The position numbers and the translations under genes were made by a program. The notes under the pieces are model-generated. The model had not been told where the DNA came from, searched no databases, and worked only from the letters and a program-made list of their open reading frames with translations. A stretch of DNA of 64,000 nt from Gammaproteobacteria bacterium (lineage in GTDB: Bacteria; Pseudomonadota; Gammaproteobacteria; Ga0077536). Of the stretch, positions 1 to 64,000 are shown in pieces. Location: positions 1 through 64,000 of the forward strand of contig JADLGE010000074.1 of the NCBI GenBank assembly GCA_020849475.1. The letters are read 5' to 3'. Numbering within the stretch: position 1 is the stretch's first letter; the number at the start of each line of letters is the position of its first letter.

Positions 1-1900
1 GTTCACCATGGGCATGAAGGGGCAACACCTGCGCCACGTACTGATCGGGCCGCACCACCACCATGCAGCCCTGGCGGCGATCGATACCGCGCAAGGCGAA
101 GATGTCGTGGCCGCGCTTGTGGTCCACGCAGAACACCTTCTCGTAATCACACAGGCCGAGGCGTCCCTTGTGCGGCAAGAGCAGCGCCGGCAAATGCTCA
201 AGGGCAATGTCGCGATGGGCCTGCTGATAGACCGCGCGCACGTCGATGACGGCATCGATATCGGCGGCGGTCGGCGTATAAAGGCGCACGGGCGAGTGCG
301 CGGAGTCATGCAGGTACGCGCACAGGGCGTGCATGGCCGAGTGTGTCGCGTCGGGCGCGGCGCCGTCGGCGAACAGCACCAGGCGCCAGCGACCATCGGC
401 CTTCATCACATGTCCGAGCTGCAGCGGCCGCGCGTCCGCCACGCGGATGACCGGCGCCGAGTGAAAGCGCATGCCGACCGTGAGATCGCGCGCGAGTGCC
501 TGGTGGGCGCTCGCGGCCGTGATCGGCGACGGCGCATAGTGCACCGCCGTGCCGGCGGTGAAGCGACCGTGCTTGATGAAGTATTGCTGGAATGCCGCCG
601 GCTCGACGGTCTCGTGGTCAGTGCTGGCGGCCTGCGCGGGACGCGCGCTGAACATGCGTGCGAACTCACGATCGAAATCGATGAGTTCCTGCGCCACCGC
701 ACGGCGTTCGTCGGAATAGCTCAGCAACACCTCGGGTGCGCAGCGGCCAAGCAACACCGCGGCCAGCTTCCAGCCGAGATTGAAACTGTCGCCCATCGAT
801 ACATTCATGCCCTGGCCGGCCTTGGGGCTGTGGGTATGGCAGGCATCGCCGACAATGAAACCGCGCGGATGCGGCGCCTGGCCGCGCATGGACGAGGCGC
901 TGTCGAAACGATCACACAGGCGCTGACCAATCTCGTACACCGACCACCACGCGACTTGCCTGACGTCGAGAGTATAGGGATGCAGGATGCGCTGTGCGGC
1001 CGCGATGAGATGCGCGGCATCGAGCTTGCGACTGGCGATGCGTTCATGGGCGTCGAGTTTGTCGAGTTCGATGTACATGCGCACCATGTAGCCGCCTTCG
1101 CGCGGAATGATCAGCACATTGCCCTGCGTCGCCGAATGGACCACGGTCTTGAGACGCAGATCGGGAAAGTCACTGACCGCCAGTACATCCATCACGCCCC
1201 AGGCCTGGTTGGCCGAGTCACCGTGCAGCACTCCGCCCAGCGCTTCGCGCACGCTCGAACGCGCGCCGTCACAGCCCACCACGTAGCGTGCCTTGAGGGT
1301 TTCAACCGCGCCTGGCTGCGCGTCGTCCAGACGCGCGAGGCGCGCAGTGACGGGATAGCCCGATGTCGACTCGACATCTTCGCCCACGGCGATGTCGAGG
1401 CCGAGCAGGCGGCGCGAATATTCCGGCGCGAGACGCGTGGGCGAATTTGCCATCAGCTCCAGAAAAAAATCATGCACACGCGCCTGGTTCAGGATCACAT
1501 GGGGCATTTCCGACAGATCGTCTTCGGTGTCCTGGATGCGCCTGCTGCGCACGATGAATTCGGGGCGCGCACTGTCGGGATTCCAGAACGCGGTTTCGTT
1601 GACCCAGTAGGCTTCCTTCAAGACCCGTTCACTGAAGCCAAAGGCCTCGAACATCTCGACGCTGCGACAGGCGATGCCATCGGCCTGGCCTATCATGAGT
1701 GGTCCGGCTTTCTGTTCGACGATTGCGGTCGTGATTTCAGGGAAGTGCGCGAGCTGCGCGGCCAAGGTCAGTCCGGCCGGGCCACAGCCGACTATCAGCA
1801 CATCGACCGCGCGCACGGCGTCGACGAGCACGGGCGCAGCTTCACGCGGCAGGGCGATGGCCGGATCGCCGGCACGAAATCCATTCAGATGAAATTGCAT
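1..1900 (-). CDS. mobA: 3-hydroxybenzoate 4-monooxygenase (FAD-dependent), 3' end cut by window edge
   Basis: Flavoprotein aromatic hydroxylase expected to convert 3-hydroxybenzoate to protocatechuate with NADPH and O2, in the cytoplasm. 633 residues are visible from an ATG at 1900. The N-terminus (MQFHLNGFRAGDP) and the text throughout closely resemble Comamonas MobA as I remember it. The FAD motif GCGPAG lies at about residues 38-43 and the second FAD motif GDACHTHSPKAGQG at 351-364. The C-terminal third fits the thioredoxin-like dimerisation domain of phenol hydroxylases, with YVAQVLPL just before the edge, so only about 10-20 residues should be missing. It is separated from the upstream DUF1329 gene by a terminator, so it should have its own promoter between 1901 and 2040. 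A different hydroxybenzoate or phenol substrate is possible. Confidence 0.9.
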   Translation of the reverse strand, partial: MQFHLNGFRAGDPAIALPREAAPVLVDAVRAVDVLIVGCGPAGLTLAAQLAHFPEITTAIVEQKAGPLMIGQADGIACRSVEMFEAFGFSERVLKEAYWVNETAFWNPDSARPEFIVRSRRIQDTEDDLSEMPHVILNQARVHDFFLELMANSPTRLAPEYSRRLLGLDIAVGEDVESTSGYPVTARLARLDDAQPGAVETLKARYVVGCDGARSSVREALGGVLHGDSANQAWGVMDVLAVSDFPDLRLKTVVHSATQGNVLIIPREGGYMVRMYIELDKLDAHERIASRKLDAAHLIAAAQRILHPYTLDVRQVAWWSVYEIGQRLCDRFDSASSMRGQAPHPRGFIVGDACHTHSPKAGQGMNVSMGDSFNLGWKLAAVLLGRCAPEVLLSYSDERRAVAQELIDFDREFARMFSARPAQAASTDHETVEPAAFQQYFIKHGRFTAGTAVHYAPSPITAASAHQALARDLTVGMRFHSAPVIRVADARPLQLGHVMKADGRWRLVLFADGAAPDATHSAMHALCAYLHDSAHSPVRLYTPTAADIDAVIDVRAVYQQAHRDIALEHLPALLLPHKGRLGLCDYEKVFCVDHKRGHDIFALRGIDRRQGCMVVVRPDQYVAQVLPLHAHGE

Positions 1901-2040
1901 GGAGCGGCTCTCACGGTTGCTCACCAGCATGGCCTGCACATGACAGGGCAAGCGCATGGTAAGCGTTTGCGTGCGCGCAACCCAGGCATGGGCCGGCGCG
2001 GTGAGAACACGCGTTGCTCAATGCGGGATTCAGGAATGCG

Positions 2041-2068
2041 AAAAAAAGGGCCGTGTGATGAACGGCCC
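2041..2068 (-). terminator. Rho-independent terminator after the DUF1329 gene
   Basis: Read on the minus strand, a 7-bp stem GGGCCGT/ACGGCCC with a 7-nt loop is followed by seven T residues. It lies 75 nt downstream of the DUF1329 stop codon and before mobA, so it should end the DUF1329 transcript and insulate mobA. Confidence 0.85.
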
Positions 2069-2142
2069 GAGGAGAGTGCCACAGGGGGTGGCAAATTCGA
2101 GAGGCCAGCGACCCGCGCAACGGCGGGCCGCAGGCCGAAGTC

Positions 2143-3516
2143 TTAGCGACCTTCCGTCAGATAGTTGACGTCGTGGGTGCGCTTGGCTTCCTTGAGCGTG
2201 GTGAGCGGGAAGCTCGCACCGCGGGTCGGCACCAGGGTGCCGCGACCGTTCTGCAAGTCGACCACGTTGATGCTCTGGACCGACGCCATGCGCGTGCCGG
2301 CCGGGGTCTTGTCACCCTTCCACTTCTTCTGACCTTCAGCGTACTGCGGGTCTTCGGTCCAGGCCTTCTGGATCTGCCACACCTTCCACACTTCACCGGC
2401 CTTGTCGAACGCGTTGGCGTAGAAGCACTCGCCAGACTCACGGTCGATGTACAGGAACTTGGTCGAGTACGGATGGTTGCTGCGCTGGGGAGTCATGCGC
2501 AGCACGTCGGTCTTGCGCAGCGCCCAGTCGTCGAGCGGCGCCCAGCCGTTCGGACCGTAGTAAACAGTGTCAGTGTTACGCGAACGTGCCACCGCCAGGA
2601 TGCGGGCCGTGCCGACGTATTCCCAGGAATGTTCCATCGGACGGCCGTTGAAGCCGTAGAAATCTTCCAGGGTGTGATCGGTGCCGAGCAGCGAATCGGA
2701 CTTCACTTCCACCGAGATGCGGCGCACGCGACGCAAGGACGGAATGTAAGCCCACGAGTCGTCGGCCTTGCGCGGATCGTCGTAGCGCAGGATCAGGAAC
2801 GCGGTGCCGGCGATGTCGAACGGCGAGGTGAAGCCGGTGTATTCGCGGAAGTTGGTGTCCTTGGCGAAACCCTTGCCACCGTCCATCTTGTAGTCGGTGT
2901 CAGTGAGATCGGCGCGATGGGACATGATGACGCGCTGATAGGGACCTGCCAGCACGCGCTCGAACGAACCGCCGCCGGTGTAATAGTCCTTGTACTTGCC
3001 GCCGTCGGCCTTCATGACGTCATGGCCGCTGTGTTCGCCACCGGCGCGCACCCACACCCAATGCACTTCGTCGACCTTGAGGCCGGCGTTCTGCCAGCGG
3101 AAGGTCCATTTCCATACGGCCTTCCAGCCGTCATCCTTGCTACCGGGCTGAAACGCTTCGGGATCGAACGGGCGGCCCGAGGTGTAGTTCTCGATCGCGC
3201 CGTCGGCGGCGATGGTGGCCTGGCCCTTGAATTTCTCGGTGGCGGCCTTGTAGCTGTCGGCCGGGCTCATGTCGCCGGCGTCCTTGATCTTCATGTCCAT
3301 GCCTTCGAACAGCACAGTGGTCTGCTGTTCGGCGGGAATGAACGGGCGGACCAGGTCAGCCTTGTCGAAAGTAATGGTGTCGCCTTCGGCGAACTGCGGC
3401 TGCGCGCTCTGGTTGGCCTTCAGCCACGCCAGATGATCTTCGGGACTGAAGGCCTGCGCGCACAAGGGCTGTGCGACGACTGCGGCCAGCAGCGTGTATT
3501 GCAAACGTTTCAACAT
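2143..3516 (-). CDS. Exported DUF1329-family protein
   Basis: 457 residues with a typical Sec signal peptide (MLKRLQYTLLAAVVAQPLCAQA) that predicts export to the periplasm or outer membrane. The rest fits DUF1329, a family of outer-membrane-lipoprotein-sorting-like proteins with no settled function; the segment SLRRVRRIS with surrounding aromatic residues is typical. The start is backed by AGGAG six bases upstream. The gene is monocistronic: a terminator follows it, and another terminator lies upstream at the end of the 1361-residue gene. A second, Tat-type DUF1329 protein lies at 11630-13015. DUF1329 genes often lie near hydrocarbon, steroid or aromatic degradation genes, which fits the neighbouring mobA, but the role here is inference. 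Confidence 0.88.
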   Translation of the reverse strand: MLKRLQYTLLAAVVAQPLCAQAFSPEDHLAWLKANQSAQPQFAEGDTITFDKADLVRPFIPAEQQTTVLFEGMDMKIKDAGDMSPADSYKAATEKFKGQATIAADGAIENYTSGRPFDPEAFQPGSKDDGWKAVWKWTFRWQNAGLKVDEVHWVWVRAGGEHSGHDVMKADGGKYKDYYTGGGSFERVLAGPYQRVIMSHRADLTDTDYKMDGGKGFAKDTNFREYTGFTSPFDIAGTAFLILRYDDPRKADDSWAYIPSLRRVRRISVEVKSDSLLGTDHTLEDFYGFNGRPMEHSWEYVGTARILAVARSRNTDTVYYGPNGWAPLDDWALRKTDVLRMTPQRSNHPYSTKFLYIDRESGECFYANAFDKAGEVWKVWQIQKAWTEDPQYAEGQKKWKGDKTPAGTRMASVQSINVVDLQNGRGTLVPTRGASFPLTTLKEAKRTHDVNYLTEGR

Positions 3517-3697
3517 CTTCGACTCCTAGGGACGCAAATCTCGGCATGCAAGGACCAACCCTCGCACGCCCGCGACAAAAAGCTTAAACCGCGCACGGTG
3601 CACGGCACGCGGCAGTCTAGCTGTGTAAGTCAGGGGCGGCGCGGACCCACGACGATGCGACGCGAATCGCGGCAACCGCTGTCCGAATTTGAAACAG

Positions 3698-3723
3698 AAA
3701 AAAACGGCGCCGGGCGACGCCGT
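3698..3723 (-). terminator. Rho-independent terminator after the 1361-residue membrane protein gene
   Basis: On the minus strand a 6-bp stem ACGGCG/CGCCGT with an 8-nt loop runs straight into seven T residues, counting the T that closes the stem. It begins 56 nt past the stop codon at 3780 and closes that transcript before the DUF1329 gene. Confidence 0.8.
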
Positions 3724-3779
3724 CCTTGAGTGGGGCCAAGCGCGCAGCGTGCTGCGGCCCTGGCCATGACGAGAAAGTT

Positions 3780-6700
3780 CTACGACGATTGATCGCTCGC
3801 CGCGACGCTTTCGTCGACGGCCTGTGCGATACGCGGCGGCGCCGCGCGCCACAGTCCGTGCGTGCTGAACGCCTGCCAGCCCCAACGCAACCATGCCAGC
3901 AGAGCAAACGCCAACCACAACGCCCAGCCCAGCATGAGGCCACGGTAGAACCACAGCGACACCGACAGCACCCAGGCCTGCGGATACTCCGCGCTGACAC
4001 GATCGGCAAACCATTTGAGTTCATTGCCATAGGAGCCGTTGCCGGCAATCTGCATGTCGGGTTGGCCGAGCAAGCCTTGCTCGATGGCCTGGAACAGAGT
4101 CGACAGGGCCGCGAGCGTCAACAGCGCCAGCAGCACCTGCGCGGCGTTGAACAATGGCCGCGACAGGTTTTCAGCGAGGCGTTGACGCGCGCTCAAGGCA
4201 AACAGCCACGCGATGACGAGCATCGCCATCGGCAGCGCAATCTGTGTCAAGCCGATGACCAGCAACAGCCATTGCGCGGTGCTGAGCGGCGTCACACGTG
4301 TGCGCCCGAGCGCCACCGCCACCGCGCACCACACCAGCAATACACCCCAGAACAACACGGCCGGACCGAGGCGCGGACCGCCCGCCAGCAATACCCAGCG
4401 ATCCTGCGGCAAGGTCAAGGCGATGCTGGCATTGACGCTAGGCGCACCGAGACTGAAGCGGGGCATGCGATAGACCGCGTCCATCGCCTCGTCCCCACGC
4501 CAGTTGAGCGTCACCTGCTGCGCACCGGGCGCCACCGGCAGCCGCAGATTGCGGCCATCCTGGCGGATGGGCTGCGCCACGCCATTGATGCTGACCGTGT
4601 TGAGGGTCGCGCCCGCTGGCAGCGTCAGCGTGTGCTGCCCGCCTTTGGAACTGCGCAAGCTGACATCGAGCGTGAAATCACTGGCACGCTGCGCCGGGCT
4701 CACGGCGAGGCGGCTGCTGTCGATGGTCAGACTCTGCCCTTCAACGCCACGCGGACGCGTCAACTCGAGGGAAACCGTTTCACCCGGCCACGGCTGCCAG
4801 GTCGGCAACCACTGTCCCGCTTGGTTTTGATGATGCACGACCGCCAGGCCACTGAGCTCGGCATGCCAGAGCGGCGCGATATCGGCACGCCAGGTTTCGA
4901 CCCACTCGTGGCTGTCGGGCGCTTTCAGCAGCAGCGGTGTGGTCTGGCTCAGCACCGAACTCCACGCCGCCTCGCTCTGGTTGGCCGCCATGTGAATGGT
5001 GATGTGTCCGTCGGCAATTTTTGCGTCGGCGCTGGTGACCGATTCACCCACCAACAACGGAATGACCAGCGCCGCGGCGCTGTCGGCCGGCGTGACACGC
5101 GTCACGCGTGTATCGACGCGCCAATCGAGCCCCAGATGCAGCACCCGCTCGACGCGAAAGAAGGCCGGCAAGGGGCGCGGTTCGAGGCTTTGTTCAACAC
5201 CGTCAGCGGCGCCGGCGATGCGCGTAAAAATCAACTGCGCTTCAGCGCCGCCGTCGTTGCGTTGTCCGTTGACGGTCCAGCCCGACAGCGCCACCTCGAC
5301 GCGCTGCGGTTGCACGGGGAACGGCAGTTGGAAGCTGGCGCCGGGCGGCGCCGCGCCGCTGAGTTCGATGCGATGCCGACCTTCGGCCAGTTCCAGCCAC
5401 AGCACGCCGGCCGCATCGCGATACAGGCCGCGCTCGTCGTCGTCATCCACCACCACGCTGCGCGGCACCCACTGCTCCGCGCCCCCCGGCAGCGGCACGG
5501 CCACCGCGCTGGCGGCGTGCACTTCAAGACTCAGGCGCAACATCTCATCGCGCAGCGTAACGCGCAGACGTGGCAGCGCCGCGCATTGCGGGACACAGTC
5601 GGGTGCGCGGGTCAGGCGTTCACGCAGTTGTTGCAGAAGTTGCGTATCGGGCATCGCGGCCTGCGCGGTGCGCGGCACGCCGAGGCCGCTCATCAACAGC
5701 AGCGCCAGCAGCAGGCTCGCGCTCCCTGTCACGGGCAGTGCGAGGCGCAGGCCGTGCAAGGCTTCGCGCACGAACAGCGCCAATACCCACGCCAGCAACA
5801 GCACGCGCGCCACCGCCAGCGCGAGGTTGCCCGCCGGCGAGATGAGATGAAGACGCAGGGTCTGTTGCTGTGTGACCGGACCGTTCCAGCTCAAGGTGAG
5901 CGTGTCACCACCCCATGCCGGCAAGCCTGGCCCGGTCTGAATGACGGCATGGGGATCGATATCCGTCAGTGCGCCGCGCGCCATGTCGGCGCCGTTGCCG
6001 GCATTGGACTCGGTCGCGAGTTTGCGTGCGACGCCGGCCATGCTTTCCATGCTGGCGACACTGCTGGTCACCGCGTCGACCGCCACCGCGGCCGGCGCCA
6101 TGGGCTCGGCCGGTGGCGCGCGCGCCGCCATCGGCGCGGCATCGCTGACGTTGTACGGAAATGCAAGCTGCGGAAACAGGCCAAAACGCACCTGCATCAT
6201 CATGAAGTCGAGACACACCATCACCAGCAGCGCCAGAGTGACATTGCGATAGCCGGACACCACGCGCTTGAAGCCATGGGTGGGTAACACTTTCAACAAG
6301 GCCTGCGCGGCCAGCAGGTGCAGCCACAGTTGATGCGGGGCCTGCCCTTCGTGCCAGATCAAGGCCAGCGTCACCAGCACCAGCAGCGCCGCCCTGCGCC
6401 CCACCAAGCGCGCCGTGGCAAGGGTGATGATCAGCACCAGGAACAGGTCGAGCAGCGTCCAGCGCTTGAGCCAGGTGTCGGGCACATTGTCGGCGCCGCT
6501 CGCCGACCACAGGCGCCAGCCGGGTGGCAGATGCAGACGCGTCGACAACTGCTCGACATCCGTCAGCCACCCCACCGCCGGCAATTCACCACGCGCGAGA
6601 CGCGCATCGGCCACCAGTTGCAGCGCGCCGCGTCGCACTTCCACGCCGTGCGCCCGGTCGCCGAAGGCGGTGATGAACTGCGCTTCGTCATTGAGCGTGA

Positions 6701-7865
6701 CGCGGCCGAGGTGCAAGGCGGGACTGGCATCGAGCCGCCAGCGACGCGTCACCTGACCGGCGAGATGATCTTGCACGGTGTAGCCCTGTCCGTCGAAGTC
6801 CAGCCACAGATCCCGTTCGAGACGCAGCCTGTCGGGTTCGGGCTGCGGATCGCCACGACGCTGTTCGACGAATTCAAGAGCATCGGCGCGGGTCATGCGC
6901 CAGGTCGGCAGTTCGCGCCATTCCTGCGGTGCATTGGTCTGCTGCGGGTCGACCACCGTGCCGCCCTGCACTTCGACCAGGCGCAAGGCATTGCGCGCGG
7001 CGAATGCCCACACTTCTTCCTGCGGCCACGGCGCGGCGGCAGCCGGCGGCGCAAGCCTGACCGTCGGCGCCGGCTGACGCGTCAGCAGTGACACGCGCCA
7101 ATGGCCGGGCCGCACCAGCAGCCGCAGCGTGCCATCGGCATCGAGCCGTGCCGGCAGAGCACTCGTCAATTGCATGGGCACCGCGCCGTCGAGCAGCGCG
7201 CCCTGGCTACGCCATTCGCGCGCCGCGCCCGACACGTCGAGTTCCAGCACGGTCTCGACCGTCATCGGCAAATCATCGATGAGCTGACGAAACACGCGCG
7301 CTTCAGCGCTGTCGCCGGGGTCGGCGCTGTCGGCCCTGGATTTCAGCCACAGCTCGCCGTTGCTGACCGCGCTGACGCGTGGCTGCGCGGCGCCTTCGAT
7401 ATCCAGTACCACCACGCCGGTGTCGGCCGGCAGTCGCAGCATGTCGGGCAGCGTCGACCATTCGAAACGACCTCGCAGTGGATGGCGACCGGTCGCCAGC
7501 AGCACCGCCGGCCGGCCTTCATGCATCACCACCACGGCCGCGCTGCCGTCGACCGTCACATCCTGCGGCCACTGCCCTTCGCCGCCTGGCACCGCCACCC
7601 AGCTGCGCGCATGCACAGACACCGTGGTGGCGAATTCGCCGCCCTGTGCCGTCACCGACACGTGCAGCGGTCCGCTCCAGACGCAGCGCCGCTGGTCGCT
7701 ATTGAAGAACAGCGGACAGTCGCGATTCGCGGCGTCGTCGAGCGCCCACGCCACCCACGGCGCGAGCGGCGCCGGCACATCGTGCGCGGCCAGCCGGTCG
7801 GCGCCGTAAGACACGGCGCTCACGCACATCAGGTACACGACCAGCCACCACGACTTGCACGACAT
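3780..7865 (-). CDS. Very large multi-spanning envelope protein of unknown function (1361 aa)
   Basis: I do not recognise a named family. The start chosen is the ATG at 7865, giving MSCKSWWLVVYLMCVSAVSYGAD, a clear signal peptide, with AGGGAG seven bases upstream; an in-frame ATG 24 codons earlier gives an arginine-rich, implausible leader. Residues ~25-470 look like a beta-rich periplasmic region. A hydrophobic cluster lies at ~473-562, a second at ~680-735, a second periplasmic region at ~740-1150, and several transmembrane segments at ~1164-1340. The layout suggests an inner-membrane protein with two large periplasmic domains. No catalytic motif, repeat or nucleotide-binding site is obvious. 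It is divergent from the DUF1800-DUF1501 operon across a 229-bp gap and closed by its own terminator. Confidence 0.8.
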   Translation of the reverse strand: MSCKSWWLVVYLMCVSAVSYGADRLAAHDVPAPLAPWVAWALDDAANRDCPLFFNSDQRRCVWSGPLHVSVTAQGGEFATTVSVHARSWVAVPGGEGQWPQDVTVDGSAAVVVMHEGRPAVLLATGRHPLRGRFEWSTLPDMLRLPADTGVVVLDIEGAAQPRVSAVSNGELWLKSRADSADPGDSAEARVFRQLIDDLPMTVETVLELDVSGAAREWRSQGALLDGAVPMQLTSALPARLDADGTLRLLVRPGHWRVSLLTRQPAPTVRLAPPAAAAPWPQEEVWAFAARNALRLVEVQGGTVVDPQQTNAPQEWRELPTWRMTRADALEFVEQRRGDPQPEPDRLRLERDLWLDFDGQGYTVQDHLAGQVTRRWRLDASPALHLGRVTLNDEAQFITAFGDRAHGVEVRRGALQLVADARLARGELPAVGWLTDVEQLSTRLHLPPGWRLWSASGADNVPDTWLKRWTLLDLFLVLIITLATARLVGRRAALLVLVTLALIWHEGQAPHQLWLHLLAAQALLKVLPTHGFKRVVSGYRNVTLALLVMVCLDFMMMQVRFGLFPQLAFPYNVSDAAPMAARAPPAEPMAPAAVAVDAVTSSVASMESMAGVARKLATESNAGNGADMARGALTDIDPHAVIQTGPGLPAWGGDTLTLSWNGPVTQQQTLRLHLISPAGNLALAVARVLLLAWVLALFVREALHGLRLALPVTGSASLLLALLLMSGLGVPRTAQAAMPDTQLLQQLRERLTRAPDCVPQCAALPRLRVTLRDEMLRLSLEVHAASAVAVPLPGGAEQWVPRSVVVDDDDERGLYRDAAGVLWLELAEGRHRIELSGAAPPGASFQLPFPVQPQRVEVALSGWTVNGQRNDGGAEAQLIFTRIAGAADGVEQSLEPRPLPAFFRVERVLHLGLDWRVDTRVTRVTPADSAAALVIPLLVGESVTSADAKIADGHITIHMAANQSEAAWSSVLSQTTPLLLKAPDSHEWVETWRADIAPLWHAELSGLAVVHHQNQAGQWLPTWQPWPGETVSLELTRPRGVEGQSLTIDSSRLAVSPAQRASDFTLDVSLRSSKGGQHTLTLPAGATLNTVSINGVAQPIRQDGRNLRLPVAPGAQQVTLNWRGDEAMDAVYRMPRFSLGAPSVNASIALTLPQDRWVLLAGGPRLGPAVLFWGVLLVWCAVAVALGRTRVTPLSTAQWLLLVIGLTQIALPMAMLVIAWLFALSARQRLAENLSRPLFNAAQVLLALLTLAALSTLFQAIEQGLLGQPDMQIAGNGSYGNELKWFADRVSAEYPQAWVLSVSLWFYRGLMLGWALWLAFALLAWLRWGWQAFSTHGLWRAAPPRIAQAVDESVAASDQSS

Positions 7866-8094
7866 GTCATCACTCCCTGCTCGACCATCGAACCGAGGCC
7901 CGAGTGTAGCCGCACTGGCAAGCCGTCGTCTGCGCATGCTCGCGACAGCGCTCGACGTGTGCGTAATGCGAGCGCAGTCACAGCCCGCGAAAGTGCTCAG
8001 CGCCGCGCTGCCAGCGGGTTCTCAATTTTGATCGCGGCGCGTTGTCGCTCTGACATCCCACGCCTACGCTCCGCGCCGGGAAACAATCTTTGAC

Positions 8095-9939
8095 ATGGAC
8101 TTCATCATCTTGAAAAGCGCAGCCTGGCTGTACTCCTCCTGCCCGTCATCATCACGCCCGCGCCGCTACGTTCTCGGCGCCGTGCTGAGCATGCTGCTCG
8201 CACACGGCGCCACTGCCGCGGTCACCGGCTTGCCGGCGTCACTGCCGGGCCTGACCGAAGTCAGCGACGCACGCTGGAACGCCACCGCGGTGCGCAAGGT
8301 GCTGCGTACTTTCGCTTTCGGCGGCCATGCCACGGATGCCCAGATCGACGCCTGGGCGGCCATGAAGCCGCAGCGCGCCATCGTGCAGATGCTGACTTTC
8401 GACGAGCACAACCTGTTGCTGTCGCCGCCGGACAATTCGCTGCGCAAGGAAGCGATGCGCAGCCGCAGCCAGACGCTGCATGCGCTGGGCGACATGTGGG
8501 GGCTCAACAATGCCGCCAACATGCTCGAGCCCGAGGATCGCGAAGACTATCTGCGCAGCAGCTGGCACGGCGCGATGCTGACCTGGTCGCTGGCCGCGCG
8601 AGTGCGCGGCGGCAATCCCTTCCGCCATCGCATCGGCTATTGGGAGACCAATTTCCATCTCGCCGTCAGCCATGCGCGCGGCGTGTCGAACTATCAGCTG
8701 GTGAGCTACTACGACGATGTGATGGCGTCGCTGCAACGCGGCGACAGCTACGACGCGGTGATCGCCACCGCCTCGTTGTCGGCCGCCATCGGCCACCACT
8801 ACGGCCATCGCGACAACCGCTACTACGCCAACGAATGCTATTGCAACGAAGACTTTGCGCGCGAATTCCACCAGTTGGGCTTTGGCATCCTCGGCGTCGG
8901 CGACCAGCTCTATCACGAGCGCATCACCATCAAGAACACCGCCGCGGCCTTGACTGGCATGTATTTCGTCAGCCGCGAAGCGCCGTCTGAATGGGAAGCC
9001 GAGAAAGTCGTTTTCGGCAGCGACGGCCATGTGCCGTCGGCGGTGCGTATTCTTCATCGCAGCATCGCGGGCGCCAACGCGAGTGAAAAAATTCGCGCCC
9101 TGGCGCGCGTCGACATCCGTTACAAGGAAAGCCTCGACAACCTGCCGGTGATGATTGTGCAGTCGATAGCCGACGACAATATTTCCTTCAAGGAAGCGCG
9201 CGCGCTACGCGAGGCGTGGGCGAGCATGCCGAGCAAGGATCTGCTGCGCTTCCTGCGCGCCTATGCGATTTCGACGACGTTCCATTCCAGCCAGCGCGTC
9301 AAACAGTTCACCAGCCTCGAGCGGCACATGGTCATCGCCAACCGCTTTGCCGACACCAATCGCGAGCAGTATCACGACGTGCCGGAGATCTGGCGGCTCT
9401 ACTGGGAAGAGGAAGTGATTCCGTTCGAGCCCTGGCACGAAGTATTCGGCCACCAGAACGGACCCGAAGCGGCCGCCAGCGCCGAGCTGTTCCGCAAGAA
9501 CTACAAGCGCGCCACCGAGGCCAGCTTCAGTTACAGCGTCGAGGATTTCAACGGCGCGTCGCGCGCCAAGGACTGGCGTCTGCTCATGCCACGCGGTGAG
9601 GCTTACACGGTCGGCGCCGGCGCCGAATGGTTGTGGCAGCGTTTCATCGCCGATGGCCTCAAGAATTTCGGGCCGCTGGAACGCGCTCACCTTTATGCAC
9701 TGCTCGCTTACGGTCGCGACCTGGCGGCGGTGCTGCATCCACGGTTTCCCGATACGGCGGTCACGCTCGCCGAATTGAACGCACCCGCCGGCAAGGCGTG
9801 GCTGGCCAAGGTCAGTGCCGCGCGCCTGCCGCTGGACAGCAAGGACGCCGATATTCGTGAGCGCACCAATGATCGCATGGGCGCCGCGCTCGATTTCATC
9901 ATCGCCACGCCCTTCATGCTGGCCGAGGAAGGACGTTGA
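8095..9939 (+). CDS. Exported DUF1800-family protein
   Basis: 614 residues of the DUF1800 family, first gene of an operon with a DUF1501 protein 2 nt downstream; this pairing is widespread in bacteria but its biochemical role is not established. The N-terminus has a basic stretch (RPRRYV) followed by a hydrophobic segment ending HGATAA, consistent with a signal peptide after an unusually long n-region, so the true start could lie downstream. The core shows family-typical features: an early VRKVLRTFAFGG segment, a conserved HxxH-rich middle (AIGHHYGHRDN, NEDFAREF) and a long helical C-terminal half. No strong Shine-Dalgarno is visible. The gene is divergent from the 1361-residue membrane protein, so both may share the control region 7866-8094. 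Confidence 0.87.
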   Translation: MDFIILKSAAWLYSSCPSSSRPRRYVLGAVLSMLLAHGATAAVTGLPASLPGLTEVSDARWNATAVRKVLRTFAFGGHATDAQIDAWAAMKPQRAIVQMLTFDEHNLLLSPPDNSLRKEAMRSRSQTLHALGDMWGLNNAANMLEPEDREDYLRSSWHGAMLTWSLAARVRGGNPFRHRIGYWETNFHLAVSHARGVSNYQLVSYYDDVMASLQRGDSYDAVIATASLSAAIGHHYGHRDNRYYANECYCNEDFAREFHQLGFGILGVGDQLYHERITIKNTAAALTGMYFVSREAPSEWEAEKVVFGSDGHVPSAVRILHRSIAGANASEKIRALARVDIRYKESLDNLPVMIVQSIADDNISFKEARALREAWASMPSKDLLRFLRAYAISTTFHSSQRVKQFTSLERHMVIANRFADTNREQYHDVPEIWRLYWEEEVIPFEPWHEVFGHQNGPEAAASAELFRKNYKRATEASFSYSVEDFNGASRAKDWRLLMPRGEAYTVGAGAEWLWQRFIADGLKNFGPLERAHLYALLAYGRDLAAVLHPRFPDTAVTLAELNAPAGKAWLAKVSAARLPLDSKDADIRERTNDRMGAALDFIIATPFMLAEEGR

Positions 9940-9941
9940 AC

Positions 9942-11360
9942 ATGGACCATCAAGCGTCGCGCCGACAGTTTCTGCGCACCGGCCTGGCACTGGCGGCACT
10001 GGTCGGCAATGGTCTGCCTTTCGGCATCAGCAAAGCGCGCGCCGACAGCTTCGCAGCGCTCAGCCGGCCGTTCCTGGCCAACATCATGTTGAACGGCGGG
10101 CCCGACATGCGGCACTTGTTGATGCCGCGCTTTTCCGCCGTCACCGGCAGCTACGGACGTGAGTTCTGGCGCGCACGCGCGAGCGCCCACGGCGCCGACG
10201 ACGTCGCCACCGTGCTCGAGCAACGCTGGAACGAGGACTACCTGCCGGTGGCCGATGGCGCCACCGAGTTCGGCATTCTCAAGCAGGCCGCGTGGCTGCA
10301 TGAGATGTGGACGGCCGGCAAAGTGGCGCTGGTGTGCGGAGTATTGAACGACAGTTCGCGCGACCATGAACTCGCCATCCGCTCGATGGAGATGGGCAAT
10401 CGCCTGGCGGACAAATTCACCTTTGGCTCGGGCTGGGGCGGACGGCTGGCACAGGCCACCAACAGCAATGTCATTGCGCTCACCACTTCGCCGCGGCGCT
10501 TTTCCTTCGGCCCCAATCCCGATGCGCCGGACAATCTCAGCCTGGTCGACAACCGGCGCATGATCCCGGCGGCCAACATGCGCGAGATTGCGTTGGCCGA
10601 AGCCGCGCCGGACTCCGACTACTACGGCTTCGACGACAAGCTGAAGCGTGGTCTGAAGCAGTACTACGCCGAGCGCCGCGCGACCATCAACAAGCACTCG
10701 GTCTATGCGCAGTTCTTCGAGCACGAGCGCAAGCTGCGTGAACTCGGCGCCGTGATCGACGCGCGCCTAGCGACCGTGCCGATACCGCCCGCCATCGAGG
10801 CGCTGTTCGCCGACACCAGCGTGACCGGCTATGACCTCGCGCTGCAGACACGCAATCTCTACGACGCCCTGGCGTGCAACGACCTGCTCGATGTGCGCAT
10901 CGCCTCGATGGACTTCAACGGCTGGGACACCCACAACAATCAGCGTGAGGAATTTGCCGCCAGCGCCACTGCATTGTTCGGCAGCGACGGCGCGTTGGCG
11001 ACCTTGTATGCCGCGCTCGCGCCCGCCGTGCGCAGCAACGTGGTGTTTCAGATCGGCGGTGAATTCGGCCGGCAACTGGCCGCCAATCTCGGCGGCGGCA
11101 CCGACCACGGCGAAGGCCTGGTCACTATCCTGATCGGCGACGCTGTGCAGGGCGGGGTGTACGGCACCATGTTTCCGGAAAGCGAAATCGCCCGTCTTGG
11201 CGAAGAGTCGGCGCAGATACAAGGCGTCAATGCCATCGACCACGTGTTCGGCCGGGTGGCCGAATGGGTCATGCCGGGGAGCAAGGCCCAGGTCTTTCCC
11301 AATGCCGCCGGCGCGCCGCTCGAAGCCGGGCTCGACCTGTCAGGAATGTTCCGCGCATGA
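9942..11360 (+). CDS. Tat-exported DUF1501-family (alkaline-phosphatase-superfamily-like) protein
   Basis: 472 residues. It begins with a twin-arginine signal (SRRQFLRTG, then a hydrophobic run ending SKARA), so it should be folded in the cytoplasm and exported. DUF1501 proteins share a sulfatase/alkaline-phosphatase-like fold; visible family segments are NGGPDMRH near the N-terminus, FNGWDTHNN and GGGTDHGEG, the last two being candidate metal-ligand loops. The start is the ATG at 9942, with GAGGAAGG eight bases upstream; a TTG at 9936 overlaps the upstream stop and is too close to that site. It lies 2 nt after the DUF1800 gene and overlaps the following small gene by ATGA, so the three are translationally coupled. 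Substrate unknown. Confidence 0.88.
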   Translation: MDHQASRRQFLRTGLALAALVGNGLPFGISKARADSFAALSRPFLANIMLNGGPDMRHLLMPRFSAVTGSYGREFWRARASAHGADDVATVLEQRWNEDYLPVADGATEFGILKQAAWLHEMWTAGKVALVCGVLNDSSRDHELAIRSMEMGNRLADKFTFGSGWGGRLAQATNSNVIALTTSPRRFSFGPNPDAPDNLSLVDNRRMIPAANMREIALAEAAPDSDYYGFDDKLKRGLKQYYAERRATINKHSVYAQFFEHERKLRELGAVIDARLATVPIPPAIEALFADTSVTGYDLALQTRNLYDALACNDLLDVRIASMDFNGWDTHNNQREEFAASATALFGSDGALATLYAALAPAVRSNVVFQIGGEFGRQLAANLGGGTDHGEGLVTILIGDAVQGGVYGTMFPESEIARLGEESAQIQGVNAIDHVFGRVAEWVMPGSKAQVFPNAAGAPLEAGLDLSGMFRA

Positions 11361-11608
11361 AGATTTCACGCATCCACTTGCGCTTGTCGCTGCTCGTTCT
11401 GCTCGCGCACGCAAGCGTGACGCTCGCCGCCGCCAGCGAGCCACCGCCCGGCGCCGCGGCCGCCGCGCTGGAAAACCAGGCCGCGACACTCGAAGACAAC
11501 ATCGACAGGGAATGCCAGAAGGTCGCGCTGCAAGCGCGCCCGCTGTGTCGCCAGCAACATGCCCAAGCGGTGCAGCGTCTGCGCGCGCAGGCGGCGCGCA
11601 AACGCTGA
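11357..11608 (+). CDS. Small exported protein (83 aa) coupled to DUF1501
   Basis: Starts at the ATG overlapping the DUF1501 stop (ATGA), so it is almost certainly translated with it. The N-terminus is a signal peptide (basic IHLRLS, then LLVLLAHASVTLAAA). The ~55-residue mature part is helical and charged, with two cysteines (ECQKV and PLCRQQ) about 15 residues apart that could form a disulfide, and ends in a run of arginines. No family recognised. The context suggests an accessory subunit or periplasmic chaperone of the DUF1800/DUF1501 pair; this is inference. It ends 21 bp from the convergent DUF1329 gene. Confidence 0.65.
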   Translation: MKISRIHLRLSLLVLLAHASVTLAAASEPPPGAAAAALENQAATLEDNIDRECQKVALQARPLCRQQHAQAVQRLRAQAARKR

Positions 11609-11629
11609 GGCAAGACCTGCGGGCGCTCC

Positions 11630-13015
11630 TCAGGTGCCGAGGCGCAGCATGGCCGCGCGCGTCATGTATTGATTGACCATGTCGCCCTCGGGATCGAGGG
11701 CCGTCTTCCAGTTGCCGCGACAGTGTTCGGCCTGGTGGAAACGCGTGACCTTGTTGGTCTGCACGTCGTGACTGATGGCCCAGTTCCAACTCCATTCCGG
11801 GCGCCCGTCGCGGGTCAGCTGGCGCTGGTCGCCGGCAATGCGCTGACCGCCGCCACCTTCGAAACCTTTCCACGCTTCACCGCGCCGGTCGTAGGACACC
11901 GCCTGCACCGGGCTCATGTTGCGCGCATCGACATAGATGCGCCGCTTGGACAAGGGCGCGCGCGGATAGCCTGTCGGCTCGCCTTCGAACACGATGACCT
12001 CGGGGATGAGTTCCTTGCTCACGTAGTAGTAGGTGTGATCCTTGCCGCCGCCGACGGTGTCGGGCTCCCAGTTGTCACGCTCGGGATGCCATTGCTTCGA
12101 ACTCGAGCCCAGGAACGGGCCGCGATGAATGATCTTGAAATTGCCCCAGGTCAGCATCGGATCGCCGGCCGCCCATGCATCGGAAAGGTAAAGATTCATG
12201 CCCGGCATGTAGGGCTCGAAGCGCTGGTTGGACGGAAAGCGCCGTACACGTTTGAACTGCGGCAGAAAGCCATAAAGCTCGGGAAATTTGCGCTGGTCGT
12301 ATTCCCACACGCTCAGAAAGCATGAGCCTTTGACATCCAGCGTGTAGGTGAACCACACCGACTGCAGGCGCGTCTTGTCCTCGTAACCGGCCAGATAGGG
12401 CCCACCCGCGGCGGGGTCGACCAGGCCCGTGCATTGCTGCTCGGCCCACACGAAGTCGTACTCGTATTCGAGATCGCCCTCGGCGCCGAACACCTGTGAC
12501 GGGATGGCGTACATCGCACGGTCATGACGTCCCCAGCTCAAGGTCAGGTTGGCGATGACCTCGGCGCCGGTCTGGGCATCGGGAAACGGCAGGCCGCCTA
12601 CCCATGGTTTACCGTCACGGTTGACGATGTTGCCCTCGGCATCGAAGCCGGCCTGGCCCTGGTTCCTGAGTGTGGCGTCGAAGAAGTACGGCGGGGACAT
12701 CGCGTCGACCTGGGTCTCGGCGCTCTGGATGACGAACCGGCGTTTGTCCTGTTTCACTTCCTGGAACAGTATCGGGTCGACCAGGTCCTGCACCAGGTCG
12801 ATGCTGTCGGCGTCGATCACATCGCCCGCTTTGACGCGGCCCTTGGTGAAAGTCTCGATGTCGAGCAGTTCGTCGGGATAGGCGCGGCGGGTCTCGGCGC
12901 TGCGACAGATCTCCGGCCACAAGGCGCTGAGCACGCCAGCCTGGCCGAAGCCGCGCGCGGTATTGGCCAGGAAGTGCCGGCGGGAGAAATCGAAATCGAA
13001 GCGTCTTATGTGCAC
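11630..13015 (-). CDS. Tat-type DUF1329-family protein
   Basis: 461 residues from a GTG start at 13015, with AAGGCAGG just upstream. This start places a twin-arginine motif (SRRHFLA) near residue 10, followed by a weakly hydrophobic stretch, whereas the upstream in-frame ATG at 13069 would add an implausible alanine/proline leader. The body matches DUF1329, with FKRVRRF and several WGNFK/WEYDQ-type segments, so it is a divergent paralogue of the protein at 2143-3516 but uses a Tat-like leader instead of Sec. Convergent with the DUF1501 operon (21-bp gap) and 141 bp downstream of a lipoprotein gene on the same strand, so it may be co-transcribed with that gene. Function unknown. Confidence 0.85.
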   Translation of the reverse strand: MHIRRFDFDFSRRHFLANTARGFGQAGVLSALWPEICRSAETRRAYPDELLDIETFTKGRVKAGDVIDADSIDLVQDLVDPILFQEVKQDKRRFVIQSAETQVDAMSPPYFFDATLRNQGQAGFDAEGNIVNRDGKPWVGGLPFPDAQTGAEVIANLTLSWGRHDRAMYAIPSQVFGAEGDLEYEYDFVWAEQQCTGLVDPAAGGPYLAGYEDKTRLQSVWFTYTLDVKGSCFLSVWEYDQRKFPELYGFLPQFKRVRRFPSNQRFEPYMPGMNLYLSDAWAAGDPMLTWGNFKIIHRGPFLGSSSKQWHPERDNWEPDTVGGGKDHTYYYVSKELIPEVIVFEGEPTGYPRAPLSKRRIYVDARNMSPVQAVSYDRRGEAWKGFEGGGGQRIAGDQRQLTRDGRPEWSWNWAISHDVQTNKVTRFHQAEHCRGNWKTALDPEGDMVNQYMTRAAMLRLGT

Positions 13016-13156
13016 GATAACCTGCCTTGAGCCTGGTGGGGCCGCGCGCGGCGGCGATGCCGCGAGCATAGCAGGAGCAATCTTGACTGCCGCGCGCCGC
13101 GACAGTCATCAATGGCGAGAGGCGATTAAGGAAGTGGTGCGCTGACCGTGGGCTGA

Positions 13157-13615
13157 TCAGGGCCCGCCGGTAGCGACGAGCCCGCTGCTAGGGGGCGGTG
13201 CCATCAAGGCCTCCACCCGCTGCGCCGCGGACTCGCAGCCGTCGAGACTGCGCGCCACTTTGAGTTTGTGTTTGACCGACTGCTTGCGTCCTTCGAGATG
13301 ACGCACCACCGCGCGGGTCAACGGCCCGCAGGCGTCGGTCATGGCGCTCTCGGCCTGCAGCAGTTCGGGTTCGGCGCTGGCGAAGTCCTCGCGCAGCGGG
13401 TAGCGGTCGAGAAGCGCGTCGGCGATGCGGCTCTGGTAGACGAATACGCGCTTGGCGCGCGCTTCGGTGTCTTCCTCGGCATGCTGTGCCACGCTCGGTG
13501 CGACAGCGACAGCCGCTGGCGGCGTCAGGCTGGCGCAACCCGCCAACCACGGCAGCAGCGCGACGCCGATGAGGGCGCCGGGTCTCGACAGGCATGAAGC
13601 AAGCGAAAGAGACAT
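13157..13615 (-). CDS. Small predicted lipoprotein (152 aa)
   Basis: Start ATG at 13615 with AAGGA seven bases upstream. The N-terminus MSLSLASCLSRPG followed by LIGVALLPWLAGC is a lipoprotein signal with lipobox LAGC, so the mature protein should be acylated on that cysteine. The mature part is helical, with a proline/alanine-rich linker, then a ~110-residue region containing two further cysteines (TDACGPL and LDGCESA), possibly a disulfide. No family recognised. It lies upstream of the Tat-type DUF1329 gene on the same strand. Confidence 0.75.
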   Translation of the reverse strand: MSLSLASCLSRPGALIGVALLPWLAGCASLTPPAAVAVAPSVAQHAEEDTEARAKRVFVYQSRIADALLDRYPLREDFASAEPELLQAESAMTDACGPLTRAVVRHLEGRKQSVKHKLKVARSLDGCESAAQRVEALMAPPPSSGLVATGGP

Positions 13616-13860
13616 ACGTGTTTCCTTGCCGCGCAGCGCGCCACTTCGCGCCTCGCATTCGAATGTCATGATAGCCGGCGATGCGTCGGGTGCGAGTGTG
13701 CAAACGCCGCAATGTGAAGCACACCGCAAGGCTCGCGCGCACCGCGACGACCGTCGCGAGCGGGTGACGCGCAACCACGGATGTCGTGCGCATCGCGTCC
13801 CCTTGCTGTGCGTTAGCGGCGTGCGGGGGGTCGGCTTGAGGCGGGCGTCATCGCACAGTA

Positions 13861-14021
13861 AGGCCCCTGGTCAAAATTATCTCGTCAACACCGAGGGTGC
13901 GCGTGGGCAGTCGTGGCGAGGCGCGATTCGCAGGTAATAGCAGGGCTATTGCCAAGAATCGCAACGCCGCCATGGCCGCCCACGCGCGGCCGAATGTAGA
14001 GATAATCTTGACCAGGGGCCT
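13861..14021. repeat. 161-nt near-complete palindrome (MITE-like or long-hairpin element)
   Basis: The left arm 13861-13940 and right arm 13946-14021 are inverted copies separated by only 5 nt (CAGGG). The outer 23 bp are almost perfect (AGGCCCCTGGTCAAAATTAT against a copy differing at one base), an inner block GCGCGTGGGC pairs exactly, and CGATTC and AATAG blocks pair near the loop. A less matched stretch with a 4-nt length difference lies around 13884-13897. The element sits in the 442-bp gene-free interval 13616-14057; the remaining 13616-13860 shows nothing I can identify. No clear target-site duplication flanks it. A miniature inverted-repeat transposable element or a long structured RNA are the main options. 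Confidence 0.75.
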
Positions 14022-14057
14022 GAGCATGGCGCGGCCTGCCTCGGTATAGTGCCGGCA

Positions 14058-16931
14058 ATGACTGACCCAGCGCTCTCTTCGACGACCACCCTGGCCGACC
14101 CGGCCGTCACCGAGAGCGACTTGCTCGCGCTGGTTGACGCGGTGGCCGCTGAACTTCATCGCGGCCATCAAGGCCTGCGCGCGGCGAGCCTGGATACTTC
14201 GCTCGAACGCGAGCTCGGCATCGACAGCCTGGCACGCGTCGAGCTCGGCATGCGCATCGAACGTCGCTTCGGGCAGACCATCGCCGATCAAGCACTGTTC
14301 GAAGCCGAGACAGCACGCGACCTGCTGCTGGCGCTGGCCGGCGCGCAGGGTCTGGCCGCCATCGAACTGACACCGCGCGGCGCGCCGACAGCCGCGCAGG
14401 ACGGCGCCATCACCCTGCCCCATGACGCGCGCAACCTGGTCGAGATGCTGGCCTGGCATGCCGAGCGTCACGGCGCGCGTCGCCATATCGAATTGTTCGA
14501 AGACGGTGGTCATGGCCAGGTGCTGAGTTACCGCGAGCTGTGGGACGGCGCCGCGCGCATCGCCGCCGGCCTGCAGGCGGGCGGCCTTGAGGTCGGCGAG
14601 CGCGTGGCCTTGATGCTGCCGAGTGGCGCCGATTATTTCTTTGCTTTCTACGGCGTGCTGCTGGCCGGCGGCGTGCCGGTGCCGATCTATCCGCCGGTGC
14701 GACGCGCGCAGCTGGAAGAACATCTGCGTCGCCAGGGGCGCATCCTCGCCAACGCGCAGGCCGCGGTGCTGATCACGACCGACGATGCGCTGTTGGTGGC
14801 GCGCCTGTTGACGGCCTCGGTGGCGAGCCTCGGCACGGTCACGACCGTCGCCGAACTCGGCAGCCATGGCGGCCGTTTCGAGCGCGCCGCGCCGGCGCCC
14901 GAGGCCCTCGCATTTCTGCAATACACCTCTGGCAGCACCGGCGATCCGAAGGGCGTGATGCTGTCGCACGCCAACCTGCTCGCCAACATCCGCGCCGATG
15001 GCCAAGGCTTGGCCGTCACCAGCGACGACGTGTTCGTGAGCTGGCTGCCGCTCTATCACGATATGGGTCTGATCGGTGCGTGGCTGGGCAGCCTCTACCA
15101 CGCCGTGCCGCTGGTGCTGATGTCGCCGCTGACATTTTTGGCGCGACCGCAGCGCTGGCTGTGGGCGATTCATCGTCACCGCGGCACCTTGTCGGCGGCG
15201 CCGAATTTCGCCTACGAGCTGTGCGTCTCGCGCATTGCCGACAAGGACATCGAAGGGCTCGACCTGTCGAGCTGGCGCCAGGCCTTGAACGGCGCCGAAG
15301 CGATCAGCGCCGCGACCATGACCGCCTTCAGTCGCCGCTATGCGCGCTACGGTCTGCGCGAGGACGCCATGCTGCCGGTCTATGGCCTCGCCGAATGCGC
15401 GGTGGGCCTTGCCTTTTCGCCACTCGGTCGCGGTCCGCGCATCGATGTCATCGACCGCCAGCTACTGGCGCGTGAAGGGCGCGCCGTGGTGGCGCCCGCC
15501 GGTGTGCCGGATGAAGCCACGCGCAGTGTGGTGGCCTGCGGAGTGCCGCTGCCGCGCCACGAACTGCGCGTGGTCGACGACGCGCGCCGCGAGCTGCCGG
15601 AGCGGGTCGAAGGCCATGTGCAGTTTCGCGGCCCCTCGGCCACTGCCGGCTACTGGCGCAACAATGAGGAAACCGCGCGCCTGATCGGCGCCGACGGCTG
15701 GCTGGCGAGCGGTGACCGCGGTTACCTGGTGGGCGGCGAGCTGTATCTCACCGGGCGCGTGAAAGACATCATCATTCGCGCCGGGCGCAACATCTATCCG
15801 GCAGAACTCGAAGATGCCATCGGCGCGCTGGACGGCATACGCAAGGGCCATGTCGCGGTGTTTGGTTCGCCCGATCCGGTCAGCGGCACCGAGCGCGTGG
15901 TGGTGCTGGCCGAGACCCGCAAGCGCAACGCCGAATCGCGCGCCGCGCTGGAGGCGGCCATCAAGGCATTGGCCGCCGATTTGATCGCGACGCCGCCCGA
16001 GGTGGTGGTGTTGGCGCCGCCCAATACGGTGTTGCGCACATCGAGCGGCAAGATTCGACGCGGCGCCTGTCGCGCGCTGTACGAGCAAGGCCATATCGGC
16101 GCGGCCGGCACGGCGGTATGGCTGCAGGTGACGCGTCTGGCGCTGGCCGGCGTCGGCCCACAATGCGTGCGGGCCTGGCGCAATGGCTGCGCATGGCTGT
16201 ATTCGTGTTACGCGTGGAGCGTGTTCGTGCCGCTCGCGCTCAGCACCTGGCTGCTGGCGATGTTGCCGTTGCCAACGCGCTGGGTGTGGCGCGGCGCGCG
16301 TGGCATGGCGCGCCTGCTTGCGCGCCTGACGGGCACCTCGCTGCGTGCGCGCAAGCTGCATGATCTGCCGCCGCCCGGCACGGCCGCGGTGCTGGTGGTC
16401 AATCACCAGAGCTACCTCGACGGCATGTTGATGCTGGCGGTATTGCCACGCCCGCCGCGTTTTCTGATCAAGGCGGAATTGCGCGAGTCGGCGGCCCTGG
16501 CGCGACCTTTGACGCGTCTTGGCGCACTGTTCGTCGAGCGCTTCGATGCCGCTGGCGGACTCGCCGGCATGCAGGCCGCCGCCGCCGCGCTACGCGCTGG
16601 CGAGCTGCTGGTGATCTTTCCGGAAGGCACTTTCAAACGCATGCCCGGCCTGCTGCCTTTTCACATGGGCGCGTTCACCATCGCCGCGCAGACCGCTGCG
16701 CCGCTGGTGCCGGTAGCCATCCGCGGCACACGCGCCATCCTGCGCGCCGGCGCCTGGTTCGTACGCCACGGCGCCATCGAGGTCAGTGCCGGCGACGCCT
16801 TGCGGGCCGGCGGCAGCAATGACATCTGGCGCGAGTCGCTGGCGCTCCGTGACGCTGCACGCAGCCACATCCTCGCCCACTGCGGTGAACCCGATCTCGC
16901 TTACGAATCGAATGCCGTGACGGCTGATTGA
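14058..16931 (+). CDS. ACP - fatty acyl-AMP ligase - lysophospholipid acyltransferase fusion
   Basis: 957 residues in three parts. Residues ~20-100 are an acyl carrier domain with the phosphopantetheine serine in GIDSL (Ser57). Residues ~110-690 are an adenylation domain of the FAAL type, with YTSGSTGDPKG at ~289 and the FAAL-like WLPLYHDMGLIG. After a hydrophobic stretch (~712-745), residues ~760-950 are a PlsC-type acyltransferase with NHQSYLD at ~782 and FPEGTF at ~854. The logical activity is activation of a fatty acid as acyl-AMP, loading onto the in-cis ACP, and transfer to a lyso-lipid or alcohol acceptor at the membrane. It is related in logic to Aas but with the opposite domain order. 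Start ATG at 14058; a GTG three codons earlier is possible. Substrate unknown. Confidence 0.9.
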   Translation: MTDPALSSTTTLADPAVTESDLLALVDAVAAELHRGHQGLRAASLDTSLERELGIDSLARVELGMRIERRFGQTIADQALFEAETARDLLLALAGAQGLAAIELTPRGAPTAAQDGAITLPHDARNLVEMLAWHAERHGARRHIELFEDGGHGQVLSYRELWDGAARIAAGLQAGGLEVGERVALMLPSGADYFFAFYGVLLAGGVPVPIYPPVRRAQLEEHLRRQGRILANAQAAVLITTDDALLVARLLTASVASLGTVTTVAELGSHGGRFERAAPAPEALAFLQYTSGSTGDPKGVMLSHANLLANIRADGQGLAVTSDDVFVSWLPLYHDMGLIGAWLGSLYHAVPLVLMSPLTFLARPQRWLWAIHRHRGTLSAAPNFAYELCVSRIADKDIEGLDLSSWRQALNGAEAISAATMTAFSRRYARYGLREDAMLPVYGLAECAVGLAFSPLGRGPRIDVIDRQLLAREGRAVVAPAGVPDEATRSVVACGVPLPRHELRVVDDARRELPERVEGHVQFRGPSATAGYWRNNEETARLIGADGWLASGDRGYLVGGELYLTGRVKDIIIRAGRNIYPAELEDAIGALDGIRKGHVAVFGSPDPVSGTERVVVLAETRKRNAESRAALEAAIKALAADLIATPPEVVVLAPPNTVLRTSSGKIRRGACRALYEQGHIGAAGTAVWLQVTRLALAGVGPQCVRAWRNGCAWLYSCYAWSVFVPLALSTWLLAMLPLPTRWVWRGARGMARLLARLTGTSLRARKLHDLPPPGTAAVLVVNHQSYLDGMLMLAVLPRPPRFLIKAELRESAALARPLTRLGALFVERFDAAGGLAGMQAAAAALRAGELLVIFPEGTFKRMPGLLPFHMGAFTIAAQTAAPLVPVAIRGTRAILRAGAWFVRHGAIEVSAGDALRAGGSNDIWRESLALRDAARSHILAHCGEPDLAYESNAVTAD

Positions 16932-17032
16932 TGGGACTGCGCCTGGGCTCCCCGTTTCGGTAGCCTTGCCAGCGCGCGCCGCCTTCCCGTCCAATGAAGT
17001 ACGCGCATTCGCGCGCCTTCGGAGCCTCAGCC

Positions 17033-17557
17033 ATGACTCTCACTCTAGAATCCCTGGCGGCCCGCTTGCAGGTGCTCGAAGACGAAGAAGCCGTTCGTCG
17101 CACCTGGCGGGACTACTGTAAATGCCTGGACGCCGAGGACTGGCGCGGCCTGGCCGACGTCTACACCGCCGACGGCGAACTGGAAATGGTGGGCCTGAAC
17201 ACCTTGGTGCCCGGCATCGACGGCCGCTACCAGGGGCGCGACAACATCATCGAGCGCTTCTACAAACCGGCCATGGACAGCGCCGCGAACGAAGCCGGCG
17301 GCCTGTTCGCGACCGGCCATATCAGCACCAACATGCAAATCGAACTCAAGGGTGACGAAGCGACCACCCTCGCCTATTTCTTCGAAATCGTCGCCAACAA
17401 CACCGTCCTCATCGGCACCTACCAGCACCGCATGCAACGCGACGCCGAGCGCTGGCGTTTCAAATTCCTGCGCATCTCGGTGCGCTATCACGCCGAGCTC
17501 AAGGTCGACAACGTCGGCGGACAGAGTCTGGTCGATATCCTCGCCAAGCCCTTGTAG
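17033..17557 (+). CDS. SnoaL-like / NTF2-superfamily protein
   Basis: 174 residues from the ATG at 17033, which has GGAG about eight bases upstream; an ATG at 16994 lacks a site. The pattern (helical start LQVLEDEEAVRRTWRDYCKCLDAEDWRGLADVYTADGEL split by a conserved acidic loop, then YQGRDNI, TGHISTNMQIELKGDEA and a beta-rich end) is the cone-shaped SnoaL_4 fold, which includes hydratases, isomerases and the small subunits of ring hydroxylases. The specific reaction cannot be read from the sequence. It lies downstream of the FAAL fusion gene with a 101-bp gap and is convergent with the flavin reductase gene, 11 bp away. Confidence 0.85.
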   Translation: MTLTLESLAARLQVLEDEEAVRRTWRDYCKCLDAEDWRGLADVYTADGELEMVGLNTLVPGIDGRYQGRDNIIERFYKPAMDSAANEAGGLFATGHISTNMQIELKGDEATTLAYFFEIVANNTVLIGTYQHRMQRDAERWRFKFLRISVRYHAELKVDNVGGQSLVDILAKPL

Positions 17558-17568
17558 CAGGCCGGTGA

Positions 17569-18201
17569 TCAGCGCTGCGGCTTGCCCGGCGCATTGGCGC
17601 CGGGCCGCACGATATCGAAGCGGTCGGTGGTGCGGGTGTAGCTGAAACCCGCCATGCGCCCTACCGGTCGCAGTTTGTCGACGTCGATGCGGTAGTCGTC
17701 GAAGTATTCATCGTCGATGTGGAAGCGCACCACTTCGCCGATCACCAATGAACCGCCGAGCGGCAGGCTGCTCATCTCGACTATCTGTCGAAGCTTGCAC
17801 TCCATGGCAATGTGCGATTCCTTGACGCGCGGCACCGCGACCAGATCGCTGGGCACGGGCGTCAGGCCCGACACTTCGAACTCGTCGACCTCGGGCGGAA
17901 ATTCCGCCGAGGTCTCGTTCATCGGCCGCACGATGTCTTCCGACACCACGTTGACCACGAATTCGCCAAGACGCTCGGCGTTGTTGAGGGTGTCCTTGCG
18001 CTTGGCAGCGAGGCTCAGCATCGGCGCGAAGGCGATGCACGGCGGATTGGCGCTGACGGCGGTGAAGAAACTGAAGGGCGCGAGGTTGTAGATGCCATCG
18101 GCGCCCATGGTCGAGACGAAGGCGATGGGTCGCGGCAGTATCGAACCGATCAGCAGTTTGTAGATGTTGAAAGGTTCGGTCGATTTCGGATCGATAACCA
18201 T
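17569..18201 (-). CDS. Flavin reductase-like protein (FMN-binding split barrel)
   Basis: 210 residues of the flavin reductase / DIM6-NTAB family. The N-terminal segment LPRPIAFVSTMGADGIYNLAPFS split over the barrel and the following PPCIAFAP and KDTLNN motifs are typical of the FMN-binding split barrel. The start is the ATG at 18201, with AGAGG upstream; an upstream in-frame extension lies within the neighbouring gene's 3' end. It is 20 bp downstream of the dehydrogenase gene and likely co-transcribed. It could supply reduced flavin to the monooxygenases in this region or use its own bound FMN; the sequence does not decide. Confidence 0.88.
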   Translation of the reverse strand: MVIDPKSTEPFNIYKLLIGSILPRPIAFVSTMGADGIYNLAPFSFFTAVSANPPCIAFAPMLSLAAKRKDTLNNAERLGEFVVNVVSEDIVRPMNETSAEFPPEVDEFEVSGLTPVPSDLVAVPRVKESHIAMECKLRQIVEMSSLPLGGSLVIGEVVRFHIDDEYFDDYRIDVDKLRPVGRMAGFSYTRTTDRFDIVRPGANAPGKPQR

Positions 18202-18221
18202 GGTGCGCCTCTTGTCTTGCC

Positions 18222-19310
18222 TTAGTGCGCCGCCAGCGCGACCTGCGCCGTGATCGCCTGTCCGAGATCCTGCGTGGTGCCGGTGCCGCCGATGTCGCGC
18301 GTCAGTGGCGCATCGCGCGGTCCGGCGCGCAATACGTCTTCGATGGCCGCCAGCACCGCCGCGCCGGCCTCGGCATGGCCGAGATGATCGAGCATCATCG
18401 CGCCGCACCAGATCTGGCCAATGGGATTGGCGATGCCCTTGCCGGCGATATCCGGCGCGGAGCCATGCACCGGTTCAAACAGACTTGGATAGCGACGCTC
18501 GGGATTGATATTGCCCGACGGCGCCACGCCTATGGTGCCGGTGCAGGCCGGCCCGAGATCCGAGAGGATGTCGCCAAACAGGTTGCTCGCCACCACCACG
18601 TCGAACCAGTCGGGATGCAGCACGAAGTGCGCGCTCAGGATATCGATGTGGAACTTGTCGAGCTTGATGCCAGGGTAGTTGGCGGCCATCGCCGCCACGC
18701 GCTCGTCCCAGTAAGGCATGCTGATGAAAAGACCGTTGGACTTGGTGGCCGAGGTCAGATGGCGGGCAGGCCGCTTCGCAGCGAGCTCGAATGCATATTT
18801 CAGAATGCGATCGACGCCGGTGCGGGTCATGACCGTTTCCTGGATCACGACTTCGCGCTCGGTGCCTGAAAACAGACGCCCACCGACATTGGTGTATTCA
18901 CCTTCGGTGTTTTCGCGCACCACCAGGAAGTCGATTTCGCCCGGCTTTCTGTCCGCCAGCGGACTCTTGATGCCGGGCAGCAGGCGCACCGGGCGCAGGT
19001 TCACGTATTGATCAAACTCGCGCCGGAACAAGAGCAGCGAGCCCCATAGCGAGATGTGATCCGGCAGCGCGTCGGGCCAGCCCACCGCGCCGAAATAGAG
19101 AGCGTCGTAAGCGCTGAGCAACTCGAACCAGTTGTCCGGCAGCATCTTGCCGTGACGCGCGTAATAGGCGCAGCTCGAGAAATCGAACCAGTCCCACTGA
19201 AAATCGATGCCGAAACGACGCGCGGCGGCGTCCAGCACCCGCACACCTTCCGGCATCACTTCGGTGCCGATGCCGTCACCGGGGATGACGGCGATTCGAT
19301 ATTTGCTCAT
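18222..19310 (-). CDS. Tartrate / D-malate dehydrogenase-type decarboxylating dehydrogenase
   Basis: 362 residues of the isocitrate/isopropylmalate dehydrogenase family. It starts IAVIPGDGIGTEV. The substrate-loop region FRREFDQYVNLRPVRLLPG and VRENTEGEYTNVGG match the tartrate dehydrogenase / D-malate dehydrogenase (TtuC/DmlA) branch rather than LeuB. The metal-binding aspartates lie in the FDVVVASNLFGDILSD block and the NAD end in FEPVHGSAPDIAGKG. The reaction is NAD-dependent oxidative decarboxylation of a 2-hydroxy-dicarboxylate. It is followed after 20 bp by the flavin reductase and preceded after 75 bp by the aldo/keto reductase. Exact substrate is inferred from family resemblance only. 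Confidence 0.88.
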   Translation of the reverse strand: MSKYRIAVIPGDGIGTEVMPEGVRVLDAAARRFGIDFQWDWFDFSSCAYYARHGKMLPDNWFELLSAYDALYFGAVGWPDALPDHISLWGSLLLFRREFDQYVNLRPVRLLPGIKSPLADRKPGEIDFLVVRENTEGEYTNVGGRLFSGTEREVVIQETVMTRTGVDRILKYAFELAAKRPARHLTSATKSNGLFISMPYWDERVAAMAANYPGIKLDKFHIDILSAHFVLHPDWFDVVVASNLFGDILSDLGPACTGTIGVAPSGNINPERRYPSLFEPVHGSAPDIAGKGIANPIGQIWCGAMMLDHLGHAEAGAAVLAAIEDVLRAGPRDAPLTRDIGGTGTTQDLGQAITAQVALAAH

Positions 19311-19385
19311 GCGTTGAAGTCGGGTCGCAATGATGGGGGCTTCAGTATAACGATGCGCATGTCGTTCGCCGAACCTTGCGCTGTA

Positions 19386-20363
19386 TCAATCACTGTCTAT
19401 CGATGCCGCCAGCGCCGGCGTGTAGCGATGCCCGGCGACCTTGGCCGGCGCGAACATTTCATCCAGGGCCCGCACTTCGTCCGCCGTCAGCGTGATGTCG
19501 GCGGCTGCCATGTCTTCTTCGAGATAAGCGACATGCTTGGTGCCGGGTATCGGCGCGATGCCCGCGCCCTGCGCTATCAGCCACGCCAGGGCTACCTGCG
19601 CGGCGCTGTGGCCGCGCGCTTCGGCGAATGCTTCGAGTTCGGCGACCAGCGCACGGTTGCGCTTGAAGTTGTCACCGATGAAGCGCGGCATGTCGTGTCG
19701 CAGATCGGTCGTGAGCCAATGTTCGTCGTTCACACGGCCGGTCAGCATGGCGCGCCCCAACGGACTGAAGGGCACGAAACCGATGCCGAGTTCTCGGCAG
19801 GTCGGCAGCACATGGCTTTCAGGGTCGCGCGTCCACAGCGAATATTCCGACTGCACGGCGCTGATGGGATGCACGGCATGGGCGCGACGCAGGGTCTTGG
19901 ACGAGATCTCCGACAGCCCGATGTGGCCAATCTTGCCGGCTTTGACCAGCGCGGCCATGGCGCCGACGGTGTCTTCTATCGGCACCTTGGGGTCGAGCCG
20001 GTGCAGGTAGTAGAGATCGATGTAGTCCGTGCGCAGGCGTTGCAGGCTTTCCTCGCAGCGCGCCGCGACCTGCGCCGGGTCGCCGTCGATGCCGCGCTTG
20101 CCGTCGGGGAATTTGACGATGCCGAACTTGGTCGCGAGTTTGAATTCGTGGCGCCGGCTGCCAAGCACCCGCCCCAGCAGTTCTTCATTGTGGCCCATGC
20201 CATAGGCATTGGCGGTATCGAGAAAGGTCACGCCCATGTCGAGGGCGCGGTGCAGGGTGCGCTCCGATTCCGCCGGGTCGGCCTCGCCATAGGACTGCGA
20301 CATGCTCATGCAGCCGAGACCAATGACTGTCACTTCAAGTGTGCCTAAGCGGGTGGTTTTCAT
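19386..20363 (-). CDS. Aldo/keto reductase
   Basis: 325 residues with the complete AKR barrel signature: GLGCMSMSQ near the N-terminus, FLDTANAYG carrying the catalytic Asp and Tyr, LATKFG with the Lys, and YLHRLDP with the His. The C-terminal LAWLIAQG and IPGTKHVAYLEED segments bind NADP. It resembles the AKR13/YdbC-like group acting on small aldehydes. A strong AGGAG lies six bases before the ATG at 20363. It is divergent from the SDR gene at 20517; the 153-bp gap contains inverted arms GACTATA/TATAGTC that could be promoter or operator sequence. Substrate unknown. Confidence 0.9.
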   Translation of the reverse strand: MKTTRLGTLEVTVIGLGCMSMSQSYGEADPAESERTLHRALDMGVTFLDTANAYGMGHNEELLGRVLGSRRHEFKLATKFGIVKFPDGKRGIDGDPAQVAARCEESLQRLRTDYIDLYYLHRLDPKVPIEDTVGAMAALVKAGKIGHIGLSEISSKTLRRAHAVHPISAVQSEYSLWTRDPESHVLPTCRELGIGFVPFSPLGRAMLTGRVNDEHWLTTDLRHDMPRFIGDNFKRNRALVAELEAFAEARGHSAAQVALAWLIAQGAGIAPIPGTKHVAYLEEDMAAADITLTADEVRALDEMFAPAKVAGHRYTPALAASIDSD

Positions 20364-20516
20364 GCTCGCTCCTGTTCGATGCGCAGGGACCGCGCGGGAC
20401 TATAGCATTCGTCTCGTATCAGGCCGTGCGCATCGTTATAGTCGAAGCCTGCTGGTCACGGCCTGGAACACCAGGCACGGCCGTCATCACCACACGAATC
20501 ACGGGGAGTAAAGGCT

Positions 20517-21287
20517 ATGGATCTCGGACTCAAGGGCAAGCGCGCGATAGTGACCGGCGCCACGCGTGGCATTGGTCGCGCCATCGCCGAACAACTGGTG
20601 CGCGAAGGTTGCGCGGTGGCGATCTGCGCACGCCGGGCCGACGAGGTGACGAGCGCGGTCGCCGCGCTGCAGGCCCTGGGTGGCGCCAGCGTCAAGGTCT
20701 GCGGCGGCGTCGCCGATGTCGCGAGTCGCGAGGCAGTCGATGCCTGGGTCGCGGCCAGCGTCGACGCGCTCGGCGGTATCGATGTGGTGGTCGCGAATGT
20801 CAGCGCGCTGGCCGGCGCACCGGGCGAGGACAGCTGGCGCGCGGGCATGGAAATCGACGTGCTCGGCACCGTGCGTACGGTCGAAGCGGCGCTGCCGCAC
20901 CTGGAAAAATCGGCCTGCGCGTCCATCGTCGCGGTGTCATCGACCGCCGCGCTCGAAGCTTTCGGCGGGCCACGCGCCTATAACGCGGTGAAAGCGGCGG
21001 TCATCAACTACATGTCGAATCTCGCCACCCAGCTCGCGCCCAAGAACATCCGCGCCAACACCGTCTCGCCCGGCACCATCTATTTCGACGATGGCGTGTG
21101 GGGCGCGCGCAAACGTGACATGCCGGCCATCTACGAAGCGGCGCTCGCGCAAAATCCCATGGGCCGCATGGGCACGCCGGCGGAAGTGGCGAACGCGGTG
21201 GTGTTCGTGGCAAGCCCGGCCGCGAGTTTCGTGACCGGCGCGAACCTGGTGGTGGACGGCGGCTTCACGCGGCGCGTGCAGTATTAG
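20517..21287 (+). CDS. SDR-family oxidoreductase
   Basis: 256 residues of a classical short-chain dehydrogenase/reductase. The Rossmann motif TGATRGIG lies near residue 16, the serine region VSSTAALEAFG in the middle, and the catalytic pair in YNAVK. The end (FVTGANLVVDGG) is the typical family C-terminus. The start is backed by GGGGAG about eight bases upstream. The protein resembles FabG-like and 3-oxoacyl reductase groups, but the substrate cannot be assigned. Its stop lies 5 bp before a REP palindrome that also forms the end of the convergent nsrR gene. Confidence 0.92.
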   Translation: MDLGLKGKRAIVTGATRGIGRAIAEQLVREGCAVAICARRADEVTSAVAALQALGGASVKVCGGVADVASREAVDAWVAASVDALGGIDVVVANVSALAGAPGEDSWRAGMEIDVLGTVRTVEAALPHLEKSACASIVAVSSTAALEAFGGPRAYNAVKAAVINYMSNLATQLAPKNIRANTVSPGTIYFDDGVWGARKRDMPAIYEAALAQNPMGRMGTPAEVANAVVFVASPAASFVTGANLVVDGGFTRRVQY

Positions 21288-21292
21288 CCAAT

Positions 21293-21320
21293 TGTGGGTC
21301 AGACTTCAGTCTGACCCACA
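21293..21320. repeat. REP-like palindrome, perfect copy
   Basis: A perfect 28-bp palindrome: arm TGTGGGTCAGACT, centre TC, complementary arm AGTCTGACCCACA. It lies between the convergent SDR and nsrR genes. Read on the minus strand, it provides the last six sense codons and the TGA stop of nsrR. It is the reference copy for a family found at six sites in this window. Confidence 0.9.
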
Positions 21321-21754
21321 GAAGATCGCAGAAGAACCTTGGCCAGCGCCTTCTGGTTCACCAGCAGATCGGCCAGGGTGTATTTGTCCAGCACCGCCTG
21401 AAAGGCATCCGCCGCTTCGGCCATCACGCCGCGCAGGCGGCAGGCTTTGACGATGCTACAGGTATTGGACTTGCGGTCGAAGCATTCGGCGACCCGCGCA
21501 TCACCCTCGGCCGCTCTGACCACCTGTCCGATGCTGATGGACTGCGGCGCACGGGCGAGTTCAATCCCGCCACTGCGGCCGCGCACATTGGTGAGCAAGC
21601 CTTCCTGGCCGAGAAACTGCACGACCTTCATGAGGTGATTGCGCGAGATGTCGAAGGCCTTGGCGATTTCGGCGATGGTCGCGCGTCGCTCGGGATCGGT
21701 GCCGAGATACATGAGGACTCTCAAGCTGTAGTCGGTGAAGCTGGTCAGACGCAT
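21299..21754 (-). CDS. nsrR: NsrR-like Rrf2-family nitric-oxide-sensing repressor
   Basis: 151 residues. The N-terminus MRLTSFTDYSLRVLMYL is characteristic of Rrf2/NsrR, followed by a winged helix (ISRNHLMKVVQFLG). Three cysteines in the CFDRKSNTCSIVKAC segment (C-x7-C-x5-C) are candidate [4Fe-4S] ligands that react with NO. AAGGA lies eight bases before the ATG. It lies 65 bp downstream of norZ on the same strand, and norZ has an NsrR-type operator upstream, so it likely represses norZ and itself until NO damages the cluster. The last residues SVGQTEV are encoded by a REP element, so the native C-terminus has been replaced or extended by the repeat. Confidence 0.9.
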   Translation of the reverse strand: MRLTSFTDYSLRVLMYLGTDPERRATIAEIAKAFDISRNHLMKVVQFLGQEGLLTNVRGRSGGIELARAPQSISIGQVVRAAEGDARVAECFDRKSNTCSIVKACRLRGVMAEAADAFQAVLDKYTLADLLVNQKALAKVLLRSSVGQTEV

Positions 21755-21773
21755 GGCGCATTCCTTGTCAGGC

Positions 21774-21797
21774 GTCGGGCGGCCCGTGCCGCCCGAC
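21774..21797. other. GC-rich hairpin between norZ and nsrR
   Basis: A 10-bp perfect stem GTCGGGCGGC/GCCGCCCGAC with a 4-nt loop lies in the 65-bp gap between the norZ stop and the nsrR start. There is no T-run, so it is not a complete terminator. It could lower nsrR expression relative to norZ or protect the 3' end of the norZ message. Confidence 0.6.
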
Positions 21798-21819
21798 AGT
21801 CGCAGAGTCTAAGTGCAAC

Positions 21820-24090
21820 TCATACCGAATGGGCGTGGCCGTGGGGCAGCGCCTTGCCGCGCGGTTGCCACAAGAGGCGCGCCGCGTAGCAGGCCAACAG
21901 CACACCGCCGATGGCGAACACGATATCGCCCGGCACACGCAGCCACACCAGGCCTTCCATCACCTTGGAGTGGATGAGTTCGGGAGAACGCGCATACCAC
22001 AGGCCGTGACTGACGCTGGCCCAGGCCTGATAGATGCCGGCCGGCAACAGTGACAGGAACACCATCATCGCGAGCCCGCCATTGAGCGACCAGAAGGTCC
22101 AGTTCAACAGGCGATCGGAATGGTGGGCGTGCGCATACAGACCGCGCAGGCAGAACAGCATGAGTCCAATGCCGAGCATGCCATACACACCGAACAGGGC
22201 CGCGTGGCCATGGGCCGGCGTCATGTTGAGCCCTTGCACGTAGTACAGCGAAGCCGGTGGATTGATGGCAAAGCCCAGCAGACCCGCGCCGACCGTGTTC
22301 CAGAAGCCGACCGCGACGAAGAACAGTATCGGCCAGCGATAGGTCGCCACCCACGGCGCCGCGCGGCTGCGTTGATAGGTCTTCCAGCCTTCCGTGCCGA
22401 GCAACGCCAGCGGCACCACTTCCAGCGCCGAGAACACCGCGCCGACGGCAATCACGGACGTCGGAGTGCCGGTCCAGTAAAGGTGGTGCAAGGTGCCAAG
22501 GATGCCGCCGAAAAGGAACACGATGGTTTCCATCACGATCGCACGGTTGGCACTGGCGGTGCGCACCAGCCCCAGACGCGTGAACAACAGCGCAATGACG
22601 GCGGTCGCGAACACTTCGAAGAAACCTTCCACCCACAGATGCACCAGCCACCAGCGCCAGTATTCGATCATCGCGTAATGGGTGTTGCGGCCCCAGGCGA
22701 GGGACGCAGCGTAGAACAGTCCAATGCAGACCGCCGACAGGAACACCATCGCCACCAGGCCACGGCTCTCCGATGGACGCTGCAAGGCCGGCCACAGCGC
22801 GCGGCCCATCAAGGTCAGCCACAGCATGAGTCCGACGAACAGCAGCACCTGCCAGATGCGGCCCATGTTGGTGTATTCGAGCCCCTGCGAGCCGAGCCAG
22901 AACGAGAACTCGACGCCCTGGCGCTGCAAGGCGCCGAGCCACGCGCAGGCAGTCGAACCCGCGACCACGAAGATCAGCGCCCAGAACAACACGTCCACGC
23001 CGAGCTTCTGATAGCGCGGCTCGTGCCCCGCCAGCAGCGGCGAGATGTAGAGGCCGGTGGCGAGCCACGCGGTCGCGATCCAGAACACACCGAACTGGGT
23101 GTGGATGCTGCGGCTCATCGAGTAAGGCAGGATGTCGCCGAGCGGCAAGCCGAAGAACGCGCGCCCTTCGACCGCGTAATGCGCGGTCAACGCACCGACG
23201 CCGATCTGCACCAGGAACAGGGCGACGACCACGAAGAAATACTTGCGCGTGGCGAGCATCGACGGCGTCGGCGTGGCGCCGAACAGCGGGTCGTGGCTCG
23301 GCGGTTGCGGGTCCGCGCCTTCATCATGGGCCGAGTGATACCACAGCATGCCGGCGATACCGCCGATGAGCAGGATGATGCTGACCAAGGTCCACACCGC
23401 ACTGCCGGTGGTGAGATTGTTGCCGACCAGATCCTCGTGCGGCCAGTTGCTGGTGTAGGACAGCCCGCTTTCTCCGGGCCGGTCGGTGGCGGCCGCCCAC
23501 GAAGACCAGAAGAAGAAGCCGGTCAAGGCCGCGCGGTCGCTGGCAGCTGGCACCAGGTCATCCGTCATGGCGTATTGGTCGCGCAGTTTTTCCAGGCTCG
23601 GCTCGGTGGCGAACAAGCCCGCGTAATGGGCGGCGACTTCGCGTATGGCCTGTGCACGCTGCTTCGTCACCGTGAGCGTGCCGCTCGCCGGGTCGTAGGC
23701 GTTGTGGCGCATTTCCTGGCGCACGCGCGCGTCGACCGCGGCCTTGCCGGGCGCGGCCAGGCTCGCGTAGGCCGCGGCATAGTCGGCCTGCGCATAGATC
23801 TCGGCGAGCGAGGTCGCCTCGCGATGCAGCCAATCGGCCGACCAGTCGGGCGCGACATAACTGCCGTGGCCCCACACCGTGCCGAGCTGTTGACCGCCGG
23901 CCGCCAGCCATACGCGCTGACCGAGTTGAATCTGCGCGCCGGTGTAGAGTTTGTCGCCGTCGCTGCTGACGACGGCGGTGGGGATGGGGGGCGCCTTCAG
24001 ATAGATCTCGCGACCTATCCAGCCAAGCACCGCAAATGAGGCGACGAAGACGACGCCCAGCCAAGTCCAGAGTTTTCGAGTGGGTTGCAT
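21820..24090 (-). CDS. norZ: Quinol-dependent nitric oxide reductase (qNOR)
   Basis: 756 residues. Single-subunit qNOR reduces 2 NO to N2O at a heme b/non-heme iron centre in the inner membrane with electrons from quinol. After one N-terminal transmembrane helix, residues ~35-225 form the periplasmic cytochrome c-like domain without heme c (GAQIQLGQRVWLAAGGQQLG). The C-terminal ~500 residues form the 12-helix core with histidine motifs HTQFGVFW, HLWVEGFFE (with the characteristic Glu), HHLYW and HGHAALFG. Length fits the family. GAGG lies six bases before the ATG. The upstream region carries an NsrR operator and an FNR-type box, and nsrR follows, indicating anaerobic/NO-responsive control. 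It serves NO detoxification or the NO-reducing step of denitrification. Confidence 0.95.
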   Translation of the reverse strand: MQPTRKLWTWLGVVFVASFAVLGWIGREIYLKAPPIPTAVVSSDGDKLYTGAQIQLGQRVWLAAGGQQLGTVWGHGSYVAPDWSADWLHREATSLAEIYAQADYAAAYASLAAPGKAAVDARVRQEMRHNAYDPASGTLTVTKQRAQAIREVAAHYAGLFATEPSLEKLRDQYAMTDDLVPAASDRAALTGFFFWSSWAAATDRPGESGLSYTSNWPHEDLVGNNLTTGSAVWTLVSIILLIGGIAGMLWYHSAHDEGADPQPPSHDPLFGATPTPSMLATRKYFFVVVALFLVQIGVGALTAHYAVEGRAFFGLPLGDILPYSMSRSIHTQFGVFWIATAWLATGLYISPLLAGHEPRYQKLGVDVLFWALIFVVAGSTACAWLGALQRQGVEFSFWLGSQGLEYTNMGRIWQVLLFVGLMLWLTLMGRALWPALQRPSESRGLVAMVFLSAVCIGLFYAASLAWGRNTHYAMIEYWRWWLVHLWVEGFFEVFATAVIALLFTRLGLVRTASANRAIVMETIVFLFGGILGTLHHLYWTGTPTSVIAVGAVFSALEVVPLALLGTEGWKTYQRSRAAPWVATYRWPILFFVAVGFWNTVGAGLLGFAINPPASLYYVQGLNMTPAHGHAALFGVYGMLGIGLMLFCLRGLYAHAHHSDRLLNWTFWSLNGGLAMMVFLSLLPAGIYQAWASVSHGLWYARSPELIHSKVMEGLVWLRVPGDIVFAIGGVLLACYAARLLWQPRGKALPHGHAHSV

Positions 24091-24145
24091 GATTGCCTCG
24101 CAGGGACAACGTTTGAATCCGTCCCAAGTGTCGGCCGCGGCAATT

Positions 24146-24170
24146 AAAGATTCAATTTAAATACCTCTTT
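24146..24170 (-). promoter_or_regulatory. Predicted NsrR operator upstream of norZ
   Basis: An AT-rich imperfect palindrome with outer arms AAAGA and TCTTT and a TTTAAA-like centre. Aligned to the remembered NsrR consensus (AAGATGCATTT then AAATGCATCTT), about 18 of 23 positions agree. It lies 55-80 bp upstream of the norZ start, where binding would block RNA polymerase. It stands out strongly from the GC-rich surroundings. Confidence 0.75.
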
Positions 24171-24193
24171 AAAGATGCAAATAAAACACTTCT

Positions 24194-24207
24194 TTGAGTG
24201 CGATCAA
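24194..24207 (-). promoter_or_regulatory. FNR/DNR-type box upstream of norZ
   Basis: TTGAGTGCGATCAA matches the FNR consensus TTGAT-N4-ATCAA at 9 of 10 defined positions. Its centre is about 42 bp upstream of the centre of the NsrR operator. If it acts as a class II site, transcription would start inside that operator, so anaerobic activation and NO-relieved repression would meet at one promoter. The transcription start is not visible, so this geometry is inferred. Confidence 0.6.
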
Positions 24208-24221
24208 GTTTTGCCGGGGAT

Positions 24222-25136
24222 TCAGGCGCCGAGACGCCAGCACTGGTGGCGCCGGCCGCCGCGCCCGGCGAGTCCGTCGATGACGCCGGCCAAGGTCGCC
24301 CAGCACTGCGCGAGCCGCCGCGGCTCATGCCACAGCGTCGCCAGCAAGCGCAGCGCGATGCTCGGCAAGGTTGCGGTGAACAGGCGCAGACCAAAATGCC
24401 GGCGCGCGACGAAAATGCGGTTGCGCGTGTCGTAGTAGCGCTTCCACGGCGGCAGGGTCAGGCAATGCAAGGTCTTGCCGGGCAGCGTCAGTCGGTAACT
24501 CTGCGACGGCGGATGTTCGATGCGGCTGGCGGCGACCATCAGCAAGCGCGCGCCGGCGCGACGCGCGCGCAGGCAATACTCGAGGTCGTCGGCGGCAAGA
24601 AAGAACTCGGCAGCAGGCAGACCGATACGCGCCACCAGCTCGCGATGCACGAAGATGCCGAGGAAAGGCACGAACTCGACCTCCGCCTGCGCCGGCAACT
24701 CGGCGACGGCGGTGACGCGCCCACCGCTGGCGGCAAGCGTCATGGTCCACGCCAGGCGCTCACCGGCCACCGCCGTCGAGCCGTAAACGTTGCGCGTATC
24801 GGGCACCACCGCCAGCAAGGCCTGCAAGGCATCGGCCGCTGGCCGCGCATCGTCGTCCATCATCCACACCCAATCAGCGCCCTGCGCGAGGGCACGCTCG
24901 AGGCCCGCGGCGAAACCGCCGGCGCCACCGAGGTTGTCCGGCAGGCAGAGGTAGTCAATCTCGGTGCGTTGCAGCCAGCCGCCGACCTGCAAGGCGTCTC
25001 GTGTGCCATCGGTCGAGGCATTGTCGATGACGTGGATGCGCGTCGGCGCACGGCTTTGTGCCAGCAGCGCGGACAGACATTCCAGCAGCAAGGCGCGGCG
25101 GTTGTAAGTGACGACGACAACGGCGATGTGGTCCAT
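24222..25136 (-). CDS. Family 2 glycosyltransferase
   Basis: 304 residues of a GT-A inverting glycosyltransferase. The N-terminal VVVVTYNRRALLLECL and DNASTDGT bind the nucleotide, MMDDDA is the metal-binding DxD region, and LAADDLEYCLRARRAG is the acceptor/catalytic base region. The arrangement with PDNLGGAGGFAAGL resembles GlfT-like or rhamnosyl transferases that extend cell-surface glycans. There are no transmembrane segments, so it is likely peripheral on the inner membrane. It stands alone, without other polysaccharide genes nearby, tail-to-head with norZ and divergent from the Old Yellow Enzyme gene. Donor and acceptor unknown. Confidence 0.9.
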   Translation of the reverse strand: MDHIAVVVVTYNRRALLLECLSALLAQSRAPTRIHVIDNASTDGTRDALQVGGWLQRTEIDYLCLPDNLGGAGGFAAGLERALAQGADWVWMMDDDARPAADALQALLAVVPDTRNVYGSTAVAGERLAWTMTLAASGGRVTAVAELPAQAEVEFVPFLGIFVHRELVARIGLPAAEFFLAADDLEYCLRARRAGARLLMVAASRIEHPPSQSYRLTLPGKTLHCLTLPPWKRYYDTRNRIFVARRHFGLRLFTATLPSIALRLLATLWHEPRRLAQCWATLAGVIDGLAGRGGRRHQCWRLGA

Positions 25137-25237
25137 GGGCCATTGTCGCAGACTGCGTCGCGTTTGCTGCCTGCCGTGACGCTTGCCGGCGCGCGAAGCC
25201 AGCCCTTATCCTGCGGCGAGCTTCGCGAGGACCCGCC

Positions 25238-26410
25238 ATGCCTGACCTTTTCAGCCCCTATACGCTCAAGGGCGTGACCCTGCGCAATCGCATCGCGATG
25301 TCACCGATGACCATGTACCGCTCGGTCGACGGTCTCATGAACGATTTTCACGTCATGCTCATGGGCTCGCGCGCGGCCGGCGGCTTTGGCCTGGTGTTCC
25401 CCGAACAAATCGCCATCACCCCCGATGGCCGCACCAGTGTCGGCTGTGCAGGGCTGTACGATGATGCGCAGATCCCGGCCATGCGTCGCGTCACCGATAT
25501 CATCAAAGACATGGGCGCGGTCGCCGCCATCCAGCTCGGCCACACCGGTCGCAAGGGCAGCGAAGTCAAACCCTGGGAAGGCGGCGCGCAATTGCCGCCC
25601 GATCACCCCGACGGCTGGCAGGTGGTCGGTCCTTCCGCGATTCCCTACGGCGGCAAGTACCAGTACCCGGTGCATGAACTGACGCGCGACGAGATCAAGG
25701 CCATCCACCGCGCCTATGCCGACGCCGCGCGCCGCGCCGTCGACGCCGGTTTCGAATGGCTGGAATTGCATTTCGCCCACGGCTATCTCGGCGCGAGCTT
25801 CTTCTCGCCGCTCGCCAATCAACGCCACGATGAATACGGCGGCAGTCTCGAGAACCGCGTGCGCTTTCATCTCGAAGCCATCGACGCGGTGCGCGCAGTG
25901 TGGCCGGAGCGACTGCCGCTGACCATGCGCTTAGGCTCGGACGATCTCAATCCGCAGGGTGTGCAGTTCGACGAAGCGATCATCGCGGTCGGCATGATGA
26001 AAGAGCACGGCCTCGATCTCGCCGACCTCAGCATGGGCTTCAATACCGACGACATGCAGGAAAGGCCGTTTGCCGAGATTGGCTTCATGCTCAACCGGGC
26101 CGCGCGCTTGCGCCGCGAACTCGGCATGCCGGTCGCGACCAGCTGGAATCTCGGCATTCCGGCGCTGGCCGACCGCGTCATTCGCGAAGAATTGATCGAT
26201 CTCGTGCTGCTCGGGCGTCCGGCCTTGTCCAATCCCCATTGGCCGGTGTGGGCGGCGCGCGAACTGCAGCATGCCGATCCGTTTGGCCTGGTGCCGGAAG
26301 ACTGGGCGTGGTGGCTGCGCAACTTCCGCGCCCATGACTCCTGCATTGGCTGGCCGCTGCCCGCGGCAACGGAAGGCGGCGCGGCAGCGGCGATCGCGAG
26401 CGCCGGTTAG
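25238..26410 (+). CDS. NADH:flavin oxidoreductase / Old Yellow Enzyme family
   Basis: 390 residues. An FMN-dependent TIM barrel reducing activated C=C bonds, or acting on complex substrates in the longer relatives. Recognisable segments: PYTLKGVTLRNRIAMSPM at the start (FMN phosphate side), IQLGHTGRKG, ELHFAHGYLGASFFSPLANQR over two motifs (substrate His/Tyr region and active loop), DEYGGSLENR and the C-terminal LGRPALSNPHW. The length matches the single-domain YqjM-like/thermophilic-like class without a ferredoxin or NADH domain. It is followed after 25 bp by the triple CMD-repeat gene, so the two probably work in one pathway. Substrate unknown. Confidence 0.92.
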   Translation: MPDLFSPYTLKGVTLRNRIAMSPMTMYRSVDGLMNDFHVMLMGSRAAGGFGLVFPEQIAITPDGRTSVGCAGLYDDAQIPAMRRVTDIIKDMGAVAAIQLGHTGRKGSEVKPWEGGAQLPPDHPDGWQVVGPSAIPYGGKYQYPVHELTRDEIKAIHRAYADAARRAVDAGFEWLELHFAHGYLGASFFSPLANQRHDEYGGSLENRVRFHLEAIDAVRAVWPERLPLTMRLGSDDLNPQGVQFDEAIIAVGMMKEHGLDLADLSMGFNTDDMQERPFAEIGFMLNRAARLRRELGMPVATSWNLGIPALADRVIREELIDLVLLGRPALSNPHWPVWAARELQHADPFGLVPEDWAWWLRNFRAHDSCIGWPLPAATEGGAAAAIASAG

Positions 26411-26435
26411 CGGCGCCCCGCAAGTCGGCACGAAC

Positions 26436-27653
26436 ATGACGGAACTGACCAACGCCCAACGCTACGCGCGCGGCATCGACGTACTGCGACGTATCGGTGG
26501 ACCCGATTACGACGTGCAATTGAAAGCCGCGGCCGAGACCGCGCCAGACCTCGCGCGGCTGACTGTCGAATTCGCCTATGGCGATGTCATTGCGCGTGAC
26601 GGTCTCGCCCTGCCGCTGCGCCAGGTGGTGACGGTCGCCGCACTGCTCGGTCATCGCAATGCCGAAAGACAACTGCGCTATCACATGGTCGGTTATCTCA
26701 ATGCCGGCGGTGAACCACGCACGCTGATTGAACTCTTGTTCGTCAGTATCGCGGTGCTGGGCTTCCCGGTCGCGATTCACGCCATCGCACTGCTGCGCGA
26801 CATCTTCAAGGAGCGCGGCATCGAGCAGGCGCGCGTCGCGCCGCGAGAGGACGACGGCAGCGCGAGCTTTGCCGCGGGTCGCGCGGCGATGGCGCGCATG
26901 CTCGGCGACGCCGATGCCAGCGAGGCCGAATGGCAGGCGCAGAGCGCGGTCTTCGCGCAGTGGACGGTGGCCTTCGAATACGGCGAAATCTTCAGCCGCG
27001 AAGGCTTGGACGCGCGCACCCGCGAACTCGCCATCGTCACCATGATCGCGACCGCCGGCAATCGCGTCGTGGCGCTGGAGCGGCATGTCGAATGTGCGCT
27101 ACGCGCCGGCGTCAGCACAACCGAATTGACCGAAGCGTTCATGCAACTGGCCATCTACGCCGGCTTTCCGACCGCGCTCAATGCCATCACCACCGCCACG
27201 GCCGTCTTCAAACGCGGTGTGGCGCATGGCGCCGCCGCACCGGCCTCCGTCGGCGCGGCGCCCATGGAAAAACGCGACGCGCGCCACGCGCGCGGCCTCG
27301 AAGTGATGAGTCAGACTTCGCGCAGCGCCGGCGCCACGGTCATCGCGGCTTTCGACGACCTCGCGCCCGACATCGGCCATGCCATCCTCGAGCATGCCTA
27401 TGGCGATGTGTTTGCGCGCGACGCGATTTCGCTGCGCACGCGCGAACTGGCCGCCTGCGCGGCCTTCGCAGCGGTCGGCAATCAAGTGATGGCAACACCG
27501 CTGCGCGTGCATGTGCTGGCGGCGCTCAATACCGGCGCGACGCGCGCCGAGATCACCGAGGTGCTGCTCAACCTCGTGCCCCACTGCGGCTATCCGCTCG
27601 TCGAGCACGCCCTGCGCATCGCCAACGAGGTATTTGCCACCGCCGCCCCCTGA
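26436..27653 (+). CDS. Protein of three tandem carboxymuconolactone-decarboxylase (CMD) domains
   Basis: 405 residues from the ATG at 26436. Three repeats of the CMD/AhpD-like fold are visible at ~25-135, ~165-270 and ~300-400. Each has the same order: a FAYGDV/FEYGEI/HAYGDV start, then RQVVTVAALL / RELAIVTMIA / RELAACAAFA, then a histidine (YHMVGYLNAG, RHVECALRAG, VHVLAALNTG), then a GFP/GFP/GYP end. CMD proteins are usually single ~130-residue subunits that assemble as hexamers, so a triple repeat could form a pseudo-hexamer from two chains. There is no CxxC peroxidatic pair, so an AhpD-like peroxidase role is unlikely; lactone decarboxylation or a related reaction is more likely. It follows the Old Yellow Enzyme gene. 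Confidence 0.85.
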   Translation: MTELTNAQRYARGIDVLRRIGGPDYDVQLKAAAETAPDLARLTVEFAYGDVIARDGLALPLRQVVTVAALLGHRNAERQLRYHMVGYLNAGGEPRTLIELLFVSIAVLGFPVAIHAIALLRDIFKERGIEQARVAPREDDGSASFAAGRAAMARMLGDADASEAEWQAQSAVFAQWTVAFEYGEIFSREGLDARTRELAIVTMIATAGNRVVALERHVECALRAGVSTTELTEAFMQLAIYAGFPTALNAITTATAVFKRGVAHGAAAPASVGAAPMEKRDARHARGLEVMSQTSRSAGATVIAAFDDLAPDIGHAILEHAYGDVFARDAISLRTRELAACAAFAAVGNQVMATPLRVHVLAALNTGATRAEITEVLLNLVPHCGYPLVEHALRIANEVFATAAP

Positions 27654-27767
27654 GACCACCGCGACGCTCGCATCGCCGTATTGTGCAGACCTTCACACTA
27701 CGCAGCCGCGCGCCGCACGCTGCCCGTGCCTACCATGGGCCAAGAACAACATCAGGGAGACTTCACC

Positions 27768-28478
27768 ATGGATAAGCACTGGGCGCAGGGCGCTTTGCTT
27801 GCAAGCCTGCTCGCTTCATCACTGGCCGCCAACGCGGCATCACTCTACGACTTCAACGGCAATCTCGATGACAGCCTCGGCAGCGGTCCGACGCTGGTCG
27901 CTCATGGCGGCAGCGTGGTGGGCGGGAATTATGTCTTTGGCGGCAACCAGGGCCTGACATTGGAATTAAGCGGTGTCGACGCGGCCAGCTACGATCTCAC
28001 CCTGCGCTTTTCTTTCGAGAGCGTTGGCGCGGGCGTGAGCTGGCGCAAGATAGTCGACTTCGAAGGGCGCGACACCGACGAAGGCCTGTACAGCTTCGCC
28101 AGTCACCTGCAGTTCGTCGAACACGCCGGCGGCCCGCAGCACTTCATCGACAGCCCTGTGTCGAGCTTCGCTCCCAATCAGCCGCTGACTCTGCGCATCA
28201 CGCGTGACGGCGGCAGTGGCCTGTTCACGGCCTTCATCAACGGCATTGAAGAATTATCTTTCATCGATAGCAACGGGCGCGCGGTCTTCAACACCGGCAA
28301 GGCCAATTTCTTCATCGATGATATCGACACCTGCTGTGAGTTCTCGGCCGGCAGCGCCGAATTCATCGCGGTCAACGTCGCGCCGGTGCCGGCGCCCGCA
28401 TCACTGCCACTGCTGGTCTCGAGCGTGGCGCTGCTGGCCTTGCGCGCGAGACGTCGTGATGCGGGGATCGGGGCTTAA
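27768..28478 (+). CDS. Exported LamG-like protein with PEP-CTERM-type sorting tail
   Basis: 236 residues. The start ATG at 27768 has GGGAG nine bases upstream and gives a signal peptide (MDKHWAQGALLASLLASSLAANA). The middle (SLYDFNGNLDDSLGSGPTL cut across the sheet, then FSFESVGAG and ITRDGGSG) resembles a concanavalin-A/LamG beta-sandwich, with LYDFNG-NLDD as the usual opening. The end is VPAPAS, a hydrophobic stretch and a basic RARRR cluster: a PEP-CTERM-like sorting signal processed by exosortase. The protein is probably surface-exposed or in an extracellular matrix. A vicinal CC occurs at about residue 195. A REP copy follows. Confidence 0.78.
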   Translation: MDKHWAQGALLASLLASSLAANAASLYDFNGNLDDSLGSGPTLVAHGGSVVGGNYVFGGNQGLTLELSGVDAASYDLTLRFSFESVGAGVSWRKIVDFEGRDTDEGLYSFASHLQFVEHAGGPQHFIDSPVSSFAPNQPLTLRITRDGGSGLFTAFINGIEELSFIDSNGRAVFNTGKANFFIDDIDTCCEFSAGSAEFIAVNVAPVPAPASLPLLVSSVALLALRARRRDAGIGA

Positions 28479-28486
28479 GCGCTGGC

Positions 28487-28512
28487 GAATATCAGACTGA
28501 AGTCTGACATTC
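28487..28512. repeat. REP-like palindrome (short form)
   Basis: Core TCAGACT-GA-AGTCTGA flanked by GAAT and ATTC, one mismatched pair. Member of the family at 21293-21320 in the opposite orientation, lying 8 bp after the stop of the PEP-CTERM-like gene. Confidence 0.8.
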
Positions 28513-28528
28513 GACGGGGCGCGCAGCC

Positions 28529-28558
28529 TCGAAGGTGCGAATGAATTCGCACCTTCGA
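28529..28558. repeat. Second, unrelated palindrome in the same gap
   Basis: Perfect 30-bp palindrome: arm TCGAAGGTGCGAAT, centre GA, complementary arm. It has the same architecture (13-14-bp arms with a 2-nt centre) as the REP family but a different sequence, and ends 8 bp before the stop codon of the convergent AcoR-type gene. It may be a second REP class or a bidirectional terminator; no T-run is present. Confidence 0.7.
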
Positions 28559-28565
28559 CGGACGT

Positions 28566-30536
28566 TTATTCCAGCGAATATTCCACCAGCTTGCGATACA
28601 GAGTGCTGCGCGAAATGCCCAGCGCCCGTGCCACCCGCGAGCGATTGCCGGCCTGGGCGACCAGTTCGCGCGCAATGGCATCGCGTTCGAGATCGGCGAT
28701 GGTCTGCAGTGATGCCGCCGGCGCCGGCCGGGTGACGGCGAGGTCGGGCGGCAGGTCGGCGCTGCACAAGAGATCGTTTTCCGACAGCACGTACATGCTC
28801 TCGACCACCGCGCGCAGTTCACGCACATTGCCCGGCCAGCCATGGCCTTCCAGCACCGCACGCAAATCGTCGCCGATGCGCTTCGGCCCCAGGCCGTATT
28901 GCTCATTCAATTCGTGGATGAAGGTCTCGGCGAGGCTCACAATATCGCCGGCGCGTTCGCGCAGTGGCGGGATCGCCAACAGCAGCACCCGCAGCCGATA
29001 GTAGAGATCGCGCCGGAAACGCCCCTCCGCCACCGCCGCTTCGAGATCCTGATCCGCTGCCGCGATGACGCGCACCGACAGCGGCCGTTCGCGACTGCCG
29101 CCGAGGCGCAATACGCTCTGCTCCTGCACCAGGCGTAACAACTGCACCTGCAACTCGGCCGGCAGCGCGCCAACTTCATCGAGGAACAAGGTGCCACCAT
29201 CGGCTTCTTCGAATTTGCCGCCCTGGCCCTTGGGCAGAGCACCGTTAAAGGCCCCGCCTTCGTAGCCGAGCAATTCGCTGGCCGCGGTCTCGCGATTGAG
29301 CACGTCGCATTTGATCGCCACGAACGGTCCGCGTGCGCGGCCGGACGCATCGTGTATGGCGCGCGCCAGCGCCAGCTTGCCACTGCCGGTTTCGCCGAGC
29401 ATCAGCACCGGCGCGGCGGCGCGCGCAACGCGCAGCGCCTGGCGCTTGAGGTCGCTCATGGCCGGGCTGTCGCCGACGATGCTGCGGAATTTTTCCGCCC
29501 ATTCGCCGGGCGCACCGACGATGCCGCCCTGCGCGCCGGCCTTGCTGGCGGTGGCGCGCCGAATACCGTCCAGCACCAGCAGGCCGCCCTGCCACTCGTT
29601 GCCGTTGCCGTAGCCTTCGAGCGCCAGGGCGCGCAGTTGCGCCGGCAGGTTGCGCAGGCAATCACCGGCAGTCGCGCCGCGCTCGAGTTCGACGAGCGGC
29701 GTACCGCGTTGCAGTCGATCGAGCAGGGCGTGATCACGAAACAGCGATTGCGCGTGACCGTTGCTGGTGACGATGCGGCCCTTGCGGTCGAGCAACATCA
29801 GCGCGTGGTGCGACCAGCGCGGAAAATTCGATTGATACCACTGCATGAGCTGCACGTTGCGCGCGAGTTCGCGTGCATGCAGGGTCTGTTCGACCTGGTG
29901 CGCGGCGGCGGTGGCCAGGGCCAGTGAATGGCCGTGCTGGGTGGCGCCGAAAGTGGTGACGTCGACGACCCCGATCAAGGAACCATCGACGCTGTCGCGC
30001 ACCGGCACCGCGGCACAGGCCCAGTCCTTGGCGATGGCGCAGAAGTGTTCGACGCTTTCCACCTCGGCGGCCTGACCGATTTCAATGGCGGTGCCGACCG
30101 CATTGGTGCCGGCGCCCGGCTCGCTCCATTCGTAGCCGGCACGAATGAAGATCTCGGCGGCGCGGTCCTTGACGCTGGGACTGCCGCTGACGTCGAGGAT
30201 GACGCCCCGCGGATCGGTCACCAGCAGCATGCCCTCGGTGTCGTTGAGCAGGTCGGCCAGCAGACGCCAGGTGTTCTGCGAAGCGAGCAGCAGCTCATGA
30301 TTGATTTCGCGCAGGCCCTCGAGGCGCGCCTCGTCATCGACCGCGCACGGCGGCAAGGTCGAGCCGGGTTCGATGCCATGCTGCAGGCAGCGCCGCCACG
30401 ACTCGCTGACCAGATCGCGCAGGCCCGGGTCGACCAGTTGACCACTGCTGGCCATGGCCTCCCAGGCGCGTTCGACCTTGTTGCGATAAAGCTTGCTGGA
30501 CTGGCGCCGGGTGCGCCCGAGATCGGCTTGTTGCAT
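28566..30536 (-). CDS. AcoR-type sigma-54-dependent transcriptional activator
   Basis: 656 residues. Residues ~35-300 include a GAF-type sensor region (GAGTNAVGTAIEIG, VESVEHFC, CAAVPVRDS, GVVDVTTFG), as in AcoR/MimR activators that sense small metabolites. Next is a PAS-like part, then the AAA+ domain with Walker A GETGSGK, GAFNGA in place of the usual GAFTGA loop, and Walker B GTLFLDEVG. It ends in a Fis-type helix-turn-helix (NRSRVARALGISRSTLYRKL). The start is the ATG at 30536, the first placing MQQADLGRTRRQ in the family-typical position. It is divergent from the LLM monooxygenase, whose upstream region shows a -24/-12 element and dyads, so that gene is the likely target. Confidence 0.9.
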   Translation of the reverse strand: MQQADLGRTRRQSSKLYRNKVERAWEAMASSGQLVDPGLRDLVSESWRRCLQHGIEPGSTLPPCAVDDEARLEGLREINHELLLASQNTWRLLADLLNDTEGMLLVTDPRGVILDVSGSPSVKDRAAEIFIRAGYEWSEPGAGTNAVGTAIEIGQAAEVESVEHFCAIAKDWACAAVPVRDSVDGSLIGVVDVTTFGATQHGHSLALATAAAHQVEQTLHARELARNVQLMQWYQSNFPRWSHHALMLLDRKGRIVTSNGHAQSLFRDHALLDRLQRGTPLVELERGATAGDCLRNLPAQLRALALEGYGNGNEWQGGLLVLDGIRRATASKAGAQGGIVGAPGEWAEKFRSIVGDSPAMSDLKRQALRVARAAAPVLMLGETGSGKLALARAIHDASGRARGPFVAIKCDVLNRETAASELLGYEGGAFNGALPKGQGGKFEEADGGTLFLDEVGALPAELQVQLLRLVQEQSVLRLGGSRERPLSVRVIAAADQDLEAAVAEGRFRRDLYYRLRVLLLAIPPLRERAGDIVSLAETFIHELNEQYGLGPKRIGDDLRAVLEGHGWPGNVRELRAVVESMYVLSENDLLCSADLPPDLAVTRPAPAASLQTIADLERDAIARELVAQAGNRSRVARALGISRSTLYRKLVEYSLE

Positions 30537-30667
30537 AGGAAACCCTGGGCCAGCCGACGCTGGCGTGAGATGCGCCGTGGGGCGCAGTCGCTGTATCGAG
30601 GATGCGCTGCAGTATGGTGTGCGCTGCCGAACGGGGCAACGCGCACGACTGCCCGAGGGCGGCACAA

Positions 30668-30706
30668 TGTCCCAGATTGCGACAGTTTTTGTGTCAGGGC
30701 GGGACA
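30668..30706. promoter_or_regulatory. Paired dyads, candidate activator-binding sites
   Basis: Two dyads with the same outer half-sites: TGTCCCAGATTGCGACA (30668-30684) and TGTCAGGGCGGGACA (30692-30706), both TGTC...GACA. They lie between the AcoR-type activator and the LLM gene, about 50-75 bp upstream of the start predicted from the -24/-12 element. They are candidates for the upstream activator sites of the divergent regulator. Confidence 0.5.
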
Positions 30707-30722
30707 GGCGCGCCCAGCGCAG

Positions 30723-30738
30723 CGGCGCCCGCCTTGCG
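30723..30738 (+). promoter_or_regulatory. Candidate sigma-54 (-24/-12) promoter for the LLM gene
   Basis: CGGCGCCCGCCTTGCG has GG and GC separated by exactly 10 bp and agrees with TGGCACG-N4-TTGC at GGC, one C and TTGC. It lies in the 313-bp gene-free interval 30537-30849, about 110 bp before the LLM start codon. The region is GC-rich, so a chance match is possible, but an activator of the sigma-54 class is encoded next door. Confidence 0.45.
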
Positions 30739-30849
30739 GCCGGATACCACCGGAGTACGGTGCGCCGTCACGGGCCGCGGCGCCTGCGCCGCCCGGCGCG
30801 ATGCGCGCCGGCCCAGCCTCAATCAACGCAAACTTCGAGGAAAACCCCC

Positions 30850-32073
30850 ATGGAAGTCGGAGCCTTCTACCTGCCGTCCGTCGGCCGCAAACATGAAATC
30901 GTGGCCGGCATGGCCGGCAAGCGAACCGATCTGTACCAGCGCATGCTGGCTGAAATCACCGAACAAGTGCGCTACATGGACGGCCATGGCTACTACGGCG
31001 CCGGCTTCACCGAGCACCACTTCCATGTCGAAGGCGAAGAAGTGTCGACCAACCCGGTGATGCTCGACCTCTACTTCGGCCTCAAGACCGAGCGCATGAA
31101 GTTCGGCCAGCTCGGCAACGTGCTGCCCTCGCAGAACCCAATCAACCTGGCGGAAAACATCGCCATGCTGTCGCAGATGCTGGAAGGGCGCGTGTTCGCC
31201 GGATTTGCACGCGGCTACCAGCCGCGCTGGGTGAACGTGCTCGGCCAGCAGGTCGGGCTCGGCACGCCCGGTACGGGCTCGGACTACGAAGAGCTCAAGC
31301 GCTCCCTGTTCGAAGAGCACTTCGACATCCTGCAGAAGGCCTGGACCGAGGACACCTTCAACTTCCAGGGCAAGCACTGGCAGATCCCGACGCCGAACAT
31401 CAAGTGGCCGGCGGCCGAGGTCACGCGCAAATACGGTCGCGGCATCAACGACAATGACGAGATCAGCGAAATCGGCATCGCGCCGCCGACCTTCGAGAAA
31501 CGCATTCCCGATCTGTTCATGCCGTTCGCCACGTCCGAGCGTTCGATCAAATGGGGCATGGAGCGCGGCATCGTGCCGGTCACCATCATGACCCACCTCG
31601 ATGTCGTCAAAGAGCATTTCATCGCTGGCATGGAAGCCGCCAATGCGGCCGGCAAGAACTACAAGTTCGGCCAAGGCATGGCCATGAGCCGTGAGATCAT
31701 CGTCGCCGACACCGATGCCGAAGCCGAAGCCATCGCACGCGAAGCCGGCAGCTTCATCTGGAACAACTTCTTCGTGCCGTTTGGCTTCAATGCCGCGGTC
31801 GCGGCGCCGGGCGAAGGGCCGTTCGATCCGCCGGCATGCTTCGAGACCTTGTCGGACCGCGGCCTCGTGATTCACGGCAGCGTCGACACCGTCAACCGCA
31901 AGCTCGAAGCGTTGCTGAAAGTGTTGCCGGTCGATTACTTCTGGATGTTCATCTACAACCACATGCCGCAGGACGCGTGCATGCGCAGCCTCGAACTCTT
32001 GACCGAGAAGGTGTGGCCGAACTTCACGGACAAGATAGGCGCGGGCGCCGCGCGCGCGCGCTCGGCCGGCTGA
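30850..32073 (+). CDS. LLM-class flavin-dependent monooxygenase
   Basis: 407 residues of the bacterial luciferase-like TIM-barrel family (F420/FMN-dependent oxidoreductases and two-component monooxygenases). Family landmarks: the strand start MEVGAFYLPS, GFTEHHF near residue 55, the QNPINLAENIAMLSQMLEGR segment split over two elements, and VFAGFARGYQP, a typical flavin-phosphate region. The start ATG at 30850 has GAGGAA eight bases upstream. Such enzymes often need a separate flavin reductase; one is encoded at 17569-18201 but there is no evidence they work together. Control by the divergent AcoR-type activator is likely. Substrate unknown; a terminal or sulfur-containing alkane, ketone or similar compound would suit the regulator class. 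Confidence 0.9.
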   Translation: MEVGAFYLPSVGRKHEIVAGMAGKRTDLYQRMLAEITEQVRYMDGHGYYGAGFTEHHFHVEGEEVSTNPVMLDLYFGLKTERMKFGQLGNVLPSQNPINLAENIAMLSQMLEGRVFAGFARGYQPRWVNVLGQQVGLGTPGTGSDYEELKRSLFEEHFDILQKAWTEDTFNFQGKHWQIPTPNIKWPAAEVTRKYGRGINDNDEISEIGIAPPTFEKRIPDLFMPFATSERSIKWGMERGIVPVTIMTHLDVVKEHFIAGMEAANAAGKNYKFGQGMAMSREIIVADTDAEAEAIAREAGSFIWNNFFVPFGFNAAVAAPGEGPFDPPACFETLSDRGLVIHGSVDTVNRKLEALLKVLPVDYFWMFIYNHMPQDACMRSLELLTEKVWPNFTDKIGAGAARARSAG

Positions 32074-32080
32074 GGCCCGA

Positions 32081-32102
32081 GGGCGGAGCCCCGGCTCCGC
32101 CC
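32081..32102 (+). terminator. Hairpin after the LLM gene, possible terminator
   Basis: A 10-bp stem GGGCGGAGCC/GGCTCCGCCC with a 2-nt loop begins 8 bp after the LLM stop codon. The following TTCGTGCC is not a strong T-run, so termination may be weak or Rho-assisted. Confidence 0.5.
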
Positions 32103-32128
32103 TTCGTGCCGGTCAATTCGTGCTCTTG

Positions 32129-32198
32129 AATGTCAGACTGAAGTCTGAGCCACAGAATCAGTGGATTTAATGTGGGTCAGACTTCAGTCTGACATTCA
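32129..32198. repeat. Inverted pair of REP-like palindromes (BIME-like)
   Basis: Copies at 32129-32154 and 32171-32198 face each other across a 16-nt spacer. Each is a hairpin on its own, and since they are inverted copies they can also fold into one stem of about 26 bp. The pair lies between the LLM gene and the TonB receptor operon. Confidence 0.85.
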
Positions 32199-32255
32199 TT
32201 CCCTCCTACAATCAGCGTCGTGACCCCTGCCCACTTCGACTGAGACCGCCCCCGC

Positions 32256-34622
32256 ATGCATCGTCCGACCCATTGGCGCCTGGCGTGGCTGTCCGTGCTG
32301 TTACCGCTGTCCGCCACGGCCGCGGACGCCATTGAAAAGCTCACCGTCAGCGGTTGGCGCGATGGGCAACAGGCAATGCCCCTGCCCAGTGAACTCAGGC
32401 TCGACGGCCCTTTCGGCGATGCCCGCAGCGTGCAGGACACCCCGCGCGCCGTGACCAGCCTGACGCCTGAGTTGATGGAACGCTTCGGTGTGACCGACAT
32501 CCACGACCTGTCGCGCGTCGCGCCCAATCTCTACGGCGCCAACACTTTCGGCATGGCGAGCCTGCCCAGCATTCGCGGCCAGCTCGGCGAGATCTTCGTC
32601 GACGGTCTGCGTCGCCAGGGCGGCAACAATGGTCTCGGCCTGCCGCTGTCCTTCAATGCGTTTGAGCAGCTCAACGTGGTCAAGGGTCCGCCGCCGGTGG
32701 TGCTGGGCGCCACGCAGCGCGTCGGTGGCTTCGTCGAACTCGCGCCCAAGCGCCCGGATCTCGATGCCCGCCACGGCAGTGTGCGCGTACAGGGTGGCAG
32801 CTGGGACCGCTTTCGCGAACAGTTCGATTACTCGACGCCACTGCAAGCGGGACACTCGGCGGTGCGTGTCGCCATCGAAAATCGCAACGAAGACAGCTTC
32901 TACGATCACGGCCGCTACGACAGTCAGGATTTTTACGCTGCCTATCGCCTGCGCCCCGACGGCCAGACACTGCTCGACGCGCACTTCGAATATTTCAACG
33001 TCAACTTCACCGACAACGCCGGCTGGAATCGCGCCACCCAGGATCTGATTGATCATGGACGCTACATCAGCGGCCAGGGCGTCACCGCCGCCGGCTCACG
33101 CGTGCCGGGCGCCGGTGCGGTGGTGAGCCCGAGCGGCGTGGTCGAACTGCCGCGCAGCCGCGTGTATACCGACCCCGACGATCGCAACGGCGCCGACAGT
33201 TATAACGCCGGCCTGCGTCTTTCCCATCGTTTCGACAACGGACTGCGCCTCGAGAACCGCGCGCACTACCAGCATCTCGCGCGCGAGGAAGTGGCACGGA
33301 ACAGTTTCGTCGAAATCATCGACGGCGCCGACACCGTCGAAGACCGCCTGGAACTGATAGCCGACTACGCCTTGCCGCTGCTGGGTCTCGACACCCGCCA
33401 GCAGAGCAACATCGGTGTCGATTTTCGCTTTCACGAGGTGCAGGGTTTCAGCCAGTTCGACACCGAAGCGGACAACCCGGTCGACTTGAGCGGGCCCTTG
33501 CACAACCGCCGCATTCCGCTCAATGCCGCACAGCGCGCCGCACTGGTGGAATTGCGCCCCGGCCTGTTCGTCTCGCCCGGCGCGCAGTACGACCGCAATG
33601 GCGATGGCGCCGGCGATTTCATGCTCTCCGACACCACGGATTCCAGCCACTATCAGCTCGGCCTGTTCCTGCAGCAGGACATGCAGCTGTCGGCGCGCTG
33701 GCGCGCGCTGGTCGGCGCGCGTGGCGACTGGCTGTGGGTGACGGCGCGCGACGGCGCGCCGCCGCCCGGCGTCGACGCCGCCAGCGACAGCGCCCACGCC
33801 CTGCTCGCCAGCACCAACTTCAGCCTGCAGTACCAGTGGCTGCCGTCGCTGACCAGCTATTTCACGGTCAGCTACAGCGAGTCGACGTCCAACAGTCTCG
33901 GCGGCGGCTTCGTGCTCGGCGCCGGCAACCGCATCAATCCCGCCAACTTCAATACCGCCAGCCAACTGTTCGAATTGGGTGTGAAGTTCGCGCCAACCGA
34001 CAGCCCGTGGTATGCGGATGTGGCGCTCTTCGAACAAAGCCGCAGCCTGCGCAATCGCGACGGCAGCAACAGCGGCATCCTGACACGCGGCATCGAAAGC
34101 CAACTGGTGTTGCGTCCGGACCATCACCTCTACGCGTCTGTCGGCGCCAGCTATCTCAACAACCGCTTCGATGATTCCGTGGCGTTCCAGGATTCGCGCA
34201 GCGTCAACGATGCCTTCGACAATTCACGGCCCGATCTCATCGTCGGCACCGGCGTCGGCAGCCCGAGCTTCACGGTGTTCGGCGCCAGCCACCGCCGCGT
34301 GCCGGGTCTGCCCAGCGTGCTGTTGTCGGGACTTGTGAGTTATGAATTCGATAACGGCGTCGGTATGAGCCTCAACGGCCAGTACACCAATGCCTTTCGC
34401 CTGGATTTTCTCAACACCGTGCGCATACGCGAGCAGTTCACGCTCAACGCCGCACTGCATTACTACTGCCGCGCCTTGCGCAGCGATGTGCGCGCCGAGA
34501 TCTTCAATCTCACCGACGAGGAAAATTTCTCGCCGGTGTTCGACGGTGGTTACTTCGGCTCGACCGACGTGTTGCCTGAACTGCCACGCAGTTTCATGAT
34601 CAGCCTCGGTCATCACTTCTGA
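32256..34622 (+). CDS. TonB-dependent outer-membrane receptor
   Basis: 788 residues. A signal peptide (MHRPTHWRLAWLSVLLPLSATAADA) is followed by a plug domain (residues ~50-190: VQDTPRAVTSLTPELMERFG cut over two strands, VAPNLYGAN, SIRGQLGEIFVDGLRRQ, NVVKGPPPVVLGA) and a 22-strand barrel ending in SFMISLGHHF, with the terminal phenylalanine typical of outer-membrane proteins. An obvious TonB box is not clear; EKLTVSGW near the mature N-terminus is a candidate. It resembles siderophore/catecholate receptors, but the ligand is unknown. It opens a five-gene operon: the binding-protein gene starts 2 bp after its stop. It should capture the ligand that the ABC transporter then moves across the inner membrane. 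Confidence 0.92.
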   Translation: MHRPTHWRLAWLSVLLPLSATAADAIEKLTVSGWRDGQQAMPLPSELRLDGPFGDARSVQDTPRAVTSLTPELMERFGVTDIHDLSRVAPNLYGANTFGMASLPSIRGQLGEIFVDGLRRQGGNNGLGLPLSFNAFEQLNVVKGPPPVVLGATQRVGGFVELAPKRPDLDARHGSVRVQGGSWDRFREQFDYSTPLQAGHSAVRVAIENRNEDSFYDHGRYDSQDFYAAYRLRPDGQTLLDAHFEYFNVNFTDNAGWNRATQDLIDHGRYISGQGVTAAGSRVPGAGAVVSPSGVVELPRSRVYTDPDDRNGADSYNAGLRLSHRFDNGLRLENRAHYQHLAREEVARNSFVEIIDGADTVEDRLELIADYALPLLGLDTRQQSNIGVDFRFHEVQGFSQFDTEADNPVDLSGPLHNRRIPLNAAQRAALVELRPGLFVSPGAQYDRNGDGAGDFMLSDTTDSSHYQLGLFLQQDMQLSARWRALVGARGDWLWVTARDGAPPPGVDAASDSAHALLASTNFSLQYQWLPSLTSYFTVSYSESTSNSLGGGFVLGAGNRINPANFNTASQLFELGVKFAPTDSPWYADVALFEQSRSLRNRDGSNSGILTRGIESQLVLRPDHHLYASVGASYLNNRFDDSVAFQDSRSVNDAFDNSRPDLIVGTGVGSPSFTVFGASHRRVPGLPSVLLSGLVSYEFDNGVGMSLNGQYTNAFRLDFLNTVRIREQFTLNAALHYYCRALRSDVRAEIFNLTDEENFSPVFDGGYFGSTDVLPELPRSFMISLGHHF

Positions 34623-34624
34623 TC

Positions 34625-35851
34625 ATGCGCGGGCCGTGGCGCCTGACAGCGCGCGCAGCGGCCTGCCTGCTGCTCGCGCTGTGCGCGGCCTGCGCGCCCG
34701 AGGCGCCACCGGAAGTCGATCCGCGCACGCTGGCGTGGCCGGCGCTGGTGGATGCGGCGCGCGGCAGCGAACTGCGCATGGCCATGTGGACCGGCGACCC
34801 CGCCATCAACCGCTACATGCAGCAGTTCATCGCGCCACGCCTGCGTGAGCGTTACGGCATCACGCTGTCGATAGTGCCGGTGGCCGGCGATGTGCCGGTG
34901 CTGCTCGGCAACGAACTGGCGGCCGGCCAGACGCGCAGCCATCTCGACCTGGTGTGGATCAACGGCGAGAATTTCTACAAGCTGCGCGCGCAGCAGGCGC
35001 TGTTCGGGCCGTTCACTGAATATCTGCCCGGCAACGCCTATGTCGATTGGCGCAATCCGCGCATCGCGCGTGATTTTCAGCAGGACGTGGCGGGCTTCGA
35101 GGCGCCGTGGGGCACGGCGCAATTGCTGCTCATCACGGACACTGCGCGGGTCAGCGCGCCACCGCGCGATGTCACTGCGCTGGCGGCATGGATACACGCG
35201 CAGCCGGGACGCTTCACGTTCGATCTGTCCTTCACCGGTTTGAGTTTTCTCAAATCGCTGATGATTGGCCTGAGTGATGAGCGCAGCGCGCTCGACGGCC
35301 CGTTCGATGAAGCGCGCTATGGCGCGGCACGCGAGCGTCTGTTCGCATGGCTGCGCGACGTGCAGCCGTCATTATGGCGCGCCGGCAAGACCTTCCCGCG
35401 CGATGTCGCGCAGTTGCACGCGCTGTTCGCCAACGGCGAGGTGGACTTCACCATGAGCATGAATGACGGTGAGGCCGACAACAAAGTCGCCAGCGGTTTG
35501 TTCCCGCCGTCGGCGCAGGCCTATGCTCTGGACAGCGGCACCATCGCCAACACCCACTACCTTGGCATCGTCGCGCGCTCGCCGCACAAGGCGGCGGCGA
35601 TGGTCGTCATCAATGAACTGCAGTCGCCCGAGGCGCAGTATGAAAAGTTGCGCAGCGGTGTATGGGGGGACGGCACCGTGCTCGACGTCGAACGCCTGCC
35701 GCCACCGTGGCCGACACGCTTTGCGACACTGCCCGGCCGTGAACGGGCGCCGCCGCGCGCCGCACTCAAGGGCCGCGCGCTGGCCGAACCGAGTCCCGAA
35801 GTGATGGTGCACCTGGAGCGGGATTTCCGTGAACACTTCCTCGGCCACTGA
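34625..35851 (+). CDS. ABC transporter periplasmic binding protein (YnjB-like)
   Basis: 408 residues with an N-terminal export signal ending in LLALCAAC, which may be a lipobox although Cys at position -3 is unusual. The mature protein is a type II solute-binding protein: RMAMWTGDPAINRYMQQF opening over two elements, DLVWINGENFYKL, FEAPWGTAQ, DFTMSMNDGEADN and GTIANTHYLGIV. The overall pattern matches YnjB of the YnjBCD transporter, whose ligand is not firmly known. It lies 2 bp after the TonB receptor gene and overlaps the permease gene by 23 bp. The asparagine- and aspartate-rich loops would suit a small cation or cofactor complex, but this is a guess. Confidence 0.87.
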   Translation: MRGPWRLTARAAACLLLALCAACAPEAPPEVDPRTLAWPALVDAARGSELRMAMWTGDPAINRYMQQFIAPRLRERYGITLSIVPVAGDVPVLLGNELAAGQTRSHLDLVWINGENFYKLRAQQALFGPFTEYLPGNAYVDWRNPRIARDFQQDVAGFEAPWGTAQLLLITDTARVSAPPRDVTALAAWIHAQPGRFTFDLSFTGLSFLKSLMIGLSDERSALDGPFDEARYGAARERLFAWLRDVQPSLWRAGKTFPRDVAQLHALFANGEVDFTMSMNDGEADNKVASGLFPPSAQAYALDSGTIANTHYLGIVARSPHKAAAMVVINELQSPEAQYEKLRSGVWGDGTVLDVERLPPPWPTRFATLPGRERAPPRAALKGRALAEPSPEVMVHLERDFREHFLGH

Positions 35852-36698
35852 CGGCCGCCTGTGGCTGCCACTGTTCGCACTGCTGTGCGCCGGCAGCGTG
35901 GCGCTCGCCCTGCTGCTCACACTCGCCCACAGCGTCGGCATGCTCGACTGGCCGTCCGCGGCCGGCCTCGATGTCGCGGCGTGGCGCGCCTTGTTCACGC
36001 AGCGCGGATTCTGGCAGTCGCTCATCTATAGCGTCGCGCTCACCGTCATCACCCTGTGCCTGGCCGTGGCGCTGGCCGTGACGCTGTTCGCGCTGCTGGG
36101 CGAGCGTGTGCGCCATGGCTGGCTGGCGCGGCTGCTGTTGCTGCCACTGGCGGTGCCGCCGGTGGTGGCGGCGCTGATGGCCTTCACGCTGCTCGCCGAC
36201 AGCGGCTTCGTGTCGCGCCTGACCCATGCGCTCGGCTGGACCGCCACGCCGGCGGATTTCCCCTCATTCATTTTCGATCCCGGCGGTCGCGGCATCGTCA
36301 TCACCCATCTCGTGATGGTCACGCCCTTGCTGCTGTTGCTGTTCGACAACCTGGCCACGCATCTGCGTCTGGCGGCGCTCATGCAGCAAGGCGCGGCGCT
36401 CGGCGCGAATCGCGCGCAGGCCTGGCGGCGCATCGCACTGCCCTTGTTGCTGCGCCACGCGCGGCCGGTGCTGGCGGTGTATGGACTGGCCTTGCTGGGC
36501 GCCTACGAGCTGCCCCTGCTGATCGGCGCCGCGCAGCCGGGCATGGTGGCGGTGACCATACAGCGCGCGGTGGCCGGTTACGATCTCGCGCAACGACCAT
36601 TGGGCTATGCGATGGCGAGCACTTATTTCCTGTTGATGCTCGCCAGCTGGGCGTTCCTGCAGCTGCGCACCACGCGTCGCGATGGGCGCATGCCGTGA
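35829..36698 (+). CDS. ABC transporter permease, first subunit (YnjC N-half-like)
   Basis: 289 residues from a GTG at 35829, which overlaps the binding-protein gene by 23 bp; GGAGCGGG lies just upstream, and the next in-frame ATG would remove the first transmembrane helix. About six to seven hydrophobic segments are visible. The EAA loop region is ALMQQGAALGANRAQAWRRIALPLLL split over the cytoplasmic loop, with the G-x-N-R-A-Q-A-W-R-R-I-A-L-P pattern that contacts the ATPase. In E. coli, YnjC is one chain with two permease halves; here the two halves are separate genes, this being the first. Confidence 0.88.
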   Translation: MNTSSATDGRLWLPLFALLCAGSVALALLLTLAHSVGMLDWPSAAGLDVAAWRALFTQRGFWQSLIYSVALTVITLCLAVALAVTLFALLGERVRHGWLARLLLLPLAVPPVVAALMAFTLLADSGFVSRLTHALGWTATPADFPSFIFDPGGRGIVITHLVMVTPLLLLLFDNLATHLRLAALMQQGAALGANRAQAWRRIALPLLLRHARPVLAVYGLALLGAYELPLLIGAAQPGMVAVTIQRAVAGYDLAQRPLGYAMASTYFLLMLASWAFLQLRTTRRDGRMP

Positions 36699-37495
36699 CG
36701 ACGCGCCTGAAACGGGCTTGCGCGCGACTCGGCCTGCACGCCATGACGCTGGTGATGCTGGTGCCGTTCGCCGTGCTGGCCATGCTGTCGGTGGCGCGCA
36801 GCTGGCGCTATCCGACGCTGTGGCCATCGGCCTGGCAGCTCGACCAATGGCGCGTTTTCGGTGACCAGGGCGCGGCACTCGCGAGCGCCGCGCTGCAGTC
36901 GACCACGCTGGCGCTGGTGGTGGCGGTGACGGCCACCGTCATCGGGTTTTTCACCAGCCAGGCCGTGGCGGGACATCGTCATGAGCAACGCTGGATGGCG
37001 CTTGCCCTGTTGCCCTATGCACTACCGCCGGTGGTGTTCGCCATCGGCATCGGACAAGCGTGGGCGGCGCTCCATCTCAGCGGCAGCACGGCGGGCGTGG
37101 TGCTCGCCCAGTTGCCGTTTGCGACGGCCTACGCGGTGTTGCTGTGTCGCGGCTACTGGACGCCGCACACCCTGGCGCTCGCTGAACTCGCGATGTCGCT
37201 CGGCGCGCACGGCGCACAGCTGTGGTGGCGCCTGCATTGGCCGTTGGCGCGCGGTATCGTCGGTCTGTGTCTGCTTCAAACCGCGCTCCTGTCGTGGTTC
37301 GATTTCGCCCTGGTGCGCCTGGTCGGCGCCGGCCAGGTCGAGACCCTGAGCTTCAAGGTCTTCGAATATTTCAACGGGGGCGATCTGCGCCTGGCTTCAA
37401 CGGCGGCACTGTTGCTGCTGACGCCACCGCTCCTGGCATTGCTGTGGCGCCCCGGCCTGTTGTCACCGGCGCTGCTGAAGGGGCCGTCGCCATGA
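36695..37495 (+). CDS. ABC transporter permease, second subunit (YnjC C-half-like)
   Basis: 266 residues from a GTG at 36695 that overlaps the previous stop as GTGA. Six hydrophobic segments fit a MetI-like permease, and the ATPase-contacting EAA loop is ELAMSLGAHGAQLWWRLHWP. It forms the heterodimeric channel with the preceding gene product. The stop overlaps the ATPase start (ATGA), so expression is translationally coupled through the whole transporter. Confidence 0.88.
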   Translation: MTTRLKRACARLGLHAMTLVMLVPFAVLAMLSVARSWRYPTLWPSAWQLDQWRVFGDQGAALASAALQSTTLALVVAVTATVIGFFTSQAVAGHRHEQRWMALALLPYALPPVVFAIGIGQAWAALHLSGSTAGVVLAQLPFATAYAVLLCRGYWTPHTLALAELAMSLGAHGAQLWWRLHWPLARGIVGLCLLQTALLSWFDFALVRLVGAGQVETLSFKVFEYFNGGDLRLASTAALLLLTPPLLALLWRPGLLSPALLKGPSP

Positions 37496-38244
37496 ACCGT
37501 CCTGCGCAAGCGCCATGGCTGCGCGTCAGCGGTATCGCTAAACGTCACGGCCAGCACACCGTGTTCAGCGACGTCACTCTCACCCTCGACAGGGGCAGAA
37601 CACTGGCCGTGATCGGCGCGTCGGGCTGCGGCAAGACCACGCTGCTGCGCATCCTCGCCGGCCTCACCGCGGCGGACAGCGGCAGCGTTCACATCAACGA
37701 AACCGACGTCACCGCCAGCACCACGCAGGCGCGCGGCGCGGTCTATCTCTACCAGGAGCCACTGCTGTTTCCGCATCTCGACGTGTTCGAGAACATTGCT
37801 TTCGGACTGCGCCTGCGCGGGGCCTCGCTCAGCGACCTCAAGGCCACGGTCGGCGCCATGCTGTCGGCGCTCGGCATGCACGACTTCGCGCGTCGCGACC
37901 CCGCCAGCCTGTCCGGTGGTCAGCGTCAGCGTGTGGCATTTGCCCGCGCGCTGGTCGTGCAGCCCGCGCTGCTGCTGCTCGACGAACCGTTCAGCAATCT
38001 CGACCCGCAGGCGCGCGCCGACATGCAGCGCCTGTGCAAGACCCTGTGCGCGGCGAGCAACAGCACCGTGGTGTTCGTCACGCACGATCTGAAAGAGGCG
38101 CTGGTCATGGGCGATAGTTATGGGCGCCTCGCCGACGGTCGCTATCAAGGCTACGCCGATCGCGCGGCGTTCTGCGCCGATCCGGCCAGCGGCGTCGCCG
38201 CCGAGCGTGCCTTCTGGCGCGACGACGACCACACCTGCTGGTGA
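37492..38244 (+). CDS. ABC transporter ATP-binding protein (YnjD-like)
   Basis: 250 residues with Walker A GASGCGKTT, Q-loop YQEP, signature LSGGQRQRVA, Walker B LLLLDEPFSNLD and H-loop VTHD. Start ATG at 37492 overlaps the permease stop. The closest named relative by context is YnjD. It energises import through the two permease subunits. It ends 5 bp from the convergent hybrid-kinase gene, so the operon ends here. Confidence 0.93.
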   Translation: MNRPAQAPWLRVSGIAKRHGQHTVFSDVTLTLDRGRTLAVIGASGCGKTTLLRILAGLTAADSGSVHINETDVTASTTQARGAVYLYQEPLLFPHLDVFENIAFGLRLRGASLSDLKATVGAMLSALGMHDFARRDPASLSGGQRQRVAFARALVVQPALLLLDEPFSNLDPQARADMQRLCKTLCAASNSTVVFVTHDLKEALVMGDSYGRLADGRYQGYADRAAFCADPASGVAAERAFWRDDDHTCW

Positions 38245-38249
38245 GAATC

Positions 38250-40637
38250 TCAAAGTAGCGGCAACGCGGCCGTGGCCTGCTCGATGGCGGCCAGCAACTC
38301 CGCGACAGCCACCGGCTTGTTGAGCAGCGCGCTTATCGAAAGCGGCGCCATGCGATCCAGCAGTTGCGCATCGGCGCTGCCGGAACAGAGCACTATCGGC
38401 AGCCGCAGGCCGGCCCGGCGCACCGCCGCCGCCAACTCCTCACCGGTCAATTCCGGCATCATCAAGTCGCAGATCAGTAGGTCGTAGCGTTGCGGCTCGG
38501 CAATCAAATCACGCAGCGCCGTCATCGGTGACACATAGCTGTGGATAGCGTGGCCATAGCCGTGCAGCACTTCAGCGACGGGCTCGACCACCGTGCGCTC
38601 GTCGTCGACCAGCATGATGCGACGCGCCTTGATGGCGGTGGCCACGTTCGGGGTTGGCGCGGGATCTTTGACCGTAAGGGCGTCAGGAACCATCTCGCAG
38701 GGAAACAGCAAGCGCACACTGGTGCCCTGACCGGCGGTCGAATCGACCAGGATGTGGCCGGCGCTTCTATGCACGATGCCGTGCACCATCGCGAGTCCGA
38801 GGCCGGTGCCACCGTGCTCGCGCTTGGTGGTGAAAAATGGCTCGAAGATGCGCGCCAGCGTCTCGGCGGAAATGCCCATGCCGGTGTCGGTGCAGGCGAT
38901 CTCGGCATAGTCGCCGTGAAACAGCGCGCCGCACGACACACAGATCTGCGACTGCACCGCGACCGGCACGAGACTCAAGGCGATGATGCCGTGCACGCTG
39001 TTGGCGTCGCGCGCGTTGATGACGAGATTGAACAGCACCTGCTGCAATTCGACGGCGCGGATGGCGATGCGCAGTTCTCGCGGCGAGATGTCGACGTCGA
39101 GACGCATGGTCGGCGGCAACACCGCCTGCAGAAGTTCGCAGGTGTCCTTGAGCGCGCTCTGCGCGAGCAGCGATTGCGCCGGCTCGGTGTCGGGCGAGCT
39201 GCGACTGAAAGCCAGCAGGCGTTCGATCAATTCCTTGCCACGCAACACGCCCGCTTCGACATTGGCCAGGTAGCCATCCAACACCTCGGGCGCGGACTTG
39301 CGCAAACGGTTGCGCGTCAGCCCCGCGTAGCCGAGCACGCTGGCGAGAATATTGTTGAAGTCATGAGCGATGCCGCCGGTGAACGCGCCGAGCGCCTCCA
39401 TCTTGTGCGCCTGGCTCAAGCGTTGCTCGAGATCGCGCAGGTTGGAAATGTTCTCCAGCGTGCCGACATAACCGATGCGCCGACCGTGCTCGACTATCGG
39501 TGAGACGCTGGCCCGCAGCGTTTCGAATTCGCCGCTCGCGCCGCGCAACCGGAATTCATCGAGATAGCGCGGTTCATCGCCGCGCACGAACGTGCGCCAC
39601 GCGTTGACGGCACGCTCGGCATCGATGGGGCTGAGCAGCGACCGCCAGCCATCACCGAGCAGATTCAGTCCCGGCTGACCGTAACGCGCCAGCAGCGGCT
39701 CACTGACGAAGGTCATGGCGCCGCTGACATCGGTCATGAACACACCGACAGGCGCGTTGTTGACGAGGGTGCGCAGGCGCGCCTCGCTTTCCTCGAGACG
39801 GCGGCGGTCAGCGGCGCGCAGGATGGCGGCGGTGGCCTTGACCGCCGCCACCATCAGCAGGGCGCTCTCGGTATCGAACTGCGCGCGCGCCCTGGCGTCC
39901 TGTACGTACAACGCCCCACACACCTCGCCGCCGCGATCGCGCAGCGCCACTGCGTAATAGGTGCTGGCCGTCGGCAGTACAAAACCCTGCGCGTCGGGGA
40001 ACGCCCGCCACGGGTTTTCGATGATGTGCAACGTCGGCGCGGCGTTGCGCAAGGTCACGGCCAAGGGCGTACCCTGCAGTCGATACGCGAGCGGCGGTGG
40101 CGACAGGCCAGGTCGCCATTGCGCCAATACCTGCGCTTCGGCATCGTCGGGCGCGCAGCGCACGATGCCGACGCTCTGCGCATGCAGCGCGGCGCCGACC
40201 GCCTGCACGATGTCACTGAACGGCGCATCGGCATCGGCCAGCGCAAGGGCCTCGAGCCCGCTGCGCAATTCAACCTGGCGTGTGACCTCGGTGCGCAGTG
40301 ACAGGTAACGCACCGTATCGCCCTGCTGGTTCTGCAGCGGCATCATGGTGGACTGCACCCAGTAGTGCTCGCCGTTCTTGCGTCGGTTGCAGATCAGGCC
40401 GTCCCAGATCTGGCCGCTCTTGAGCGTGCGCCACAAATCGGCATAGAAAGCCGGCGCATGCACACCGGATTTCAGCAATCGATGATTGCGGCCCAGCAGT
40501 TCCGCGCGGCTGTAACCGCTGACGCTGCAGAAGCGCTCGTTGGCGTAGAGGATGTCGCCCGCCAGATCGGTGACCGACATCAAGGCGTGGGCCGCCAGCG
40601 CGCGTTCGAGTTGTGGCAGATCGAGAACCGCGGTCAC
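38250..40637 (-). CDS. Hybrid sensor histidine kinase (PAS-GAF-PAS-HisKA-HATPase-REC)
   Basis: 795 residues from a GTG at 40637 with AAGGAG seven bases upstream. Order: PAS ~10-115 (YANERFCSVSGYSRAELLG, cut), GAF ~135-275, PAS ~285-405, HisKA at ~425-490 with the phospho-histidine in GIAHDFNN, HATPase ~530-660 (VINARDA, DTGMGIS, GGTGLGLAM) and a C-terminal receiver at ~675-790 with DLMMPE. No transmembrane segments, so it senses a cytoplasmic signal. Within the ATPase domain is a small insertion CVSCGALFHGDY with a CxxC pair, seen in some relatives but not in most kinases. Convergent with the transporter operon and upstream of a hairpin at 40700-40726; the NarL-like regulator gene lies further upstream on the same strand. 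Confidence 0.92.
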   Translation of the reverse strand: MTAVLDLPQLERALAAHALMSVTDLAGDILYANERFCSVSGYSRAELLGRNHRLLKSGVHAPAFYADLWRTLKSGQIWDGLICNRRKNGEHYWVQSTMMPLQNQQGDTVRYLSLRTEVTRQVELRSGLEALALADADAPFSDIVQAVGAALHAQSVGIVRCAPDDAEAQVLAQWRPGLSPPPLAYRLQGTPLAVTLRNAAPTLHIIENPWRAFPDAQGFVLPTASTYYAVALRDRGGEVCGALYVQDARARAQFDTESALLMVAAVKATAAILRAADRRRLEESEARLRTLVNNAPVGVFMTDVSGAMTFVSEPLLARYGQPGLNLLGDGWRSLLSPIDAERAVNAWRTFVRGDEPRYLDEFRLRGASGEFETLRASVSPIVEHGRRIGYVGTLENISNLRDLEQRLSQAHKMEALGAFTGGIAHDFNNILASVLGYAGLTRNRLRKSAPEVLDGYLANVEAGVLRGKELIERLLAFSRSSPDTEPAQSLLAQSALKDTCELLQAVLPPTMRLDVDISPRELRIAIRAVELQQVLFNLVINARDANSVHGIIALSLVPVAVQSQICVSCGALFHGDYAEIACTDTGMGISAETLARIFEPFFTTKREHGGTGLGLAMVHGIVHRSAGHILVDSTAGQGTSVRLLFPCEMVPDALTVKDPAPTPNVATAIKARRIMLVDDERTVVEPVAEVLHGYGHAIHSYVSPMTALRDLIAEPQRYDLLICDLMMPELTGEELAAAVRRAGLRLPIVLCSGSADAQLLDRMAPLSISALLNKPVAVAELLAAIEQATAALPLL

Positions 40638-40699
40638 GCACGCTCCTTGGCGGCTGTGTGCAGGCGAGTGCGTGCGGGTATGAGCCCGCGGCGGATGTC

Positions 40700-40726
40700 G
40701 ACCGCGCCCGCTCAGCGGGCGCGGTC
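40700..40726. other. Strong GC hairpin between the response-regulator and hybrid-kinase genes
   Basis: A perfect 12-bp stem GACCGCGCCCGC with a 3-nt loop lies in the 171-bp gap 40638-40808. No T-run follows on either strand, so it may be a Rho-assisted terminator or an mRNA-stabilising hairpin for the response-regulator transcript. Confidence 0.55.
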
Positions 40727-40808
40727 GGTCTATGCAGTGTTATTCGTCGCTGCAGACGAAGCTATGCGACGACTGGACGATGTGCTGTAGGTGTTGACCT
40801 ACATTCCG

Positions 40809-41444
40809 TCAGTCGATGAGATTGTGTTCCAGGCAGTAACGTGCGAGCTCGGCGGTGCTGCCCAAACCCAGCTTGTGCAGCACGCGGCTGCGGTAGGTGC
40901 TGACGGTCTTGCTGCTGATGAACAACTGACTGGCGATTTCGCCCGGGCTGCGACCGCGCGCCAGTTCGCGCAACACGCGGAATTCACGCGGCGAAAGTGT
41001 CTCGTGCAAGGGTTGATCCCGTTGCCCGAAAGCACGACCCGCCAAAGCCTCGGCCACTTCGGGACTGATGTAACGACCACCGGACTGGATGCGTCGAATC
41101 GCCTGCACGATGTCGTCGGGCGCGCGATCCTTGGTTACATAGCCATCGGCGCCGAGTTCCAGCGCGCGCAGCGCGAAGCGTTGCTCGGCATGCATGCTCA
41201 ACACCAGCACCTGCGGCATGGCGTTGGTCTTGCGCTGCCGAATCTCGGCCAGGCAGTCCAGGCCGTGCCGGTCCGGCAAAGACAGATCGAGGATCACAAG
41301 GTCTATCGGCTCGCGGCGCAAGGTCGCCATGAGGCCGGCGGCGTCCTGCGCTTCATGCACCACTGCGTCGTGCAGGTTCTCCTGCAGGATTTCTCGGATC
41401 CCGCGCCGCACCAGCGGATGGTCATCGGTAAGAACGATATTCAT
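40809..41444 (-). CDS. NarL/FixJ-family response regulator
   Basis: 211 residues. Receiver domain ~1-120 with the acidic pair TDDHP, phospho-acceptor Asp53 (ILDLSLPD), conserved Ser in VLSMH and Lys in VTKDRAP; LuxR-type helix-turn-helix ~147-200 (LSPREFRVLRELARG, IASQLFISSKTVSTY). It binds DNA as a dimer when phosphorylated. Its ATG overlaps the stop of the kinase gene, so the two form a coupled pair. Targets unknown. Confidence 0.93.
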   Translation of the reverse strand: MNIVLTDDHPLVRRGIREILQENLHDAVVHEAQDAAGLMATLRREPIDLVILDLSLPDRHGLDCLAEIRQRKTNAMPQVLVLSMHAEQRFALRALELGADGYVTKDRAPDDIVQAIRRIQSGGRYISPEVAEALAGRAFGQRDQPLHETLSPREFRVLRELARGRSPGEIASQLFISSKTVSTYRSRVLHKLGLGSTAELARYCLEHNLID

Positions 41445-42208
41445 GTCTCGGATCTCCGCGCCGACAAGGGCAAAGTCAGGGCCAGGCGCACGCCTTGGCC
41501 GCTCGCTGAATCAATTTCCAGACTGCCATTGAGTTGATGCGCCCGCTCGCGCATGCCCAGCAATCCCAAACGCTGACGTGCACGCGGCTCCTGCGGCATG
41601 CCTCGGCCGTTGTCCTCGACCTCGAGGTGCACAGTATCGCGGCGCGCGAACAAACGGACTGCCACCTGAGTCGCACCGCTGTGGCGCGCGACATTGGTCA
41701 TGGCTTCCTGGAAAACACGGAACACCACCAGCTTCTGCGCCGCCGGCAGGTGCTTCTGCGTCTGCAGACCGAGCCGGCAACGAATGCCGGTGCGCTTCTC
41801 GAACTGCATGGAATAGTCTTCGATGGCGGCCGCCAGTCCCAGCATCTCGATGGCCTGCGGCCGCAGCTGGGTGCTCAGCGAACGTACTTCGGCGATGGTG
41901 TCGTCGATCAGCTGCGCCATGCCGTCGATGCGCGCGAAACAGGGTGGCGGGATGCCGCCGATACCGCTCAATTGTCCACCCAGCCAGCGCAGATCCAGCT
42001 TCAAGGCGGTCAGGCGCTGGCCGAGTTCGTCATGCAGTTCACGCGCGATGTGGGCGCGCTCCTGCTCGATGGCGGCATCGAGGTGGCGCGCGTAGGCGCG
42101 CAGTTCTTCGGGGGATTCAACCTGCTCGGCGTGCGCGAATGATGGTGCGCCATGCTCGCCGCATGCGGCCTGGTGTAGCTGGCCGTCGCGTGGTGTGCTG
42201 CTCGCCAT
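41441..42208 (-). CDS. NarX/DesK-type cytosolic sensor histidine kinase
   Basis: 255 residues from the ATG at 42208, which has GGAGGA nine bases upstream; the longer in-frame start at 42316 runs back into the neighbouring gene. The HisKA_3 dimerisation region is at ~45-125, with the phospho-histidine in ARELHDELGQRL (His59), and the ATPase domain at ~165-250 (FQEAMTNVARHSGA, VEDNGRGM, GLLGMRERA). The N-terminal ~40 residues are too short for a sensor domain and there is no transmembrane helix, so input must come from a partner or the short N-terminal tail. Cognate partner: the NarL-like regulator that overlaps its stop. Confidence 0.9.
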   Translation of the reverse strand: MASSTPRDGQLHQAACGEHGAPSFAHAEQVESPEELRAYARHLDAAIEQERAHIARELHDELGQRLTALKLDLRWLGGQLSGIGGIPPPCFARIDGMAQLIDDTIAEVRSLSTQLRPQAIEMLGLAAAIEDYSMQFEKRTGIRCRLGLQTQKHLPAAQKLVVFRVFQEAMTNVARHSGATQVAVRLFARRDTVHLEVEDNGRGMPQEPRARQRLGLLGMRERAHQLNGSLEIDSASGQGVRLALTLPLSARRSET

Positions 42209-42281
42209 GCGCAGTGGATCCTCCGCCGTACTGATTGAGTATAGGCCAGGGTCCGTGGCTGCCAGCGCGACGAGTCGGTGT

Positions 42282-42884
42282 TCAATCCGGGCTCGACGCA
42301 CCCTCCGCCAGCGCAACGCGCAGGTCGCGATAGCGCTGTCCCATCGTGAACAAGATGGCTGCGCAGAATAGCAGGCTCCACGTCACGAGGTGAGAACTGT
42401 TGAGCGTCATGACACTCAAGAACAGGAATCCTTCAGTGCGTTCGGCCAAGCCCGGTGCGTAATGGAAGGATTTCGCCGAGCTGTTGGCAAGCGCCGCCGC
42501 CATCGACAGGAACAAGGACATTGCCACCACGATGGCGGCGGTCAGGATCAGCAAGGCCATGCGCGCCTCGGGATAGCGCCATGCGAGTGCGATGATGAGC
42601 GCGACTTCAACCACACGATCGGAAGTGATATCCAACACCGCGCCCAATGCGCTCGGTGTGGTCATGCGCGCCAAGGTGCCATCGGCGGCGTCGAGCAGGC
42701 CGGACAACCACAACAGCGTCACGCCGAGGATGGGCGCGCCAGAAGCGACGGCGACCGCCGCCAAGAGACCGCAGGCGAGGCCCGCGAGCGTCAGCGCATT
42801 GGCCGATACGCCCATGCGCAGACAGCGCCGCGCGATCAAATCAAGAACGGGCTGAAGGTAGCGATGAGCGTGGCTGTCGAGCAT
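42282..42884 (-). CDS. CDP-alcohol phosphatidyltransferase
   Basis: 200 residues, about six transmembrane helices. The catalytic signature is present: D65-x2-D68-G69-x2-A72-R73, then G81-x3-D85-x3-D89. The spacing between R73 and G81 is seven residues, one less than the usual eight. The family makes phospholipids by transferring a phosphatidyl group from CDP-diacylglycerol to an alcohol (glycerol-phosphate, inositol or serine types) in the inner membrane. Acceptor cannot be read from the sequence. It is on the same strand as the SDR and kinase genes and may belong to the operon starting with the MarR regulator, 59 bp downstream of the SDR gene. Confidence 0.88.
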   Translation of the reverse strand: MLDSHAHRYLQPVLDLIARRCLRMGVSANALTLAGLACGLLAAVAVASGAPILGVTLLWLSGLLDAADGTLARMTTPSALGAVLDITSDRVVEVALIIALAWRYPEARMALLILTAAIVVAMSLFLSMAAALANSSAKSFHYAPGLAERTEGFLFLSVMTLNSSHLVTWSLLFCAAILFTMGQRYRDLRVALAEGASSPD

Positions 42885-42943
42885 GGCGCGACAGCATAGA
42901 AATCAAGCCTGGCCGCGGCAAGCAGCGGCCTGTGCAGCCCTGA

Positions 42944-43651
42944 TTACCAAACCTCGCCGAAAGGTCGCAGTTCGACATTGAACGACCACGCCGAGCGGTC
43001 CTGCTGCAGTACATGCCAGATCTCGTCGGCGATGGCCGCCGGCTTGATGAAGAAGTCATCGGCCCGATCAGCAAAGCGTGCGCGCGTCCACGCCAGATCG
43101 ATGACTGCATCGATCACGACATAGGCGACGTGCACACCCTTGGGGCCGAGTTCACGCGCGATGGCCTCGGCGAGAATCCTTTGCGCCGCCTTGCTGGGCG
43201 CAAAGCCGGCGAATTGCGCCTTGCCGCGCAACGCGGAGGTGTTGCCGGTGGTGATGATGGCGCCATGCCCGGCGGCGATCATCGCCGGCGCGAGGCGCTG
43301 GGCGAGATGCAGCAAGGCCAGCGTATTGACCTTGAAATTGCGCTCCAGCAGCGCGGCATCGATGTCGAGAAAATTTCCGAATGCGCCGCCAACCGCGTTG
43401 TGCACCAGCACGCTGGGTTCACCGAGCTCGCCACGGATAGCCGCCAGCGCGGCGTCAAGTTGCGCGGTATCAGTAACGTCGCATACATAGGCGCGACTAT
43501 GGGCAATTTCTTCGGCCAGCGCCGCCAGCCGCTCGCCATTACGCGCCAGCATCGCCACCGCGTAGCCGCCCGCCGCGAGTCGACGTGCCATGGCAGCGCC
43601 GGTTCCCGGTCCCACGCCGGTGACGAGAGCTACCGGTAACTGCTCGGTCAT
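42944..43651 (-). CDS. Atypical SDR-family protein with Phe in place of the catalytic Tyr
   Basis: 235 residues. A Rossmann start (TGVGPGTGAAMARRLA) and N-terminal half typical of SDRs, with the NAG region as HNAVGG. The active-site block reads GFAPSKAAQR, so the usual YxxxK is FxxxK. The C-terminal VHVAYVVIDAVID is characteristic of a known SDR subgroup that shares this Phe. Reduction by the classical mechanism is therefore uncertain; the protein may be a different redox enzyme or a binding protein. GGGGGAG lies eight bases before the ATG. It starts 4 bp after the GST stop, so it is co-transcribed with that gene. Confidence 0.88.
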   Translation of the reverse strand: MTEQLPVALVTGVGPGTGAAMARRLAAGGYAVAMLARNGERLAALAEEIAHSRAYVCDVTDTAQLDAALAAIRGELGEPSVLVHNAVGGAFGNFLDIDAALLERNFKVNTLALLHLAQRLAPAMIAAGHGAIITTGNTSALRGKAQFAGFAPSKAAQRILAEAIARELGPKGVHVAYVVIDAVIDLAWTRARFADRADDFFIKPAAIADEIWHVLQQDRSAWSFNVELRPFGEVW

Positions 43652-43655
43652 GGGC

Positions 43656-44471
43656 CTACTCCCCCGCGCTTATGTTGGTGATTGATTCGAGGTGAGCAAG
43701 ATGAGACTCAAGTTCAGGCGCAAAGGCCTCGTGCCGACGCAGACGCGTGAAATGCGCGCACGCGTGTGGGTAGGCGTCGGCGAAATCCGCGGGCATCACT
43801 GCCGCATAACCCTGCCCATGCAACCACGCCAGCAGCGGTCGCTCATACCACAGCATGGTCAGTTCGCAGGCAAAACAGATGTCGGCAAGACTGAGTTGCT
43901 TGCCGACCAGAAATTCGCGCCCACCTTTGAGCGCGCGCTCCATGCCGCTTGCATAGGTGACGAACGCGGCGCTCGCGAGTTGCTGCGCATGCGCTTCCAT
44001 GTGGCGGGCGCGCAAGCCGAGCAGATAGGCTTGCGTGTCACGGCCGAATACTAGGCTCGCGTCCAGAAAGCTGTCGATACGTGAAGCTTCATACGCATCC
44101 GCACCGTAGAGCGGCAGTCGCGCCTCGCCGAGTCGCGCCACCGCGCGTGCAATGCTGTTGGATTCGAAGATGCCGGTTCGACCATCGCCGCTGAACGCGG
44201 CCGGCACGGTGCCGAATGGGTGGGCATCGAGAAAGTCCGGGGTCTTGCGCAGCGAAGTACCACCGAAGCCGACCCGGCCGGTTTGTTGATAATCACTGTT
44301 GGCCCGATCCTCGTCGCGCAGCGGACGGGCATCGAAATCCCACAGCCAGTCCGCCAGCGCGGCCGGCTCGGCGCCGCGCACTTCGATGTCGACGCCGTTC
44401 AGACGCGCAGCAATGGTCGCCTTCCACAGGCGTGGATTGGGTTGATAGGAAAATATGCGCAGAGCGGCCAT
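43656..44471 (-). CDS. Glutathione S-transferase-family protein
   Basis: 271 residues from the ATG at 44471. An N-terminal thioredoxin-like part (LRIFSYQPNPRLWKATIAA) has an insertion before the FGTVPAAF segment with cis-proline and ESNSIARAVARL (glutathione gamma-glutamyl contact). The C-terminal helical domain has the family motif KQLSLADICFACELTM with the N-capping aspartate. The overall text resembles the eEF1B-gamma/EF1-gamma-like GST group. The first strand lacks an obvious catalytic Ser/Tyr/Cys. It lies 13 bp downstream of the molybdopterin enzyme gene. A role in detoxifying a product of that enzyme is inference. Confidence 0.83.
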   Translation of the reverse strand: MAALRIFSYQPNPRLWKATIAARLNGVDIEVRGAEPAALADWLWDFDARPLRDEDRANSDYQQTGRVGFGGTSLRKTPDFLDAHPFGTVPAAFSGDGRTGIFESNSIARAVARLGEARLPLYGADAYEASRIDSFLDASLVFGRDTQAYLLGLRARHMEAHAQQLASAAFVTYASGMERALKGGREFLVGKQLSLADICFACELTMLWYERPLLAWLHGQGYAAVMPADFADAYPHACAHFTRLRRHEAFAPELESHLAHLESITNISAGE

Positions 44472-44484
44472 CGCGCTGCGCGCC

Positions 44485-46815
44485 TCAGCCCGCCACGCTC
44501 GCGAGCACCGCGCGCGAGTTCGCTTCGGCCGCGGCGGCCTGCGCGGGATCCGCCGCACGCAAACGCACCGGCACATGCTTGTGATAGGGCGTGCCGGCCA
44601 CCGGATCGCGCCACGCACTGTCAGTCAACCAGTTGATGGCGGGGCCGCACACATGGCGTTGGCCATCGGCGCCGGGATAGGCCTGGCCATAGCCATGGGG
44701 CAACACCACGTAGCCGCGCCGCAGACCGGCATCGGCGCGCGCGCGCACCACCAGTTCACCTCGACTGGACTCCACCACCAGCCATGCACCTTCACTCGCC
44801 ACGAGGGCATCGAGATCGTCAGGATGGATGGACAGCGCGCCATCGGGATCGCGCTTGCGAAAATCCGGCGCACGGAAAATCTGGTTGGCGTTCTGCGCGC
44901 GCCGTTGGCCGGCCGACAGCACGAAGGGAAAGTCGGCCGGCGGTTCGACATCGGCTGGAGACAGCGCGGCTAGCGCGTCGAGCAAGGTCGGAATGGCGAG
45001 ATGCACTTTTCTATCTGCCGTTTCGATCAAGTCCCATACGGAGGCATCGACACTGAAAGCGGTGCCCGACGGCGAAGCAATGATCGCGTCGAACAGCCGC
45101 GCACCGAGTTGCTCCGGGGCGAGACTGTTAGTGATGGCCAGTGCCGCGCTCACGGACTCCGGCCGCGTGCGTGCGAGGCGTTGCGCCGCACCCCATAACG
45201 GCGCGGCCGCCGCGGTGCCGTGGGGCAGGACCGCGCCGAGCGTGTTGTACAACACCAGGGGCGCCACGGCGCCGCACTCGGGATGGGCCGCCATCAAGGC
45301 CGCGAATCCCGGCGCAAAGGCGCCATGGCCGAGCGCCGCGCGGTCACGCAGTTCATCCAGCGCCGCTGCTGGCGGCAATAGATCAAGCGCCTGCGCCAGG
45401 CGCGTGTAAATCTCGGGCTCGGGCAGCGTGTCGGCGAGCGGCGGCAGCAGCGGTCGGCGCACGTGAAAGTAATTGGTCGGATATTCGAAACTGAACAAGG
45501 TGTACTCGCACTTCTCGAATTGCGAGGCGGCCGGCAATACGTAATCCGCCCGCGCCGCGGTTTCGGTCAAGGCCACATCGACCGCCACCATGAGATCGAG
45601 TTTGCCCATCGCCGCCAGCACGCGTTGCGTATCGGCGGCGGTGTTGACCGGATTGCTGCTGTCCACCCACAGCGCGCGCAGATGTTCCGGGTGCGGGCTC
45701 TCGATGGCGTCGGCCAGCACATTGGGCGGCAGCAAACCGGCGATGACTTCGATACCGAGAGGCGCGTAGCGCTGACCGCGGCCGTTGCCCCACAAGGGTT
45801 GCAGCCAGCTGTGCAGCACATTGGTGCCGCGTTTGCCGAAATTGCCGGTGATGAGAAACAGCAGCTTTTCGAGATAGGAATTGAGCGTTGAATAAAGACC
45901 CTGCTGGATGCCGAGTTCGGCGCGCACCACCATCGCGCGCGACTGACCAATCATCTGCGCGACTTGCTTGAGTGTCGCCAGCGGGACGTCGGCGGCGGCC
46001 GCGAAACGTGCTATCGGCACTTCCAGCAGACAGGCTTTGACTGCCTCGAAACCTGTGGTGTGGGCGTTCAGGAATTTCTCGTCGATGAGATCCTGACGCA
46101 CCAGCATCGCCAGCAAGGCCGTCAGCAGAAATGCATCAGCACCGGGCCGCACGGCGACATGTACATCGGCATGCTCGGCGGTCTCGGTGCGGCGCGGATC
46201 GATGACTATCAGTTTGCGCGCCGGGTCTTTGGCAATGTCGTTCAATTGCGAACGGGCGTTGGCGAAGCCATGGGCCAGCCACGGGTTGGCGCCCAGCACC
46301 AGCAACAAATCGCAATGTTCTATGTCTTCGGCGGTGTGGCAGCTCTGCGCGCCGAACAGATGGCCGTTGACCCAGAAGTCACCGGTCTTTTCCTGCGCCA
46401 GCGCATTGAACACATGGCGCGAACCGAGACCGCGGATGAAGGCCGTGGCGAACGCGCCGCCGGCGTGATTGCCCTGCCCGCCGCCGCCGTAGAGCGCTAG
46501 CGACTGTTGACCATGAGTGTCGATGACGGTGCGCAGGCGCGCAGCGATTTCGGTGATGGCGGTGTCCCAGGAAACCGCTTCATGGCTGCCGTCGCTGCGT
46601 CGGCGCAAAGGCGTGGTGAGGCGGTCCTTGTGATGCACGTAGCTCATGATGCCCTGAGCCTTGTTGCACAGGTAACCGCGCGACTTGGGATTACTCTCGT
46701 CGCCGCGCACGCGCTTGATGCGCGCCGCCGCGCCCTCGCCTTCGACCGCCACTTCGATGCCGCAGTTGATGTAGCACAGATTGCAGGCGCTCTTGTGCCA
46801 AGACAGTTCACTCAT
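44485..46815 (-). CDS. Cytosolic molybdopterin-dependent oxidoreductase
   Basis: 776 residues of the bis-MGD (DMSO reductase) superfamily. The N-terminal cysteines CNLCYINC and a later GYLCNK bind one [4Fe-4S] cluster. The central region has cofactor-binding signatures such as LVLGANPWLAHG, VIDPRRTETAEHAD and WVDSSNPVNTAAD, and the C-terminal barrel includes HPDDLDAL and YVVLPHGYGQ. No Tat or Sec leader, so it works in the cytoplasm. The active-site region around ALAQEKTGDFW shows no cysteine or selenocysteine codon, so the Mo ligand may be a different residue, as in the formate-dehydrogenase-like proteins of unknown substrate. The start ATG is 4 bp after the MarR stop. Followed by GST, SDR and lipid genes. 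Confidence 0.92.
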   Translation of the reverse strand: MSELSWHKSACNLCYINCGIEVAVEGEGAAARIKRVRGDESNPKSRGYLCNKAQGIMSYVHHKDRLTTPLRRRSDGSHEAVSWDTAITEIAARLRTVIDTHGQQSLALYGGGGQGNHAGGAFATAFIRGLGSRHVFNALAQEKTGDFWVNGHLFGAQSCHTAEDIEHCDLLLVLGANPWLAHGFANARSQLNDIAKDPARKLIVIDPRRTETAEHADVHVAVRPGADAFLLTALLAMLVRQDLIDEKFLNAHTTGFEAVKACLLEVPIARFAAAADVPLATLKQVAQMIGQSRAMVVRAELGIQQGLYSTLNSYLEKLLFLITGNFGKRGTNVLHSWLQPLWGNGRGQRYAPLGIEVIAGLLPPNVLADAIESPHPEHLRALWVDSSNPVNTAADTQRVLAAMGKLDLMVAVDVALTETAARADYVLPAASQFEKCEYTLFSFEYPTNYFHVRRPLLPPLADTLPEPEIYTRLAQALDLLPPAAALDELRDRAALGHGAFAPGFAALMAAHPECGAVAPLVLYNTLGAVLPHGTAAAAPLWGAAQRLARTRPESVSAALAITNSLAPEQLGARLFDAIIASPSGTAFSVDASVWDLIETADRKVHLAIPTLLDALAALSPADVEPPADFPFVLSAGQRRAQNANQIFRAPDFRKRDPDGALSIHPDDLDALVASEGAWLVVESSRGELVVRARADAGLRRGYVVLPHGYGQAYPGADGQRHVCGPAINWLTDSAWRDPVAGTPYHKHVPVRLRAADPAQAAAAEANSRAVLASVAG

Positions 46816-46819
46816 GATT

Positions 46820-47278
46820 TCACCGTGATGATTTGCTGGGTTCGGCGGCCTGCAAGCTGGCCAGCGCGCCGTCGATGATGCCGTGCAGGGCCGCCACTTC
46901 CGTGAGGCCCAGGCGTTTGTTGAGTTCGAGCTGCGCGCGCTTCCAATGGGTCTTGGCCTCGGCCTGCTTGGCGCGGCCGGCATCCGTGATGGCAAGACGC
47001 CGGCTGCGCGTATCGGCGCCCGGCCCCTGCTCGACCCAGCCTTGCGCCTGCAGCACTTGCACATTGCGCGTCAGCGTCGAGGCATCCATGCCCATATGAC
47101 GCGCCAGTTCACCGGGCGCCACCGGCCCCAGGCCGACCAGGTGGGACAGCAGCGAATACTGGGTGGTCTTCAAGCCAGCGCGCGCCAGTTCGGCGTCATA
47201 CAGACGCGACACGCCGCGCAGCAGTTGTCGCAGTTTGAAATTGGTGCAGCCGCGGGGTGTCGCTTCGGGAGTGCTCAT
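46820..47278 (-). CDS. MarR-family transcriptional regulator
   Basis: 152 residues with winged-helix organisation: helix LRQLLRGVSRLYDAELARAG split, LKTTQYSLLSHL, recognition helix region MDASTLTRNVQVLQAQGWV and wing DTRSRRLAITDAG. MarR proteins usually repress adjacent genes and release DNA on binding a small aromatic or oxidised ligand. It heads the cluster molybdopterin oxidoreductase-GST-SDR (4 bp to the next gene), and two dyads at 47285-47313 lie immediately upstream. There is no clear ribosome-binding site before the ATG, so the transcript may have a very short leader. Autorepression is likely. Confidence 0.92.
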   Translation of the reverse strand: MSTPEATPRGCTNFKLRQLLRGVSRLYDAELARAGLKTTQYSLLSHLVGLGPVAPGELARHMGMDASTLTRNVQVLQAQGWVEQGPGADTRSRRLAITDAGRAKQAEAKTHWKRAQLELNKRLGLTEVAALHGIIDGALASLQAAEPSKSSR

Positions 47279-47284
47279 GGTTCG

Positions 47285-47313
47285 ATTGTAGCTACAATGA
47301 TTGCAGATACAAG
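47285..47313. promoter_or_regulatory. Two tandem dyads, candidate MarR operators
   Basis: ATTGTAGCTACAAT (47285-47298) is a perfect 14-bp palindrome, and a second site ATTGCAGATACAAG (47300-47313) agrees at 11 of 14 positions. They begin 6 bp upstream of the MarR start codon. Length, A/T-rich edges and location fit MarR operators, and the surroundings are GC-rich. Confidence 0.65.
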
Positions 47314-47501
47314 CATGACCCCTGCTACTGGCTGTGCGTGCGGCTCACGCGCGCCTCGGCGATTGCAAAATCTTGTCGCGGCTTGATCGGGGTTCGCCAT
47401 CGCCGGCGTGCGACGCTTTACCCTGCGAGGCCAAGCGCTCCGTGCTGGCCCGCGCCGCGGGCCCGCCTTAGCATAGGCTCAATACAGCCCGAGTCCGCCC
47501 T

Positions 47502-48863
47502 ATGTCCGTCGTGCAACCCAGCCAGCTTTCCGAACTGCCCTTGCCGCCCGCGGTGCCGCTGCTGGAGGGTTACCGGCTGTTGCGGCGCAGTCCGCCCGAG
47601 GCGCTGCTGCACATCGCACGCCAGTACGGCGACGTGGTGCGCTGGCGCGGCGTGCAGACCATCTACTGCTTGAATAACCCCGAGTACGTGCGCCAGGTGC
47701 TGACCCAATCCTGGCCGCGCTACAGCAAGGACACCATCGACTACCGCGTGGTCGGCCGCACCTTGGGCAAGGGCCTGGTCACCAACGACGGCCCCGACTG
47801 GGCCAAACAGCGGCGTCTCATGCAGCCGGTGTTCGCCAATCGCGCCATCGACAAGTTCGACGCCGTCATCAACGACATGACCACCCAGCTCGCCGAGAGC
47901 TGGGCGGGCAAACGCAGCGGTGAAACCGTCTGGCTTGATCGCGACATGAGCCGCGTGACCTTCCAGGTGGTGAGCCGCACCTTGTTCGGCGCCGACATCG
48001 ACGATGCCGCCGACGAGATGACCGAGATCCTCGACATCGTCAATCAGCATCCGCTGCGCATCACTTCCCTGCTGACGCTGTACCCGTGGCTGCCGCTGCC
48101 CAGCAACCAGCGCTTCGCGCGCATCAAGGCGCGCCTCGATGCGATCGTCGACGGCCTGGTCGATCAGCGTCGCGCACAGGGTGAACAGGGCCGCGGCGAC
48201 ATCGTTGATCGCCTGCTGGCGGCGCGCGATGCCGACACCGGTGAAGGCATGAGCCGCGAACAGATGCGCGATGAATTGATCACCTTGCTGTTGGCCGGCC
48301 ACGAGACTTCGGCCACCGCGCTGGTATGGACCTACCACCTGCTCGGCCAGCATCCCGACATTGAAGCGCGCCTGGTCGAAGAACTGCAGCGTGAACTCGG
48401 CGGTCGCGCCGCCCAAAGCGCCGACTTGCCGCGCCTGCCGTATCTGAAACAAGTGGTGCAGGAGTCGATGCGACTCTATCCACCGGTGTGGGGCATCGCG
48501 CGCCGCGCCCATGAAGACGCCGAGTTCGGCGGCTATCGGGTGCCGGCCGGCGCCTACATTTCGCTGTCGATGTACGCACTGCATCGCCATCCCGACTACT
48601 GGCCCGATGCCGACAAGTTCGACCCCGAGCGTTTCGACCCCAAGCGCAACGAGCAACGCCACTCCTATTGCTACATTCCGTTCTCGGCCGGGCCGCGCGC
48701 CTGCATCGGCGCCAGCATGGCGATGCTCGAGATTCAGCTCGTGCTGGCGCAACTGCTGCAGCGTTTCCGCGTGACGCCGGTGCCGGGCTTCAAGGTCGTG
48801 CCGCAGGCGGTGGTAACCTTCAAGACACGCGCCGGCATGCCGGTGACGATTTCGCCGCGATGA
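47502..48863 (+). CDS. Cytochrome P450 monooxygenase
   Basis: 453 residues. All P450 landmarks are present: I-helix LLAGHETSA, K-helix ESMR (ExxR), PERF-type FDPERFDP and heme loop FSAGPRACIG with the proximal cysteine. It is closer to the CYP102/CYP4-like soluble bacterial group than to the camphor-type group, judging by the long N-terminal proline-rich start and the length. No reductase domain is fused and no transmembrane anchor is visible. The neighbour is a thioredoxin-like protein whose start overlaps the stop (ATGA). No ferredoxin or ferredoxin reductase is adjacent, so the electron donor must be encoded elsewhere. Fatty acid, alkane or terpene hydroxylation is possible; the substrate is not readable. 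Confidence 0.93.
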   Translation: MSVVQPSQLSELPLPPAVPLLEGYRLLRRSPPEALLHIARQYGDVVRWRGVQTIYCLNNPEYVRQVLTQSWPRYSKDTIDYRVVGRTLGKGLVTNDGPDWAKQRRLMQPVFANRAIDKFDAVINDMTTQLAESWAGKRSGETVWLDRDMSRVTFQVVSRTLFGADIDDAADEMTEILDIVNQHPLRITSLLTLYPWLPLPSNQRFARIKARLDAIVDGLVDQRRAQGEQGRGDIVDRLLAARDADTGEGMSREQMRDELITLLLAGHETSATALVWTYHLLGQHPDIEARLVEELQRELGGRAAQSADLPRLPYLKQVVQESMRLYPPVWGIARRAHEDAEFGGYRVPAGAYISLSMYALHRHPDYWPDADKFDPERFDPKRNEQRHSYCYIPFSAGPRACIGASMAMLEIQLVLAQLLQRFRVTPVPGFKVVPQAVVTFKTRAGMPVTISPR

Positions 48864-49363
48864 ACAAGGCCATGGGCAAAGTCTCGCTCATCGCGCTGCT
48901 GTGCGCAGCGCTGCTCGCACCCTTGGGCGTGCGCGCGGCCGGCGTGGAAGTGCAGAGCCTCGACGGTCGCCGTGCCGGTCTCGGTGAATTCCTGGCCAAG
49001 GACAAGTGGACGCTGGTGATGGTGTGGACCACCTACTGCGGCGCCTGCCTCAAGCAGTACCCCCTCATCTCCGAGTTCCACAACAAGCACAAGGACAAGG
49101 ATGCCGCCGTCCTGGGGGTGTCACTGGACGGCTTTGGCGAGAGTGAGAAGGTCAAGACCTACCAGGGCGCGCACCAGCAGAACTTTCCCAGCGTGCTGGC
49201 CGACCCCGACGATTTCATCGCCAAGTATCAGCGCACCACCGGCGAGAAGTTCACCGGCACCCCGACCTACCTGCTCTACGATGCCAAGGGCAGCCTGCGC
49301 GCGTACATCGACGGGTTGGTCTCGACGGCGGATATCGAGGGTTACATCAAACGTCCGAATTGA
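48860..49363 (+). CDS. Exported thioredoxin/TlpA-like protein
   Basis: 167 residues with a signal peptide (MNKAMGKVSLIALLCAALLAPLGVRA). The thioredoxin fold has active site WTTYCGACLK (CxxC with Gly-Ala between) and cis-proline segment FTGTPTYLLYD. It is therefore a periplasmic disulfide reductase or isomerase-type protein, perhaps tethered after secretion. The start overlaps the P450 stop codon, so the two are translated together, which is unusual because P450s act in the cytoplasm. A REP copy follows 14 bp downstream. Confidence 0.88.
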   Translation: MNKAMGKVSLIALLCAALLAPLGVRAAGVEVQSLDGRRAGLGEFLAKDKWTLVMVWTTYCGACLKQYPLISEFHNKHKDKDAAVLGVSLDGFGESEKVKTYQGAHQQNFPSVLADPDDFIAKYQRTTGEKFTGTPTYLLYDAKGSLRAYIDGLVSTADIEGYIKRPN

Positions 49364-49377
49364 ATCGTGAGTAGCAC

Positions 49378-49405
49378 TGTGGGTCAGACCTCAGTCTGAC
49401 TCACA
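49378..49405. repeat. REP-like palindrome (degenerate copy)
   Basis: Same 28-bp design as the copy at 21293, with two base changes (CC instead of CT near the centre, and TC instead of CC in the right arm). It lies between the thioredoxin gene and the convergent ribA gene. Confidence 0.85.
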
Positions 49406-49433
49406 GTCAAAATTCAGCGTCAAAAATCCGGAA

Positions 49434-50225
49434 TTACAAATCCTCCGGCATCATGTGGCCCTTGGCGCGCTTGGCGCGCATGTAGCGCAGATTGTGCTCG
49501 CACACGCCGGCGATCAACGACACCGTTTCACTGATCGGCTGACCGTTGTCTTCGAGCTGTCGGCGCTTGTCGGGGTTGTTGGACAACAGGCGAATGGCGC
49601 GACCGCCGAGCAGATGCCGCAGCACGATGGCGGCGTCACTGAAATCGCGCGAATCTTCCGGCAGGCCGAGCGCGGTGTTGGCCTGGTAGGTGTTGTGGCC
49701 GCCGTCCTGCAACAGGTAGGTGATGGCCTTCGCCCACAGCCCGATGCCGCGCCCTTCGTGGCCGCTCATGTAAACCACCGCCCCCTCGCCCGCTGCCTTG
49801 ATCTGCTCAAACGCGCCGTCGAGCTGCGGCCCGCAATCGCAACGACGCGAGCCGAACACATCGCCCGTCAGGCAGCAGGAATGGATGCGCACCAGCGGCG
49901 CACGGGAGCGGCGAAAGCCCGGCAGCGCGAACACCGAATTGACCGACATCGAACCGTGCATCAACTCGCGGATGGCCTCGGCGCCGCCGTCACGCGCGGC
50001 ATCCTGCACCGCCGACAGCTCCGTGCGGCGCACGAACGGGTACCACTCCAGCATCACTTCTTCACCGGCAATGAGGCGCGGTATCGGCACTGGACCGAGC
50101 ACCGAGATGAAGGCCCCCGGCGCATCCGAAGCGACCGGCGCGGCATCGCGATCCAGGGTCACCAGCAGGTGTTCGCTCTCGAGCTCGGCGCGGATCGATT
50201 TATCAACGTAACTGAACAAAACCAA
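49434..50225 (-). CDS. ribA: GTP cyclohydrolase II
   Basis: 263 residues. Converts GTP to the diaminopyrimidine precursor of riboflavin with loss of formate. The zinc-binding region is CCLTGDVFGSRRCDCG, with the three conserved cysteines, and the catalytic loop is GHEGRGIGLW. Length exceeds the ~200 residues of E. coli RibA, mostly by an N-terminal extension. No ATG or GTG opens the frame: upstream of codon FSYVDK only TTG codons occur (50225 and 50219), and GGAGA lies before them; 50219 gives better spacing. Riboflavin supply fits a region rich in flavoenzymes. No FMN riboswitch is visible in the 133 bp upstream. Confidence 0.92.
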   Translation of the reverse strand: MVLFSYVDKSIRAELESEHLLVTLDRDAAPVASDAPGAFISVLGPVPIPRLIAGEEVMLEWYPFVRRTELSAVQDAARDGGAEAIRELMHGSMSVNSVFALPGFRRSRAPLVRIHSCCLTGDVFGSRRCDCGPQLDGAFEQIKAAGEGAVVYMSGHEGRGIGLWAKAITYLLQDGGHNTYQANTALGLPEDSRDFSDAAIVLRHLLGGRAIRLLSNNPDKRRQLEDNGQPISETVSLIAGVCEHNLRYMRAKRAKGHMMPEDL

Positions 50226-50358
50226 TTCTCCGATAGGCGCCGGTCCGGCGGCGCATTCACAAATTCCGGGTCAATATACGAAAGGCGGCGGCAGACGACG
50301 CGCTGCGACGGGAGCTGAAGGCGAGCCCGGGGGCCGCCAGTGACGCAACGATGCCGGA

Positions 50359-51276
50359 TTAGCGCCGAGGATAGTCCAGGCCGGCCACCACCGCATGATA
50401 GGCGCTGGCGACGTCCACGTCCCATAGTGCGTCGTCGGCGCCGTCCGTGACTTCCGCCAGACGCCGCGCCACCAGTGCCCGCACATGGGCGCGGCGGCGC
50501 GTGCGGCGCGCGGTCGCGGCGTCGAGATGGCTGGCGCGCCAGGCGCGATGGGCTTCACACGCGGCATCGAGTTCGGCAATGCCGTCACCGCCGAGGGCGG
50601 AAGCCAGCACCACCGGCGGCAGCCAGTCATCGCTGCTCTGCGGATGGCGCAGCACCGAGGCGATTTCGGCGACCATTTCCTTAGCGCCCGGCCTATCGGC
50701 CTTGTTGATGACGTAGATGTCGCCGGTCTCGAGGATGCCGGCCTTGACCGCCTGCACCATGTCGCCGGCACCCGGCATCAACACCACTATCAAGGTATCG
50801 ACCAGCTCACGCACTTCGTACTGGCTTTGCCCTGCGCCGACGGTTTCGACCAGCACGTCGTCGAAGTCATGGGCTTCGAGCAGCGCCAGCACGTTGGCGA
50901 TGTTGTCGGCCAGACCATCGCGCGCATGGCGGCTTGCGAGCGAACGCACGAACAGCTCGGCGTCATCGCCATGGGCATCAATGCGAATGCGGTCGCCGAG
51001 GATCGCGCCCTGACTGTAGGGGCTGCTGGGATCGATGGCGACCACGCCAACACGACGCTTATGCGCGAGACGCGCATTGACGAAACGCCCGACCAGCGAA
51101 CTCTTGCCGACGCCTGCCGGCCCGGTGATGCCACAACGCCATACCTCGCGCGCCGCGCCGGCCTCGCCGTCCAGCACCGCCAGCGCCTCGGCCACCATGG
51201 CATCGGCAATGCGCGACAGCGCGCGACCCAAGGCCCGACGATTGATGGGCGCGCGCGGCGCCGTGGCATCCGTCAC
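50359..51276 (-). CDS. meaB: MeaB-type GTPase, B12-mutase chaperone
   Basis: 305 residues of the G3E/MeaB (ArgK) family. Walker A GPAGVGKSS, the switch region DPSSPYSQGAILGDRIR (split), VETVGAGQSQ and NKADRPGA for guanine recognition. It protects the B12-dependent mutase and gates adenosylcobalamin loading. Start GTG at 51276 overlaps the stop of the small mutase subunit (GTGA), so it is encoded as the last gene of a three-gene operon: large subunit, small subunit, MeaB. Confidence 0.94.
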   Translation of the reverse strand: MTDATAPRAPINRRALGRALSRIADAMVAEALAVLDGEAGAAREVWRCGITGPAGVGKSSLVGRFVNARLAHKRRVGVVAIDPSSPYSQGAILGDRIRIDAHGDDAELFVRSLASRHARDGLADNIANVLALLEAHDFDDVLVETVGAGQSQYEVRELVDTLIVVLMPGAGDMVQAVKAGILETGDIYVINKADRPGAKEMVAEIASVLRHPQSSDDWLPPVVLASALGGDGIAELDAACEAHRAWRASHLDAATARRTRRRAHVRALVARRLAEVTDGADDALWDVDVASAYHAVVAGLDYPRR

Positions 51277-51674
51277 GCCAGCCTCCGCGCGACCTCATCG
51301 ACGATCTGCTCGAGGCTCATCTCACTGTCGAACACACAGTCGACGCCGCTTTCCTTGAGTGCATTCCAGTCGCCACGTGGAATGGTGCCGCCGACGAACA
51401 AGGGCACGTCATCGGCATGTTCACGCTTCAAGGCAGCGGCCGTGAGCTTGACCAGTTCCAGGTGACTGCCAGACAGAATGCTCAAACCCACCGCGTCGAC
51501 ATTTTCCTCGGCGGCGACACGCGCGATGTAATCAGGGGTCTTGCGCAGGCCGGTGTAGATGACCTCGGCGCCGGCGTCGCGCAAGGCCAGCGCGATGACC
51601 TTGGCACCGACATCGTGGCCATCGAGACCGGGCTTGGCGATGAGAATACGTTTGCCCTGCAGTTGAGTTGCCAT
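51273..51674 (-). CDS. Adenosylcobalamin-binding small subunit of an acyl-CoA mutase
   Basis: 133 residues forming only the B12-binding domain of methylmalonyl-CoA mutase. The motif DGHDVGAK (D-x-H-x-x-G) supplies the histidine that ligates cobalt, GLSILSGSH and VGGTIPRGD complete the family signature. The ATG overlaps the stop of the large-subunit gene by one base (TGATG), and the stop overlaps meaB. This separate-subunit arrangement is found in isobutyryl-CoA, 2-hydroxyisobutyryl-CoA and archaeal-type methylmalonyl-CoA mutases. Confidence 0.93.
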   Translation of the reverse strand: MATQLQGKRILIAKPGLDGHDVGAKVIALALRDAGAEVIYTGLRKTPDYIARVAAEENVDAVGLSILSGSHLELVKLTAAALKREHADDVPLFVGGTIPRGDWNALKESGVDCVFDSEMSLEQIVDEVARRLA

Positions 51675-53353
51675 CAGAGTTTCACCGGTTCCACGAATTC
51701 GCCCCATTGCTGTTTCAATCGCTCGACCATTTCGCCGACCGTCACATAGGCATGACAGCAGTCGACCAGGTAAGGCATGAGATTTTCGCTGTGATCGCGT
51801 GCGGCCTTGTCCAGCGTGGCGAGCGAGCGCTCGGCGGCGGCGGCATCACGCTCGTCGCGAATCTTTTCGTATTTGCGCAAGACTTCGGCGGCGGTGCTGG
51901 CGCGGCTTTCGAACACTTCGCCAACCGTCTTGTTTTCCGTTTCATTCCTGAAGCGGTTGACGCCCACCACCACCGACTCGCCGGAATCGACGCGCGACTT
52001 GCGCTCATGGGCGCTGCGCGCGATGCGTCTTTGCAGATAACCATCCTCGATGGCCTTGACCACGCCGCCGTAGTCGGCAATCTCTTTGATCACGCCTTCG
52101 ATGGCGACTTCCATTTCGTCGGTCAGGTATTCGACGTAATGACTGCCGCCCAGCGGGTCGACCGAATCCGCGATGCCGCTCTCGTAGGCGATCACCTGCT
52201 GGGTGCGCAAGGCCAGCTCCGCGCTTTGCTCGGTCGGCAATTGAAACGCTTCGTCGTAGGCGCAGGTGAATATCGACTGCGCGCCGCCCAAGGTCGCGGC
52301 CATGGTCTCGACCGCCACGCGCACCACGTTGTTGTAAGGCTGTGCGGCGGTCAGCGAGGAACCACCGCACACCACGCCGAAACGGAACTGCTGCGCTCTC
52401 TCGGTGCGCGCCCCGTAACGTTCTTTCATGAGCCGCGCCCACAGCCGGCGCGCGGCGCGGAACTTGGCCACTTCCTCGAAGAAATTCATGTGCACGTAGA
52501 AGAATAACGACAGGCTCTGGGCGAAGCGTTCAAGGTCCGCGCCGCGCGACAACAGTTCGTCGACATAGGCCAGACCATTGGCGAGCGTGAAGCCCATCTC
52601 CTCGACCGCGCTCGAGCCGGCGTCACGCACATGGGCGCCGGCGATGCTGATCGGATTGAAGCGCGGCGACTCCTGGTTGGCATAGACGATACTGTCGGCC
52701 ACCAGGCGCAGCGCCGGCCGCACCGGGAATATCCAGGTGCCGCGCGCGACGTATTCTTTCAAGATGTCGTTCTGGATGGTGCCCGTCAGCTTGGCGCGCG
52801 GCACGCCGGCCTTGTCGGCGGCGGCGAGGTACATGGCGAAGATCATCGCCGCCGTGCCGTTGATGGTGAACGAGGTCGAGACCTTGGCCAGATCGATATC
52901 GCGGAACAGGGTCTCCATGTCCGACAGGTTGGAAATCGACACGCCGACCTTGCCCACCTCCGAGCGCGCCATCGGGTCGATGGGGTCGTAGCCGCACTGG
53001 GTAGGCAGATCGAGCGCCACCGAAAGCCCCGTCTGGCCGCGTTCCAACAGGAATCGATAGCGTTCGTTCGACTCCTCGGCGCTGCCGAAACCGGAGTACT
53101 GGCGGAACGTCCACAGGCGCCCGCGATAGCCGTCCTCGAAAATACCCCGCGTAAAGGGGTATTCTCCCGGCGCTGAATCGTCGGGGCCGCGACGCATGGC
53201 GGCGGTCGCCACGGCCGGGATCTCGATTCCAGAGGGTGTAGTGCGGCGCGCAGCGCCGGCGTTGTGCGCTTCGGACTTGGATTGACTCATGGTGATGGCC
53301 TGGTTCAGTTCAGCGGCGGTGGCGGTGGCCACCAGTGCCTTGGATACTTCCAT
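51674..53353 (-). CDS. B12-dependent acyl-CoA mutase, large subunit (methylmalonyl-CoA mutase-like)
   Basis: 559 residues; TIM-barrel catalytic subunit without the B12 domain, which is a separate gene. It carries YPFTRGIFEDGYRGRLW (split), GQTGLSVALDLPTQ and AQPYNNVVRV. The residue matching Tyr89 of Propionibacterium methylmalonyl-CoA mutase is kept (FRQYSGF, Tyr86), as is the carboxylate-binding Arg207 (VARGTW, Arg204), so a dicarboxylic acyl-CoA is expected rather than isobutyryl-CoA. The active-site histidine is His241, but the preceding residue is Ala (IAGAHVRDAG) where Tyr is usual. An ATG 21 codons downstream (53290) is an alternative start; neither start has a strong ribosome site. Product could be succinyl-CoA or a related branched acyl-CoA. 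Confidence 0.9.
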   Translation of the reverse strand: MEVSKALVATATAAELNQAITMSQSKSEAHNAGAARRTTPSGIEIPAVATAAMRRGPDDSAPGEYPFTRGIFEDGYRGRLWTFRQYSGFGSAEESNERYRFLLERGQTGLSVALDLPTQCGYDPIDPMARSEVGKVGVSISNLSDMETLFRDIDLAKVSTSFTINGTAAMIFAMYLAAADKAGVPRAKLTGTIQNDILKEYVARGTWIFPVRPALRLVADSIVYANQESPRFNPISIAGAHVRDAGSSAVEEMGFTLANGLAYVDELLSRGADLERFAQSLSLFFYVHMNFFEEVAKFRAARRLWARLMKERYGARTERAQQFRFGVVCGGSSLTAAQPYNNVVRVAVETMAATLGGAQSIFTCAYDEAFQLPTEQSAELALRTQQVIAYESGIADSVDPLGGSHYVEYLTDEMEVAIEGVIKEIADYGGVVKAIEDGYLQRRIARSAHERKSRVDSGESVVVGVNRFRNETENKTVGEVFESRASTAAEVLRKYEKIRDERDAAAAERSLATLDKAARDHSENLMPYLVDCCHAYVTVGEMVERLKQQWGEFVEPVKL

Positions 53354-53620
53354 AGCACCACCAGCGATTCAAGCTACGAGGAAGTGTGTCCGAAAAAGCA
53401 GACACTGGCGTGACGATGGTCAATTCGCATGCAGCGAATTGCGCGACACTGCCGATGTTCTGCGACCGTTCCAACGGACGGCCGACGCGGACCGCTGCAC
53501 GCTGTATGCGTGCCGGCACGCGTAGTGCGTGGCCATGGCCGACTGTGCGATGCAGTTGTTTTTTGTAACGGTTGAACGACAGGACACGCGGCCCGCAAGG
53601 GCCGTCGCCTGGGAGCCGGG

Positions 53621-55483
53621 ATGCACGATAAGAAAGAATTGAAGGCGCTGATGCTCGGCGCCACCGGTGTGGTCTATGGCGACATCGGCACCAGCCCCCT
53701 GTATGCCTTGAAGGAAACCCTGAGCGGCGGCCACGCCCTGGGTCTCGATGAGCCGCGCGTGCTCGGCGTGCTGTCGCTGATCTTCTGGGCGATCATGATG
53801 CTGGTCACCATCAAGTACGTGACCTTGATCATGCGCGCCGACAACCGCGGCGAAGGTGGTAGCCTCGCGCTGCTGGCGCTGGTAGCGGACGCGCTCAAGA
53901 ATTCCAAGCGGCGGGTGTGGATAGTCGGCGTGCTCGGTATCTTCGCCGCCGCGCTGTTCTACGGCGACAGCATGATCACGCCCGCCATCTCGGTATTGAG
54001 CGCGGTCGAAGGCATGAAGATCATCGCGCCGCATTTCGGTCCGGCGGTGATCCCGACCACCGCCGCCATCCTGACGGGTCTGTTCTGGATCCAGAAACGC
54101 GGCACCGGCACCGTCGGCCTGTGGTTCGGACCGATCATGTGCCTGTGGTTCGCCACGCTGGCCTTGCTCGGCGCGCGACAGATTGTGACCAATCCCGCCG
54201 TGCTTTTTGCCATCAATCCCATCTACGCGGTCAAACTGATCGCCGCCTATCCGCATCAGACTTTTCTCGGACTCGGCGCGGTGGTGCTGGCGGTCACCGG
54301 CGGCGAGGCCTTGTACACCGACATGGGTCACTTTGGTCGCAGGCCCATTCGTCTGACCTGGTTCGGCTTCGTCATGCCGGCGCTGCTGCTCAACTACTTT
54401 GGCCAGGGTGCGCTGCTGCTCGCCCATCCCGAAGCGCTGGAGAATCCGTTCTTCCTGCTGGCGCCCGACTGGGCGTTGGTGCCCTTGGTGGTGTTGGCGA
54501 CGATGGCAACGGTGATTGCATCGCAGGCCGTGATCTCGGGTGCGTTCTCGGTTGCGCGTCAAGCCATTCAACTCGGCTATCTGCCGCGCATGCAGATAAT
54601 CCATACCTCGGGCCATGCCGAAGGCCAGATTTACGTACCCTTCACCAACTGGACCTTGTACCTGGCGGTGATTGCCCTGGTCGTCGGTTTTCGTTCATCG
54701 AGCAATCTCGCCGCCGCCTATGGCATCGCGGTGACCGGCACCATGCTCATCGACACCATCCTCATCATGTTCGTGATGGTCCTGATCTGGAAATGGCCGC
54801 GTTGGCAGATTGCCGGCCTGTGCGGATTTTTGCTGGCGGTCGATTTCTGTTTCCTCGCCTCCAATTCCCTCAAGATTGTGCAGGGCGGCTGGTTCCCGCT
54901 GGTGGTGGGGCTCGGCTCCTTCACGGTCTTGACCACCTGGAAACGCGGCCGCGCGCTGGTGTTCGACAAAATGGTCGAACAGAGTGTGCCGCTCGATGCG
55001 CTGCTGATGTCGGTCAACGAAATCCATCGCGTCGAAGGCGTGGCGGTATTCATGACCGGCAGCCGTTTCGGCGCACCGACCGCGCTGCTGCATAACTTGA
55101 AGCACAACAAGATTCTGCATGAGCGGGTGTTCCTGGTGACCATCGTCACCACCGACACGCCCTACGTGACGCGCGAAGAGCGCGTCGAGTACACCATCCT
55201 GGGTCACGGCTTTTATCGACTGGTGGTGCGCTTCGGCTTCATGGAGCACCCCGATCTCCCCGAAGCGCTGGCCGAGCTCAAGCAATACGGTCATCACCTG
55301 AAGATGATGGAAACCACGTTTTATCTGAGCCGCGAAGTGATCGTGCCGACCTTGAAGCACGGCATGGCCTTATGGCGTGAAAGGCTGTTTGCGTTCATGA
55401 GCAAGAACGCGATGTCGGCCTATGAGTTCTTCCGCATTCCCACCGACCGCGTGGTGGAGATAGGCACGCAACTCGAGATTTGA
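53621..55483 (+). CDS. kup: Low-affinity potassium uptake protein Kup
   Basis: 620 residues with the N-terminal Kup signature ([19 protein letters not shown] split by a turn), about 12 transmembrane helices to residue ~430 and a C-terminal cytoplasmic domain. It imports K+ with H+ across the inner membrane. A GGGAGCC site lies just before the ATG. The upstream 267 bp (53354-53620) contain an inverted repeat AATTCGC/GCGAATT (53422-53440), with no recognisable riboswitch. A pair of REP palindromes follows it. Confidence 0.96.
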
Positions 55484-55493
55484 GCCGCGCTTT

Positions 55494-55566
55494 GAATGTC
55501 AGCCTGAAGTCTGACCCACAGCAGTAGGCACATGCGCATTGTCGGTCAGACTTCAGTCTGACGCTC
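55494..55566. repeat. Inverted pair of REP-like palindromes
   Basis: Copies at 55494-55520 and 55540-55566 in opposite orientations across a 19-nt spacer, between kup and the convergent amidase gene. The right copy reaches into the TGA stop of the amidase (55565-55567), so the repeat abuts or includes a stop codon, as at nsrR. Confidence 0.83.
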
Positions 55567-56977
55567 AAACCACCATCGGCCGCCGTTCCCCATGCCGCGT
55601 CGCGCTTTCAAAACCGCAGGCCAGCTGCAGCACGTCGAGATCCGCCCAGCGTCGCCCTATTACCTGTAATCCCACCGGCAAGCCGCTGGCGGTGAAGCCG
55701 GCCGGCACCGAGATGGCCGGGCAGCCGGTCACGGTGATGGCATAGCACACGCCCATCCAGTCGAGATAGGTCGGCAGGTCGCGACCGTTGATGTTCTTCA
55801 CCCACTCCTGCTCTATCGGAAACGGCGGCACCTGGGTGGTCGGGCATAACAGAAAATCGTAACGCTCGAAGAAGGCGGCCATGCGCGCGATGATTTGACT
55901 GCGCTTGATCTCGGCCTGCGTGACGTCGTCGAGGCTCAAGGCCAGACCTTGCTCGATATTCCACACCACGGTGTCTTTCAGTTGCGGCCGCATGCGTTCG
56001 AAGTCCGGCCCGAAACGGGCGGCGAACTGCCAGGCGCGCAGCACGCGGAACACTTCATCGGCATCGGTGAGGTCGGGGCTCGCGCTATCCAGCACGCAGC
56101 CCAGTGCGCCGAAAGCCGGCAGCGCGCGTTCCAGCACCGCCAGCACTTCATGGTCGACTTCGAACTGGCCGAGCGTCGGACTCCAGGCCAGGCGCAGTCC
56201 GTTCAAATCCCGCGCCAGCGGCGTGCGAAATCGGGCGCCAGGTTCAGTGAGCGCTATCGGCACCCGCGCATCGGGCCCGGCCATGGCCGACAGCAGCAAG
56301 GCACAGTCGCCTGTATTGCGTGCCATCGGCCCTTGCACCGCCAACGCTTCACTCGACATGAGACGCGGCCAGCTCGGCACACGGCCGGGCGACGGTCGCA
56401 TGCCGACCACATTGCAGAACGCGGCGGGATTGCGCAGCGAACCGCCGAGGTCGCTGCCATCGGCCAGCGCCGTCATGCCGGTAGCCAGAGCCACCGCCGC
56501 GCCGCCGCTGCTGCCGCCACAGGTGCGCGACAAATCGTAAGGGTTGCGCGTCGCGCCGAACACGCGATTGAAAGTCTGCGAGCCGGCGCCGAATTCAGGC
56601 GTATTGGTCTTGCCCAGGATAATCGCGCCGGCCGCGCGCAATCGCGACACGAACAAGTCGTCTTCGTGCGGCACGAAATCCGCGAACAAGGGCGAGCCGA
56701 AAGTCGTGCGTATGCCGCGCGTCAGCGCCAGATCCTTGACGGCGATGGGCAGCCCGAATAGCACCTGCTCGCCCTGCGGCCCGTGCTTGTCCATGTGTCG
56801 CGCGGTGGCCAGCGCCGCTTGCGCGTCGAGCGTGACGATGGCATTGACCTTGGGATTGAGTGCATCGATCCGCGCCAGCGTCGCGCGCAGCAATTCCTCG
56901 ACGCCGAGCTCGCGGCGGGCGATGGCGTCGCGCAGGGTGGTGGCGGCGGGATAGGAGTCGAGTTCGAGTGAGGGCAT
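55565..56977 (-). CDS. Amidase-signature-family amidohydrolase
   Basis: 470 residues of the amidase signature family. Catalytic triad elements are visible: Lys in PIAVKDLA, the cis-Ser in GGSSGGAA and the nucleophilic Ser in DGSDLGGSLRNPA. It resembles the amidase group rather than GatA, because no gatB/gatC neighbours exist and the C-terminus ends with the typical PVGLQVIGRRWAD split. It hydrolyses a carboxamide or related bond; the substrate is unknown. It is separated from the AMACR gene upstream by a REP pair. Confidence 0.92.
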   Translation of the reverse strand: MPSLELDSYPAATTLRDAIARRELGVEELLRATLARIDALNPKVNAIVTLDAQAALATARHMDKHGPQGEQVLFGLPIAVKDLALTRGIRTTFGSPLFADFVPHEDDLFVSRLRAAGAIILGKTNTPEFGAGSQTFNRVFGATRNPYDLSRTCGGSSGGAAVALATGMTALADGSDLGGSLRNPAAFCNVVGMRPSPGRVPSWPRLMSSEALAVQGPMARNTGDCALLLSAMAGPDARVPIALTEPGARFRTPLARDLNGLRLAWSPTLGQFEVDHEVLAVLERALPAFGALGCVLDSASPDLTDADEVFRVLRAWQFAARFGPDFERMRPQLKDTVVWNIEQGLALSLDDVTQAEIKRSQIIARMAAFFERYDFLLCPTTQVPPFPIEQEWVKNINGRDLPTYLDWMGVCYAITVTGCPAISVPAGFTASGLPVGLQVIGRRWADLDVLQLACGFESATRHGERRPMVV

Positions 56978-57020
56978 GGTGCGTGCAAACCCCGATGGAT
57001 GAACCGATGCGACAATTCTT

Positions 57021-57103
57021 TGTGGGTCAGACTTCAGTCTGGCATTGCGGTTTGGTTGTCCAACGGCTGCGCCGTTGCATGTCCGCCTGAAGTCGGACCC
57101 ACA
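57021..57103. repeat. REP pair with an internal hairpin
   Basis: Copies at 57021-57046 and 57079-57103 (the latter with CG/GC changes that keep pairing: TCCGCCT/AGTCGGAC) face each other. Between them the hairpin CAACGG/CCGTTG (57061-57077) makes a three-hairpin unit typical of bacterial interspersed mosaic elements. It fills much of the 190-bp gap between the AMACR gene and the amidase gene. Confidence 0.8.
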
Positions 57104-57167
57104 CAGCTCGTGTTCATGCGCGGGGACGCCGCCAGCGACTGCGCTCGTCCCCGTCGCCTGAAAACCC

Positions 57168-58319
57168 TCAAGTCACCGTGCGGTTGGCCTTGAGCTTGCC
57201 GATTTCGTCCGCCGAGAAGCCCCAGTCCTTGAGCACCGCCTCGGTGTCGGCGCCATCCTTGGACGGCGCTTTCTGGATCTCGCCCGGCGTGCGGCTGAAA
57301 CGCGGCGCCGGCGCCGGCTGCGTCACGCCACCGACTTCGACGAAGGTCTGGCGCGCGACGTTGTGCGGATGCTTCGGCGCTTCGCTCATCGACAGCACCG
57401 GTCCGAAGCACACGTCGGTGCCTTCCAGCGCCGCACACCATTCATCACGGGTCTTGGTCAGGAACAGCGCCTTCATGTCTTCGGCGCGGCTCGCCCAGCG
57501 CGTGCGATCGCGGTGATCCTTGTTGCCCGGATCGGAGAAGCCGGTGCGCTGCTGGAACTCTTCGTAGAACTTCGTTTCGATCGAAGCGATGGAGATGTAC
57601 TTGCCGTCCTTGGTCTCGTAGGTGTCGTAGAAGTGCGCACCGCCATCGAGAATGTTGGCTTCGCGCTCGTCGGTGAACAGGCCGCTGGCGTGCATGCCGT
57701 AGAGTGCGGCCATGAGAATGGAGGCGCCGTCGGTCATGGCGGCGTCCACCACCTGACCCTTGCCGGATTTCTGCGCTTCGAGCAGCGCCGCCAGCACGCC
57801 GACCGCGAGCAGCATGCCGCCACCGCCGAAGTCACCGACCAGGTTGAGCGGCGGAGTCGGCGGCGCATCGGCCTTGCCGATGGCGTAGGCGGCGCCGGTC
57901 AAGGAAATGTAATTGACGTCATGGCCGGCGGCCTTGGCCAGGGGCCCGAACTGGCCCCAGCCGGTGACACGGCCGTAGACGAGCTTGGGATTGCGCTTCC
58001 AGCACTCGTCCGGGCCGAGGCCGAGGCGCTCGGTGACGCCGGGACGGAAACCTTCGATGAGCGCGTCGGCGCTGGCGGCCAGGCGCAGCACCAGTTCCAC
58101 ACCCGCCGGCTGCTTGAGGTCGACAGCGATGGAGCGGCGACCGCGGTCGAGCACTGAAAACTTGGCGTCCATGGCGATACCAAGGCCGGCGTCCGTCACA
58201 CGGTCGACGCGAATCACCTCGGCGCCCATGTCCGCCAGCATCATCGCGCACATCGGATTGGGGCCGATGCCGGCCAGTTCGATCACTTTGTATCCGACCA
58301 ATGGTCCACTCGCGGCCAT
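57168..58319 (-). CDS. Alpha-methylacyl-CoA racemase-type CaiB/BaiF protein
   Basis: 383 residues from the ATG at 58319, with AGGGGAG six bases upstream; an ATG 21 codons earlier is less likely. Family III CoA-transferase fold: VIELAGIGPNPMCAMMLADMGAEVIRVDR (split over the first unit), and AMACR-type catalytic residues in AGHDVNY (His) and VGDFGGGGM (Asp), followed by GKGQVVDAAM. This combination marks the racemase branch that converts 2-methylacyl-CoA R and S forms, as in branched-chain fatty acid or sterol side-chain breakdown. It lies near the mutase genes, which would use similar branched acyl-CoAs. Pathway link is inference. Confidence 0.9.
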   Translation of the reverse strand: MAASGPLVGYKVIELAGIGPNPMCAMMLADMGAEVIRVDRVTDAGLGIAMDAKFSVLDRGRRSIAVDLKQPAGVELVLRLAASADALIEGFRPGVTERLGLGPDECWKRNPKLVYGRVTGWGQFGPLAKAAGHDVNYISLTGAAYAIGKADAPPTPPLNLVGDFGGGGMLLAVGVLAALLEAQKSGKGQVVDAAMTDGASILMAALYGMHASGLFTDEREANILDGGAHFYDTYETKDGKYISIASIETKFYEEFQQRTGFSDPGNKDHRDRTRWASRAEDMKALFLTKTRDEWCAALEGTDVCFGPVLSMSEAPKHPHNVARQTFVEVGGVTQPAPAPRFSRTPGEIQKAPSKDGADTEAVLKDWGFSADEIGKLKANRTVT

Positions 58320-58589
58320 GTCGCTCTCCCCTTCAATCATTGTCAGTTGTGTGGTTGGCGGTTCAGCGACCGCGTCCCGCATTATGCCTCGTCATCCGTG
58401 TCGTGGGCGGCGACCCCTCGAATTCTTGGAGCGCGCGGCAGGCGCGGCAAGGTGTCGCGCGACCTGCCCTTTTTCGGGCAGAAATCGGGCGCGGACTGCC
58501 AGTTGCTGCCATGAGCATGGGCCGAAAAGCAGCAAAATCCGCTGGATAGTTCAAGGTTTAGCGCCGCGCGTCGCTAGTTTTTGCCCATC

Positions 58590-59510
58590 ATGGACAAAAG
58601 GGCGAGGGAGAGGACGTGGGCGTCGCGAGACCGGCCTGCATCCCGCACGAGCAGCGTGATACATCGTAGAACGAACCGTTGGCTGGTCTGCCTGTGCCTG
58701 GCTGCACTGGCCTGTCCCAGCATGGCCTTGTCTTCCGTCGAAGATCTGGTGCAACGCAAGGCCGAGATCCTGCGCATCATGCACAAGAAGGCCAAGAAGG
58801 CCCTGGCCAATGCCGCCCAGGACCACGCCTTCACCGGCTATTTCACCAGCACCGATGCCGCCACCCGCAACGCCATGCGGGCGCGCATCGACCGTATCGC
58901 GCTGGATGTGCAGAGCCGCTTCCATGCCGAAGAGATGTGCCTCATCGACCCGCAAGGCAACGAGATCTCGCGCATCGTCGGCGACCGCATCGCCGATGAC
59001 CTGTCACACCAGGAAGCCCACGCCAATTTCTTCGCGCCGGGCTTCGCGCACAGGCCACGCAGCGTGTACGTGTCGCCGCTCTACCTGTCGGACGATGCGC
59101 ACAAATGGGTGATGGCCTATGTCACGCCCATCATGGTCGGCGACAGCAAACGCGCCATTCTGCATTACGAACATGGCCTCGACGGCTACCAGCGCATGCT
59201 CAACCGCGATCTCGATGGCAACGAAGTATTCCTGTTGGGTGTCGACAGCCAGGGCTATGTCGTGAGCGACAGCCGGCGCCGCATCGAGTCCAGCGCCCAT
59301 GGTCATCATCATGAGCAAAGCCACGCGGCGCGGGACTATTTTCAGCGCTTCGAATTCGGTGGCGCTTCGCTCAGCGACGCGCTGACCCGCATTGACCGGC
59401 AGCGCATGCTGCACGACGCCGACGGCCGCCGCTTTCACGCCGCCTATGCGCAGGTCGAGGACTGGACCTTGCTGGCGTTTCGCGTCGCGGCGGAAGGTGA
59501 CGCGCCATGA
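58590..59510 (+). CDS. Exported PDC/Cache-like sensor protein
   Basis: 306 residues from the ATG at 58590. A signal peptide-like stretch (RTNRWLVCLCLAALACPSMALS) starts only near residue 28; a GTG at 58656 would place it better, so the true start may be there. The mature part has the alpha/beta pattern of periplasmic PDC/dCache domains: an N-terminal long helix (VQRKAEILRIMHKKAKKALA), LIDPQGNEISRIVG, FFAPGF and VYVSPLYLSDDAHKWVMAYV (split). A His-rich SSAHGHHHEQSH is in the second half. It lacks any signalling output domain. The stop overlaps the start of the GGDEF-EAL protein (ATGA), so it is likely the input partner or a former half of that sensor. Confidence 0.75.
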   Translation: MDKRARERTWASRDRPASRTSSVIHRRTNRWLVCLCLAALACPSMALSSVEDLVQRKAEILRIMHKKAKKALANAAQDHAFTGYFTSTDAATRNAMRARIDRIALDVQSRFHAEEMCLIDPQGNEISRIVGDRIADDLSHQEAHANFFAPGFAHRPRSVYVSPLYLSDDAHKWVMAYVTPIMVGDSKRAILHYEHGLDGYQRMLNRDLDGNEVFLLGVDSQGYVVSDSRRRIESSAHGHHHEQSHAARDYFQRFEFGGASLSDALTRIDRQRMLHDADGRRFHAAYAQVEDWTLLAFRVAAEGDAP

Positions 59511-62032
59511 GACTCGGCGTACGCACCGCAGCCTGGGCACTGGCCTTGTCGAGCATTCCGATGCTGGGCATGGCGGTCCTGACCTTCTATTCCTCGCGCA
59601 CCACCCTGCGTGAGGAAATCGACAGCCAATTACTGTCCGCCGCACGCAGCGAACTGGCGACCGTCAGCCAGTTCGTCAGCGACGCCGCCGCCGATCTGTC
59701 GACCTGGAGCAACCTGCACATCATCCAGGATGTGCTGACCGACGACGAAGAAGGCGACGCATCGCGCGAGCTTGCGCGCCTGGTGCGCCAATCGTCGAGC
59801 TTCACCGAAATCCTGGCCTTGAACGATCGTGGTCGCGTGGTGGCCGCCACGCGCGCCGCCTATATCGGACTGGACTTGGCCAATTCCACCGCGTTCCGCG
59901 ATGCCACCACCCGTGGCGCCTATCGCAGTGATATCGAGCGTTCGGCCATCATCGATCGCGATGCACTCACCATCGCCGAGCCGATACGCGCTGACTACGA
60001 CCGCAATACCGTCATCGGCGCACTGATAGGCGTCATCGACTGGCAGCGTGTGAGCGGCAACCTGCATGAACTGACCGTGCTCGGCGCACGCCAGGACCGC
60101 GACCGCCGGCTGGTGCTGCGCGATCCGGGCAAGGCCATGCCGCTCTACGACACCATCGGCGCCGAGCCCAGCGCTTACGCTTCCTTACCGTACAGCGCGG
60201 GCCTGCGCATGGCCGAGTTCGACGGCCGCGCCTATCTCATCGGCACCGCGGTGGCGGCCGATGGCGGCGGTCTCAAACGTCCATGGTTGCTGCATACCCT
60301 GGTCTCGACCGCCACCGCCGACGCCAGTGTGCTGGAATTGCGCGACCGCTTCATCGCCTTCGGCATTGTCTTCCTACTGGTCTCGACCGCCGCTGGCCTC
60401 GCCTTCGCGCGCTCCCTGGAACGCCCGATAGTCGCGCTGCAAATGGCCGCCAGCCGCCTCGCCGAACGCGACTTCGACACGCCGCTGCCGGCCGCGCGCA
60501 GCGATGAAATAGGCAGCCTGACCGCAAGCTTCGATGCCATGCGCACGGCGCTGAAATCGAACGAACAGCAGCGCAGCGAAGCCGAGCAGAAGATTCTGCG
60601 GCTGGCTTACTACGACCAGGTCACCGGCCTGCCTAATCGCGCCTATCTCAAGGATTATCTCGCCAGCGCGCTGGCGGCCGCGGTGCGTCACCACAAGCAG
60701 ATGGCGGTGCTGTATTTCGATCTCGATCACTTCAAGCGCATCAATGACACGCTCGGCCACGGCGCCGGCGATGTGCTGCTCGAACAGGCCGCCCAGCGCC
60801 TCAACGAGTGCGTGCGCGGGTCCGACATGCTCGTGCGTGGCGCGCAGCGCGTGGCCCACGATGACCGGCAGGCCGAACACACCATGGCGCGCTTCGGCGG
60901 CGATGAGTTCGTGCTGGTGCTCAATGATCTCGAAGACGCCTACGGCGTGGCGCGCGTGGCGCGACGCCTGCAGGACGCCTTCGTCACGCCGTTCAAAATC
61001 GGCTCCGATGAATTGTTCGTGACCTCCAGCATCGGTATCGCCATGTATCCCGATGACGGCGCCGACGCCGAGACGCTGTTGCGCAATGCCGACGCCGCCA
61101 TGTACGACGCCAAGCAGCACGGCCGTAACAACTACAGCTTCTACATGAAGGAGATGAACGCGCGCGCGCGAGATCGACTGTCGCTGGAAGGACGTTTGCG
61201 CAAGGCCATCGAGCAGGAGCAGTTCGAACTCCACTACCAGCCGCAGCTCGACCTGCGCAACAACCAACTCATCGGCCTCGAAGCACTGGTGCGCTGGGCC
61301 GATCCGGAAAAGGGGCTGATCAGTCCGATGGAATTCATTCCACTCGCCGAGGAGACCGGCCTCATCGTGCCGCTCGGCGAATGGATTCTGAAACGCGCCT
61401 GTCAGCAGATGCGCGCCTGGAACGGCAGCGCTCTCGGTGGCGTGCGGGTCGCCATCAACCTGTCGCTCAGGCAGGTCAAGGAAAAGAACTTCGCGGCGCT
61501 GGTCGGCGAAGTGCTGGCGGCCAACCAGCTGCCCGCCTCGCAGCTCGAACTCGAACTGACCGAATCGGTGCTGATGGAAGACAGCGACGGTCCGGGCCGC
61601 ATCCTCGACAGTTTGAAGGCGATGGGTTTGAGCCTCTCGATAGACGACTTCGGCACCGGCTATTCGTCGCTGAGCTATCTCAAGCGCTTCGCCATCAACA
61701 GTCTCAAGATTGATCGCAGCTTCGTGCGTGACATGGAAGCCGACGGCAACGACCAGGCCATCATCACCGCCATCATCGCGATGGCGCACAAACTCAATCT
61801 CGACGTGGTGGCGGAAGGCGTGGAGACGCGCGAGCAGGCGCTGCTGCTGCGCCAGTTGAACTGCGATCAGATTCAGGGCTACTGGCTGAGCCGGCCACTG
61901 CCGCCGGCCGACATCGAGCGCTTCGCCAGCGCGCCGCTCGCAGTGCTCGACAGTCTGCCCTTGAACAGCCCGACGCCGACCCTCACGCTGCTGGCCCACG
62001 AGGGCATGCGTCACGCCGCGGGCGAGTCCTGA
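59507..62032 (+). CDS. Membrane-bound GGDEF-EAL protein with Cache sensor and HAMP
   Basis: 841 residues. One N-terminal transmembrane helix, a periplasmic Cache-type sensor (~30-285), a second transmembrane helix (~290), HAMP (~305-355), then GGDEF (~365-555) and EAL (~565-815). The GGDEF signature FGGDEF is intact, and the EAL part has EALVRW and DFGTGYSSL, so both cyclic-di-GMP synthesis and breakdown are possible. An inserted loop of about 17 residues (GAQRVAHDDRQAEH) separates the usual inhibitory RxxD (RGSD) from GGDEF, so product inhibition may not operate. ATGA overlap with the upstream sensor. This would control motile-sessile decisions from a periplasmic signal. Confidence 0.92.
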   Translation: MRLGVRTAAWALALSSIPMLGMAVLTFYSSRTTLREEIDSQLLSAARSELATVSQFVSDAAADLSTWSNLHIIQDVLTDDEEGDASRELARLVRQSSSFTEILALNDRGRVVAATRAAYIGLDLANSTAFRDATTRGAYRSDIERSAIIDRDALTIAEPIRADYDRNTVIGALIGVIDWQRVSGNLHELTVLGARQDRDRRLVLRDPGKAMPLYDTIGAEPSAYASLPYSAGLRMAEFDGRAYLIGTAVAADGGGLKRPWLLHTLVSTATADASVLELRDRFIAFGIVFLLVSTAAGLAFARSLERPIVALQMAASRLAERDFDTPLPAARSDEIGSLTASFDAMRTALKSNEQQRSEAEQKILRLAYYDQVTGLPNRAYLKDYLASALAAAVRHHKQMAVLYFDLDHFKRINDTLGHGAGDVLLEQAAQRLNECVRGSDMLVRGAQRVAHDDRQAEHTMARFGGDEFVLVLNDLEDAYGVARVARRLQDAFVTPFKIGSDELFVTSSIGIAMYPDDGADAETLLRNADAAMYDAKQHGRNNYSFYMKEMNARARDRLSLEGRLRKAIEQEQFELHYQPQLDLRNNQLIGLEALVRWADPEKGLISPMEFIPLAEETGLIVPLGEWILKRACQQMRAWNGSALGGVRVAINLSLRQVKEKNFAALVGEVLAANQLPASQLELELTESVLMEDSDGPGRILDSLKAMGLSLSIDDFGTGYSSLSYLKRFAINSLKIDRSFVRDMEADGNDQAIITAIIAMAHKLNLDVVAEGVETREQALLLRQLNCDQIQGYWLSRPLPPADIERFASAPLAVLDSLPLNSPTPTLTLLAHEGMRHAAGES

Positions 62033-62070
62033 GGACTCAGCCTCGGCCTGCGACCCTGTGGGTATAATCC

Positions 62071-62093
62071 CCGCGTGGCAGCACGTCACGCGG
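62071..62093 (+). promoter_or_regulatory. Leader hairpin before the second molybdopterin oxidoreductase, with a TATAAT upstream
   Basis: A 7-bp stem CCGCGTG/CACGCGG with a 9-nt loop ends at the ribosome-binding GGAG (62092-62095), so folding could hide the site. A TATAAT hexamer at 62063-62068 lies just before it but without a recognisable -35 box. Both are weak evidence for local control. Confidence 0.35.
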
Positions 62094-62104
62094 AGAACCC
62101 CTGC

Positions 62105-64000
62105 ATGCCTGATTCAAACGCCAGCGATCGCGTCGTCTATCGCACCTGCCCCCTGTGTGAAGCCACCTGTGGTCTGGAACTGACGGTGCGCGATGAACGC
62201 GTGGTGCGCGTACGCGGCGACCGCGACGACGTGTTCAGCGCCGGCTATCTGTGCCCCAAGGGCGTTGCCCTCGGCGAACTGCATGACGATGCCGACCGCC
62301 TGCGCCAGCCCTTGATCAAGACCGCGACCGGCTTTCGCGAAGCAAGCTGGGACGAAGCCTTCGCCGCGGTCGAAGCGGGACTCATGCCAATACTCGCGCG
62401 TGGCGAGCGCAACGCCGTCGCGATCTATGCCGGCAACCCGGTGTCGCATAATTTCGGCGCCAATCTTTATCTGCGAGCGCTGATCCGCGCGCTCGCCACC
62501 CAGAATTTCTACTCTGCCTCGACCGTCGACCAGATGCCCAAGCACGTGGTCAGCGGCCTCTTGTTCGGCGATCCGCAGGCGCTGCCGGTGCCGGACGTCG
62601 AGCATTGCGAATTCCTGCTCATGCTCGGCGCCAATCCGTGGGAATCGAACGGCAGCCTGTGGACCGCGCCCAATCTGCCGGGACGCCTGAAAGCCCTGCG
62701 CAAGCGCGGCGGCAAACTGGTGGTGGTCGATCCGCGTCGCACGCGCACCGCCGCCCATGCCGATGAGCACCATGCCATCCGCCCCGGCACCGATGCGCTG
62801 TGGCTGCTGGCGCTGGCGCGTGTCATCGTGTTTGAACGTCTGGCCAAGCCTGACCGACTCGCCAAGATCACCAGCGGTCTCGAGCCGCTGCGCGAGCTGC
62901 TGGCGCCGTTCACGCCGCAGGAAGTGGCCGCGCGATGCGGGATCGCGGCCGAACATACGCTGCGTCTGGCGCGCGAACTGGCGGCCAGTCCAGCGGCCGC
63001 GGTGTATGCGCGCTTCGGCACCCATGCCGCACGCTTCGGCACATTGGCGGCGTGGGCCACCGAACTGTTGAACGTCTTGACCGGCAACCTCGACCGCCGC
63101 GGCGGCGTGATGTTTCCACGCGGCGTGCATGAACGCAGCCGCGAAGGCACGGGCGGCGGCAAGGGCTTTCGCCTCGGACGCTGGCGTTCGCGCGTGCACG
63201 GTCACGCGGAAGTGATGAGCGAACTGCCGGTCGCGACGCTGGCCGACGAAATCACCACGCCCGGGCGCGGCCAGGTGCGCGCCCTGCTGACGATCGCCGG
63301 CAATCCGGTGTTGTCGACGCCCGACGGTTCCCATCTGGCGGCGGCGCTCGAACAACTCGAATTCATGGTCAGCGTGGACATCTATCTCAACGAGACGTCG
63401 CGCCACGCGGACGTCATCCTGCCGCCACCGTCGGCACTGGAGCGCAGTCACTACGATCTGTTCTTCACGCGCCTGTCGATACGCGCGGTGGCCAACTACT
63501 CGCCGGCGGTGTTCACCCATGAGGGACTGTCGGAATCGGCAATCCTTGCGCGCCTGGCCTTGATTGCGCGCGGCGAAGGCGCGCAGGCCGACGCTGCGAT
63601 CATTGACGGCGAATTGCTCGACGAACTCGTGCAACGTGAACTGGCCCATCCGCAGTCGTTGCTCAGCGAGCGCGACATCGAACAGGTGTTGGCAAGCCTC
63701 GACGGCGACGAGCCTTGTGAGCGCATTCTCGATTTTCTGTTGCGCAGCGGTCCGCAGGGCGAGGGTTTCGGCCGACGTGTCGACGGCCTGTCACTGGCGC
63801 GGCTGCGCGCCCATCCCCACGGCCTCGACTTTGGCGGACTCGAGGCGCAATTGCCCGGCCTGCTGAAGACACCCAGCGGGCGCATTGAATTAGTCTCCGA
63901 AGTCGTCAGTGCTGAACTTACGCGCATCCGCGCGCAACTGCTCGAACAGCCGCCGGGCGATGCGCTGCTGCTGATCGGGCGTCGTGAATTCCAGTCCAAT
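62105..64000 (+). CDS. Second cytosolic molybdopterin-dependent oxidoreductase, 3' end cut by window edge
   Basis: 632 residues visible. Bis-MGD (DMSO reductase) superfamily: N-terminal cysteines CPLCEATC and GYLCPKG for a [4Fe-4S] cluster, LMLGANPWESNG, VVDPRRTRTAAHADEHHAIRPGTD (split) and VDIYLNETSRHADVILPPPS. No signal peptide, so it is cytoplasmic. It resembles the protein at 44485-46815 in length and motif order, with DQMPKH in the region near the Mo site, so the two are distant paralogues. A GGAG site lies nine bases before the ATG. The remaining ~100-150 residues, including the end of the cofactor-binding C-terminal barrel, lie beyond the window. Confidence 0.9.
   Translation, partial: MPDSNASDRVVYRTCPLCEATCGLELTVRDERVVRVRGDRDDVFSAGYLCPKGVALGELHDDADRLRQPLIKTATGFREASWDEAFAAVEAGLMPILARGERNAVAIYAGNPVSHNFGANLYLRALIRALATQNFYSASTVDQMPKHVVSGLLFGDPQALPVPDVEHCEFLLMLGANPWESNGSLWTAPNLPGRLKALRKRGGKLVVVDPRRTRTAAHADEHHAIRPGTDALWLLALARVIVFERLAKPDRLAKITSGLEPLRELLAPFTPQEVAARCGIAAEHTLRLARELAASPAAAVYARFGTHAARFGTLAAWATELLNVLTGNLDRRGGVMFPRGVHERSREGTGGGKGFRLGRWRSRVHGHAEVMSELPVATLADEITTPGRGQVRALLTIAGNPVLSTPDGSHLAAALEQLEFMVSVDIYLNETSRHADVILPPPSALERSHYDLFFTRLSIRAVANYSPAVFTHEGLSESAILARLALIARGEGAQADAAIIDGELLDELVQRELAHPQSLLSERDIEQVLASLDGDEPCERILDFLLRSGPQGEGFGRRVDGLSLARLRAHPHGLDFGGLEAQLPGLLKTPSGRIELVSEVVSAELTRIRAQLLEQPPGDALLLIGRREFQSN

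Follow-up and report, generated by a model that had tools for sequence, protein, structure and literature searches.

We analysed a window of 64,000 nt, by which we mean the whole stretch of contig JADLGE010000074.1 (positions 1 to 64,000) from a gammaproteobacterial genome. It contains a 161-nt palindromic element, and the gene next to it encodes a single 957-aa protein with an acyl carrier domain, a fatty acyl-AMP ligase (FAAL) and a PlsC-type acyltransferase domain (Table 1). A sequence-only reading had described the element as almost one palindrome, and this proved real with exact coordinates. The 161 nt fold as one rod with an energy of -109.7 kcal/mol, and when 20-nt flanks are included it is -127.3, whereas shuffled sequences average -79.5 (z = -10.5; none of 200 shuffles was as good). 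The two terminal arms, 23 nt long, pair with one mismatch, just as was claimed for the outer end, but the fold has a predicted apical loop of 3 nt instead of the 5 nt proposed. The open reading frames crossing the element are only mechanical and there is no transposase gene of its own, which agrees with the claimed absence of coding potential. The position upstream of the FAAL fusion gene was also right: the distance from the element end to the ATG (14058) is 36 nt, and the insertion site is just upstream of the TATAGT box.

Table 1. Features of the element and its neighbourhood in the window (the element plus both TNA flanks spans 13859-14023).
Feature	Position	Strand	Remark
MITE, whole element	13861..14021	+	161 nt; 98% identical second copy and 39 full-length relatives
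Left terminal inverted repeat AGGCCCCTGGTCAAAATTATCTC	13861..13883	+	at both ends of both genome copies
Right terminal inverted repeat	13999..14021	-	pairs with left arm, 23 nt
Left TNA flank, TAA	13859..13861	.	its A doubles as the first element base
Right TNA flank, TGA	14021..14023	.	one transition away from the left TAA
Core hairpin module, AGGCGCG..GGTAATAGC/GCTATTGCCAAG..GCAACGCCG	13912..13972	+	covariance model R1, 82.5 bits, E 5.6e-19 (rough)
TATAGT, -10-like	14045..14050	+	conserved in G001 and G008 ahead of the orthologous gene (sequence comparison)
ACP-FAAL-acyltransferase fusion gene	14058..16931	+	neighbour; context, outside the element

The search of the element against Rfam 15 gave no family at the gathering score. 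The best score was 26.6 bits while 90 was needed, and the matches to miRNA hairpins at this level were rejected as chance. Near the element, the scan for intrinsic terminators (a GC-rich stem with a T run behind it) found none, and no pair passed the promoter consensus scan.

Genes similar to the FAAL fusion were detected in five other genomes (G001, G002, G008, G007 and G017). In the sister species G001, an orthologue of the FAAL gene is present with the conserved blocks CTCGGTATAGTGCC and GTCATCGC, and no element lies between them. With the element set aside, the spacing of the two blocks differs little between window and G001 (25 vs 23 nt, aligned by eye). It means that the site of the window element is empty in G001.

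A second copy lies on another contig of the same genome (G000:C89:26310-26470, minus strand); it is 98% identical with three substitutions and has unrelated flanks. With a profile search of collected loci, 39 full-length copies were identified in seven genomes of the family, their lengths ranging over 158-163 nt. The element was found in several genera of the family with a maximum of about a dozen copies per genome, and forms of about 86-107 nt with the same ends were also present. These copy numbers are underestimates because assemblies break at the element; contigs ending inside or at it were seen in G032 (C53, C183, C339), G002 (C41, C221, C248) and G011 (C264, C308). There was also a tandem in G002 (L021, G002:C221:18828-19148), where two copies stand head to tail with one shared TNA, as if the duplicated target of one copy had received the other. 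An element of about 100 nt in G011 (L094:1521-1623) has the ends of the window family and TAA on both sides, with a different interior.

Counting the first A and the last T of the element in, copies are flanked in the pattern TNA|..|TNA. Among 38 copies, T was found at -2 in 35, A at +2 in 36 and G at +3 in 31. The variable base N is the same on both sides in 19 of 38 copies (shuffle p 0.016), and its purine/pyrimidine class agrees in 29 of 38 (p 0.0016). The window copy has TAA on one side and TGA on the other, so the duplication is imperfect there, and the two TNA copies likewise differ in about half of the copies. Empty sites were searched using the joined flanks of copies. The best one is in G025, where the orthologue reads GCTAAGCAG with a single TAA while G032 reads GCTA-element-AAGCAG, giving an exact 3-bp TAA duplication. 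This G032 copy (L009, on C263) interrupts a reading frame resembling a small XRE-type regulator (by eye), and orthologues of the gene lack the insertion in G025 and G009. Copies of G001 and G002 gave further empty sites.

The element is therefore a MITE, because it is multi-copy, carries 23-bp terminal repeats that are conserved in the family and flanked by TNA, and has orthologous empty sites. The palindrome fits a MITE in every test that could be run, and the data show mobility together with terminal repeats, TNA duplication and empty sites. Among the possibilities named in the sequence-only reading (a non-autonomous element, a transcript-stabilising structure or a processed RNA), the first is thus borne out by the second copy, the multi-copy family in relatives, the TNA flanks, the empty sites and the absence in the sister species. 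A single copy fixed in all relatives with poor arm conservation had been named as the outcome speaking against it, and the opposite was observed.

Of 36 copies, 10 have a flanking TNA that coincides exactly with the end of an open frame of 80 codons or more, while this is the case for 9% of other TNA sites (p = 0.001). Since TAA and TGA (or their complements) are forms of TNA, an insertion there restores the stop codon. The excess at stop codons probably reflects the survivorship of harmless insertions. The orientation of the element relative to genes showed a weak bias, with 13 co-directional and 5 opposite cases; these numbers come from better gene calling, the first estimate having been 12 and 2.

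The 36 genomes of the family yielded no larger or autonomous element with the family's own ends, and none of the 20 DDE_Tnp_1 loci checked had matching ends. In G032 and G002, end matches without a partner were rejected as truncated copies or chance. In a genome of another family of the class (G049), there is an element with ends AGGCATCTCTGATTAAGTC after CTA whose frame encodes an IS5-family transposase, matching NF033581 (1e-29) and PF05598; it is known as the N-terminal part only because the contigs end inside. Another copy of this transposon (L188) is decayed. G049 also has core-bearing elements with ends of the GGAACC(C/T)CTGATCAAGTC type (GGAACCTCTGATCAAGTC-like). The ends are TTAAGGCAATGCTGATCAAG in a related IS5-family transposon annotated on a Citrobacter plasmid and CTAGGGGCTGTTGATCTTTC in one of G001, the latter resembling the CTAGGGTCTGTTGACG ends of larger (about 267-nt) elements. 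Because this style of end is that of an IS5-family transposon in another family, we infer an IS5-type transposase as the putative helper of the window family.

The terminal repeats served as an internal control for counting wobble pairs in the alignment of 39 copies. They have 24 G.U and 23 A.C cells, which is what double-stranded DNA with no preferred strand should give, while the interior has 153 G.U and 16 A.C cells. Cell counts are inflated by related copies, and therefore the counts by column (26 G.U and 6 A.C, sign test p = 5e-4) and by the majority state of each genome (24 and 1) are safer. The pairing of positions 24-26 with 145-147 by RNAalifold was treated as an artefact and excluded from the wobble count. 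Inside the element, one strand is kept foldable. This bias is no proof of RNA because single-stranded DNA also tolerates the G.T wobble.

The 61-nt covariance model R1 was built from the window family and core-bearing elements with other ends. It had matches in 71 of 229 genomes sampled from the class, many of them with at least 20 (up to 23 candidates were scored per genome), and hundreds of elements were found across the class in this way. Most of the best matches were below E 1e-8, though these E-values are rough because the calibration was short. The core sits in elements of two kinds, both with terminal repeats of their own. Elements with one core are about 156-167 nt long, with ends such as AGGAACCTCTGATTAATT. 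Elements with two cores are about 264-271 nt long with the cores inverted and about 107 nt apart; examples of their ends are TAGTGTACTGCGCC.., TAGTGGGCCAAG.., GTACTCCGACAAAG.. and CTAGGGTCTGTTGACG... In G112 (L179) one-core and two-core elements lie less than 1 kb from each other. Searches of plasmids, phages and viral contigs with the window element or the core gave no match. A relative of about 270 nt matched four plasmids, and the hosts named through this relative were Azotobacter, Pseudomonas, Halomonas and Variovorax.

In 62 aligned cores, 91.8% of cells pair compared with 70.4% after shuffling, and changes on both sides were found in 249 cells compared with 72.8. The covariation score was 0.558 compared with 0.165 for shuffles, none of 500 being as high, and structures slid by 1-3 columns scored at most 0.11. 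The ratio of G.U to A.C was 66 to 5. The alignment was fitted to the model and leans towards the structure; it is anchored by the near-invariant CAAGG, CAACGC and loop-side bases. The near-invariant internal loops suggest that they are recognised by something.

In G145 there are many elements of about 160 nt and also at least eight repeats of 58-59 nt (L194-L199), which have the ends of those elements but only about 20 nt in between. Equal TNA flanks were present in five of the six short repeats read (by eye), and none of the repeats carries the core. Since these coreless repeats also spread, the core is not needed for transposition. In structure they are essentially two IS5-type terminal repeats.

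On this basis we consider it very likely that the element is a MITE moved in trans by a transposase, most probably one of the IS5 family, with an interior kept foldable on one strand. This transposase would read the terminal repeats of about 23 bp as double-stranded DNA, and the element would be inserted at C-TNA-G with duplication of TNA. Insertion at the stop codon of a gene would regenerate the stop and so be tolerated. The interior is not random filler: on one strand the ability to form a rod with conserved internal loops is maintained, and this fold may act as RNA once it is transcribed together with its neighbours. For example, it could be a compact 3'-end or leader hairpin which shields the host transcript or is processed from it.

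For the interior, a transcript-stabilising structure or a processed RNA may still apply, as its strand-specific structural conservation would fit an RNA. We favour an RNA hairpin over single-stranded DNA because of the G.U bias and the many copies between co-directional genes or at stops, but the orientation bias is weak. That the interior hairpin instead folds as single-stranded DNA at replication forks, during conjugation or in repair, where a protein of the host or the element binds or cuts it, seems possible but clearly less probable. It resembles the hairpins of IS200/IS605 or REP elements, strand-specific pairing and conserved internal loops suit either nucleic acid, and the elements of about 267 nt have an inverted pair of cores, as REPs do in REPINs. 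Against it, the terminal repeats suffice for mobility as the short coreless forms spread, the TNA duplication and terminal repeats indicate a DDE transposase and not an HUH enzyme, and wobbles of the G.U kind are commonly and stably held by RNA. We think it unlikely that the core is a functionless relic of one ancient MITE whose ends drifted or were exchanged following different IS5-like helpers. Both element sizes in one genome (G112) and the spread of coreless repeats would agree with this, but neutral drift would not keep compensatory pairing and invariant loops over 71 genomes and many families.

Two further explanations are weaker still. A mutational origin of the strand asymmetry, with C to T favoured on the plus strand and no selection on folding, is improbable: such changes do make G.U from G-C, but no asymmetry is seen in the terminal repeats of these elements, full pair replacements (GC, AU, UA and CG at one pair) go far beyond shuffles, and the unpaired loops of the core are almost invariant. 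The least credible is that the element serves the FAAL gene as a fixed regulatory RNA or attenuator, which we practically discard. The element does lie close upstream of the start codon and beside the TATAGT box, but the orthologous gene of the sister species has no element upstream, the same element is found at unrelated loci, and there is no terminator tail.

We give about an even chance to the broader proposal that the core is a novel module of about 61 nt, structured as RNA (or single-stranded DNA), covarying and class-wide, which occurs in many MITE families with unrelated ends and is unneeded for transposition. If true, mobile elements spread a common folded module that is dispensable for their own transposition. 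MITEs normally have conserved ends and a free interior, whereas here the ends vary by taxon while the inner hairpin persists via compensatory changes on one strand. It means that the purpose of a MITE hairpin becomes directly testable, the candidates being stabilisation of transcripts, processing by RNase III, an sRNA or a signal in single-stranded DNA. We did not find a description of the core in the open-access literature, searched by sequence and by terms.

Several known systems can be compared with the element. It shares with IS5-family-derived MITEs the short, non-coding and multi-copy nature, the terminal inverted repeats and the TNA target duplication, and same-style ends occur on the IS5-family transposase gene in G049. 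It differs from them in that a helper with the window family's ends was not found in the 36 family genomes, and in the interior, which is a conserved covarying core common to elements with other ends. REP, BIME and REPIN units, which are mobilised by RAYT, are alike as hairpin units in single or inverted pairs with many intergenic copies, but REPs are without terminal repeats and target duplication while window-type elements have both, and on these two features the window element is not a REP or REPIN. Correia elements and ERIC insert at TA, whereas the target here is C-TNA-G and there is no Rfam match; we placed the window element outside these families by its target. The Correia elements of Neisseria and ERIC are palindromic MITEs of 100-160 bp near genes, with transcripts cut by RNases (PMC10969869). 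QMITE1 and QMITE2 of Coxiella are palindromic MITEs of about 400 and 190 bp to which the sRNAs CbsR3, CbsR13 and CbsR16 map, and full-size copies of QMITE2 have duplications of 7-9 bp (PMC5896051). The likeness, compared by description only, is that of long palindromic gammaproteobacterial MITEs, and the QMITE2 duplications differ from the 3-bp TNA found here.

Other core-bearing elements were noted in the relatives. G032 has at least 11 copies (L116-L126) of an element of about 200-270 nt with ends CCTAGAAACGGCAGTTGAAC, which carries the core hairpin of the window element between other ends. A 314-nt palindromic element in G015 (L016:1295-1608) has ends TAGAGTCGGTCTCAGAATTATTC and two core matches, one good and one weak. 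The CAMATU01 records L099, L104, L106 and L108 (G032) are labelled Klebsiella pneumoniae, but the genome falls within the window's own family, and the label looks wrong.
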